A stretch of DNA of 34,772 nt from Microcaldota archaeon. GTDB lineage: Archaea > Micrarchaeota > Micrarchaeia > Micrarchaeales > Micrarchaeaceae. Shown here piece by piece: positions 1 through 34,772 of the stretch (position 1 is its first letter; every line of letters starts with the position of its first letter). The DNA is taken from the NCBI GenBank assembly GCA_021789815.1, contig JAJYIZ010000008.1, positions 1-34,772 of the forward strand, in the 5' to 3' direction. The position numbers were made by a program, and so were the translations under genes. Under the pieces are notes generated by a model. That model saw nothing but the letters and a program-made list of their open reading frames with translations. It searched no databases and was not told where the DNA came from.

Positions 1-521
1 CGTGCGATGGCGCCTTCTTCAAGAACAACGATGTTGTGGTTGTTGGAGGTGGGGATACGGCCATGGAAGACTCATTCTTCCTAACAAGGTTCTGCAAGAG
101 TGTGACAATAGTGCACAGACGTGATAAGTTCCGTGCAAGCAAGATAATGCAGGACAAAGTACTTTCGCATCCAAAGATAAAAGTGATTTGGAATTCAGAA
201 GTCCAGGAGATACTTGGGAAAGAGAGTGTAACTGGAGTAAAGCTAAAGGACACATCCGGCAAGGTAACAGAGCTTCCCGTTCAGGGCGTCTTCATAGCTA
301 TAGGCTATTCACCAAACACAAAATTCCTAGAAGGCCAGCTCAAGCTTGACGAGATAGGTTATGTAATCACAAAAGACGAGGTGCTCACAGATATAAAGGG
401 GGTGTATGTAGCTGGTGACAACTCAGACAGATTCTACAGGCAAGCTGGCACGGCCGCAGCAAGCGGCATAAAAGCGGCATTGCACGCTAGGGAGTATCTG
501 CAGAAGGAGATGGGCAAATAG
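1..521 (+). CDS. trxB: Thioredoxin reductase, C-terminal part (5' truncated by window edge)
   Basis: FAD-dependent pyridine nucleotide-disulfide oxidoreductase that passes electrons from NAD(P)H to thioredoxin. The open frame runs from the window edge (first full codon at base 3) and begins with CDGAFF, the second half of the family's redox motif CxxCDGAFF, so only one catalytic cysteine is visible here. The NAD(P)H-binding Rossmann motif VVVGGGDTAMED follows at once, then VTIVHRRDKFRA, where the HRR basic patch usually indicates NADPH preference. The FAD-binding motif near the C-terminus reads GVYVAGDNSD. Length from the CxxC to the stop is normal. It ends directly against the convergent Dpo4 gene with no spacer. 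The peroxiredoxin at 5.1-5.6 kb is a plausible downstream consumer of the reduced thioredoxin (inference). Confidence 0.95.
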   Translation, partial: CDGAFFKNNDVVVVGGGDTAMEDSFFLTRFCKSVTIVHRRDKFRASKIMQDKVLSHPKIKVIWNSEVQEILGKESVTGVKLKDTSGKVTELPVQGVFIAIGYSPNTKFLEGQLKLDEIGYVITKDEVLTDIKGVYVAGDNSDRFYRQAGTAAASGIKAALHAREYLQKEMGK

Positions 522-1586
522 CTAGAAGAGGTTCCTTTGCCCCTTCACACTTATCAAAGATGATACTCTGACGCCTATCTTCCTTACAGGTTTTTCTCCA
601 ATAAGCCCGCCCAGCAAGGTTCTTGCAGTGCTGAGCACAAGGTCTTTAGAGTCTGAGTAAGTATTGAAGCTCTTGCTCTTTATCCTATCTGTGAAGTCCG
701 CATAGCGGGCCTTCACGCCAATTGTCTTGAACATCAGTTTCTGCTTCTTCACTTCTGAAATCACCTCATCCGTGAGGTTGTTCAGCATGCTATCGATATC
801 ATTCATCTTTGTCGCATTGTTCTCCAAGGTCCTCTCCCTGCCTATCGACACGACGCTCACGTTCTCTTCTACCGTGCTTTCATCGGTACCATTCGCTATC
901 AGAAACAGTTCCCTTCCAAAAGAGCCTACAGAATCTATGAGCATCATCGGGTCCGCTTTTGCAAGGTCACCTATCTTTTTTATCTTGAGAGTTGCAAGCT
1001 TCTCTGCAGTCTTTCTGCCTACTCCGGGTATCTTCTCAATATCTTTGTCCTTGAGGAAATCCTGTATGTCCTTCTCTTCAAGCACCCTAATTCCATTTGG
1101 CTTTGCGCTGTCGCACACTATCTTTGCGAAAATCTTTCCCGTGCTGACGCCTATGGTGCACGGCAGGTCAAAATTCTGTTTTATTTTTTGCTTGATCTCC
1201 TTTGCAAGTTTCAACGCATCCGGATAATCCGCTACGTCCAACTCCATCGCCGCCTCATCTATGCTGTCGACCTCCATCCTGAATCCATATCCTGACAACA
1301 TTTCCATTATCTTTGCAGATATTGATTCGTAGTAGGGTTCATCTGAATAAATGTACTTTATGTCAGGCTTGAGTCTGTAAGCCATAGATGTAGGCATAGC
1401 ACTATGTATCCCAAACTTCCTGGCTTCATAGTTCGCGGCTTCCACCACCCCCCTGAACTTGGTCTCTTCAGGTGAAGTCCCGGTTATCAGGGGTTTTCCT
1501 CTCAATTCGGGATGCCTGGCCTCTTCACAGGCAGCGAAAAAATAATCCATATCAACGTAAAGAATAAGCCTCAATGCAAACCCCAT
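522..1586 (-). CDS. dpo4: Y-family DNA polymerase IV (Dpo4/DinB-like)
   Basis: Translesion DNA polymerase, 354 aa, close to Sulfolobus Dpo4 in length. The N-terminal catalytic motif is YVDMDYFF, with metal ligand D12 and steric-gate position F17. The second catalytic motif is SIDEA, with D110 and E111. A helix-hairpin-helix of the thumb domain, IPGVGRKTAEKL, lies near residue 186. The little-finger domain follows. The protein ends in GQRNLF, a short clamp-binding type peptide. Start: ATG at 1586 lies 25 nt from a TATA element (about 1606-1615), which suggests a leaderless mRNA. A TTG at 1574, preceded by GGGGT, would give MRLILYVDMDY and aligns slightly better with Dpo4, so the exact start is open. 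The gene diverges from the MEMO1-family gene and shares its TATA element. Confidence 0.95.
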   Translation of the reverse strand: MGFALRLILYVDMDYFFAACEEARHPELRGKPLITGTSPEETKFRGVVEAANYEARKFGIHSAMPTSMAYRLKPDIKYIYSDEPYYESISAKIMEMLSGYGFRMEVDSIDEAAMELDVADYPDALKLAKEIKQKIKQNFDLPCTIGVSTGKIFAKIVCDSAKPNGIRVLEEKDIQDFLKDKDIEKIPGVGRKTAEKLATLKIKKIGDLAKADPMMLIDSVGSFGRELFLIANGTDESTVEENVSVVSIGRERTLENNATKMNDIDSMLNNLTDEVISEVKKQKLMFKTIGVKARYADFTDRIKSKSFNTYSDSKDLVLSTARTLLGGLIGEKPVRKIGVRVSSLISVKGQRNLF

Positions 1587-1603
1587 TTGATTATCCGCTT
1601 AAA

Positions 1604-1616
1604 ACATTATAAAGTT
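1604..1616. promoter_or_regulatory. Shared bidirectional TATA element for dpo4 and the MEMO1-family gene
   Basis: The string ACATTATAAAGT lies between two divergent genes. Its centre is about 25 nt from the dpo4 ATG and about 31 nt from the MEMO1-family ATG, and it reads as a TATA-like box on both strands (CATTATAAAG and CTTTATAATG). No other good box is visible in this 54-bp spacer. Confidence 0.6.
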
Positions 1617-1640
1617 TCTCGTCAATATTGATGTGGTAAA

Positions 1641-2471
1641 ATGAATGGCCTGAGGGAACCTGCCGTAGCGGGCAGTTTCTATCCTGCAAAAAGCGACGAG
1701 ATAATAGGATTCATAGAGAAAGCAATGGGCCTAGTGGAAATCAAGGAGGACGTTTCAGGCGCAAAGGCGTATGTTGCACCCCATGCCGGGTACATCTACA
1801 GTGGGAAGACAGCCGCATATGCTTACAAGGCGCTTTCTAAGAAAGATGATATAGAAGACATAGGGACTATAGTCATTGTAGGGCCGAACCACACTGGCCA
1901 TGGGGCCCCTATCTCTATATCTGTTGAAAATTGGAAGACACCTTTAGGAATCATAGAGAATGATATCGAACTCACGAACGAGATAGCAAATGCAGAAGGA
2001 ATAGCGAAGGATGAGACAGCGCACCAGTACGAGCACTCCATAGAGGTGCACCTGCCATTCATACAGCACCTCTTTCCTGGCAAGAAGGCCTGCTTCATCT
2101 GTATGGGAGACCAGAGCATCGAAGCTGCAGTGCTGCTTTCTAATGCAATAACGCATTCAGCGAAGAAACTAAAAAGAAACATCACAGTGATAGGAAGCTC
2201 TGATTTCAATCACTATGAGCCTGCAAGCACCGCCAGCAAGAAGGACGGGCCCCTGTTCGAGCAACTTGAGAAGATGGACTACAAGAAATTCTACGAACTG
2301 AAGGAAAACTCGCACGAGAGCTCATGCGGATATGGCCCAATAACCGTATCGCTGCTCTACGCAAAAGACCACAAAGCGAGGAAAGGTGTGCTCCTATCTA
2401 ACACGAACTCCGGTGATACGAACAGGGAGTATCTGAGCGTAGTGAATTACGCTGCGTTCACATTCGTCTAA
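1641..2471 (+). CDS. MEMO1 family protein (AmmeMemoRadiSam protein B-like)
   Basis: 276 aa, the usual size for the MEMO1 family. These proteins have the fold of LigB-type non-haem-iron dioxygenases, and their biochemical role in archaea is unsettled. Diagnostic motifs: REPAVAGSFYPA at the N-terminus, APHAGYIYSG (His of the putative metal site), VGPNHTGHG, HSIEVHLPF and SSDFNHYEP. The AMMECR1 and radical-SAM partners of the AmmeMemoRadiSam set are not in this window. Start ATG follows GTGGTAAA. Transcription probably comes from the TATA element shared with dpo4. Confidence 0.9.
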   Translation: MNGLREPAVAGSFYPAKSDEIIGFIEKAMGLVEIKEDVSGAKAYVAPHAGYIYSGKTAAYAYKALSKKDDIEDIGTIVIVGPNHTGHGAPISISVENWKTPLGIIENDIELTNEIANAEGIAKDETAHQYEHSIEVHLPFIQHLFPGKKACFICMGDQSIEAAVLLSNAITHSAKKLKRNITVIGSSDFNHYEPASTASKKDGPLFEQLEKMDYKKFYELKENSHESSCGYGPITVSLLYAKDHKARKGVLLSNTNSGDTNREYLSVVNYAAFTFV

Positions 2472-2519
2472 TGCACACCCACAATCGGCATTGCCTCCTT
2501 TGCATTCTTTTTACCTCCA

Positions 2520-3737
2520 TCATTTTATGATGCCTATACCTGCGAAGTCCTTGCCAGAGTAAAGAACGAATCTTCCGAGCTCCATCGTCTCATCGAAGCG
2601 TTCTGCGGGTATTCTTCTTGCAAGCTTCAGTTCAGCAACTATGGCGTTGAGAGGTTCTACCTTCCCAGAGGCGCTCTCCTCGCCAGTTGTTGTATCGACG
2701 TGCTTCAGGACCTTTACGCTCTTTGTTTCCACATTTGTCCCGTTGAACCTTATGCTCAGGTCCTTGCCTAATGTCCTTGTTACAAACACAAGAGCCGTTA
2801 TAGTATCTCTTGGCACTGGGCAGTACAGACCGCCGCAAATAACAGAGCCGCGCAGATCAGAATTTACCTTTTTTGCAAGTCTAATTGCGACGTTCTCCCC
2901 GACCCTCGCTTTTTTTGCTCTTTTGCCCTTTACTGTTATCTCTGTGACCTTTGTGATTATCGAATCAGGTGATATACATACATCATCACCGATACCAACT
3001 TGCCCTCTGATAACTCTGCCGACTACAAGGTCCTTGTCGTGTTCAAGGGAGCCCTGCACAGCCAGCCTGAGCGTCTCATTAGCTCTGGCCTTCCCAGGCT
3101 TTGAGTTCTCATAAAGCAGCTCGAGTATGGATTTTCCTTTGTACCACTTCATTTTCGGGCTCTTTCTTACAAGGTTTTCTCCCCTGTATGCAGAAACTGG
3201 AACGAAGTGGATGTTATCCTTCTGGAAGCCTATCCTCTCTATAAAACCGGAAAGCCCGCTCTTTATCTCCTCAAATCTCTCTTGATTGTACTTCACCGTA
3301 TCCATCTTGTTTACGGCGACAACCAATTGGTCGATGCCGAGCATCCTAGATATGAAAAGATGCCTCTTTGTCTGGTCCCTTATCCCCTCGTCTTTTTTTG
3401 CTGAAACTAGAAGCAAGGCTGCTTCCCCATAAGAGGCCCCGCTTATCATGTTCTTGATCAGCTCTTCATGGCCGGGCACGTCTATGAGCGCAAAAGCCAA
3501 GTCCTTGTACTTGATCTCTGCCCTTGTCGTATCATAGGTCATCTCCTGCTCTCGCTCTTCTACAAAGCTATCAAGGATGAAGGCGGGCTCAAATGCCTTG
3601 CCAAGTTTTTTGCTATACACCTTTGCCTCGTTTATTCGCACTTGGGTTGCGGACTTGGTCTGCATCAACAGGCTTCCTATAAGTGTAGACTTTCCGTGGT
3701 CCTTGTGCCCAAGCAATGAGATATTAACTACCTTCAT
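2520..3737 (-). CDS. cysN: EF-1alpha-like GTPase, sulfate adenylyltransferase subunit 1 (CysN-like)
   Basis: Translation-factor-family GTPase, 405 aa. G1 is GHKDHGKST (residues 10-18), G3 is DVPGHE (about 86-91), G4 is NKMD (143-146), and two beta-barrel domains follow. It could be taken for EF-1alpha, but the gene immediately upstream is CysD, 8 nt away on the same strand. In CysND sulfurylases the CysN GTPase drives the CysD reaction ATP + sulfate to APS + PPi. It is shorter than bacterial CysN (about 475 aa) and has no fused APS kinase. No APS kinase or reductase gene lies nearby. The family call rests on the G motifs; the CysN role rests on the neighbour. Confidence 0.85.
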   Translation of the reverse strand: MKVVNISLLGHKDHGKSTLIGSLLMQTKSATQVRINEAKVYSKKLGKAFEPAFILDSFVEEREQEMTYDTTRAEIKYKDLAFALIDVPGHEELIKNMISGASYGEAALLLVSAKKDEGIRDQTKRHLFISRMLGIDQLVVAVNKMDTVKYNQERFEEIKSGLSGFIERIGFQKDNIHFVPVSAYRGENLVRKSPKMKWYKGKSILELLYENSKPGKARANETLRLAVQGSLEHDKDLVVGRVIRGQVGIGDDVCISPDSIITKVTEITVKGKRAKKARVGENVAIRLAKKVNSDLRGSVICGGLYCPVPRDTITALVFVTRTLGKDLSIRFNGTNVETKSVKVLKHVDTTTGEESASGKVEPLNAIVAELKLARRIPAERFDETMELGRFVLYSGKDFAGIGIIK

Positions 3738-3745
3738 GGAAAAAC

Positions 3746-4534
3746 CTACATGTATCCGAGCGCTCTCAAACGCTGCATCACATGTTCTCGCTCTTTGTCC
3801 ATGCTCCTGCCGGATCTTTCCTCAATTTTTGTGGTCTCAAGTTCCTTTACTATGTCATCAACGTTCCTGGCATTCGATTTGACTGGTATTGTGCAGTGCG
3901 TGCATCCAAGGCTCCTATACCTAAAACCGTTTCTTGAGAAGTAGAGCGGATTGACAGGTATCTTCTCTTTTTTGATGTAGCTCCAGACATCCACCTCATT
4001 CCAGTCCAATAGCGGATGCACCCTTACGTGGCTTCCATCTTCAAGTTTTGATGCATAATCATCCCATAACTCAGCCTTCTGGTTCTTGTAGTCCCACTTG
4101 AAGTTCTGGTCCCTCTCTGACATGTAGCGCTCCTTCGCCCTGATGCCGTGCTCGTCCCGTCTTATGGATACTATAAGTGCATCAAAGTCGTGCCATTTCA
4201 TGACCTTCTTCAGCGTGTCTGGCTTGTTCTGGCCACAGCAGGCCGATCCTACGGAGTCAGGTCTTATGTCACTGTACGCTACTATCAGGTTCAGTTTCCA
4301 CTTCTTAGCAAGATACTCCCTGAAAGCGTACGTCTCAGGAAAATCTATCCCATTGTCTATGTGGATGACCGGGAAAGGCACCTTACCAAGGAATGCCTTC
4401 CTAGCCAGAGCGAGCATGGTCGTAGAATCCTTACCCATGGACCACAAGGCGGCTACATTCTTGAATTTCTGCTTCGCTTCTCTAAGTATGTAAATGCTCT
4501 TCTCCTCGAGTACCTTTGTATCTTGTTTTATCAT
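3746..4534 (-). CDS. cysD: Sulfate adenylyltransferase subunit 2 (CysD)
   Basis: PP-loop ATP pyrophosphatase superfamily, 262 aa from the chosen start. The PP-loop is SMGKDST (about residues 32-38). The segments RRDEHGIRAKER, NFKWDYKNQKAELW and SNARNVDDIVKEL match the CysD pattern rather than PAPS reductase. It adenylylates sulfate to APS together with CysN. Start choice: a GTG at 4543 is in frame, but the ATG at 4532-4534 overlaps the upstream stop as ATGA and has AAGGAG 8 nt before it, so ATG is preferred and translational coupling is likely. A CxxC pair (GCTHCTIP, near residue 208) sits where bacterial CysD has a single Cys; it may bind metal (inference). Confidence 0.92.
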   Translation of the reverse strand: MIKQDTKVLEEKSIYILREAKQKFKNVAALWSMGKDSTTMLALARKAFLGKVPFPVIHIDNGIDFPETYAFREYLAKKWKLNLIVAYSDIRPDSVGSACCGQNKPDTLKKVMKWHDFDALIVSIRRDEHGIRAKERYMSERDQNFKWDYKNQKAELWDDYASKLEDGSHVRVHPLLDWNEVDVWSYIKKEKIPVNPLYFSRNGFRYRSLGCTHCTIPVKSNARNVDDIVKELETTKIEERSGRSMDKEREHVMQRLRALGYM

Positions 4535-4836
4535 GTTACCCACTCCTTGTAGTCCCTGTTAGTGTTGAGCAAGCCTTTCAGGTATATAGTGGCACCCTCA
4601 AGCTTGCTATTATTCTTCATCGTTATCGGTATCCTGAACATCGGTATGTACTTTGAGTCGTATATCACGACGTAGGCGCTCTTCAGGTCTGCGAGCTTTT
4701 TCAGCTTCTTTGGATAGAACACCTTGTAGTACTTCGCCTTGCTCTTCTTGAGATAAGCGCCAAAAGATTCCCAATGCTTCTTGTCGGGGTGTGCTTCCAG
4801 ATCCTTCACTACTCTGTTTTCCTTCATATTCGCCAT
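4531..4836 (-). CDS. Small basic protein of unknown function, first gene of the cysDN unit
   Basis: 101 aa, lysine-rich, mixed alpha/beta by eye, no family recognised. Segments such as YYKVFYPKKLKKLADLKSAYVVIYDSKYIPMFRIP look like a small globular domain with two strands. Its TGA overlaps the cysD ATG as ATGA, so the two are probably translated together and the product may act with the sulfurylase or be its regulator. A TTTAAA box at 4862-4867, about 28 nt from the ATG, fits a leaderless transcript covering this gene, cysD and cysN. Confidence 0.75.
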   Translation of the reverse strand: MANMKENRVVKDLEAHPDKKHWESFGAYLKKSKAKYYKVFYPKKLKKLADLKSAYVVIYDSKYIPMFRIPITMKNNSKLEGATIYLKGLLNTNRDYKEWVT

Positions 4837-4918
4837 CTTATCAACTTAATTATCTATAATCTTTAAATTAAGTATAATTAAGTATAAAAAGCTTTGCTTT
4901 CAATTATCTATAGATTAA
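4837..4918. promoter_or_regulatory. Divergent promoter region with repeated operator-like sequences
   Basis: Spacer between the cysDN unit (minus) and a ribbon-helix-helix gene (plus). It holds an exact tandem repeat, ATTAAGTATA at 4867-4876 and 4877-4886, and an exact 11-bp direct repeat, AATTATCTATA, at 4848-4858 and 4902-4912. The plus-strand TATA box TATAAAAA (4883-4890) overlaps the second tandem copy. The minus-strand box TTTAAA is at 4862-4867, beside the first. Repeats overlapping both boxes are what an RHH repressor that controls itself and the neighbouring operon would be expected to use. Confidence 0.6.
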
Positions 4919-5143
4919 ATGAAGGTGAAAAGGGAGAACAAGATAACATTTACCACTGTCTCGATACCCTTGACGCTCTTCAAGAAGACCGAGAAGCACA
5001 TCGAGGGCACGGGGTTTCCATCTGTGTCTAGCTATGTGGCCTTCCTGCTTAGGATGATACTCAGCGACAAAAAGACCTCTGACAAGTCGAACTACGAGAC
5101 AGAAATGATAAAGAAGAAGCTCCAGGAGCTTGGTTACATCTAA
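4919..5143 (+). CDS. Ribbon-helix-helix (CopG/MetJ-type) DNA-binding protein
   Basis: 74 aa. An N-terminal basic strand, KITFTTVSIPLTLF, is followed by two helices, KKTEKHIEGTGF and SVSSYVAFLLRMILSD, the order expected of an RHH dimer that reads DNA with the beta ribbon. The C-terminus, with EMIKKKLQELGYI, is a short amphipathic helix. The ATG is about 32 nt downstream of TATAAAAA, so the message is probably leaderless. It diverges from the sulfurylase unit across 82 bp of repeat-rich DNA and is the obvious candidate regulator of that unit. Its stop overlaps the stop of the convergent peroxiredoxin gene by 4 nt. Confidence 0.85.
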   Translation: MKVKRENKITFTTVSIPLTLFKKTEKHIEGTGFPSVSSYVAFLLRMILSDKKTSDKSNYETEMIKKKLQELGYI

Positions 5144-5589
5144 CTGTTCTTTATATAGTTGATAACGTTATCTGGATCCTCTATAGGCTTGACCCTCTTA
5201 AAGATCCTCACCACCTTGCCGTTCTTTATTATGTAAGTATTCCTCAGAGTCCCCTTCCCGAAGATTCCTTTGTCGCCATAAGCACCGTACGCCTTATGTA
5301 TCTTGTTTGTCGGGTCTGACAGGAGCATGAACTTTATGTTGCACGCGCTCTTGAACTTCCTGTGAAGGTTGGTATCGTCCCTACTTACACCTACGACCGT
5401 CGCATCGAGCGCCTTGAACTTGTCAATCTTCTTGGAATATGTGATTGCCTGGATTGTGCACCCAGGCGTTAGGTCCTTTGGGTAGAAATACAAAACAACG
5501 TACTCTGTATCAAAGTCCTTGAGGCTGTGTGTCTTTCCGTCAACTCCCTTTAGTTTGAAGTCAATAGCCTTTGCCCCCTCCCTCATCAT
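5140..5589 (-). CDS. bcp: Peroxiredoxin, PrxQ/BCP type
   Basis: Thiol peroxidase of 149 aa, full length. The peroxidatic motif YPKDLTPGCT places Cp at C44. The resolving cysteine five residues later, typical of E. coli BCP, is absent (GCTIQAIT). The only other cysteine is C83 in KSACNI, the position of the resolving cysteine in the alpha-3 PrxQ subtype such as Xylella PrxQ (C47/C83). It should therefore form an intramolecular C44-C83 disulfide reduced by thioredoxin. It is divergent from the 233-aa gene and shares one TATA element with it. Confidence 0.93.
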   Translation of the reverse strand: MMREGAKAIDFKLKGVDGKTHSLKDFDTEYVVLYFYPKDLTPGCTIQAITYSKKIDKFKALDATVVGVSRDDTNLHRKFKSACNIKFMLLSDPTNKIHKAYGAYGDKGIFGKGTLRNTYIIKNGKVVRIFKRVKPIEDPDNVINYIKNS

Positions 5590-5613
5590 ATAATCGTTAG
5601 TATTTCACGTCAA

Positions 5614-5626
5614 ACTTTTATATACT
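5614..5626. promoter_or_regulatory. Shared bidirectional TATA element for bcp and the 233-aa gene
   Basis: CTTTTATATAC on the plus strand and GTATATAAAAG on the minus strand are the same box. Its centre (about 5620) lies 31 nt from the bcp ATG (5589) and 26 nt from the plus-strand ATG (5646), both standard archaeal TATA-to-start distances for leaderless genes. Confidence 0.65.
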
Positions 5627-5645
5627 CTTTGCTAATCTTAGGTTA

Positions 5646-6347
5646 ATGAACTTTAATCTAGGTGGGCTCTTCAAGAAAAAAGAGAAAGGAAAGGTCACAA
5701 TCACGTCTGTCAACATAAAGTGGCACGGCCAGATGCACGCCATGGAAGGCCTTGAGGTAAAGGAGAGCACCTTTGTTATAAAGATACCATTCCAGAACAA
5801 GTCCCAGCAGGATGCCCTGCCTTTCGAAGCGCTAAAGGAGAAGTTTAAGGCACAGGAGAAAGCTCCAATACGCATAAACTCGATTCAGATATCAGATCCG
5901 TTCAAGTTTGTTTCGGTCGAGCCAAAGCTACCAAGAGACATTATGAGCAGCGAGAAAATTGAGCTCATGATAACTGCCCAAGCTCCAGATTACACTTACT
6001 CAGGACCAATAACTATAACGCTTGTTGCAGAGGAAGCAAGCATGATAAAGGTCCAGATAAACAAGGTCATTGTCAACACCCCACTAAAGAGCGTGGAGAT
6101 AGAGAACTCGGGAGTGATACTCAATATGCCTAAAGGCGCAGTCTTCAAGAACAGCATACAGATGTACAAGGCGATGAGCTACGGTGAACGGGTCGACAAA
6201 GTCACCCTTCAGAAGCCGTTCGAATTCGTGAGCTGCGATAGGAAGCTGCCTTTCACAATTAACGAGCCGAGCAGCTATCTTGTTACATTTTACATAAAGG
6301 CCCCGGAAGTTGACTACGCGGGTCCTATGGAAATAACGATAGAGTAG
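5646..6347 (+). CDS. Unknown protein with a tandemly duplicated beta-rich domain
   Basis: 233 aa, no signal peptide or membrane segment, strongly beta-strand in character. It has an internal repeat: residues 78-96 (ending PFKFVSVEPKLP) align with 184-202 (ending PFEFVSCDRKLP), and the repeat tails APDYTYSGPITITL (113-126) and APEVDYAGPMEITIE (219-233) also align. Each half looks like an immunoglobulin- or arrestin-like beta sandwich of about 100 residues. The N-terminus starts with a short amphipathic stretch and a lysine cluster (LFKKKEKGK). I do not recognise the family. It is monocistronic, from a TATA box shared with bcp. Confidence 0.8.
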   Translation: MNFNLGGLFKKKEKGKVTITSVNIKWHGQMHAMEGLEVKESTFVIKIPFQNKSQQDALPFEALKEKFKAQEKAPIRINSIQISDPFKFVSVEPKLPRDIMSSEKIELMITAQAPDYTYSGPITITLVAEEASMIKVQINKVIVNTPLKSVEIENSGVILNMPKGAVFKNSIQMYKAMSYGERVDKVTLQKPFEFVSCDRKLPFTINEPSSYLVTFYIKAPEVDYAGPMEITIE

Positions 6348-6512
6348 TTAACGCCTCTTCAGGTCGTCCTTCAGGAGTTCTAGAGTAAGGCGGGAATCTC
6401 CGATCACTTTTACCCCGCCCTTTTCTGGCTGGACCTTGACCTCCATCCCTTCTGCTCTCACATACTTCATAACTTCCGAAGGGTTTACGCCTGGTATCGA
6501 CACAGCTGCCAT
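6348..6512 (-). CDS. 54-aa small protein, unknown
   Basis: A short frame reading MAAVSIPGVNPSEVMKY and ending LELLKDDLKRR; composition and codon choice look like a real alpha/beta mini-protein. The middle VKVQPEKGGVKVIGD suggests a beta hairpin followed by a C-terminal helix. A TATA box (TATAAATAA on the minus strand, 6545-6553) lies about 37 nt before the ATG, leaving a leader of about 10 nt. Its stop abuts the stop of the convergent 233-aa gene. A different frame on the same strand is also open for 70 codons but is arginine/proline-rich and does not look like protein. Confidence 0.6.
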   Translation of the reverse strand: MAAVSIPGVNPSEVMKYVRAEGMEVKVQPEKGGVKVIGDSRLTLELLKDDLKRR

Positions 6513-6588
6513 TTGATCGCCTTGGCTTACTGCTCATTCGACAATTATTTATAGATTCCTTTTTTTCTTTAGGAAGAGAATTATCAGA

Positions 6589-7560
6589 TTATTTAGCGTG
6601 CTCCTTCGCTATCAGGGCTATGTTCGCAAGCATGGCCTCAAGCTGTATGCGCTCGTTTGCCCCTTCGACTATCCTGAAGTTGGATTCGCCCATCTCCGCT
6701 ATTATCTTGAGCTTTGCCCTCTCATCAACATTGAGGCCCTGCACTTCCTTGTAGCACTGCGAGAGTATGTCCTCTGCGCTCATTCCGTGCGAGAGTGACA
6801 GGTTGTCAAGCTCCTTCCTCGCGTTCTCGAAATCACCCGTTACAGCATACCTGAGCATGGATGCAATCTCTTTCGGTCTCGCCCTTGATGCTATTTCATA
6901 TATGTGAGTCTCAATGATCTTGTTTCCTTGCATCGCAGCGCTCTGCAACGTGTTGGTCACCTTTCTCAAGTCGCCATCGCCAACATAGACAAGCGCCTCT
7001 ACGGCCTTGTCATCTATCTGCAACTTCTCGGCCTTTACTATCCTATCTATGTACTCTTTCATCTCAGGCTCTCCGAGCTGCTTGAATCTGAAGACAACGC
7101 ACCTGCTCTGTATCGGCTCTATTATCTTGCTGGCGTAGTTCGCGCTTAGTATGAAGCGTGTTTCACCAGAGTACTTCTCCATCGTCCTTCTCAGTGCATG
7201 CTGCGCGTCAGCAGTCAGCGCGTCCGCCTCATCGAGGAAGATTATCTTTACAGGAACCTTCGCCAGGGATATAGTCTTTGCGAACTCCTTTACCTCTCCT
7301 CTAATTACGTCTATTCCCCGGCTGTCGGACGCATTGAGCTCCTTGAATGCGCTTGTTATTGCATCTCCATAAAGGTCATGCGCCATAGCCAATGCGCATG
7401 ATGTCTTTCCTATTCCTGCTGTGCCGGCGAATATCATGCTTGGGAAATTCCCGCGCTCAACAAACGATGAAAGCTTCTGGACTATCGCCTTCTGGCCTAT
7501 TACCTCTGACAAACTCTTCGGCCTGTACTTCTCCTGCCATGGAAGATCCAGAGTACTCAT
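6589..7560 (-). CDS. rfcS: Replication factor C small subunit (clamp loader ATPase)
   Basis: AAA+ ATPase that, with the RFC large subunit, loads PCNA on primed DNA. 323 aa, standard length. N-terminal PWQEKYRPKSLSEVIGQ is the RFC box II region, Walker A is AGTAGIGKTS (45-54), Walker B is FLDEAD (108-113), sensor 1 lies in RFILSANY, and the SRC arginine-finger motif is at about 152-154. The start ATG follows GGGGT at 4 nt spacing, and a TATA-like GTTTTTATG is about 24 nt upstream. The large subunit is not in this window. Confidence 0.96.
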   Translation of the reverse strand: MSTLDLPWQEKYRPKSLSEVIGQKAIVQKLSSFVERGNFPSMIFAGTAGIGKTSCALAMAHDLYGDAITSAFKELNASDSRGIDVIRGEVKEFAKTISLAKVPVKIIFLDEADALTADAQHALRRTMEKYSGETRFILSANYASKIIEPIQSRCVVFRFKQLGEPEMKEYIDRIVKAEKLQIDDKAVEALVYVGDGDLRKVTNTLQSAAMQGNKIIETHIYEIASRARPKEIASMLRYAVTGDFENARKELDNLSLSHGMSAEDILSQCYKEVQGLNVDERAKLKIIAEMGESNFRIVEGANERIQLEAMLANIALIAKEHAK

Positions 7561-7659
7561 TCTAACCCCACAGGTTACATAAAAACAGTCAGCAAAAGCA
7601 ATACTGCGGGAAAGTATTTATTACCTATCCTTAAAGAAGTAGGTGACGTTATCCTATAG

Positions 7660-7732
7660 GGGGCTGTACGCTAACCTGGAAGACTTCCAGCTTTGGGAGC
7701 TGGATATCTGAGTTCAAATCTCAGCAGCCCCA
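7660..7732 (+). tRNA. tRNA-Pro (anticodon TGG)
   Basis: 73 nt. The acceptor stem GGGGCTG/CAGCCCC is perfect, the anticodon stem CCAGC/GCTGG holds loop TTTGGGA with anticodon TGG, and the T arm is CTGAG-TTCAAAT-CTCAG. The discriminator is A and CCA is not encoded. The D arm is weak: of the four expected pairs only G11-C24 and the T13-G22 wobble form, with C10/T25 and C12/A23 mismatched. A TATA-like AAGTATTTATTA lies about 40 nt upstream. It converges with the dehydrogenase gene 3 nt away. Confidence 0.92.
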
Positions 7733-7735
7733 CTC

Positions 7736-8536
7736 TTATTTAAGAAGTACACCTCCATCAACAACGATCTGGCTTCCTGTCATGTACGATGACATGTCAG
7801 AAGCGAGGAAGAGCGCGACCTTTCCTATATCATCTGGCTCGCCAAACCTGCCCATAGGGATTCTGGCAAGGAATTCTTCGAGGATTTTCTTTGGGTCTAT
7901 GCCGCTAGGCATAGGCATGCTCTGCTGCATCTTCTGCACCCCTGGGGTAAGGATTCCACCAGGTGCAATCGCGTTTACCCAGATTTTGTAGGGTGCAAGT
8001 TCGAGCGCAACGTTCTTAGTGAATCCCCATACGCCGTGTTTTGAAGCATCATAGTGCGCCAGCCCAATTGCGGATGGATGCAAGGCATCTATAGATGTGA
8101 CGTTTATTATCTTGCCGCCTTTCTTCGCCTTGATCATCTCATTGGATACATACTTTGTGCAAAGGAAAACGCTCTTCAGGTTAACGGCCAGAACCCTGTC
8201 GAAAAGATCAAGGTCCATCTGCATAACAGGGACCTCTGGATAAATTCCTGCGTTGTTGACAAGTATGTCTATGGATCCGAAAGCAGACATCGTCTCTTTC
8301 ACCATTCGCTTTACGTCCTCTTCTTTCGAAACGTCTACCTGTATGGCTATCGCCTTGAAGCCCTTTGCCGTTATATCCTGCACCGTCCTCTTTGCGTCAT
8401 CCATGTGCAGGCTTGCAACAGCCACGTTGGCCCCTGCCTCTGCAAGCCTGTATGCTATTCCATAACCTATTCCTATTGCACCGGTAACAATCGCGTTCTT
8501 GCCCTTCAGGTCAAGTAGCCTGTTTGCAGACAGCAT
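7736..8536 (-). CDS. Short-chain dehydrogenase/reductase (SDR family)
   Basis: NAD(P)-dependent oxidoreductase, 266 aa from the chosen start. Visible: nucleotide-binding VTGAIGIGYG (from about residue 17), NNAG (94-97), catalytic S148 and the Y162-x3-K166 motif YDASK, then NAIAPGGILTPG and the C-terminal VVDGGVLL. The glycine-rich loop is TG-x2-GIG, one residue shorter than the usual TG-x3-GIG. Start: ATG at 8536. A TTG at 8566 extends the frame, but a TATA box (CTTATAAAG on the plus strand, 8569-8577) lies 37 nt from 8536 and only a few nt from 8566, so the short form is correct. Substrate cannot be inferred; similar SDRs act on sugars, alcohols or acyl-ACP. Confidence 0.92.
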   Translation of the reverse strand: MLSANRLLDLKGKNAIVTGAIGIGYGIAYRLAEAGANVAVASLHMDDAKRTVQDITAKGFKAIAIQVDVSKEEDVKRMVKETMSAFGSIDILVNNAGIYPEVPVMQMDLDLFDRVLAVNLKSVFLCTKYVSNEMIKAKKGGKIINVTSIDALHPSAIGLAHYDASKHGVWGFTKNVALELAPYKIWVNAIAPGGILTPGVQKMQQSMPMPSGIDPKKILEEFLARIPMGRFGEPDDIGKVALFLASDMSSYMTGSQIVVDGGVLLK

Positions 8537-8591
8537 TTCATGCACCCAAAAATACAACCCAAACAAGGCTTATAAAGATGCTTGTATCCTG

Positions 8592-9167
8592 TTAGCTCTT
8601 CGTCTTTGCTCTGGCGACCCTTCCTTGTGCGTCCTTCAGGAATGCCTCCACATTGCTCCTAAGTTCTTCGATAGAGCCAGAGTTTGTCATCCTTATGTCA
8701 GACATGCCCTTCATGCTTGCCTGGCCCAACCCCACAAGGTCGTTCTGCTCCCTCTCAAGGAATTCCTTGTAGCTCTTTGGATCTATGCTGACACCCCTAC
8801 CCGACAGTCTTGCATACCTTGTCTCTGGCAAGGCGACAACCTCAACAACTACCAGTCCATCTCCGAATGTATTCCTGAATACTTCGAGCTCTGCGCTGTT
8901 CCTGAGCCCCGCTATGACTGTATTCGAATCCTGGTCTATCCTTTTGACCATGGCCTTTGCTATAGCGTCCATCCCGTGCTCTGCCTTGAAATCTGCTGCG
9001 AGCTTCCATATCTCCTTGCCTTCGGGAAACCTTCCCTGCAGTCTCATCTGGTGCATGAACTCGTCGCGCATCTCCTCAACAACGAAGCCGTGCTCGTGCA
9101 ATATGTTGGCAACGGTGCTCTTTCCGGAGCCTGGCATTCCAGTTATGCAGATTATCATGCTCATCAT
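8592..9167 (-). CDS. UPF0200-type P-loop nucleotide kinase (dephospho-CoA-kinase-like)
   Basis: 191 aa with Walker A GMPGSGKST at residues 10-18, then VVEEMRDEF and an LID-like region, and a C-terminal helical tail. The overall pattern fits archaeal UPF0200 proteins, relatives of dephospho-CoA kinase and adenylate kinase with no settled substrate. Three candidate ATGs lie within the first four codons (9167, 9164, 9158). It follows the 62-aa frame by 46 nt on the same strand with no clear TATA of its own, so the two may be co-transcribed. The SDR gene downstream has its own promoter. Confidence 0.85.
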   Translation of the reverse strand: MMSMIICITGMPGSGKSTVANILHEHGFVVEEMRDEFMHQMRLQGRFPEGKEIWKLAADFKAEHGMDAIAKAMVKRIDQDSNTVIAGLRNSAELEVFRNTFGDGLVVVEVVALPETRYARLSGRGVSIDPKSYKEFLEREQNDLVGLGQASMKGMSDIRMTNSGSIEELRSNVEAFLKDAQGRVARAKTKS

Positions 9168-9213
9168 AGTGCAGTCATGCTATCTAGGACTGTCCATTGC
9201 TCTATCGTCATAC

Positions 9214-9402
9214 CTAGCGCCTTACCTCAATTGTCGGCTTGGCATCATCGCGCTGGCTCAGCAGGAACCTGCGCACAGCGACCGGACTGAGATCCCTCAA
9301 AGGTATATCTTTGACGATGTCACACTCTTTGCCTGACATTGGTGCGTCCGCCTCCCATCTCTTAAGGCTTACCTGGGTGACGGCTCTTGCCGATGCTCCC
9401 AA
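9214..9402 (-). CDS. 62-aa small protein, unknown (TTG start)
   Basis: Compact frame containing KRWEADAPMSGKECDIVKD and ending AKPTIEVRR. Composition is normal for protein (balanced acidic and basic residues, one Trp, one Cys). A TATA-like CTAAATACTTTT lies at about 9434-9446 on the minus strand, placing transcription start near 9413, and GGGGGTTGAA precedes the TTG. An alternative is initiation at the internal ATG at 9339. The product would be transcribed with the UPF0200 kinase. I do not recognise a family. Confidence 0.45.
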   Translation of the reverse strand: MGASARAVTQVSLKRWEADAPMSGKECDIVKDIPLRDLSPVAVRRFLLSQRDDAKPTIEVRR

Positions 9403-9453
9403 TTCAACCCCCGTTTATGAGACACTTGAAAAGTATTTAGACCTTGCGAGCGG

Positions 9454-10656
9454 TCAGGTGACCTTCACTCTCTTCCTGTAAAATTTCTCGAACATGCTCT
9501 CTACGTTGCTCTTTGCAGAATTCCTGGCAGAATGCACCTTCTCTATCCTGCTTTTCAGTTCTCCTGCTGCCATTACCTTCCTCTGCTTCGCCCCCTCGAC
9601 GCGCTCTATCTCCCTTACGGATCTCTCTAGGCTCTCTACCTTCTCGTGGATTGCATCTCTTTTACCGTTGAGTATCCTTATCTCATCGAGCAGTGCAGAG
9701 ATGCTGCCGTTTAGCACGAAATCTGCAGCATGGTAGGTATCTTGTAGGTTCTTGACCTGAATTCTATTCTCATTGATCTCCTTTCTGAGCGATGCAACGT
9801 GCTTTGAGAATTCTGAAAGCGCCTCATTGCCAAGCAGCCTTCCCGCAGGGTCATCAAGATAATACGACAGGTGCATCTTCGACATTCCATGCTCGTACTT
9901 CCTTGCAGGTTTATCCAGCGGCGCAAGGCGTGCCGTTATGTTGTTCTTTGTGTCAGTTATTGCCTTGTCTATGGTACTGATCTGCAGCCTGCTATCAGCA
10001 AGCTCTCTCTTTAGGCTATCAATCGGGCTGTCTGCCCCTGCAGTATCTCGATCGGTACCTCCCTGCTCCATCTCCTTATCTATCATTTGCAGCTCTTCTG
10101 CCTCTTTGCTGAACGCCTGCAGCTTTTCTATCTCCTTCATCGTCTCTGTGTATTCGTTCAGTTCGCCTGCGCGTGCATCGAGCCTGGCGCCAAGCTCCTT
10201 CACGTTCCTCTCCATTGTTGTAAATGCATTCTTGAATCCGTTCAGCTCATTTGAATAGGCCTCGAGGACCATCCTGAACTTGTTGTTTATCTTGAGCACC
10301 TCATCTAGAAGAGTCCTCGCCTGAGCAAGCTTTGAGCTGTACGATGAATACAAGTTCTTCGATTCAGCAGAGGTATCGCTCTTTATGATTCTTCTAAGCG
10401 CTCCTATGTACTGAAGCTTCTGGTCTGCTATGTGCTGTTCGCTTGTCGCCCTCCACATCATCTCCATGTCTGGTTTTTTTGCGCTCCTTTCGAAAGAGTC
10501 GCACGCTGATAGGAAAGAATTCTTCGCCTGCTCTATCGAGTTTATCAAAGAAGAAGATCTGTTGTCTATAGATGATATCTTTGCATCAAACGAATCATTG
10601 AGCAGTGCCTCTAGATCGTCTATACGCGCCTCTTTTTCACTTCCACCGAAAAGCAT
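9454..10656 (-). CDS. Long coiled-coil protein (SMC/Rad50-arm-like), unknown
   Basis: 400 aa, almost entirely heptad-rich helix with clusters of Glu, Lys and Leu and few prolines, broken by a short region at about residues 260-290 (KPARKYEHGMSKMHLSYYLDD) that may be a hinge or globular insert. There is no Walker motif, so it is not an SMC ATPase. No signal peptide or membrane segment is seen. The frame stays open upstream to 10998, but that part overlaps the strongly conserved thioredoxin domain on the other strand. The ATG at 10656 is preceded by GGGTGCAGCA (GGTG core), so it is the start. It faces the DUF255 gene across 51 bp. Confidence 0.8.
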   Translation of the reverse strand: MLFGGSEKEARIDDLEALLNDSFDAKISSIDNRSSSLINSIEQAKNSFLSACDSFERSAKKPDMEMMWRATSEQHIADQKLQYIGALRRIIKSDTSAESKNLYSSYSSKLAQARTLLDEVLKINNKFRMVLEAYSNELNGFKNAFTTMERNVKELGARLDARAGELNEYTETMKEIEKLQAFSKEAEELQMIDKEMEQGGTDRDTAGADSPIDSLKRELADSRLQISTIDKAITDTKNNITARLAPLDKPARKYEHGMSKMHLSYYLDDPAGRLLGNEALSEFSKHVASLRKEINENRIQVKNLQDTYHAADFVLNGSISALLDEIRILNGKRDAIHEKVESLERSVREIERVEGAKQRKVMAAGELKSRIEKVHSARNSAKSNVESMFEKFYRKRVKVT

Positions 10657-10672
10657 TGCTGCACCCTGATAA

Positions 10673-10685
10673 TGGTATAAATAGC
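10673..10685. promoter_or_regulatory. Shared bidirectional TATA element for the coiled-coil and DUF255 genes
   Basis: GGTATAAATAGC on the plus strand reads GCTATTTATACC on the minus strand. Its centre, near 10679, is 29 nt from the DUF255 ATG (leaderless) and about 23 nt from the coiled-coil ATG. A second minus-strand candidate is TTAATACTTTG at about 10693. Confidence 0.55.
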
Positions 10686-10707
10686 TTCTCAAAGTATTAA
10701 TGGCTTT

Positions 10708-12738
10708 ATGCCAAAAAGCGGGGGTAACCATCTGGCAGGGCAGAAGAGCCCCTATCTCATTGAGCATGCGCACGACCCCGTTGACTGGTATCCATGGTCT
10801 GATGAGGCTTTCGAGAAGGCCAAGAAGGAGGACAAGCCGCTTTTCATCTCGATAGGATACTCTACATGCCATTGGTGCCACGTGATGCAGAAGGAATCCT
10901 TCCAAGACAAGGAAGTCGCAGAATTGATGAACAAAACCTTTGTCAACATAAAGGTCGATCGTGAGGAACGACCAGATGTAGATAGCACATACATGCAAGT
11001 ATGCCAGATGATGTCGGGTTCTGGAGGTTGGCCCCTAAACGTGATAGCAACGCCGGACAAGAGACCCTTCTACGTTACGACATATGTGCCGAAAGAACCA
11101 AGATTCAACATGATAGGAATAACGCAGCTGATCGAGAGCCTTGACGATGCGTGGAAGAATGACAGAGAGAGCATACTGAAGAGTTCGAAGAGCATAGAGG
11201 ATGCACTTTCAAAGAGCGCAAAAAGGCCTGCTGGAGAGAAGATCGACAGTAAGATATTCGATGATGCATTCAAGAAAATGTCAGAGATGTTTGACTTCGA
11301 TAATGGTGGGTTTGGCGAGGCACCAAAGTTTCCAATGGCACTAAACCTCTTGTTTATGCTGAGATACTGGCACAGAACAGGCAGCAAGATTGCATTGTCA
11401 ATGGTCGAGAGGTCATTGCAGTCGATGAGGATGGGAGCAATCTACGATCAGATAGGTGGCGGTTTCCATAGGTACGCAACAGACATGATGTGGAACATGC
11501 CGCATTTCGAGAAGATGCTATACGACCAGGCGCTCCTTACAATGGTATACTCTGAGACATACCAGATAACTGGCAAGAGGGATTACGAATCTACTGCGCG
11601 GGATACGATAGACTTTGTGCTAAGGGAACTGACATCGAAAGAAGGCGCCTTCTACACCGCGCTCGATGCCGACAGCGACGGAATAGAAGGAAAATTCTAC
11701 ACCTTCACATACGATGAGATATACAATGTATTGTCACCTGAGGAACGGGAACTATTCTTCGCAGCATTTCCTTTCAAAGAGAGCCAAGGCCTTACTATAT
11801 TGCACATGGACGATAGCATAGAGACCATAGCAAGAGAATTCGGCATGGACAAAGAAACAACGAAAAAGAAGCTAGATATAGCAAGGAACAAGCTATTCGG
11901 CCTGAGGCTAAAGAAGAGAAGGCCAAACACAGATGACAAGATACTCACAGATATGAATGGATTGATGATAACTGCTCTCGCAAAAGCAAGCACGATATTT
12001 AATGATGATAAGTATTACGCAGCAGCAAAGGCTGCTGCTGATTTCGTGATAAAGAGGATGATAAAAGGCGGAAAACTCCTCCACATGATAGGTTCAGCAA
12101 ATGAAGGATACCTCTCTGATTATTCTTTCATGGCATTGGGACTCATCGAGCTTTACCAGGCAGGATTCGAGACAGAGTACCTTGAAACTGCATTGAAGCT
12201 AATACAGAGCGTCAAGAAGCGTTTTCTCGATAGGAATTCTGGAAGCTTCTTCTCAACCTCCGATGATGCAGAGGTTGTATTGGTAAGGGAGAACAGGATT
12301 TACGATAACTCTGTGCCCTCGGGTAACTCTGCAGCATTATATGCATTGCTGGCACTTTCGAGGCTGACCGGCATGCCAGAGTTCGAGGAATCCGCAGGAA
12401 AATTGTCAGACGCTGTCTCGAAGGACATTTCAAAGAACCCTTTCTATGCGCCCTTCGCACTTTCTGCGCTTTATCTCGCATTGAAGAGGTCGTATGAAGT
12501 GGTGATAGCTGCAGGAAGCAAATCCGAAGCAAAGAGATTTGTTTCTGAAATAAGAAGAGTATTCCAGCCGAACGTGTTCGTTGTCTTAAAAGACCAGAAA
12601 ATAGATAAGATATCGGAGTTCACAAGGTCTATGAAAACAGAATCGAGCGCAACAGCATACGTCTGCACAGGCAACGTATGCAAGAGCGCCATGACAGATC
12701 CCAAGAAGGTCATAGAAACAATAAGCGAGAAGGAGTGA
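10708..12738 (+). CDS. DUF255 / thioredoxin-domain protein (YyaL, SSP411 family)
   Basis: 676 aa, full length for the family. The N-terminal thioredoxin-like domain has the signature [14 protein letters not shown] and active-site motif CHWC (C54, C57), followed by [14 protein letters not shown] and GSGGWPLNV. The C-terminal two thirds is an alpha/alpha toroid resembling N-acylglucosamine 2-epimerase and six-hairpin glycosidases, with [12 protein letters not shown] and [12 protein letters not shown]. The substrate is unknown; family members are thought to combine redox and sugar-active domains. The message should be leaderless. The next gene starts 4 nt after the stop and is translationally coupled. 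Confidence 0.93.
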
Positions 12739-12742
12739 GTGG

Positions 12743-13816
12743 ATGAAGCAGAAAGCGCACGAGATGTCGCATTACTTCAACAGAGATGCAGATTTCATCA
12801 CTCCAAAGAGAGAGAAGTTGATAATAAAAGAGATTAAAGAAGAAACAGGATTCATCGCCAAAAAGATAATTCACAGCTCTCTCATATACAACAAAAAGAA
12901 AGTGAAGGACCTGGTCTACGAAGGAAGATACAAGGGAAGGAGAGCAATCCTGAAGGTCCAGGGGATAGAACCCCAGTACCACGAACCCGACCTAATACGA
13001 GCATTCGAAAGGCAGAACAGAAGCAAACTTATTGTTGCACCAAAGATCTACAGAGAAAGGAGGTGGAACAAACAAAGAAGATATGGATACTTCATAATGG
13101 AATACATAGAGGGCAAACCAATATACAAATCTCCGTTAGCAACAAAGAGCGAGATGAAGAATTTCTGCAGGTTCTATCAGGAATTTCACACAAAGGCATT
13201 GAGAAGGCCACTATTCAAGATAGAGGGCCAGCTAAGGCCAGGGGCTCTAGGATTCGAAAGTGTCGAATACTGGAGAAGGATGTGCGAAGACACTGGGAGG
13301 CTCAAGCTAGAGGATTACGCACCATATCTTATGAGATATTATCCATTGATCCAAAAGCATGCAAAAGATATTCCAATGGTATTCACGAACGCGGATCTCT
13401 TCCCTTCTCATGTGTTCAAGCTAAAGGACGGAAGATATGCGATGATAGATTTCATGTCTTTCAGGTACGTAAGGAAGTGGGTAGACCTTACTATGAACGT
13501 CTGGAACGCTTGGATGGAGATTAAGGACAGCAACTTCACAATAAAATCTCTGATAAAGCTTGTCGAAGAATGGAAAAGGGCCTACAAGCAGATCCCAACT
13601 GTGAAGAAAGATAAGCATTTCGATCATACCTTCTACACGCTTATGCTGAATAGGTCCATAGGAACGATTCTTGCTGATCTGGGTGCAGCGGCAAAATGGG
13701 GAGAGAAGAAGAACGAAAGGTTGCTAAAGAACAATATCAAAATACACCAGAAGCTCTTCGACTATTTTGCAGAAAAGATGGAAGAGACGCATATGGAAGT
13801 GGAGTCAAAATTCTAA
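12743..13816 (+). CDS. APH/choline-kinase-fold protein of unknown substrate
   Basis: 357 aa, protein-kinase-like fold of the aminoglycoside phosphotransferase type. Seen in order: a nucleotide-loop region, VYEGRYKGRRAILKVQG with the likely ATP-binding Lys, hinge YFIMEYIEGKP, catalytic loop FTNADLFPSHVFKL, and metal-binding MIDFMSF. The catalytic loop keeps the Asp and a later polar residue, but the usual His-Gly-Asp is Asn-Ala-Asp and the metal Asn is His (PSH instead of PGN), so activity may be modified. Lysine content is high. It starts 4 nt after the DUF255 stop, and AGTGA, which includes that TGA, sits 4 nt before the ATG, so the pair is coupled. Confidence 0.75.
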   Translation: MKQKAHEMSHYFNRDADFITPKREKLIIKEIKEETGFIAKKIIHSSLIYNKKKVKDLVYEGRYKGRRAILKVQGIEPQYHEPDLIRAFERQNRSKLIVAPKIYRERRWNKQRRYGYFIMEYIEGKPIYKSPLATKSEMKNFCRFYQEFHTKALRRPLFKIEGQLRPGALGFESVEYWRRMCEDTGRLKLEDYAPYLMRYYPLIQKHAKDIPMVFTNADLFPSHVFKLKDGRYAMIDFMSFRYVRKWVDLTMNVWNAWMEIKDSNFTIKSLIKLVEEWKRAYKQIPTVKKDKHFDHTFYTLMLNRSIGTILADLGAAAKWGEKKNERLLKNNIKIHQKLFDYFAEKMEETHMEVESKF

Positions 13817-13865
13817 CAGAAAGGTATTTATATTTCTCTAAAAAATCCGTAATAGAGGAATAGTA

Positions 13866-13976
13866 ATGACCGGGGGCATAGTCTTCATAGCAGAAGTAAC
13901 GCTTTATACCGACTTCCAAATTAGTACTGGTGGTGGGGGCGGAGGAGCGACACGACCAGTTATAAGAACATTATAA
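13866..13976 (+). CDS. 36-aa glycine-rich micro-protein
   Basis: Short frame MTGGIVFIAEVTLYTDF followed by QISTGGGGGGATRP. Signals around it are good: a TATA box TATTTATAT at 13825-13833, a purine-rich AGAGGA 8 nt before the ATG, and the expected TATA-to-leader spacing. The N-terminal half is hydrophobic and strand-like, followed by a run of six glycines and a basic tail. No homologue is known to me. The stop is followed by AT-rich DNA leading to the end of the convergent Lrp-like gene. It may be real or a chance frame behind a promoter for an RNA. Confidence 0.4.
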   Translation: MTGGIVFIAEVTLYTDFQISTGGGGGGATRPVIRTL

Positions 13977-14031
13977 TCTAATTTTCTCTTTAGATATGTC
14001 TACATTATTTTAGAATGCCAATAGAAATCCT

Positions 14032-15441
14032 CTACAATTTCTTTATTTTTCCACCAATATCATAATCTATTTTCTGAACAGCGGGGAAAATTTTATACTC
14101 ATTCACAAGTAGTTCGTATTGGTCTGTATACTGTTCGTCAAATCTTCTATAGCAGAATGAACCTAATATAAATTTTTGTACTATCAGTATTTGTGGGTTT
14201 ACGCCTTTTATTTTTGAATTCATGTAACTCTGAGTTTTTTGCAAATCTTCTTCATCAAATACTGGTAAGAAGAAAATTCCACTATGCGGCATTTCAATAT
14301 CACCGACCATCGCATATTTGCTAGCCAATTTACCGTTCCTAACTATTTCTTGTAACAGATCAGGCCTTCCTCTTCCAAATTTTATACCATCAGTTATCTC
14401 CAGTATCACTATCGCATTAAATTTTATGGGTAGGTTTGTAGCTCCTATTGTCGTTCTGACTATATAGCCTCTACTTTTCAATTTGTAATAAGAGTAATCC
14501 GCGCCACCTTTATCGAGTTTGTTATCTTCATCAATTTTTGTAAAACTTTTATCACCATTTGTATTCAGATCTTTCAGTACTACTATATCTCTAATCGTAA
14601 GATCTTTGTAAATTTTTTCCTGGCGCTTTTTCTCAACTTGATCTCTAATCAGGTCTAAAAACGCGTCGCGCGTAGGTAAGAAACCAAAGGAATCTAAATA
14701 CGGTGTGATAAACCATCGTGCTTTATATTTTCTAAATAATGGTTCAACAACTCTGATCTTATGCGCGAATGCACCAATCTCCAAATTAGTTTGTGCATAC
14801 AAAAAGAATACGACATCGTATCTTCCCGAGGTGAGAAGAACTAATTGAACTCTTCCATCCTTTTCAAAAGCAGAGCGCAGCTCTTCTTGCTCCGGTATAC
14901 TGCCTAAAAATTTTACAAAACCGATGAATTTGAGATATCCTAATTTCTCAACATTTATCTCAGTTATATATTCTATACCGAGTTTTTCTTCTAATCGTTT
15001 TACTCTATAATAAATAGCCTGTTCCGAAAGTCCGAGTTGCCTTGCCCAATACGCTAAGTCAGCTCTCGCATTCATGCTAAGTATAGTTAACAATTTAGCG
15101 TCAATTTCATCGGTTGTTAGTTCCCGTATAGTAGTTTCCTTTACACCCTCTATTTCTTCCGGCTTTTCGTGCCAGATTATCTCTCCGCCATGGGCTGCTA
15201 TCAAAGACTTCGCATTCTCAAGATCATCCTTCGCTGACAACTTCTTTCTTATGAATAAGCCATCATCTGTTATTTTTCCCAAATATTCTGCTATGGTCTT
15301 TGTCGCCTTCTTTTTTGGATCCCACTTTCCCGATTGTCTGTAGACATAATACCCATTCTTTATGGACTTGAGCGTAATGTAGCCTGGCTCCTTCGCCTTC
15401 ACCTTCTCGAAAGCATCCTCGACAGCCTTGGGTATTGCCAT
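14032..15441 (-). CDS. Composite Lrp/AsnC-like regulator with an extra N-terminal domain
   Basis: 469 aa, much longer than the usual 150-aa Lrp protein. Residues 1 to about 70 contain YITLKSIKNGYYVYR and AEYLGKITDDGLFIRKK, a pattern seen at the N-termini of some IS transposases and other archaeal DNA-related proteins. Residues 111-155 form an Lrp-type HTH (DEIDAKLLTILSMNARADL, then SEQAIYYRVKRLEEKLG). A ferredoxin-like effector domain follows to about 270. From about 285 a second HTH-like unit (TIRDIVVLKDLNTNGD) and a second effector-like region appear. DNA for residues after about 110 is markedly AT-richer than the N-terminal part and than the neighbouring genes. Ligand unknown. A perfect 14-bp palindrome touches the start codon. 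Confidence 0.75.
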   Translation of the reverse strand: MAIPKAVEDAFEKVKAKEPGYITLKSIKNGYYVYRQSGKWDPKKKATKTIAEYLGKITDDGLFIRKKLSAKDDLENAKSLIAAHGGEIIWHEKPEEIEGVKETTIRELTTDEIDAKLLTILSMNARADLAYWARQLGLSEQAIYYRVKRLEEKLGIEYITEINVEKLGYLKFIGFVKFLGSIPEQEELRSAFEKDGRVQLVLLTSGRYDVVFFLYAQTNLEIGAFAHKIRVVEPLFRKYKARWFITPYLDSFGFLPTRDAFLDLIRDQVEKKRQEKIYKDLTIRDIVVLKDLNTNGDKSFTKIDEDNKLDKGGADYSYYKLKSRGYIVRTTIGATNLPIKFNAIVILEITDGIKFGRGRPDLLQEIVRNGKLASKYAMVGDIEMPHSGIFFLPVFDEEDLQKTQSYMNSKIKGVNPQILIVQKFILGSFCYRRFDEQYTDQYELLVNEYKIFPAVQKIDYDIGGKIKKL

Positions 15442-15475
15442 ATATTAATTAATATCTCTTATAATATTTAAACTT
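15442..15475 (-). promoter_or_regulatory. Promoter and palindromic operator of the Lrp-like gene
   Basis: ATATTAATTAATAT (15442-15455) is a perfect 14-bp palindrome immediately upstream of the ATG. A TATA box, read on the minus strand as GTTTAAATATT, has its centre near 15470, 29 nt from the ATG. The palindrome would cover the transcription start, a typical place for autorepression by an Lrp-family protein (inference). Confidence 0.5.
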
Positions 15476-15546
15476 TATGTTAACTATTATGAATGTTGAT
15501 AACACAAGAAATATTTATATTATGTAAAATTTTGGCAATTTCTCTT

Positions 15547-15570
15547 GGTAGATTGGCACGCCAGCATACC
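15547..15570. promoter_or_regulatory. 24-bp dyad, candidate regulator binding site
   Basis: Exact symmetry GGTA-n3-TGGC-n2-GCCA-n3-TACC. It lies between the Lrp-like gene and the 73-aa/88-aa pair, about 11 bp upstream of that pair's TATA box (15581-15594). Size and architecture suit an Lrp/AsnC-type dimer. It stands out in otherwise AT-rich DNA. Confidence 0.5.
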
Positions 15571-15629
15571 TCTAATCAGACTATAAATATATACTTCTTC
15601 AAACATAGGATATACCGGTTGGGGGTAAT

Positions 15630-15851
15630 ATGAGATCAGGGAATAATCCCAAATCAGAGCCTAAATCTCATCACCTAATTACCTACAAGGATTCCTTCCT
15701 CTACCCTATAAAACGGAATGGATCTACCCACAAACTTAGAATATCCCTACAAGGGCTCTTCTACCTGGTTCCATCCCCAACCAATTCCCCACAAAACGAG
15801 AACCTTTCTGTGAAAATGGTAAAGTTTACAGGAAAAGATCTCGGGATTTAA
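15630..15851 (+). CDS. 73-aa basic protein, unknown, coupled to an Lrp effector domain
   Basis: The frame is rich in Lys, Ser, Pro and Asn (starts MRSGNNPKSEPKSHH) with little predicted structure. Expression signals are good: TATA box CTATAAATATATAC at 15581-15594, then GGGGG 4 nt before the ATG. Its TAA overlaps the next ATG (TAATG), so the next protein is probably made by reinitiation. The C-rich, proline-heavy middle is unlike other genes here, so it may instead be a leader peptide or partly non-coding. Confidence 0.45.
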   Translation: MRSGNNPKSEPKSHHLITYKDSFLYPIKRNGSTHKLRISLQGLFYLVPSPTNSPQNENLSVKMVKFTGKDLGI

Positions 15852-16117
15852 TGAAGTCTCATTCTAAAAGGAAAAATTCCTTGCAAAGATTCTATCTTAT
15901 ATCACCTAGAGAGAACGCTGATGCCACCTCTCTTGTTGAACGCCTGCTTTCTCTCAAGCCCGTTCAAGAGGTCTTCCTCACTGACGGCGACTTCGGATAT
16001 CTTGTAAGGGCGAAGTTCTCTCGGCAGAATGCACCAAATGATATAGTCGACTACATGGCCAGGAAACTTGACAACAAGTTCGGCAAGGTCGTTAGCTATT
16101 ATCAGTACAGAAAATAG
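15851..16117 (+). CDS. Stand-alone Lrp/AsnC effector-binding (RAM) domain
   Basis: 88 aa. After a basic tail MKSHSKRKNS, the segment RFYLISPRENADATSLVER begins a ferredoxin-like beta-alpha-beta unit, and VQEVFLTDGDFGYLVRAKF carries the Gly-Asp pattern of Lrp effector domains. No helix-turn-helix is present. Such domains can form mixed oligomers with full Lrp proteins and tune them by ligand. The nearby composite Lrp-like protein is a natural partner (inference). Coupled to the 73-aa frame through a TAATG overlap. Confidence 0.7.
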   Translation: MKSHSKRKNSLQRFYLISPRENADATSLVERLLSLKPVQEVFLTDGDFGYLVRAKFSRQNAPNDIVDYMARKLDNKFGKVVSYYQYRK

Positions 16118-16202
16118 CTTCGTTTTCTGCAGTATTCAACCCAGTATTTATATGCTTTATTGCCATTCCTATCGTGTTTAGTTGAAAAGGGTAGACCGCT
16201 CT

Positions 16203-16628
16203 ATGATTGATGGAATACAGTTCGTGCACTGCGCGATTCCAGACCTAGCACTCAAAGATACGGATACAAAGTACAAGCTCAACGAAGGGGTGACCCTGCC
16301 GCATCCAATTGCGGTGAACGCTGCAAGCGAGGAAAGCGCACTTGAACTATCACGCTCCATTTCTGATACCCCTATAGCATTCGATAAGTCAATATTCATC
16401 AACGGGAAGCTTTCATGCAGTCTGAAATCCAGCTATCTTGTTGGCGTGCGTGACGGCGTAGAAGCTGCAAAGGCGATACGCCTTGACAGCAAGGCGATAC
16501 CATGCATGGATGCATCTGAGGCGCAGGACCTTGACATCTGGATTACGCAGCTCAGGATAGCGATGTTCCTTACAAACTCTGCAAACCTTCACGAGTTGGG
16601 CAATGCCCCGATATACAAAATGAAGTGA
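16203..16628 (+). CDS. Unknown conserved-looking protein upstream of IPP isomerase
   Basis: 141 aa from the ATG; a TTG at 16182 would add seven residues and lies about 33 nt from the TATA box TATTTATATG (about 16145-16154), so either start is possible. Mixed alpha/beta; segments PHPIAVNAASEESALEL, YLVGVRDGVEAAKAIRLD and LDIWITQLRIAMFLTNSA suggest a compact soluble domain. I do not recognise the family. Its TGA lies inside the AGTGA Shine-Dalgarno-like core of the IPP isomerase gene, so the two are coupled and a role near isoprenoid synthesis is possible but unproven. Confidence 0.75.
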   Translation: MIDGIQFVHCAIPDLALKDTDTKYKLNEGVTLPHPIAVNAASEESALELSRSISDTPIAFDKSIFINGKLSCSLKSSYLVGVRDGVEAAKAIRLDSKAIPCMDASEAQDLDIWITQLRIAMFLTNSANLHELGNAPIYKMK

Positions 16629-16632
16629 TACA

Positions 16633-17691
16633 ATACCAGATGACACAACAACGCAGGCTAGGAAACTTCAGCACATACAGATAGTGCTTGAGAAGAACAC
16701 TCAGTACAGGGACAAGAAGACCATGCTGGAGCTGGTCGACATAGAGCCTAAAGGAGGTCCAATAAACCAGAAAAATGTTGACACAGAGGCAGATCTTCTT
16801 GGAAGGCCGATCTCTGCGCCCATCTTCATATCCGGTATGACAGGAGGCCATCCAGAAACCCTAGAAATAAACAAGAATATCGCAATGGCTGCTGCCCGCT
16901 TCAACATTCCTATGGGCGTAGGCAGCCAGCGCGCAATGATGGAGAAGGATTCTCTTGCGTACACGTATGACGTCAAGAAGTTCGCCAGGGAGCTGATACT
17001 GATAGGCAACATAGGAGCATCGAAGCTCCTTGTTTATGATGACAAAAGCGTTCAGCGCGCGCTCGACAGGATCGATGCGGATATGCTTGCGATACATACC
17101 AATCCAGGGCAGGAGAGCATACAGCCCGAAGGCGACCTCAACTTCAGGGGCGTAATGAAAAGGATATTCGAGGTCTCAAGGAACATTAAGCAACCAGTCG
17201 TAGTCAAAGAGGTAGGCAACGGAATATCAAAAGAGGTCGCAGCATCGCTCAATGGGCATGTCTATGCCATAGACGTGCAGGGTGCAGGCGGCACAACATG
17301 GATAGGTGTAGAGACCTACAGGAACAAGAGCAGGTACGGAAACGCATTCTGGGACTGGGGAATCCCTACGGCGTTGTCTGTGCTCGAAGCTAAGAGCGCT
17401 TTCAAAGGGCCTGTCTGGTCGAGCGGCGGGATACGTACTCCAAAGGACGTTGTAAAATCAATAGCAATAGGAGCAGAGATCTGCGGCATGGCAAAGCCGA
17501 TAATAAGCAGCGAGAGGAGTGCTGGAAGCGACGGTGTATATCTTTTTCTAAGCAAGCTTATTACGGGCGTCAGGAATGAGATGGCAGACCTGGGATTCTC
17601 TTCCATCAAGGAGCTCAGCAACGCAAAGGTCTCTTTCAGGGAGCCTCTAAACAGCATACTGAAACAGAGAAGAATCCTAAAACAAAAATAA
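16633..17691 (+). CDS. fni: Type 2 isopentenyl-diphosphate isomerase (FMN-dependent), probable AUA start
   Basis: Interconverts IPP and DMAPP using reduced FMN, the isomerase step of archaeal isoprenoid synthesis. Motifs: GMTGG, GIGSQ-type sequence MGVGSQRAM, HTNPGQESIQPEGD with the catalytic Gln and Mg-binding Glu, KEVGNGIS, and FMN-phosphate loop SSGGIRTPKD. The only canonical start is GTG at 16684 (335 aa), but the frame is open and family-like upstream: IPDDTTTQARKLQHIQI aligns with MPDIVNRKVEHVEI of Sulfolobus shibatae IDI-2, including the conserved Arg-Lys...His. No ATG, GTG or TTG occurs there. The codon at the predicted Met is ATA (16633), and AGTGA lies 4 nt before it. I annotate from ATA (352 aa); the family call is certain, the start is not. 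Confidence 0.93.
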   Translation: MPDDTTTQARKLQHIQIVLEKNTQYRDKKTMLELVDIEPKGGPINQKNVDTEADLLGRPISAPIFISGMTGGHPETLEINKNIAMAAARFNIPMGVGSQRAMMEKDSLAYTYDVKKFARELILIGNIGASKLLVYDDKSVQRALDRIDADMLAIHTNPGQESIQPEGDLNFRGVMKRIFEVSRNIKQPVVVKEVGNGISKEVAASLNGHVYAIDVQGAGGTTWIGVETYRNKSRYGNAFWDWGIPTALSVLEAKSAFKGPVWSSGGIRTPKDVVKSIAIGAEICGMAKPIISSERSAGSDGVYLFLSKLITGVRNEMADLGFSSIKELSNAKVSFREPLNSILKQRRILKQK

Positions 17692-17724
17692 TATATATCT
17701 CAAAATCCCAAAGGATTCGATATT

Positions 17725-18225
17725 ATGGTGCATGTAGATCAAGCTATGTTAAATCAGATCTCAAGAGAGGCGCAGCATCTTCAAAGGGAGCTAGAGAAGT
17801 TCACAAGCAGATTCGAACAAACTGGAGAGAAAATAGATGCCCATAAAGAACTGGATCTTAGGTGGAACTTGGGTAGCCACCTAAGGACTATAAGGAATCA
17901 TCCGCAGGAGCAGATGTTGAGCAGGCTTTTCGGAGTCGGTGTTCATTCCCTAACTGGGCTTAGCCAAGAAGAGTTTGCTAAAGTATATGGTGTTGGCGGC
18001 GAACATCAGCATAGGGTTCGTTCCCTGCTTTCTGCGAAGGCGCCAGAGGCTAAAGAGGCTGCTGTATCTGTGCTAGGTATGATGATCGACCAGAACAACG
18101 GAAGGGCTGTAAACCTCTCTGTAGCTGTAGGTTACACCGAGGCCGAGGCAATGGCCTTTGTAAGAGTATCAGCAGATACAGCACAGCAGCCTAGAGGCCC
18201 TGCATCACCTCAGCCACGCTTCTGA
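17725..18225 (+). CDS. Unknown helical protein
   Basis: 166 aa, mostly alpha-helical. It has an N-terminal amphipathic helix region (QISREAQHLQRELEKFTSR), a glycine-containing middle (LFGVGVHSLTGLSQEEFAKVYGVGG) that could be a helix-hairpin-helix-like turn, and a Pro/Gln tail ending SPQPRF. TATA-like AATAATATATAT lies about 33 nt before the ATG and there is no Shine-Dalgarno, so it is probably leaderless and separate from fni. I recognise no family. Confidence 0.7.
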   Translation: MVHVDQAMLNQISREAQHLQRELEKFTSRFEQTGEKIDAHKELDLRWNLGSHLRTIRNHPQEQMLSRLFGVGVHSLTGLSQEEFAKVYGVGGEHQHRVRSLLSAKAPEAKEAAVSVLGMMIDQNNGRAVNLSVAVGYTEAEAMAFVRVSADTAQQPRGPASPQPRF

Positions 18226-18286
18226 TAAGCAGATAGATTGATATTGTCTACTTAACTATTCTGTAAATTATATTGTCAGCTTTTTC

Positions 18287-18335
18287 TTGATATATCAATT
18301 AATATCCAAATTAATCGAAAGCTTTTTATATCTTT
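18287..18335 (+). promoter_or_regulatory. Heat-shock cluster promoter with palindromic operator candidates
   Basis: A perfect 12-bp palindrome TTGATATATCAA (18287-18298) is followed by two ATTAAT half-sites (from 18298 and 18310). Then comes a purine-rich BRE-like CGAAAG and a TATA box TTTTTATAT at about 18323-18331, 33-41 nt before the wHTH start. The palindromes sit just upstream of BRE/TATA, a fitting place for a heat-shock regulator such as the wHTH encoded first in the cluster (inference). Confidence 0.5.
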
Positions 18336-18363
18336 ATCTTCATAATATGAAGGTTGGGGTACT

Positions 18364-18810
18364 ATGCAGAGAATAGAGATCAGAGTGATCGAACGTCCTG
18401 ATGATGACGACCCTGAGAAGATGCTTAGATGGTTCGTTGCAGTCCTGGGCCTTGCAAGCGACCAGAAGTCAGGAATTGAAGAGCAGATACTAAAGGACTT
18501 TGCATATGCTGCAAAGGAGGGCATAGACGGCCTATCAAGCTCAGAACTGAGGTTTGACAAGGAGGTGCCAAGAAGCACTGTAATATACCATCTCAACAGG
18601 TTCATCGATTCAGGAGTGCTTGTCAAGAAGGGGCGCAAGTATCATCTAAGAGCCAACGAAATGGAGAAGGTTGTCCAGGAACTGGAGTATGACATAGAGA
18701 GAGAAATGAGAAGGATGCTCGATACAGCAAAGGAATTCGACAGGCTTTTCACAGCAAGAAGCGGTGAGGTGATAAAATTACCGAGAATGAAGAGACCAAA
18801 GGAGAAGTAG
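18364..18810 (+). CDS. Winged helix-turn-helix regulator heading the grpE-dnaK-dnaJ cluster
   Basis: 148 aa. After an N-terminal strand region (MQRIEIRVIERPDDDD), residues about 55-100 make a winged HTH with recognition segment LSSSELRFDKEVPRSTVIYHL and wing VLVKKGRKYHL. A C-terminal helix (EYDIEREMRRMLDTAKEF) suits dimerisation. Position as the first gene before grpE suggests a heat-shock regulator, analogous in role to archaeal Phr or bacterial HrcA but not shown to be homologous. GGTTGGGGTACT precedes the ATG. An upstream ATG at 18348 hits a stop after nine codons. The last 34 nt overlap the predicted AUU-started grpE. Confidence 0.8.
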   Translation: MQRIEIRVIERPDDDDPEKMLRWFVAVLGLASDQKSGIEEQILKDFAYAAKEGIDGLSSSELRFDKEVPRSTVIYHLNRFIDSGVLVKKGRKYHLRANEMEKVVQELEYDIEREMRRMLDTAKEFDRLFTARSGEVIKLPRMKRPKEK

Positions 18811-19268
18811 AAGAAAAGAAAAATGATGATTACGCCGAACTGAAGGAGCGGATGCTCAGGCTCGCCGCAGAATTCGACAACTACAAGAAAAGAATCAAGT
18901 CTGACATGGAGAAGGCCGAGAACGTCGGCAAGGCAGAGCTTGTGAGGGATATGCTACCGATACTGGACGAGTTTGAACTCGCAATACTTACGATAAACGG
19001 ATCGCAGGACAAGACGTTCACAAAGGGAATAGAGATGGTATACTCAAATCTATTGGACGTACTTGAGCGGGAAGGGCTAGAAGAGCTCAGCACAGACGGA
19101 GTGTTCGATCCATATAAGCATGAGATAGTTGTATCGAAACCGGACGGAAAGAAGAAAGCTGGCACGATACTAGAGGTCATAAAGAAGGGTTATGCTTTCA
19201 AGGGAGTAATGCTGAGGCCCGCCTCAGTGATAATCGCAAAGGAAGAGGACAAAACTGATGCTAAATAA
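18777..19268 (+). CDS. grpE: GrpE nucleotide exchange factor, probable AUU start
   Basis: Exchanges ADP for ATP on DnaK. The core [12 protein letters not shown], the [10 protein letters not shown] helix and the beta domain ending [18 protein letters not shown] are classic GrpE. The first ATG (18852) would give 138 aa and delete most of the N-terminal coiled coil. The frame is open for 25 more codons upstream and reads [18 protein letters not shown] then YAELKER, the acidic tail and helix expected of GrpE. No ATG, GTG or TTG occurs there. Codon 18777 is ATT, preceded by GAGGTGA, a near-perfect Shine-Dalgarno, exactly 4 nt away, as in front of dnaK. I annotate from ATT (163 aa); the start needs N-terminal proof. 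Confidence 0.93.
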
Positions 19269-19279
19269 TTGGTGAAACA

Positions 19280-21130
19280 ATGGCAAAAATAATCGGAATA
19301 GACCTTGGAACTTCGAACTCAGCGGCGGCCGTTCTGGAAGGCGGCCGCCCTGTGATAATACCGAGCAGCGAAGGAACCTCAATGTACGGGAAGGCCTTCC
19401 CCAGCTTCGTGGCTTTCACGAAGGACGGCCAACGCTTGGTGGGCGAGCCTGCAAGACGTCAGGCTATCGCAAATCCAGATGGAACTGCATTCGCTTTCAA
19501 GAGGAAGATGGGAACAGACTACAAGTACAAGATATTCGGGAAGGAATATTCTCCGCAGGAGCTGTCTGCGATACTCCTTCAAAAAATAAAGAAGGACGCA
19601 GAGGCATTCTTGGGCGAGGAGGTCAAGAAGGCCGTCATTACGGTGCCTGCGTACTTCAACGACAACCAGAGACAGGCTACAAAAGACGCAGGCGAGATAG
19701 CCGGCCTTGAGGTAGTGAGGCTGGTCAACGAACCAACAGCCGCAGCACTGGCATATGGTGTAGACAAATCAAACAGGGAGATGAAGATTATGGTCTACGA
19801 CCTTGGTGGCGGAACACTTGACGTCACAATTATGGATTTCGGCAAGGGTGTCTTCGAAGTTGTCTCCACAAGCGGAGACACTCAGCTTGGCGGCACAGAC
19901 ATGGACAACGCGATAGTTGACATGCTTGTAAAGGAGATAAAGACACAGACAAGCATTGACATAACAAAGGACCACCAGGCAATGCAGAGGCTTAGAGAAG
20001 CAGGAGAGAAAGCGAAGATAGAGCTCTCTACGACACTGAGCAGCGAGATAAACCTGCCGTTCCTTTCAAAGGATGCAAAGGGCAACCCAGTTAACTTCAC
20101 ATACAATTTCACAAGAGCGAAATTGGAAGCACTGGTTGTTCCAATAATAGAAAAATCTGCAAAGTCTGTGATGCAGGCGCTCAAGGACGGAAAACTTGAG
20201 CCGAGCCAGCTTGACAAAGTTATACTTGTGGGGGGCCCTACAAGAATGCCGATAGTGCAGAGGTACGTCGAGCAGCTTCTCGGGAAGAAGGTTGAAAGAG
20301 GAGTAGACCCTATGGAGTGTGTGGCACTTGGTGCAGCAATACAAGCAGGTGTCCTGACCGGTGAAGTGAAGGACATAGTCCTTCTCGACGTTACCCCGCT
20401 ATCGCTATCCATAGAAACCCTTGGAGGAGTGGCAACAAAGCTGATAGAGCGTAACACAACAATACCTGTGAAGAGGTCGCAGATATTCACAACAGCGGAT
20501 GACATGCAGGATCGTGTAGACATACACATAACCCAGGGAGAGCGTGCACTATCGAGAGACAACGTAGACCTTGGAAGGTTCACTCTAACAGGGATACCAC
20601 CTGCGCGTCGTGGAATACCCCAGATAGAGGTGACGTTCGACATAGACTCGAACGGAATACTACATGTCACCGCAAAGGACATCAAGACCGGAAAGTCTCA
20701 GGGCATGGACATAGTTGCTCCGCACAAGATGAGCAAAGACGACATAGAGAAGAAGATGGAAGATGCGAAACAGTTCGAAGAGCAGGACAAGAAAATAATG
20801 GAGCAGGTCGAACTGAAGAACGGTGCAGAGTCACTCATCTACACGACAGAGAGGTCTCTGGAAGAATACAAGGACAAGGTGCCGAAGGACGTGGCAGAGA
20901 AGATAACCAAAGCAAAGGACGAACTATCTGAGGCAGTCAAAAAGGAAGACTACGATGAGATGAAGTCGAAGATGGACGCCCTGAAGAGCGCGCTTGAGGA
21001 GATCGGCGCTGCTATGTACAAAGGTGGAGAGCAAGGCCAGAGTACAGAAGCAGGGCCTGGCCCAGAGTCTGGGGCGGATCAAGGAAGCGATCCAAGCGCA
21101 ACAGACACAGACTTCAAGGTAGAGAAATGA
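19280..21130 (+). CDS. dnaK: Chaperone DnaK (Hsp70)
   Basis: 616 aa Hsp70 with N-terminal ATPase domain ([15 protein letters not shown], phosphate loop 2 [23 protein letters not shown]), the [11 protein letters not shown] linker, the substrate-binding beta domain and a helical lid, ending in an acidic Gly/Ser-rich tail. Shine-Dalgarno GGTGA lies 4 nt before the ATG and 12 nt after the grpE stop. Archaeal DnaK systems are patchy and generally thought to be acquired from bacteria; here the full grpE-dnaK-dnaJ set is together with a regulator. Confidence 0.98.
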
Positions 21131-21135
21131 TCTAG

Positions 21136-22251
21136 ATGGATAAGGACTACTACAAGATACTCGGTGTGCAGCATAATGCTAGCCCTGACCAAATAAAGAA
21201 TGCATATAGGGAACTCGCACTGAAATTCCATCCGGATCGCAACAAAGACAAAGGAGCTGAGGAGCACTTCAAACAGGTGAACGAGGCCTATGCTGTCCTG
21301 AGCGATCCAGAAAAGAGGCAGCAGTACGATGCGTACGGACCGGATGCATTCAGCCAGAGGTACACACAAGAAGATATATTCAGGAACTTCAACATCGAAG
21401 ATGTACTCAGGCAGATGGGCTTCCAGTTCGGATTTGGTGGAAATCAAGATTTATTCAGCATGTTTGGCTTTGGGGACCAGGGGGCATCTAGGAACATTGA
21501 CCTCGGCAGCGACATACTCGCCGGAACAGAGGTTACTTTGAGAGAGGCCGCTACCGGAACAGAAAAGAAACTGCATGTAAACCACGTCAAGAGGTGTGAG
21601 ACATGCAGTGGAAGCGGTGGTACCGGCATCACAAAATGCAAGAGATGTGGAGGAAGCGGCCAGGCAAGGACTACAACAAGGACACCATTCGGTGTAATGC
21701 AGGTGGTGACAACATGCCCGGAATGTGGTGGCAGGGGCAAGACCGTTGAGAAGGTCTGCAGAACATGCAAGGGTCATGGAAGGGTGCGCACCGAAGACAA
21801 GATTGATTTCAAGATTCCACAAGGAGTTGACAACGGAACAAGGCTGAGAGTCAAAGGCATGGGTGACTATGGTGCAGATAGAACCGGAGACCTCTATGTC
21901 GATGTTAAGGTATCAAAAGATAAGATATTTACAAGGCAGGGCAACGATCTGCTGCTTGAGCTGCACGTTCCGTTCTATGTTGCTGCTTTGGGAGGAACAA
22001 CAACCGTTGAGACTCTAGATGGAAACGAGCACATAAAGATAGAGCCTGGCACACAGACCGGGGCAAACATCTACCTGAACAACAAGGGGATGCCGAAGTT
22101 CAACGGCAGCGGGCATGGGGACGAGATAGTAAGAATAATAGTCGACACTCCAAAAGGACTGAGTGCAGAGCAGAAAGCCTTGCTCGAGAGGTTTAGCGAG
22201 CTCGATTCTGGCAAGAAACCTGATAGCAAGAAAAAATTCGGAATATTTTGA
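21136..22251 (+). CDS. dnaJ: Chaperone DnaJ (Hsp40, type I)
   Basis: 371 aa. The J domain has HPD at residues 32-34. A short G/F region includes [12 protein letters not shown]. The zinc domain has four CxxCxGxG repeats, [24 protein letters not shown] and CRTCKGHG (Cys 154/157, 168/171, 194/197, 208/211), all intact. The C-terminal substrate domain follows. It stimulates DnaK ATPase and delivers unfolded clients. It starts 5 nt after the dnaK stop, so it is in the same operon. The G/F linker is shorter than in E. coli DnaJ. Confidence 0.98.
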
Positions 22252-22260
22252 GGTACTAAG

Positions 22261-22869
22261 ATGAATTATGTATGCCCGATGCATCCGGAAGTACGCTCAG
22301 ACAAGCCTGGACGTTGTTCCAAATGCGGAATGCGCCTTGTACCTGAAAAAGAAAAACAAGAAGCACACCCTGGTATTAAACCAGAGAAGAACAACTACGA
22401 CCGTCTTCTTATAATAATCGGCTTGATATTGCTTGCAACAATTGCGGTAGCGATCAGGGATTTGCAGCATGGCACATTCACGTGGAACGGCACAGTTACC
22501 AACTTTATGGCAGGCTTCTTCCTAGTCTTTTCTGGATTCAAGTTGATGGACATAAGGGGATTTGCTGAAGGTTATTCTACGTATGATCTGCTTGCGAGAA
22601 AATTATTTCAGTACGGGTATATCTATCCATTCATAGAGCTTGCCTTTGGCCTGGCGTTCTTAGCGTCGTTTCAGGTCATGAACGTGACGATTATAGAGAT
22701 TGTGGTTATGGCATTTAGTGGAATCGGAGTTCTAATGAGCATGCTCAAGAAAAAGAAAATTCAGTGCGCATGTCTGGGCACTATAATAAAACTCCCATTA
22801 GGTACAGTAACCCTTGTGGAAGATTTCGGAATGGCAATAATAGGGATTGCACTCCTAGCCCTAATCTAA
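22261..22869 (+). CDS. Heavy-metal-binding domain fused to a MauE/DoxX-like membrane domain
   Basis: 202 aa. Residues 3-28 (YVCPMHPEVRSD, then CSKCGMRLVP) form the small CPMHP...CxxCGM metal-binding motif found in copper/heavy-metal proteins (C5, H8, C19, C22). About five membrane helices follow (roughly 48-66, 82-96, 118-138, 142-162, 183-201). A CAC-LG motif at C169/C171 at the edge of a helix resembles the redox cysteines of MauE/DoxX-type proteins. GAGGTACTAAG precedes the ATG, 9 nt after the dnaJ stop, so it may be co-expressed with the chaperones, perhaps for metal or oxidative stress. Its stop meets the convergent reductase gene. Confidence 0.8.
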   Translation: MNYVCPMHPEVRSDKPGRCSKCGMRLVPEKEKQEAHPGIKPEKNNYDRLLIIIGLILLATIAVAIRDLQHGTFTWNGTVTNFMAGFFLVFSGFKLMDIRGFAEGYSTYDLLARKLFQYGYIYPFIELAFGLAFLASFQVMNVTIIEIVVMAFSGIGVLMSMLKKKKIQCACLGTIIKLPLGTVTLVEDFGMAIIGIALLALI

Positions 22870-22870
22870 T

Positions 22871-23380
22871 CTATTTAACTACCTTATAGCGTAGTTGCAC
22901 AGTGTCTGGAGGCAGCTTCTTCACTCCAAGGAGTTTTAGTTTTGCTTTGAAGAAATCCTCATAAAAGAGCTTTATTCCTGTACCAAAGACAACAGGATCA
23001 ACATCGAGCCATACCTCATCTATGTACTTTGTCTTCATGAAAGATCCGTTGAGCTTTCCACCTCCAGCAACAAGGGCCTTTGCAAACTTCATCTCTTTGA
23101 GGAGTTGCATTGCCTCCGCAGGTGATTTTACATATGATAGGTTATTGCTGCTTTCTGCTGGTGAGAAGTTTGATACTACAATCACATAGGGATTGCCTAT
23201 CTTTCTGAACTTATTGACCCTTTTCATTATCTGATAGGTGCGTCTGCCTATGACTATTGCTTTGAACTGTTTTGCATTCTTGCGATAATTTTTCCAAGCA
23301 GCAGATGTCCACGGCGTTTCATCTGTTTCTGAAGCTATGTAGCCATTTATTGTCTGTGTCGCGTACAGTACAAGTCTCAT
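22871..23380 (-). CDS. Dihydrofolate reductase-fold (RibD C-terminal-like) reductase
   Basis: 169 aa. N-terminal LVLYATQTINGYIAS, nucleotide-binding VIGRRTYQIM, VAGGGKLNGSFMK and C-terminal DPVVFGTGIKLF are the pattern of the DHFR/RibD-C family of NADPH-dependent reductases. True FolA motifs are missing, so substrate may be a pterin or a riboflavin precursor. The SHMT and ThyX genes elsewhere in the window make folate metabolism possible. GGCGG sits 4 nt before the ATG. Confidence 0.88.
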   Translation of the reverse strand: MRLVLYATQTINGYIASETDETPWTSAAWKNYRKNAKQFKAIVIGRRTYQIMKRVNKFRKIGNPYVIVVSNFSPAESSNNLSYVKSPAEAMQLLKEMKFAKALVAGGGKLNGSFMKTKYIDEVWLDVDPVVFGTGIKLFYEDFFKAKLKLLGVKKLPPDTVQLRYKVVK

Positions 23381-23440
23381 TAATCCGCCCTAAGCCTCTC
23401 AACACCAAGCAATTTAAGGGTTGTGCAAAGATTAGGTTGC

Positions 23441-25408
23441 TCACTTGAGCCTTATCGTATCGAGGTTCATCGGTGCCCTTGCATCGACGTGCATCATCCT
23501 TCCTATGGTCCTTGCAAGATCCTCGCACTTCTGCTCCTCCCCATGCATAGTGAATACCGTCTTTGGCTTTGGCCTTATGTTCTCTGCGAAGCTGACAAGC
23601 TGCCTTCTGTCGCTGTGGCCGGAGAATCCTTCGACAGTGTGCACCCCAAGGTTGACCTTAGTTGGCACGAGTTTTCCGTCTTGGTCAGGCAGGACAACCT
23701 CTCTCAGGCCGTTCTGCAGACGTCTTCCTAATGAATTAGCGCTATTGTAACCTACGAATATAACTGCATTCTTTGGATCGTCTGCAAGCATTCTGAAGTA
23801 ATCCACGCTTGCCCCTCCATTGAGCATTCCTCCGCTTGCCACAACTATAGATGGACCCTTCTCCATGAGCTCTGCCCTTTCTCCCTTTATCACTTCAAAT
23901 ATCTCGCTCTCGAATGGTGACCTGTTATTGAGTATCCTGTTCCTGAGGCTCTCCTTCAGGTATTCCGGATAAGCAGTATGGATTGCGCTAGCCTCCAGTA
24001 TCATGCCGTCAAGGAATACAGGTACATCAAGCTTGTACGGGCCTTCGTTCGCAAGGTAGCTCTCCAAGACAAGCTGGATTTCCTGTGCTCTTCCCACTGC
24101 GAATACCGGTATGAGTACCTTGCCCCCGTTCTGTATTGTCCTCTTTATTGTCTCCATGAGCTGCCTTTCTGAGTCGTGCCTGTTCGGGTTGATATCCTGG
24201 CTTCCGCCATAGGTGCTCTCTGTGAATAGAGAATCCACCCTTGGATATCTCACGTTTGCAGAATCGAATAGTCTTGTAAATCCGTACTTCATGTCACCAG
24301 TATGCACAAGGTTGTACATTCCTTCACCTACGTGAAGGTGCACGGTTCCGCTGCCGAGTATGTGGCCAGCGTTATGATACGTGAGCTTTATCTCATCTGT
24401 TATGTTCGTTACCTCTGTGTACTCCCTTGTTATCGTATGCATCAGCATCTTTCGCACATCTTTCTCCTCATACAATGGAGTTCCTCCGCTCCTTATGACA
24501 AGTCTTACATAATCCTTTAGCAGCAGGGCTGCGAGATCCCTTGTTGGGGGTGTGCAATATACTGGTCCATCATACCCGTACTTGAAAAGATACGGGATGA
24601 AGCCCATGTGGTCCATGTGCGAGTGAGTGATTATCACTGCATTGAGCTCGTTTATCGAAAGGTTTGCGCTGTCTAGGTACGGGAAGGCCTTGTTCTGGTC
24701 AGAGTTCGTGTTTGCGTCAACTCCCCGTATGGCGGGCTCTGGGCTCAGTCCGCAGTCTATTATTATCTTTGAGTTCGGCGTCTCGAGCAGCAGGCTGCTC
24801 CTGCCGACCTCTCTGAATCCTCCAAGAGCTGTGGCCTTGAGCCATTCGCTCTTCGCTATCACTTTGTTGATGTCTTTGCCGACGTTTGTGAGGAACTTCT
24901 TCCTGAAGTCCTCTTCATTGAACATGAGCTGCCTTACTCCAGATATCGTGTCGCTGTTCATCGTAGGTGTTCTCAAAACCTTGGGGCACCATCCTGTCTG
25001 GATCGATATGCTCTTTAACGTTGATCCACCCTTGCCTATCACAAGGCCGGGCTTGAGCGCCTCTATGTACACTTCAGAGAACCTCGGCATGAACCTTATG
25101 TTCGATACGACTGCCTCTGGAGGAATGAGCGATTTTATTGTCTCCTTAGCCTTCTCTGGGTCCATCAGGTGCGATTCATCGCTTCGTATGACCAGCTTCT
25201 TCTTTATCGATGATGCTATTCCTCTGACAATCGCATCGTCCTGGTATACCGCCTTCGCGTTCTTGAGATATATTACGATGTCAGGTCCTTCGAACTCTGC
25301 TTTTACAAACTCGGCTTCGCTAGGCAGCATCTCTTTAATCTTGTCAAAGAGCTGGTCTAGCTGCTCCTTTGACCTTTCCTTAGCCTCTTTTTCGTCCAAA
25401 AAATTCAC
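23441..25408 (-). CDS. fttA: FttA/aCPSF1 transcription-termination endoribonuclease (KH, MBL, beta-CASP)
   Basis: 655 aa, normal for archaeal aCPSF1. N-terminal KH-like domains (about 1-145) carry the GxxG motif IGKGGST (124-130). The metallo-beta-lactamase domain follows with HSHMDH (262-267) and later AGHILGSGTVHLH. The beta-CASP domain includes VPVFLDGM and ASGGMLNGG, and the C-terminal motif VEGFSGHSDR provides further metal His. It cleaves nascent transcripts and drives factor-dependent termination in archaea. Start is GTG at 25408. It lies 44 nt downstream of the proteasome beta gene on the same strand and is probably co-transcribed with it. Confidence 0.96.
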   Translation of the reverse strand: MNFLDEKEAKERSKEQLDQLFDKIKEMLPSEAEFVKAEFEGPDIVIYLKNAKAVYQDDAIVRGIASSIKKKLVIRSDESHLMDPEKAKETIKSLIPPEAVVSNIRFMPRFSEVYIEALKPGLVIGKGGSTLKSISIQTGWCPKVLRTPTMNSDTISGVRQLMFNEEDFRKKFLTNVGKDINKVIAKSEWLKATALGGFREVGRSSLLLETPNSKIIIDCGLSPEPAIRGVDANTNSDQNKAFPYLDSANLSINELNAVIITHSHMDHMGFIPYLFKYGYDGPVYCTPPTRDLAALLLKDYVRLVIRSGGTPLYEEKDVRKMLMHTITREYTEVTNITDEIKLTYHNAGHILGSGTVHLHVGEGMYNLVHTGDMKYGFTRLFDSANVRYPRVDSLFTESTYGGSQDINPNRHDSERQLMETIKRTIQNGGKVLIPVFAVGRAQEIQLVLESYLANEGPYKLDVPVFLDGMILEASAIHTAYPEYLKESLRNRILNNRSPFESEIFEVIKGERAELMEKGPSIVVASGGMLNGGASVDYFRMLADDPKNAVIFVGYNSANSLGRRLQNGLREVVLPDQDGKLVPTKVNLGVHTVEGFSGHSDRRQLVSFAENIRPKPKTVFTMHGEEQKCEDLARTIGRMMHVDARAPMNLDTIRLK

Positions 25409-25452
25409 TGGTAGAACTTAGCCTTATGCATTTCAACGGCCGGTTGGTCCAA

Positions 25453-26088
25453 TTATTTGCCGGCGGTCATCTTTTCGAGGTCCTTGCTCGTATACTCCGA
25501 GTATCCGGACTTCGTTATTGCTGCAACGATAATTCCGTCGCCGGATGCCGAGTCCCTCCTCATTGCTATCCCGAGGGCCTTCGCCACCATCTTTACCGCT
25601 TCTTTAGTCGTCAGTCCTTTCTTGTAAGCGTCCTCTATGTAACCTAGCGCGGATTCAGATCCGCTGCCAACCGAGGTGAACCTTGATTCCTCTGTAACCC
25701 CTCCCATGTAGTCAAGGGAGTAGAGCTGCGGGTCTTCGCCGTCCAACCCTCCTATTATGTTCCACGAAAAGTAGGGAACCATCTTGTTCTGCTGGAATAT
25801 TATCGAAAGAAGCGATGCCGCTGACTTTGGTGAAAGTGGCCTGCCCTCATTCATCTTGTAGAGCTCGTTCTGCGCCTTGATTATCCTTATTATCTCTTGC
25901 GCGTCTCCCACTCCCCCAGCAATCGTCATGCCCAGATTATTATCAATCTTGAAGACCTTGCGCGTCTCAGAGTTAGCGATTATGTTGCCGGCCGTGGCGC
26001 GCATGTCGCCTCCGATCACAATCCCGTCGCTGCAGACAACTCCTATTGTAGTTGTACCTTTCAGATACTTGATATATTCCGGTTTCAT
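25453..26088 (-). CDS. psmB: Proteasome subunit beta
   Basis: Proteolytic subunit of the archaeal 20S proteasome. 211 aa with an 11-residue propeptide MKPEYIKYLKG, which autocleaves to expose Thr12 (TTTIG). Counting from that Thr, D17 and K33 are in place (IGGDMRATAG and ETRKVF), as is the GSGSE serine region. TATA box TTTTATATTC lies about 26 nt before the ATG, implying a leaderless message. Confidence 0.97.
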   Translation of the reverse strand: MKPEYIKYLKGTTTIGVVCSDGIVIGGDMRATAGNIIANSETRKVFKIDNNLGMTIAGGVGDAQEIIRIIKAQNELYKMNEGRPLSPKSAASLLSIIFQQNKMVPYFSWNIIGGLDGEDPQLYSLDYMGGVTEESRFTSVGSGSESALGYIEDAYKKGLTTKEAVKMVAKALGIAMRRDSASGDGIIVAAITKSGYSEYTSKDLEKMTAGK

Positions 26089-26211
26089 CGCTTATACCCC
26101 AGAAATGACGAATATAAAACACGCTTAAGCAAAAGTTTGCTTAAACCCCTCGCCTGATATCTATCAAACAATTAAGTATATAAGGCTATCTATAATCGTC
26201 GATTGTTTTTT

Positions 26212-26260
26212 GATTTTCAAAGTGGCGTGGAAAATCCTAAGCAGTGGGTGGACAACTGTC
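26212..26260. other. Small spacer with two inverted repeats downstream of the TRAM gene
   Basis: Between psmB and the TRAM gene: a stem GATTTTC/GAAAATC with an 11-nt loop, followed by AGCAG/CTGCT around a 16-nt loop. On the plus strand a TATA-like AGTATATAAGG lies upstream at about 26174-26184, so a short RNA is possible. On the minus strand these would be the 3' end of the TRAM message. No T-tract follows on that side. Confidence 0.3.
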
Positions 26261-26263
26261 TGC

Positions 26264-26512
26264 TCAGAACTCCAGCTGGCTTCCGTTGCCTATCAGCTCT
26301 CGTATAGCGCCGCTCACTTCGGCGTATGCGAAGGTTCTGTAGACCTTTGTCACCTTTACCCTATAGTTGTTGCCTATGCGCGTCTTTGCGTTGTTAACAA
26401 AGACAACTAGGTTGCCAATCCTCCCTATTCCTTCCCCTCTGGCACCCTTCGCGTTCACGCGCAGGTCATACACCTCTCCTTCTTCCACCGGTCCTATTCC
26501 TATTTCGTCCAT
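26264..26512 (-). CDS. TRAM-domain RNA-binding protein
   Basis: 82 aa, a single TRAM (OB-fold-like) domain: VEEGEVYDLRVNAKGARGEG, GIGRIGNLVVFVNNA, then GNNYRVKVTKVYRTFAYAEV. Stand-alone TRAM proteins are common in archaea and act as RNA chaperones, cold-shock-protein-like. It has a 242-bp upstream region after TFB that holds a candidate structured element, and a TATA-like GCTTTAAAAAC near 26613 that would give a leader of about 75 nt. Confidence 0.93.
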   Translation of the reverse strand: MDEIGIGPVEEGEVYDLRVNAKGARGEGIGRIGNLVVFVNNAKTRIGNNYRVKVTKVYRTFAYAEVSGAIRELIGNGSQLEF

Positions 26513-26628
26513 CCTCTACACCCTAGCATGATCTGTCAAGCAATGCGGCCCCCTGTTGCAAATATCAGCCGCCCTTTTCTCCCATCTGATAAGATAACCG
26601 CAGGAGAGTTTTTAAAGCTGTCCTGTAG

Positions 26629-26683
26629 TTTCGGTGAAATTTCCACAGATGTCGTAGGTCACCGAAAAGGTTTGCGCTACGAC
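26629..26683. ncRNA. Candidate structured RNA with H-type pseudoknot topology
   Basis: Stem 1 is TTTCGGTGA (26629-26637) with TCACCGAAA (26659-26667), 9 perfect pairs. Stem 2 is GTCGTAG (26651-26657), inside the loop of stem 1, with CTACGAC (26677-26683), 7 perfect pairs. That interleaved order is an H-type pseudoknot. The strand is unknown because both strands fold. On the minus strand it lies between the TFB terminator and the TRAM gene. No convincing promoter is placed to include both stems. Confidence 0.35.
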
Positions 26684-26712
26684 GACAAAAAGAGAGTGTT
26701 TCCTCTGCATGC

Positions 26713-26752
26713 AAAAAAGAAAAATTTCTGCAAGAAAAATAATTTGCAGAAA
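26713..26752 (-). terminator. Hairpin plus T-tract terminator after TFB
   Basis: Immediately after the TFB stop a 9-bp perfect stem TTTCTGCAA/TTGCAGAAA (26725-26733 and 26744-26752) is followed, on the minus strand, by TTTTTCTTTTTT. T-tracts suffice for archaeal termination; the stem makes the site stronger. Confidence 0.6.
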
Positions 26753-26754
26753 AA

Positions 26755-27879
26755 TTAAAGGTTCACATCAATGTTCAGCTGGTCCTTTAGTTCCCTGTAC
26801 CTGTTCCTGATTGTGACCTCTGTCACGCCAGCCACATCTGCTACCTCCTTTTGAGTTCTCCTCTCTCCGCAGAGCGCTCCTGCTATGTAAACTGCAGCTG
26901 CGCTCACCCCTGTTGGGCTTCTTCCTGACACGAGACCCTTTCTCATTGCCTGCCTTAGCAAGTCAACGGATTTCTCCTGAGCCTCTCCGCTCAGTTTCAG
27001 AGAATTCACATATCTTGGAACATAGCTTATAGGATCCGTAAGCGGGATCTTTAGGCCCAATTCATGGGATATGACCCTGTATGCACGGCCTATCTCCTTC
27101 TTTGGCAGACCAGATATGCTTGATATCTCATCGAGTGTCCTTGGCATTCCTGCGCTCCTGCACGCTGCGTAGATGACTGCCTGGACCACTGTCTCTATTG
27201 GTCTTCCTCTGATCATGTTGCTCTGCACGCACTTCCTGTAAAGAAGTGCAGCGTTCTCACGGATATTGTCTGGCAATCCTAAATAGCTTGATACTCTGTT
27301 GAGCTCTGGCAGCGCTATCAGGTAGTTTCTCTCGCTTGAGCTAGATATGCTGGCGCGCTTGTGCCACTTTCTCATCCTATAGAGCTGAGCCTGCCTCTTT
27401 GAGGGAATTCTCACGCCTCTTATGTCCTTGTTGTAGAGGTCTATCTCTGTGACAAGTCCTCTGTTTGGCTTTGTGTACTTGATCGGTGCACCTGTCCTTG
27501 CACGCGCGTTCCTTTGGTCAGCGTCGAATGCCCTCCATTCTGGTCCTGTATCCGTTGCATTCTCTTCTATAACGAGCCCGCAGTTGTTGCAGACACGTTC
27601 ACCTCTTTCGCTGTCGAATATTATGTCAATAGATCCGCAGCTCGGGCACCTTCTCTGCACTTCCTGCTCAACAGGCTCTCCACCAGGCATTCCTGGCAGC
27701 TGCGGCCCTGGAAGATAAGCGCTCTCGCTGAACTTGCTTCTTGGCCTTCCCCTGCGCCTCTTCAGAGAGCTATCCTCTATGCTGAGCTTATTATCGTTAA
27801 CCACGATCCTTCTCGTCTCTGGGGCGTGGGTCTCCTTCTTAGATGCCTTACTCTTTGTTGCCTTTTTCGTCTTAGCCAT
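26755..27879 (-). CDS. tfb: Transcription initiation factor TFB with AT-hook-like N-terminal extension
   Basis: 374 aa, longer than the usual 300. It recruits RNA polymerase to TBP-bound promoters and reads the BRE. Zinc ribbon CPSCGSIDII...CNNCG uses C78, C81, C97 and C100. A B-finger/linker region follows (TGPEWRAFDADQRNARAR), then two cyclin-fold repeats, with HTH DVAGVTEVTIRNRYRELK near the C-terminus for BRE contact. The extra N-terminal 75 residues are Lys-rich and contain RRRGRPR, an AT-hook core. Start: GTG at 27888 belongs to the GGTGA Shine-Dalgarno, so the ATG at 27879 is used. Confidence 0.96.
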   Translation of the reverse strand: MAKTKKATKSKASKKETHAPETRRIVVNDNKLSIEDSSLKRRRGRPRSKFSESAYLPGPQLPGMPGGEPVEQEVQRRCPSCGSIDIIFDSERGERVCNNCGLVIEENATDTGPEWRAFDADQRNARARTGAPIKYTKPNRGLVTEIDLYNKDIRGVRIPSKRQAQLYRMRKWHKRASISSSSERNYLIALPELNRVSSYLGLPDNIRENAALLYRKCVQSNMIRGRPIETVVQAVIYAACRSAGMPRTLDEISSISGLPKKEIGRAYRVISHELGLKIPLTDPISYVPRYVNSLKLSGEAQEKSVDLLRQAMRKGLVSGRSPTGVSAAAVYIAGALCGERRTQKEVADVAGVTEVTIRNRYRELKDQLNIDVNL

Positions 27880-28095
27880 TGGTTTCACCGATTCGATACT
27901 TTTGTGGTTTGCTGTAACAGGAACTTTTTTAAAGTTATCTAAAATTAGCTACTATTATTTGGTAGGCATAGATATATAAATCTTTCGGTAGTTTTACGTC
28001 GTTAGTTCGTTTTTTTTGAGGCACGCCAAATCGCTTAGTTAGCCTGCAGGGAAGGAATAAGAAGCTTAGGGCACCAAAGTCCTGCGAGTGCTGAT
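27880..28095. other. Divergent spacer between TFB and the 116-aa gene
   Basis: On the minus strand ACTTTAAAAAAG near 27932 is the likely TFB box. On the plus strand GATATATAAATC (27971-27982) is a strong TATA box, but it lies about 119 nt before the next ATG. An 8-T run at 28010-28017 falls between, so transcription may give a long leader or a very short RNA. Confidence 0.4.
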
Positions 28096-28446
28096 ATGTC
28101 AAACGACACGACCGTCAGAAGGGTTTTTGTACAGTATTCGGTTACCGCGCCGCCAGATGTTGGAATCGCTTTCTCGAGGGCTGTCGACAGGATACTTCGC
28201 GATTCAGATACAGGAATGGCTATGGCAGATCCACCGGATCGCTCCATCCACGTGCACACTACATTAGGGGATCGTGGGTTGTATGGTGTGCTCAGGAAGG
28301 CCGTGGACACTGTGCCTGCGGAAATGCGCTCCGCAGCAAGGGGTTTAACCGTCGGTTATAGGCTAGTGCAGCCCAACGAGGGCGCCCTCCACTATCCAAA
28401 AGCAGGCCCATTCAGACTTCAGGACATAAGCACTTCCGGTCAATAA
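28096..28446 (+). CDS. Unknown small protein
   Basis: 116 aa. The N-terminal half (RRVFVQYSVTAPPDVGIAF, then SRAVDRILRDSDTG) and the middle (RSIHVHTTLGDRGLYGVLRK) look like an alpha/beta sandwich of ferredoxin type. No cysteines, no membrane segments. AGTGC sits 4 nt before the ATG. The nearest TATA box is about 119 nt upstream. I do not recognise a family. Confidence 0.65.
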   Translation: MSNDTTVRRVFVQYSVTAPPDVGIAFSRAVDRILRDSDTGMAMADPPDRSIHVHTTLGDRGLYGVLRKAVDTVPAEMRSAARGLTVGYRLVQPNEGALHYPKAGPFRLQDISTSGQ

Positions 28447-28499
28447 CCATATGCACAAGTTATTTAAGCGTTCTACATGTATATGCTCTAGGCGATACA

Positions 28500-28787
28500 A
28501 TGAAGATAAGCGAGATCTACAGCATGGACATATATGGCGACAACGGGCAGTACCTAGGAGAGGTTCGTGACGCTATTGTGGATTTGGAGAAGGGAGAGGT
28601 GAGCAGGCTTCTTATGCAGGAATGGAGGAACTCTGACAGAACAGAAGTAAGAAAGATACTCCAGCAGAAGAGCGTGCTCTTCAAGAACGTCAAGAACATA
28701 GGCGACGTTGTGCTAGTCTCTGGGGGAACAGCATCTCCAAAGCAGGAGAGCGCATCGAGCCCAGAAGTGATAGAGCTATCCAGATAA
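28500..28787 (+). CDS. PRC-barrel domain protein
   Basis: 95 aa. The PRC-barrel pattern is clear: MKISEIYSMDIYGDNGQYLG, then GEVRDAIVDLEKGEVSRLL and ending with a beta strand (NIGDVVLVSGG). A disordered Ser/Glu tail follows. Archaeal stand-alone PRC-barrel proteins are implicated in RNA metabolism and, for the CdpB family, in cell division; no specific role can be assigned. GGCGA lies 4 nt before the ATG, with a TATA-like TTATTTAAG about 40 nt upstream. Confidence 0.88.
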   Translation: MKISEIYSMDIYGDNGQYLGEVRDAIVDLEKGEVSRLLMQEWRNSDRTEVRKILQQKSVLFKNVKNIGDVVLVSGGTASPKQESASSPEVIELSR

Positions 28788-28844
28788 TCACGGCGCTCTA
28801 AGCAAACTATATATATGTGGTAGTGGTCACTCTCCTACGATTCT

Positions 28845-29426
28845 GTGCAAGCTGTTCAAAAAGATAAGGGCGTAGAGACGGAGGTCGCATGGATGATGAG
28901 GAGGGCCTCAAAGGAGAGGCAATCCCAGGAAGAGCGTATGGCCCTTGCTGTAAGAGACCTGCACATAGCTGCATACCTTTTGCCGGAAAGCCCGCTAAGG
29001 CACAGGCTCTTGCGCACAGCTAAGGTCGTAAACAGACCAGCCGGAAAGCATAAAAGAAGGCAGTCTATAGTCACGCTAAAGGATATGGCATACACAATTG
29101 CAGAAGGCCACGCGCTTCCAGAGAGCTGGCAGCCAGACCCCGAACTATTCCAGAGGATTTCAAGTGACCTGAATGCAATGTCTGGCGTAGAGAGGGAGAG
29201 GAGCGAAGACAAAAATCGCGGAAGGACCAAGCGCAGCAAAGAGGAGCACACCGCGATTGCAGACGGACTCGACAACATCTCAAAAGCATTTTCTCATATG
29301 GGCTTGGCAGGCCGACAATCTGAAGCTGCAACTAAATGGGCAACAAGCGCAATGAAGAAGTTGCCATCTCTGCCTTCTGTATGGCACGAGCACAGAGTAA
29401 ATAGAGAGAAAATAGAGCGAAAATAG
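28845..29426 (+). CDS. Unknown basic helical protein, paralogue-like to the next gene
   Basis: 193 aa, GTG start, Arg/Lys/Ser-rich and helical. Segments PLRHRLLRTAKVVNRPAG, RRQSIVTLKDMAYTIAEG and AIADGLDNISKAFSHMGLAG recur in weak form in the 204-aa gene that follows. TATA box ACTATATATATG (28806-28816) is 33 nt before the GTG, consistent with a leaderless message. No known domain or membrane segment. Confidence 0.65.
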   Translation: MQAVQKDKGVETEVAWMMRRASKERQSQEERMALAVRDLHIAAYLLPESPLRHRLLRTAKVVNRPAGKHKRRQSIVTLKDMAYTIAEGHALPESWQPDPELFQRISSDLNAMSGVERERSEDKNRGRTKRSKEEHTAIADGLDNISKAFSHMGLAGRQSEAATKWATSAMKKLPSLPSVWHEHRVNREKIERK

Positions 29427-29441
29427 AAGACGCGCGATAAT

Positions 29442-30056
29442 ATGCAACATAATATTTTGACTCCGTCGAATGATACCTCTCAAGATAAGGGGAACGGCAC
29501 ATACGCATCGGACTCAAGGGCATACAAGAGGGGTACAACGCAGGCAGAGGCAAAAGAAATGCTTGCGCTTTCAGAACGTATGCCAACCTCAGAGTTTCTT
29601 GGCACTCTTAGACACAAGATGCGTCATCTCCTACGCGCATTTTCAGCAACATCAGACCCCGTTGGAAGGAGTTGGTCCATAAGGGGCATGGCCACATTTC
29701 TGATGGAGAACCGCAGAGCCAAGGTCAGCGATGAGAGCGCTGAACTTCTTGAGAGCATGAGCAAGGGGTTCATGGTCATATCTGAGGCAGAGCTGGAGCT
29801 AAGCGTCGTCAATCACGGCATAAGAAGAACAGATGCACAGATTGCAAATCATACAAAAATTGCAAGGAGCACAGGAAAAATTTCATCTGCATTGCACCAG
29901 ATGGCCTTGGACCATGCTGTAACCGAAAGTGTTGTGGGGTTTGCAAGTGAGGCCGTCGAAATGGTTAGTGAAATAGGAAACACGCCAAGGCATAGGGTTA
30001 GAAAGCCCAAACAACCAACCACGGCGTTCAGGCACATTAGGCGCGATGTTACCTGA
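29442..30056 (+). CDS. Unknown helical protein, possible diverged paralogue of the upstream gene
   Basis: 204 aa with a disordered, polar N-terminus (first 30 residues Ser/Thr/Asp/Asn) and then helices containing RHKMRHLLRAFSATSDPVG, SWSIRGMATFLMENRR and ALHQMALDHAVTESV. The order basic helix, SI..MA helix, then long helices parallels the 193-aa protein 15 nt upstream, which suggests an old tandem duplication; similarity is too weak by eye to be sure. Ends basic (RKPKQPTTAFRHIRRDVT). Confidence 0.65.
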   Translation: MQHNILTPSNDTSQDKGNGTYASDSRAYKRGTTQAEAKEMLALSERMPTSEFLGTLRHKMRHLLRAFSATSDPVGRSWSIRGMATFLMENRRAKVSDESAELLESMSKGFMVISEAELELSVVNHGIRRTDAQIANHTKIARSTGKISSALHQMALDHAVTESVVGFASEAVEMVSEIGNTPRHRVRKPKQPTTAFRHIRRDVT

Positions 30057-30103
30057 CTCAAGAGGATTTTGAATAATAATTAAAAGGATGCGCCCGCATC
30101 AAT

Positions 30104-31462
30104 ATGGGGGTTAAATTGGATTTCTTAAAGGGCATACGTGAGGAGGACCCAGAGGTCTACAAGGGAATAATCGACGAGCTAGCAAGGCAGAGGGACGGCC
30201 TTGAGATGATTCCATCTGAGAACTTCACAAGCCCTGCTGTGCTGCAGGCTATGGGTTCTGTGCTTACAAACAAATACTCTGAGGGTTACCCCGGCAAGAG
30301 ATACTACGCTGGTAATCAGTTCGTAGATGTGGTAGAAAGAATCGCACAGGAGCGCGCAAAGAAGATTTTCGGAGTGCCGCATGCAAATGTCCAGCCGTAT
30401 TCAGGGTCACCGGCAAACCTTGCAGTGTACATGGCGCTCTGCCAACCTGGCGATGTAATAATGGGGCAGAACCTGCTTGATGGAGGTCATCTCACACACG
30501 GATGGAAGACCAGCGTAACCGGCCAGATATACAAAAGCGTGCCATACCACGTTAGGGCAGACGGTTACATGGACATAGATGAAGCAAAGAGGCTTGCAAA
30601 GGAGAACAAGCCAAAGCTCATATGGGTGGGTTCGTCTGCATACGCGAGGGAGTTTCCATTCGAAGAGTTCTCAAAGATAGCAGATGACTGCGGTGCTTAC
30701 CTTGCTGCAGACATATCGCACATTACTGGTCTCATAATAGCAGGAGCGCACAAGAGTCCGGTTGATTATGCACACGTAATCATGACAACTACCCACAAGA
30801 CGCTCAGAGGTCCACGGGGAGCGATATTGATGGTCACTGATAAAGGTCTAAAGAAGGACCCGGAGCTTGCAGAGAAGATTGACAAGACAATTTTCCCTGG
30901 CATGCAGGGAGGGCCGCACAACCACATCACAGCAGGTATAGCGGTTGCACTAAAGGAGGCTGCGACTCCGCAGTTCAAGGAGTACGGCCACCAAGTTGTT
31001 AAGAACTCGAGGGCACTAGCGGATGAACTGATGAAACGAGGCATAAAGCTAGTGACAAACGGCACAGATAATCACATGGTGCTACTGGACCTCACGAACT
31101 TCGGCAAGGGCACAGGCATATTCGTGCAGGATGCGCTCGACGAAGCAGGAATAACTGTCAACAAGAACACAATACCGAAGGACCCTGCATCGCCGTTCTA
31201 CCCAAGCGGAGTGCGCATGGGAACACCAGCGATAACAACAAGGGGAATGAAAGAGAAGGAGATGCGAGAGATAGCCGCACTCATAGCAGAGGTCATAGAC
31301 GCTGTAAAAGATTACCAGTTGCCGGAAGACAAGGAAGAACGACAGATATATCTGAAGAGCTTCAAGGAAGGGATAAAGACGAACGAGAGAATAAGGAACG
31401 TACGAGGAAAGGTGCTGGAAATCTGCAAGCGCTTCCCGCTTTACCCCAATCTCTCATTTTAA
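30104..31462 (+). CDS. glyA: Serine hydroxymethyltransferase
   Basis: PLP enzyme converting serine and a tetrahydropterin to glycine and the methylene form, supplying one-carbon units. 452 aa. Seen: MIPSENFTSPAVLQAMGS, NKYSEGYPGKRYYAGN, ANVQPYSGSPANLA, and the PLP-lysine motif TTTHKTLRGPRG with K232. Length is slightly above the bacterial norm (about 420), with a longer C-terminus. AATAATTAAAAGG, about 27 nt before the ATG, fits a leaderless start. Methylene-folate or pterin from this reaction would serve the ThyX-like enzyme further downstream (inference). Confidence 0.97.
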   Translation: MGVKLDFLKGIREEDPEVYKGIIDELARQRDGLEMIPSENFTSPAVLQAMGSVLTNKYSEGYPGKRYYAGNQFVDVVERIAQERAKKIFGVPHANVQPYSGSPANLAVYMALCQPGDVIMGQNLLDGGHLTHGWKTSVTGQIYKSVPYHVRADGYMDIDEAKRLAKENKPKLIWVGSSAYAREFPFEEFSKIADDCGAYLAADISHITGLIIAGAHKSPVDYAHVIMTTTHKTLRGPRGAILMVTDKGLKKDPELAEKIDKTIFPGMQGGPHNHITAGIAVALKEAATPQFKEYGHQVVKNSRALADELMKRGIKLVTNGTDNHMVLLDLTNFGKGTGIFVQDALDEAGITVNKNTIPKDPASPFYPSGVRMGTPAITTRGMKEKEMREIAALIAEVIDAVKDYQLPEDKEERQIYLKSFKEGIKTNERIRNVRGKVLEICKRFPLYPNLSF

Positions 31463-31487
31463 ATAAATGTTCTTCACTATCCTATCG

Positions 31488-31562
31488 GCTCCCTTCGTCT
31501 AGTCCGGCCAAGGACATAGGGCTTTCAACCCTAGAACCCGGGTTCAAATCCCGGGGGGAGCA
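31488..31562 (+). tRNA. tRNA-Glu (anticodon TTC)
   Basis: 75 nt. Acceptor GCTCCCT/GGGGAGC (last pair T-G), D stem GTCT/GGAC, anticodon stem TAGGG/CCCTA with loop CTTTCAA (anticodon TTC), T arm CCGGG-TTCAAAT-CCCGG, discriminator A, no encoded CCA. All stems pair well. A T-arm-like string recurs about 84 nt downstream. Confidence 0.96.
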
Positions 31563-31622
31563 TTGACATATAAGTTCTTTTAAGAGCAATTTTCCACATC
31601 AAAAAAATTTAAGCGGAAAACA

Positions 31623-31727
31623 CGGGTTCAAATCCCAAGGAGGGATTTGAAAGTGTCTATATAGACCAGCTTTGCACTTTTGAGCCAAAAGATAAATTAA
31701 AAATGCAAGATAGATATTAAAAGTGCA
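31623..31727. repeat. Dyad-rich spacer with a tRNA T-arm-like hairpin
   Basis: Three inverted repeats in about 100 bp. TTCAAATCCC/GGGATTTGAA is a perfect 10-bp stem with loop AAGGA (31627-31651). GTCTATATAGAC is a perfect 12-bp palindrome (31655-31666). TGCACTTTT/AAAAGTGCA is a 9-bp pair (31673-31681 and 31719-31727). The first dyad includes CGGGTTCAAATCCC (31623-31636), identical to tRNA-Glu 31539-31552. No protein frame is convincing here. Confidence 0.55.
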
Positions 31728-31751
31728 GATGATTAAGGTGTATCAGATAGT

Positions 31752-32246
31752 ATGAGAGGTTGGGTTGCCTTAATCATAGTGCTTGTTATCGTAGGAATTT
31801 TCTATTATACTTATTCTAAGTCTAATGGGTTCTCAGGGATTCTAAGCTCAATTGGGTCGTCATCGCCTTCTATACAGCAAATAGACGCAAATCCTAATGG
31901 TTATCTTGGCAAGCAGGTGACTATTGATGGAACCCTATACCAAGGTGATGAACTATCAAACGGCACTCAATTATGGTTTATCCAGGATTCACAAGGTTTC
32001 AATATAGATGTAAAGTTACCAAATCAAAACGGTAGAAGTTGGATGTCTGGTGCAAAATACAGTATAAACGGCATTGTAGCGGAGGTGTTACGTTGTACAT
32101 GCAGGGCAGCAGCAAATTTACCTCCATTAAGTTTATCTAACGTTGGTAGTGCGGCAGAATGCACAAGTCAAAGCACATCATATCAGAGTTGTAACGCCTC
32201 TTATGTCTACTATGTTGATGTTACAAGTGCTACTGAGCAGACTTAG
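31752..32246 (+). CDS. Membrane-anchored extracytoplasmic OB-fold-like protein
   Basis: 164 aa. The N-terminal membrane helix VALIIVLVIVGIFYYTY (about 5-21) and the Ser-rich linker (GILSSIGSSSPS) suggest an anchored, outward-facing protein. Residues about 48-112 (NPNGYLGKQVTIDGTL, LWFIQDSQGFNIDVKL, KYSINGIVAEV) look like the OB-fold strands of the tRNA_anti-like/CcmE-type class. Four cysteines follow (CTC, then one in AAECTS and one in YQSCNAS), possibly two disulfides. AT-richer than its neighbours. No function assigned. AATTAAAAATGC is a possible TATA region about 55 nt upstream. Confidence 0.7.
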   Translation: MRGWVALIIVLVIVGIFYYTYSKSNGFSGILSSIGSSSPSIQQIDANPNGYLGKQVTIDGTLYQGDELSNGTQLWFIQDSQGFNIDVKLPNQNGRSWMSGAKYSINGIVAEVLRCTCRAAANLPPLSLSNVGSAAECTSQSTSYQSCNASYVYYVDVTSATEQT

Positions 32247-32282
32247 GTTCTAAGGGAGGTGACTTTCTAATAGTTTATCCTC

Positions 32283-32381
32283 CTATCTCTGACTTGATGC
32301 TAACAGTTTTCCTATTGCTGCGGAAAGGAGAACAACTAAGGCTACGATAGTGCCAATTGTTTCAGTTCCTATTATAGACAT
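32283..32381 (-). CDS. 32-aa single-span membrane micro-protein
   Basis: Reads MSIIGTETIGTIVALVVL, then LSAAIGKLLASSQR: one continuous hydrophobic helix with a polar, positively charged tail. A TATA box, CTTTATAAGC on the minus strand (32405-32414), lies about 28 nt before the ATG, the leaderless spacing used elsewhere in this window. It lies in the 240-bp gap before the thymidylate kinase gene. Length is near the limit for distinguishing a gene from chance, but promoter and helix agree. Confidence 0.45.
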   Translation of the reverse strand: MSIIGTETIGTIVALVVLLSAAIGKLLASSQR

Positions 32382-32486
32382 GTTTATATTTTATCGAATT
32401 AAAGCTTATAAAGAATATGCAAAACATATCTATTACAAGAGAAGAGGAGTTATATTTCACAGGTCGGGGGAGCATGTTGTGATATT

Positions 32487-33101
32487 TTGCTTATAGTATT
32501 TGAGGGTGTAGACGGCGCTGGGAAGACAACCCAAGCGCGTATGCTTGTCAGCTACCTTAGAAGCAAGGGAATAAAAGTAGCCCTGACAAAAGAGCCGACC
32601 CACGACCTGATCGGTTCGATAATACACAAAGCGCTTTACAGCTTGGGTAGACCCTTGGTCAAGAACAAGCAGGCAAACCTGCGTGCGCTGCAGCTTCTCT
32701 TCGTTGCAGACAGAGCGATGCACCTTTACAATTACATAATGCCGAAAGAGAAGCAGAATTATGTTGTGATATCTGACAGATATCTTCTTTCTACAATAAT
32801 ATACGGCATAGCTTCCGGCATAAACAAGCGCTGGCTTATTGAGCTAAACAAATACTTTCCGGATCCAGACCTGACAATACTTATTGATGTAAGGCCTGAA
32901 AGGGCCGTGCAGCGCCTGAACAAACGCGATGTGACAACAGAATACTTTGAAAATCTTCCTTTCATAAGGAAAACGAAAAGAATATATCTTCAAATGAGAA
33001 GCTTCCACAAGAACTGCTATGTTGTTGATGGAGATCCCGACAAAAAGCACGTTGCAGAGCAGATAAGGAGAATCGTTGACTCAAAACTGAAAAGGCGATA
33101 A
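32487..33101 (+). CDS. tmk: Thymidylate kinase
   Basis: Phosphorylates dTMP to dTDP with ATP. 204 aa. P-loop FEGVDGAGKTTQ (residues 5-16), EPTHD, DRYLLSTIIYG (DRY of the family) and TILIDVRPERAVQRL, then a LID region with RDVTTEYFEN. Start is TTG at 32487, 4 nt after TGTGA; it fits the family N-terminus, and no ATG or GTG start is better. The MFS gene follows after 1 nt. Confidence 0.95.
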   Translation: MLIVFEGVDGAGKTTQARMLVSYLRSKGIKVALTKEPTHDLIGSIIHKALYSLGRPLVKNKQANLRALQLLFVADRAMHLYNYIMPKEKQNYVVISDRYLLSTIIYGIASGINKRWLIELNKYFPDPDLTILIDVRPERAVQRLNKRDVTTEYFENLPFIRKTKRIYLQMRSFHKNCYVVDGDPDKKHVAEQIRRIVDSKLKRR

Positions 33102-33102
33102 A

Positions 33103-34512
33103 GTGAATAACACGAACCGAGTCCTACTTGTTCTGGTAATCGCGGTTGTTATGGCAGCCGCGGACGCAACTGTCGTTCTTCTTGCGTTCCCAGACATGAC
33201 GCAGCTGCTGCATACGGATGTCTCGTTGTCGATCTGGACAATCCTTGTTTACATTCTCATAACAGCCGTTATGACCACACAGCTGGGCAAACTCGGTGAC
33301 ATATACGGACGTGCAAAGATGTTCAACCTTGGCCTTGTAATCTTCACAATCTCGTCTGCTTTGTGCGGCCTCTCACCGAATATACTCTTCCTGATAGGCT
33401 TCAGAATCGTTCAAGGCATAGGCGCCGCGTTCCTGCTTGCTAACTCTGGTGCAATAGTCGCAGACACGTTTCCAAAAGAGAAACTCGGCCGCGCATTCGG
33501 CTATATCGCTGCCGGCTGGGGCGGAGGTTCCCTCATGGGAATAGCGCTCGGAGGCCTTCTCACAACGCTTCTTGGCTGGAGATACATCTTCTACATAAAT
33601 GTGCCGATAGGAATTGTTGCAATAATATTGGGCCTAAGGTATGTCAAGGACAAGATCGTAATGAAGAGGCACCTGGACATTTTTGGGATAATCTTCCTTG
33701 GCATAGCGCTTACGCTCGTTTCCTACGACGCAATAAAGTTCGCGGCCTTTGGGTTCTCTGTTCTTGATGTTGTGCTGATAGCCATTGGTGTGCTTATGGT
33801 TGTTGCGCTTGTCTGGAAGGAACGCAACGCCAAAGATCCAATAATAGATATCAAGGCATTCAGGAGCAACCGTGTACTCTCCTTCTCGCTGCTGGCCGCT
33901 ATGGTTGTAGCCATGGGCACCTTCTCTGTGCAGTTCATGATGACGCTCTATCTGCAAGGGATAGTCGGACTTACTCCTCTGTATGCCGCGCTCCTGCTCT
34001 CACCAGGTGCAATAATAGGGTTCCTGTTATCTCCACGCATGGGAAGGCTATCCGACAGGGTAGGGGCTAGAAACCTAGCAACGGCCGGAATAGTTGCTTT
34101 CGGTCTTGCAATCCTCGTCTACATGTCTGTGGGCCTTGGATACCATCCAATACTGTTCATACTCGCATCTGCACTATCGGGATTTGGGGTCGCGATGTTC
34201 TATCCGGCAAACAATGCAGCCGTCATGGCTAATGCTCCTACTGGCGCATACGGCAGCATGAACGGGCTTCTCAGAACTCTTCAAAGCATCGGGGGTCTGC
34301 TAAGTTACATACTAGTTGTTTACATCGCAGCGTCCGCTGTGCCTAGATCCATCGCCTTCCAAGTCTTTGTTGGTACTACAACTCTGCTTGGCGGCCTTAC
34401 AAAATCATTCGTTGTCGGGATACAGACCGCGCTTGCCGGGACCCTCATACTGATGATCTTTGCTGCGTTCCTATCGCATGCAAGGGGAAGGGAAAAGGGG
34501 ACCAAAATCTGA
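33103..34512 (+). CDS. Major facilitator superfamily transporter, DHA2-like
   Basis: 469 aa, 12-14 membrane helices by eye. Family motifs: DATVVLLAFPDMTQ in helix 1, motif A GKLGDIYGRAKMF, motif C-like GWGGGSLMGIALGG, WRYIFYINVPIG (typical of DHA2 drug:H+ antiporters) and GRLSDRVGARNL in the second half. It probably exports small organic compounds by proton exchange; substrate unknown. GTG start with GGCGA 4 nt before it, overlapping the tmk stop region, so it is coupled to tmk. Confidence 0.92.
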   Translation: MNNTNRVLLVLVIAVVMAAADATVVLLAFPDMTQLLHTDVSLSIWTILVYILITAVMTTQLGKLGDIYGRAKMFNLGLVIFTISSALCGLSPNILFLIGFRIVQGIGAAFLLANSGAIVADTFPKEKLGRAFGYIAAGWGGGSLMGIALGGLLTTLLGWRYIFYINVPIGIVAIILGLRYVKDKIVMKRHLDIFGIIFLGIALTLVSYDAIKFAAFGFSVLDVVLIAIGVLMVVALVWKERNAKDPIIDIKAFRSNRVLSFSLLAAMVVAMGTFSVQFMMTLYLQGIVGLTPLYAALLLSPGAIIGFLLSPRMGRLSDRVGARNLATAGIVAFGLAILVYMSVGLGYHPILFILASALSGFGVAMFYPANNAAVMANAPTGAYGSMNGLLRTLQSIGGLLSYILVVYIAASAVPRSIAFQVFVGTTTLLGGLTKSFVVGIQTALAGTLILMIFAAFLSHARGREKGTKI

Positions 34513-34551
34513 ACAGTTTTTATACTTATACGAGCATTTATCATTGATTCT

Positions 34552-34772
34552 ATGCCAGGGGGTGTAGTGCCTGTTATAGACACATTCAGCGAGAGCGAGC
34601 AGAAGGTACTTGCTCCGTATTTCACGAACATGGACAAGAACGTTTTTGTTCTTGTGAACCTTCCAGAGGTTATAAAGGGCACGCTCTTCTCAAGGTACAG
34701 CAGGTCCGACAAGAGCATAAGGCGCATTCTCTTAGATGAATTCATCACAAACAAGGACATCTTCACAATCAA
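34552..34772 (+). CDS. FAD-dependent thymidylate synthase (ThyX)-like, N-terminal part
   Basis: Partial, runs off the window. 73 codons visible, including VLAPYFTNMDKNVFVLVN, LPEVIKGTLFSRYSRS and KSIRRILLDEF. That block matches my memory of the N-terminus of the long ThyX-like proteins (PYFTNLD, LPEVVKGALFARYSRS, KSLRRLFLDEF). The canonical ThyX RHRxxS motif is not seen in the visible part. ThyX makes dTMP from dUMP with flavin and methylene-folate, which fits the tmk gene nearby. TATA TTTTTATACTTATA (34517-34530) lies about 29 nt before the ATG, so it has its own leaderless promoter. Confidence 0.75.
   Translation, partial: MPGGVVPVIDTFSESEQKVLAPYFTNMDKNVFVLVNLPEVIKGTLFSRYSRSDKSIRRILLDEFITNKDIFTI

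Follow-up and report, generated by a model that had tools for sequence, protein, structure and literature searches.

A putative AUU initiation codon of grpE in a Micrarchaeota archaeon and apparent near-cognate starts in its relatives

Where does translation of grpE begin in an archaeon whose gene offers no standard start codon ahead of its conserved coding sequence? The question arises in a 34,772-nucleotide stretch of Micrarchaeota DNA (the window, that is, the whole stretch that was analysed), in which the grpE frame is open from position 18768, behind a TGA at 18765-18767, as far as the TAA at 19266-19268. ATG, GTG and TTG are absent from this frame ahead of an ATG at 18852. On this point, open reading frame (ORF) analysis agrees with a previous reading of the letters alone (the sequence-only reading), which had described the frame as free of these codons back to a stop near 18765 and had proposed an AUU start behind a strong Shine-Dalgarno, inside the preceding regulator gene. 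Judged from comparison with related genomes, it is highly probable that grpE is translated from the AUU at 18777, placed by its Shine-Dalgarno, as an example of start-codon choice that has become relaxed across the lineage.

The grpE frame and its AUU codon

The features concerned are all located on the forward (+) strand:

18364..18810, + strand: ORF of the preceding wHTH-like regulator, which overlaps grpE by 34 nt and, in each of the four species with AUU, ends 31 nt past that codon
18766..18773, + strand: Shine-Dalgarno GAGGTGAT, 3 nt ahead of ATT and identical at 8 of 9 nt to GGAGGTGAT
18777..18779, + strand: putative AUU initiation codon of grpE
18777..19268, + strand: grpE coding sequence from AUU, 163 amino acids (Pfam GrpE PF01025, E 4.8e-38)
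18852..18854, + strand: first in-frame ATG, encoding the Met of ELKERM; an internal codon and unlikely start
19280..21130, + strand: dnaK, the contrasting gene, with ATG in all Micrarchaeota loci examined

Membership of the product in the GrpE family is indicated by a profile match over its length (profile positions 12-165 of 165, residues 6-158 of the stop-to-stop ORF) and by its genomic partners, HSP70 (19280-21130) and DnaJ (21136-22251), both encoded directly 3' of grpE. All coordinates given in the sequence-only reading are correct: the ATT lies 4 nt (TAAA) past GAGGTGA and 34 nt within the regulator ORF, and dnaK has the same geometry, with GGTGA, 4 nt and ATG 19280. GAGGTGAT is an 8-nt match to the archaeal Shine-Dalgarno, and its 3-nt spacing is the commonest among Shine-Dalgarno-preceded standard starts of the same genome (60 of 87). 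The anti-Shine-Dalgarno was taken from archaea in general, because 16S (SSU) rRNA was looked for in the organism's own assembly and not found there. When GGTGANNNNATH was scanned genome-wide, 42 matches were obtained, compared with 31 for a control in which the pattern was reversed. Thirty of the matches were read, and grpE alone stood out clearly among them: its ORF is long, no standard start precedes the ATT, and the next one follows 25 codons later. A few weaker candidates stood beside it.

No standard start precedes the conserved coding sequence of grpE, and the Shine-Dalgarno stands at the usual spacing of the genome. AUU 18777 is very probably the start codon of the gene rather than a sequencing error. 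In the proposed mechanism, a CAU initiator tRNA would be placed on AUU by the near-perfect extended Shine-Dalgarno (GAGGUGAU, 3-nt spacing), which would offset the third-position mismatch of the codon. Both actual initiation at AUU and the amino acid inserted there are what we infer under this mechanism.

The grpE start codon in related genomes

The genomes of relatives are mostly metagenome assemblies. grpE was found in seven of the nine genomes of the genus, including that of the window (G000). At the homologous codon, with equal Shine-Dalgarno spacing, ATT occurs in G000, G001, G002 and G006, which represent four species, ATA in G008, and ATG in G005 and G007; relatives also place ATG, GTG or TTG at the spacing that ATT occupies in grpE. 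No grpE and no neighbouring regulator were found in G003 or in G004, the latter an assembly of 4 contigs with 88% completeness; the locus has possibly been lost from both. The sequence-only reading had named ATG at this codon in related strains as the mark of a sequence error, and the outcome of that comparison is mixed, with ATG in G005 and G007 and ATT in four species. As four species share ATT, it reflects evolution and not a read error. A sequencing or assembly error would accord with the use of metagenome assemblies and with the ATG of two genus members; however, it is scarcely credible, given that ATT recurs in independently assembled genomes of four species that differ from one another around it.

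The stretch between the regulator stop and ATG 18852 evolves as coding sequence, because the synonymous and non-synonymous codon differences among the four ATT species number 24 and 27 there and stand in a similar ratio past ATG 18852 (112:114). This bears on a start at ATG 18852, with the upstream frame either untranslated or just regulator sequence. The codon is the first standard start and has GGAG 3 nt upstream; nevertheless, such a start is improbable. In particular, the Met of the ELKERM-type motif is also present in G005 and G007, whose ATG starts lie at least 38 codons upstream, the codons for DYAELKER show only synonymous changes between G000 and G006, and the Pfam GrpE profile already matches from residue 6 of the stop-to-stop ORF. 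The sequence-only reading held that starting at 18852 would remove much of the functional helix, which is partly right: the acidic tail would be lost entirely and, from the helix, its conserved ELKER part.

In G006, an in-frame TAA sits directly ahead of the ATT of grpE, which rules out both an upstream start and read-in for that genome. The same TAA argues against GrpE being a -1 frameshift product of the regulator that needs no separate start. The 34-nt overlap of the two frames and the A run within ATAAAATTA of G000 speak for such a product, but the run is missing in G002 (ATAGCATTA), and in G005, G007 and G008 the regulator ends at or ahead of the grpE start. A frameshifted product is therefore very improbable, and a regulator-GrpE frameshift fusion was rejected because there is no conserved slippery site. 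AUU as the initiation codon of grpE, the central proposal of the sequence-only reading, is well supported by conservation, by Shine-Dalgarno spacing and by coding-type evolution upstream of 18852.

Elsewhere in the Micrarchaeota, grpE appears to start at CTG (L066) and at ACG (L093 and probably L091), and a weak start (ATT, ATA, CTG, ACG, GTG or TTG) was assigned to it in 22 of 80 distinct loci. A standard start precedes the conserved motif in all 18 grpE loci retrieved from outside the Micrarchaeota. The Shine-Dalgarno match of near-cognate grpE starts is 5-8 nt, compared with a mean of 4.4 for ATG starts (Mann-Whitney p = 8e-6, a value inflated by the relatedness of the four ATT species and by the placing of starts via the Shine-Dalgarno). 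Belinky et al. (2017; PMC5622118) reported compensation of GUG and UUG starts by a stronger Shine-Dalgarno, and the difference seen here agrees with it. Moreover, throughout the window's own genome, a Shine-Dalgarno precedes near-cognate codons located upstream of a gene's first standard start more often than it precedes other codons (odds ratio 4.8, p = 0.002).

Putative near-cognate starts in other genes

A survey of the same genome, made on stretches that cover 388 kb of its 679 kb and contain 354 genes, revealed other genes with a conserved N-terminus ahead of any standard start. The following features are considered here; those with an L number lie on other contigs of this genome:

16633..16635, + strand: putative AUA initiation codon of type 2 isopentenyl-diphosphate isomerase (IDI-2), with AGTGAT upstream at 16624-16629
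16633..17691, + strand: IDI-2 coding sequence from AUA (TIGR02151, E 5.8e-98)
L156:7796-8734, contig C2, - strand: ornithine carbamoyltransferase, with a candidate CTG start directly past an in-frame stop
L159:12568, contig C29: PIN-domain protein, with a candidate ACG start behind GTGAT; PF01850 begins at the next codon
L156:2054-4753, contig C2, - strand: ORF of 900 amino acids with an HtpX-like N-terminal part and no standard start for 83 codons

IDI-2 appears to start at AUA 16633, as TIGR02151 already matches upstream of GTG 16684; this GTG is the first standard start and the codon at which gene callers would begin the gene. The codon aligned to this ATA is ATG in G001, G003, G004 and G007 and ATA in G002. 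In ornithine carbamoyltransferase, the next standard start follows 39 codons after CTG, and TIGR00658 matches from residue 3. The homologous first codon is mostly ATG, TTG or GTG in relatives, with the exception of ACG in G002, ATA in G001, G012 and G014, and CTG in G033, G212 and G221. A near-cognate first codon (CTG, ACG or ATA) is thus found in 8 of 54 genomes of the family and in none of 51 others (p = 0.006). Judged by genus and codon, these eight cases would represent at least six changes; G002, G212 and G221 are less certain than the other five because a standard codon lies 2-3 codons downstream.

The PIN-domain protein apparently initiates at ACG, and a HerA/CedB-like ATPase with an ACG start in the same genome is a weaker case. 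In other Micrarchaeota, dnaJ was assigned an ATA start (L033) and a CTG start (L088). None of the cases surveyed needed AAG or AGG as a start. In the ORF with the HtpX-like part, the two highest-ranking NCBIfam models match from residues 14-17 onwards; for this candidate, as for dnaJ of L063 and the CTG of MetRS, a standard or leaderless start also fits. The MetRS CTG was dropped as ambiguous, since an in-frame GTG lies 3 codons upstream and the start could be leaderless. Other candidates were set aside because of a standard codon upstream in frame (GTG for the ATA of L29, ATG for the CTG of SRP54) or because a downstream ATG fits (RNase HII).

Most likely, this Micrarchaeota family tolerates start codons with one mismatch, usually behind a good Shine-Dalgarno. 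Its genes would repeatedly drift from AUG to AUU, AUA, CUG and ACG, besides GUG and UUG, while dnaK keeps AUG. There is an even chance that stringency is lowered in general, such that ribosomes initiate at nearly all one-mismatch codons and the starts of moderately expressed genes change in a nearly neutral way; the probable source would be a change in initiation factors, ribosome or tRNA modification. Starts other than ATG, GTG and TTG are rarely called by gene finders for prokaryotes, and table 11 does not even list ACG as a start. Applied to this lineage, such programs would shorten or overlook genuine genes, among them those of ornithine carbamoyltransferase and IDI-2.

Regulation, overlap and known systems

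The sequence-only reading further suggested that the AUU throttles expression of the chaperone cofactor, in the manner of infC. Autocontrol of infC depends on the bacterial factor IF3, which discriminates its own start. Work on infC is among that cited in PMC9845219. As in infC of Escherichia coli and other bacteria, the AUU of grpE is conserved across related species; unlike bacterial infC, grpE is archaeal and unrelated to initiation, its start is one of several near-cognate starts, and its AUU is replaced by ATA or ATG in sister species. A deliberate brake that keeps GrpE low in relation to DnaK, perhaps with an initiation factor as its sensor, would fit both the retention of ATT across four species and the constant ATG of dnaK in a group where grpE often receives a weak start. 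Such a brake is nonetheless unlikely. The same type of start occurs in proteins without a chaperone role (ornithine carbamoyltransferase, IDI-2 and the PIN-domain protein) and varies freely between sister species, the Shine-Dalgarno at grpE is strengthened and not weakened, two genus members have ATG, and dual coding by itself could preserve ATT. Because near-cognate starts recur in unrelated genes, and in dnaJ as well, throttling of the infC type is not supported; such starts are not confined to a gene with a product or partner that senses the codon. The tendency of grpE towards weaker starts than dnaK is compatible with a tuning of expression.

Under relaxed start-codon choice, the overlap with the regulator (an ORF that gave no match in a Pfam search at E 0.001) probably helps to hold AUU in place. 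The base following ATT is A in all four ATT species; thus, any NTG start, together with the A of the next codon, ACC, would give TGA in the regulator frame and cut off the basic C-terminal tail of the regulator. One mutation turning an ancestral ATGA into ATTA could have changed the two genes simultaneously and been retained thereafter. The overlap alone fails to explain G008, in which the start reads ATAA and the regulator stop is the same with ATA or ATG.

In eukaryotes, near-cognate initiation occurs at CUG, ACG, AUA and AUU, and AAG and AGG are the poorest codons. The Micrarchaeota starts resemble it in the set of codons tolerated, in the lack of accepted AAG or AGG and in an aIF1/aIF2-type system. 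They differ in that the codon would be placed by a Shine-Dalgarno and not by scanning and is apparently the main and only start of its gene. Among prokaryotes, Belinky et al. (2017; PMC5622118) recorded two AUG-to-CUG changes and one AUG-to-AUU change in 61,358 annotated AUG starts. The starts described here likewise extend beyond GUG and UUG, with weak starts tending toward a stronger Shine-Dalgarno, but are far commoner (8 of 105 ornithine carbamoyltransferases) than in that survey, which used annotated starts. A literature search, with subscription journals mostly outside its scope, found no description of near-cognate starts in Micrarchaeota. If the relaxed-start reading is true, a prokaryotic lineage that combines eukaryote-like near-cognate codons with a Shine-Dalgarno would lend itself naturally to testing what determines start-codon stringency in the shared aIF1/aIF2 machinery.

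Two simple causes of relaxed starts were rejected. SUI1 occurs in each of the nine genus genomes, which speaks against a loss of aIF1, and a normal tRNA-Met(CAU) with archaeal initiator features in the window's own genome speaks against a changed initiator anticodon. In Sulfolobus, aIF1 has been reported to act against non-canonical starts (as cited in PMC6237735 and PMC8211752). With both aIF1 and the CAU initiator tRNA present, the relaxation would not be the simple loss of either. The same genome also encodes a tRNA-Ile with anticodon UAU (L304, contig C11). Such a tRNA is unusual in archaea, in which a modified CAU anticodon normally decodes AUA.
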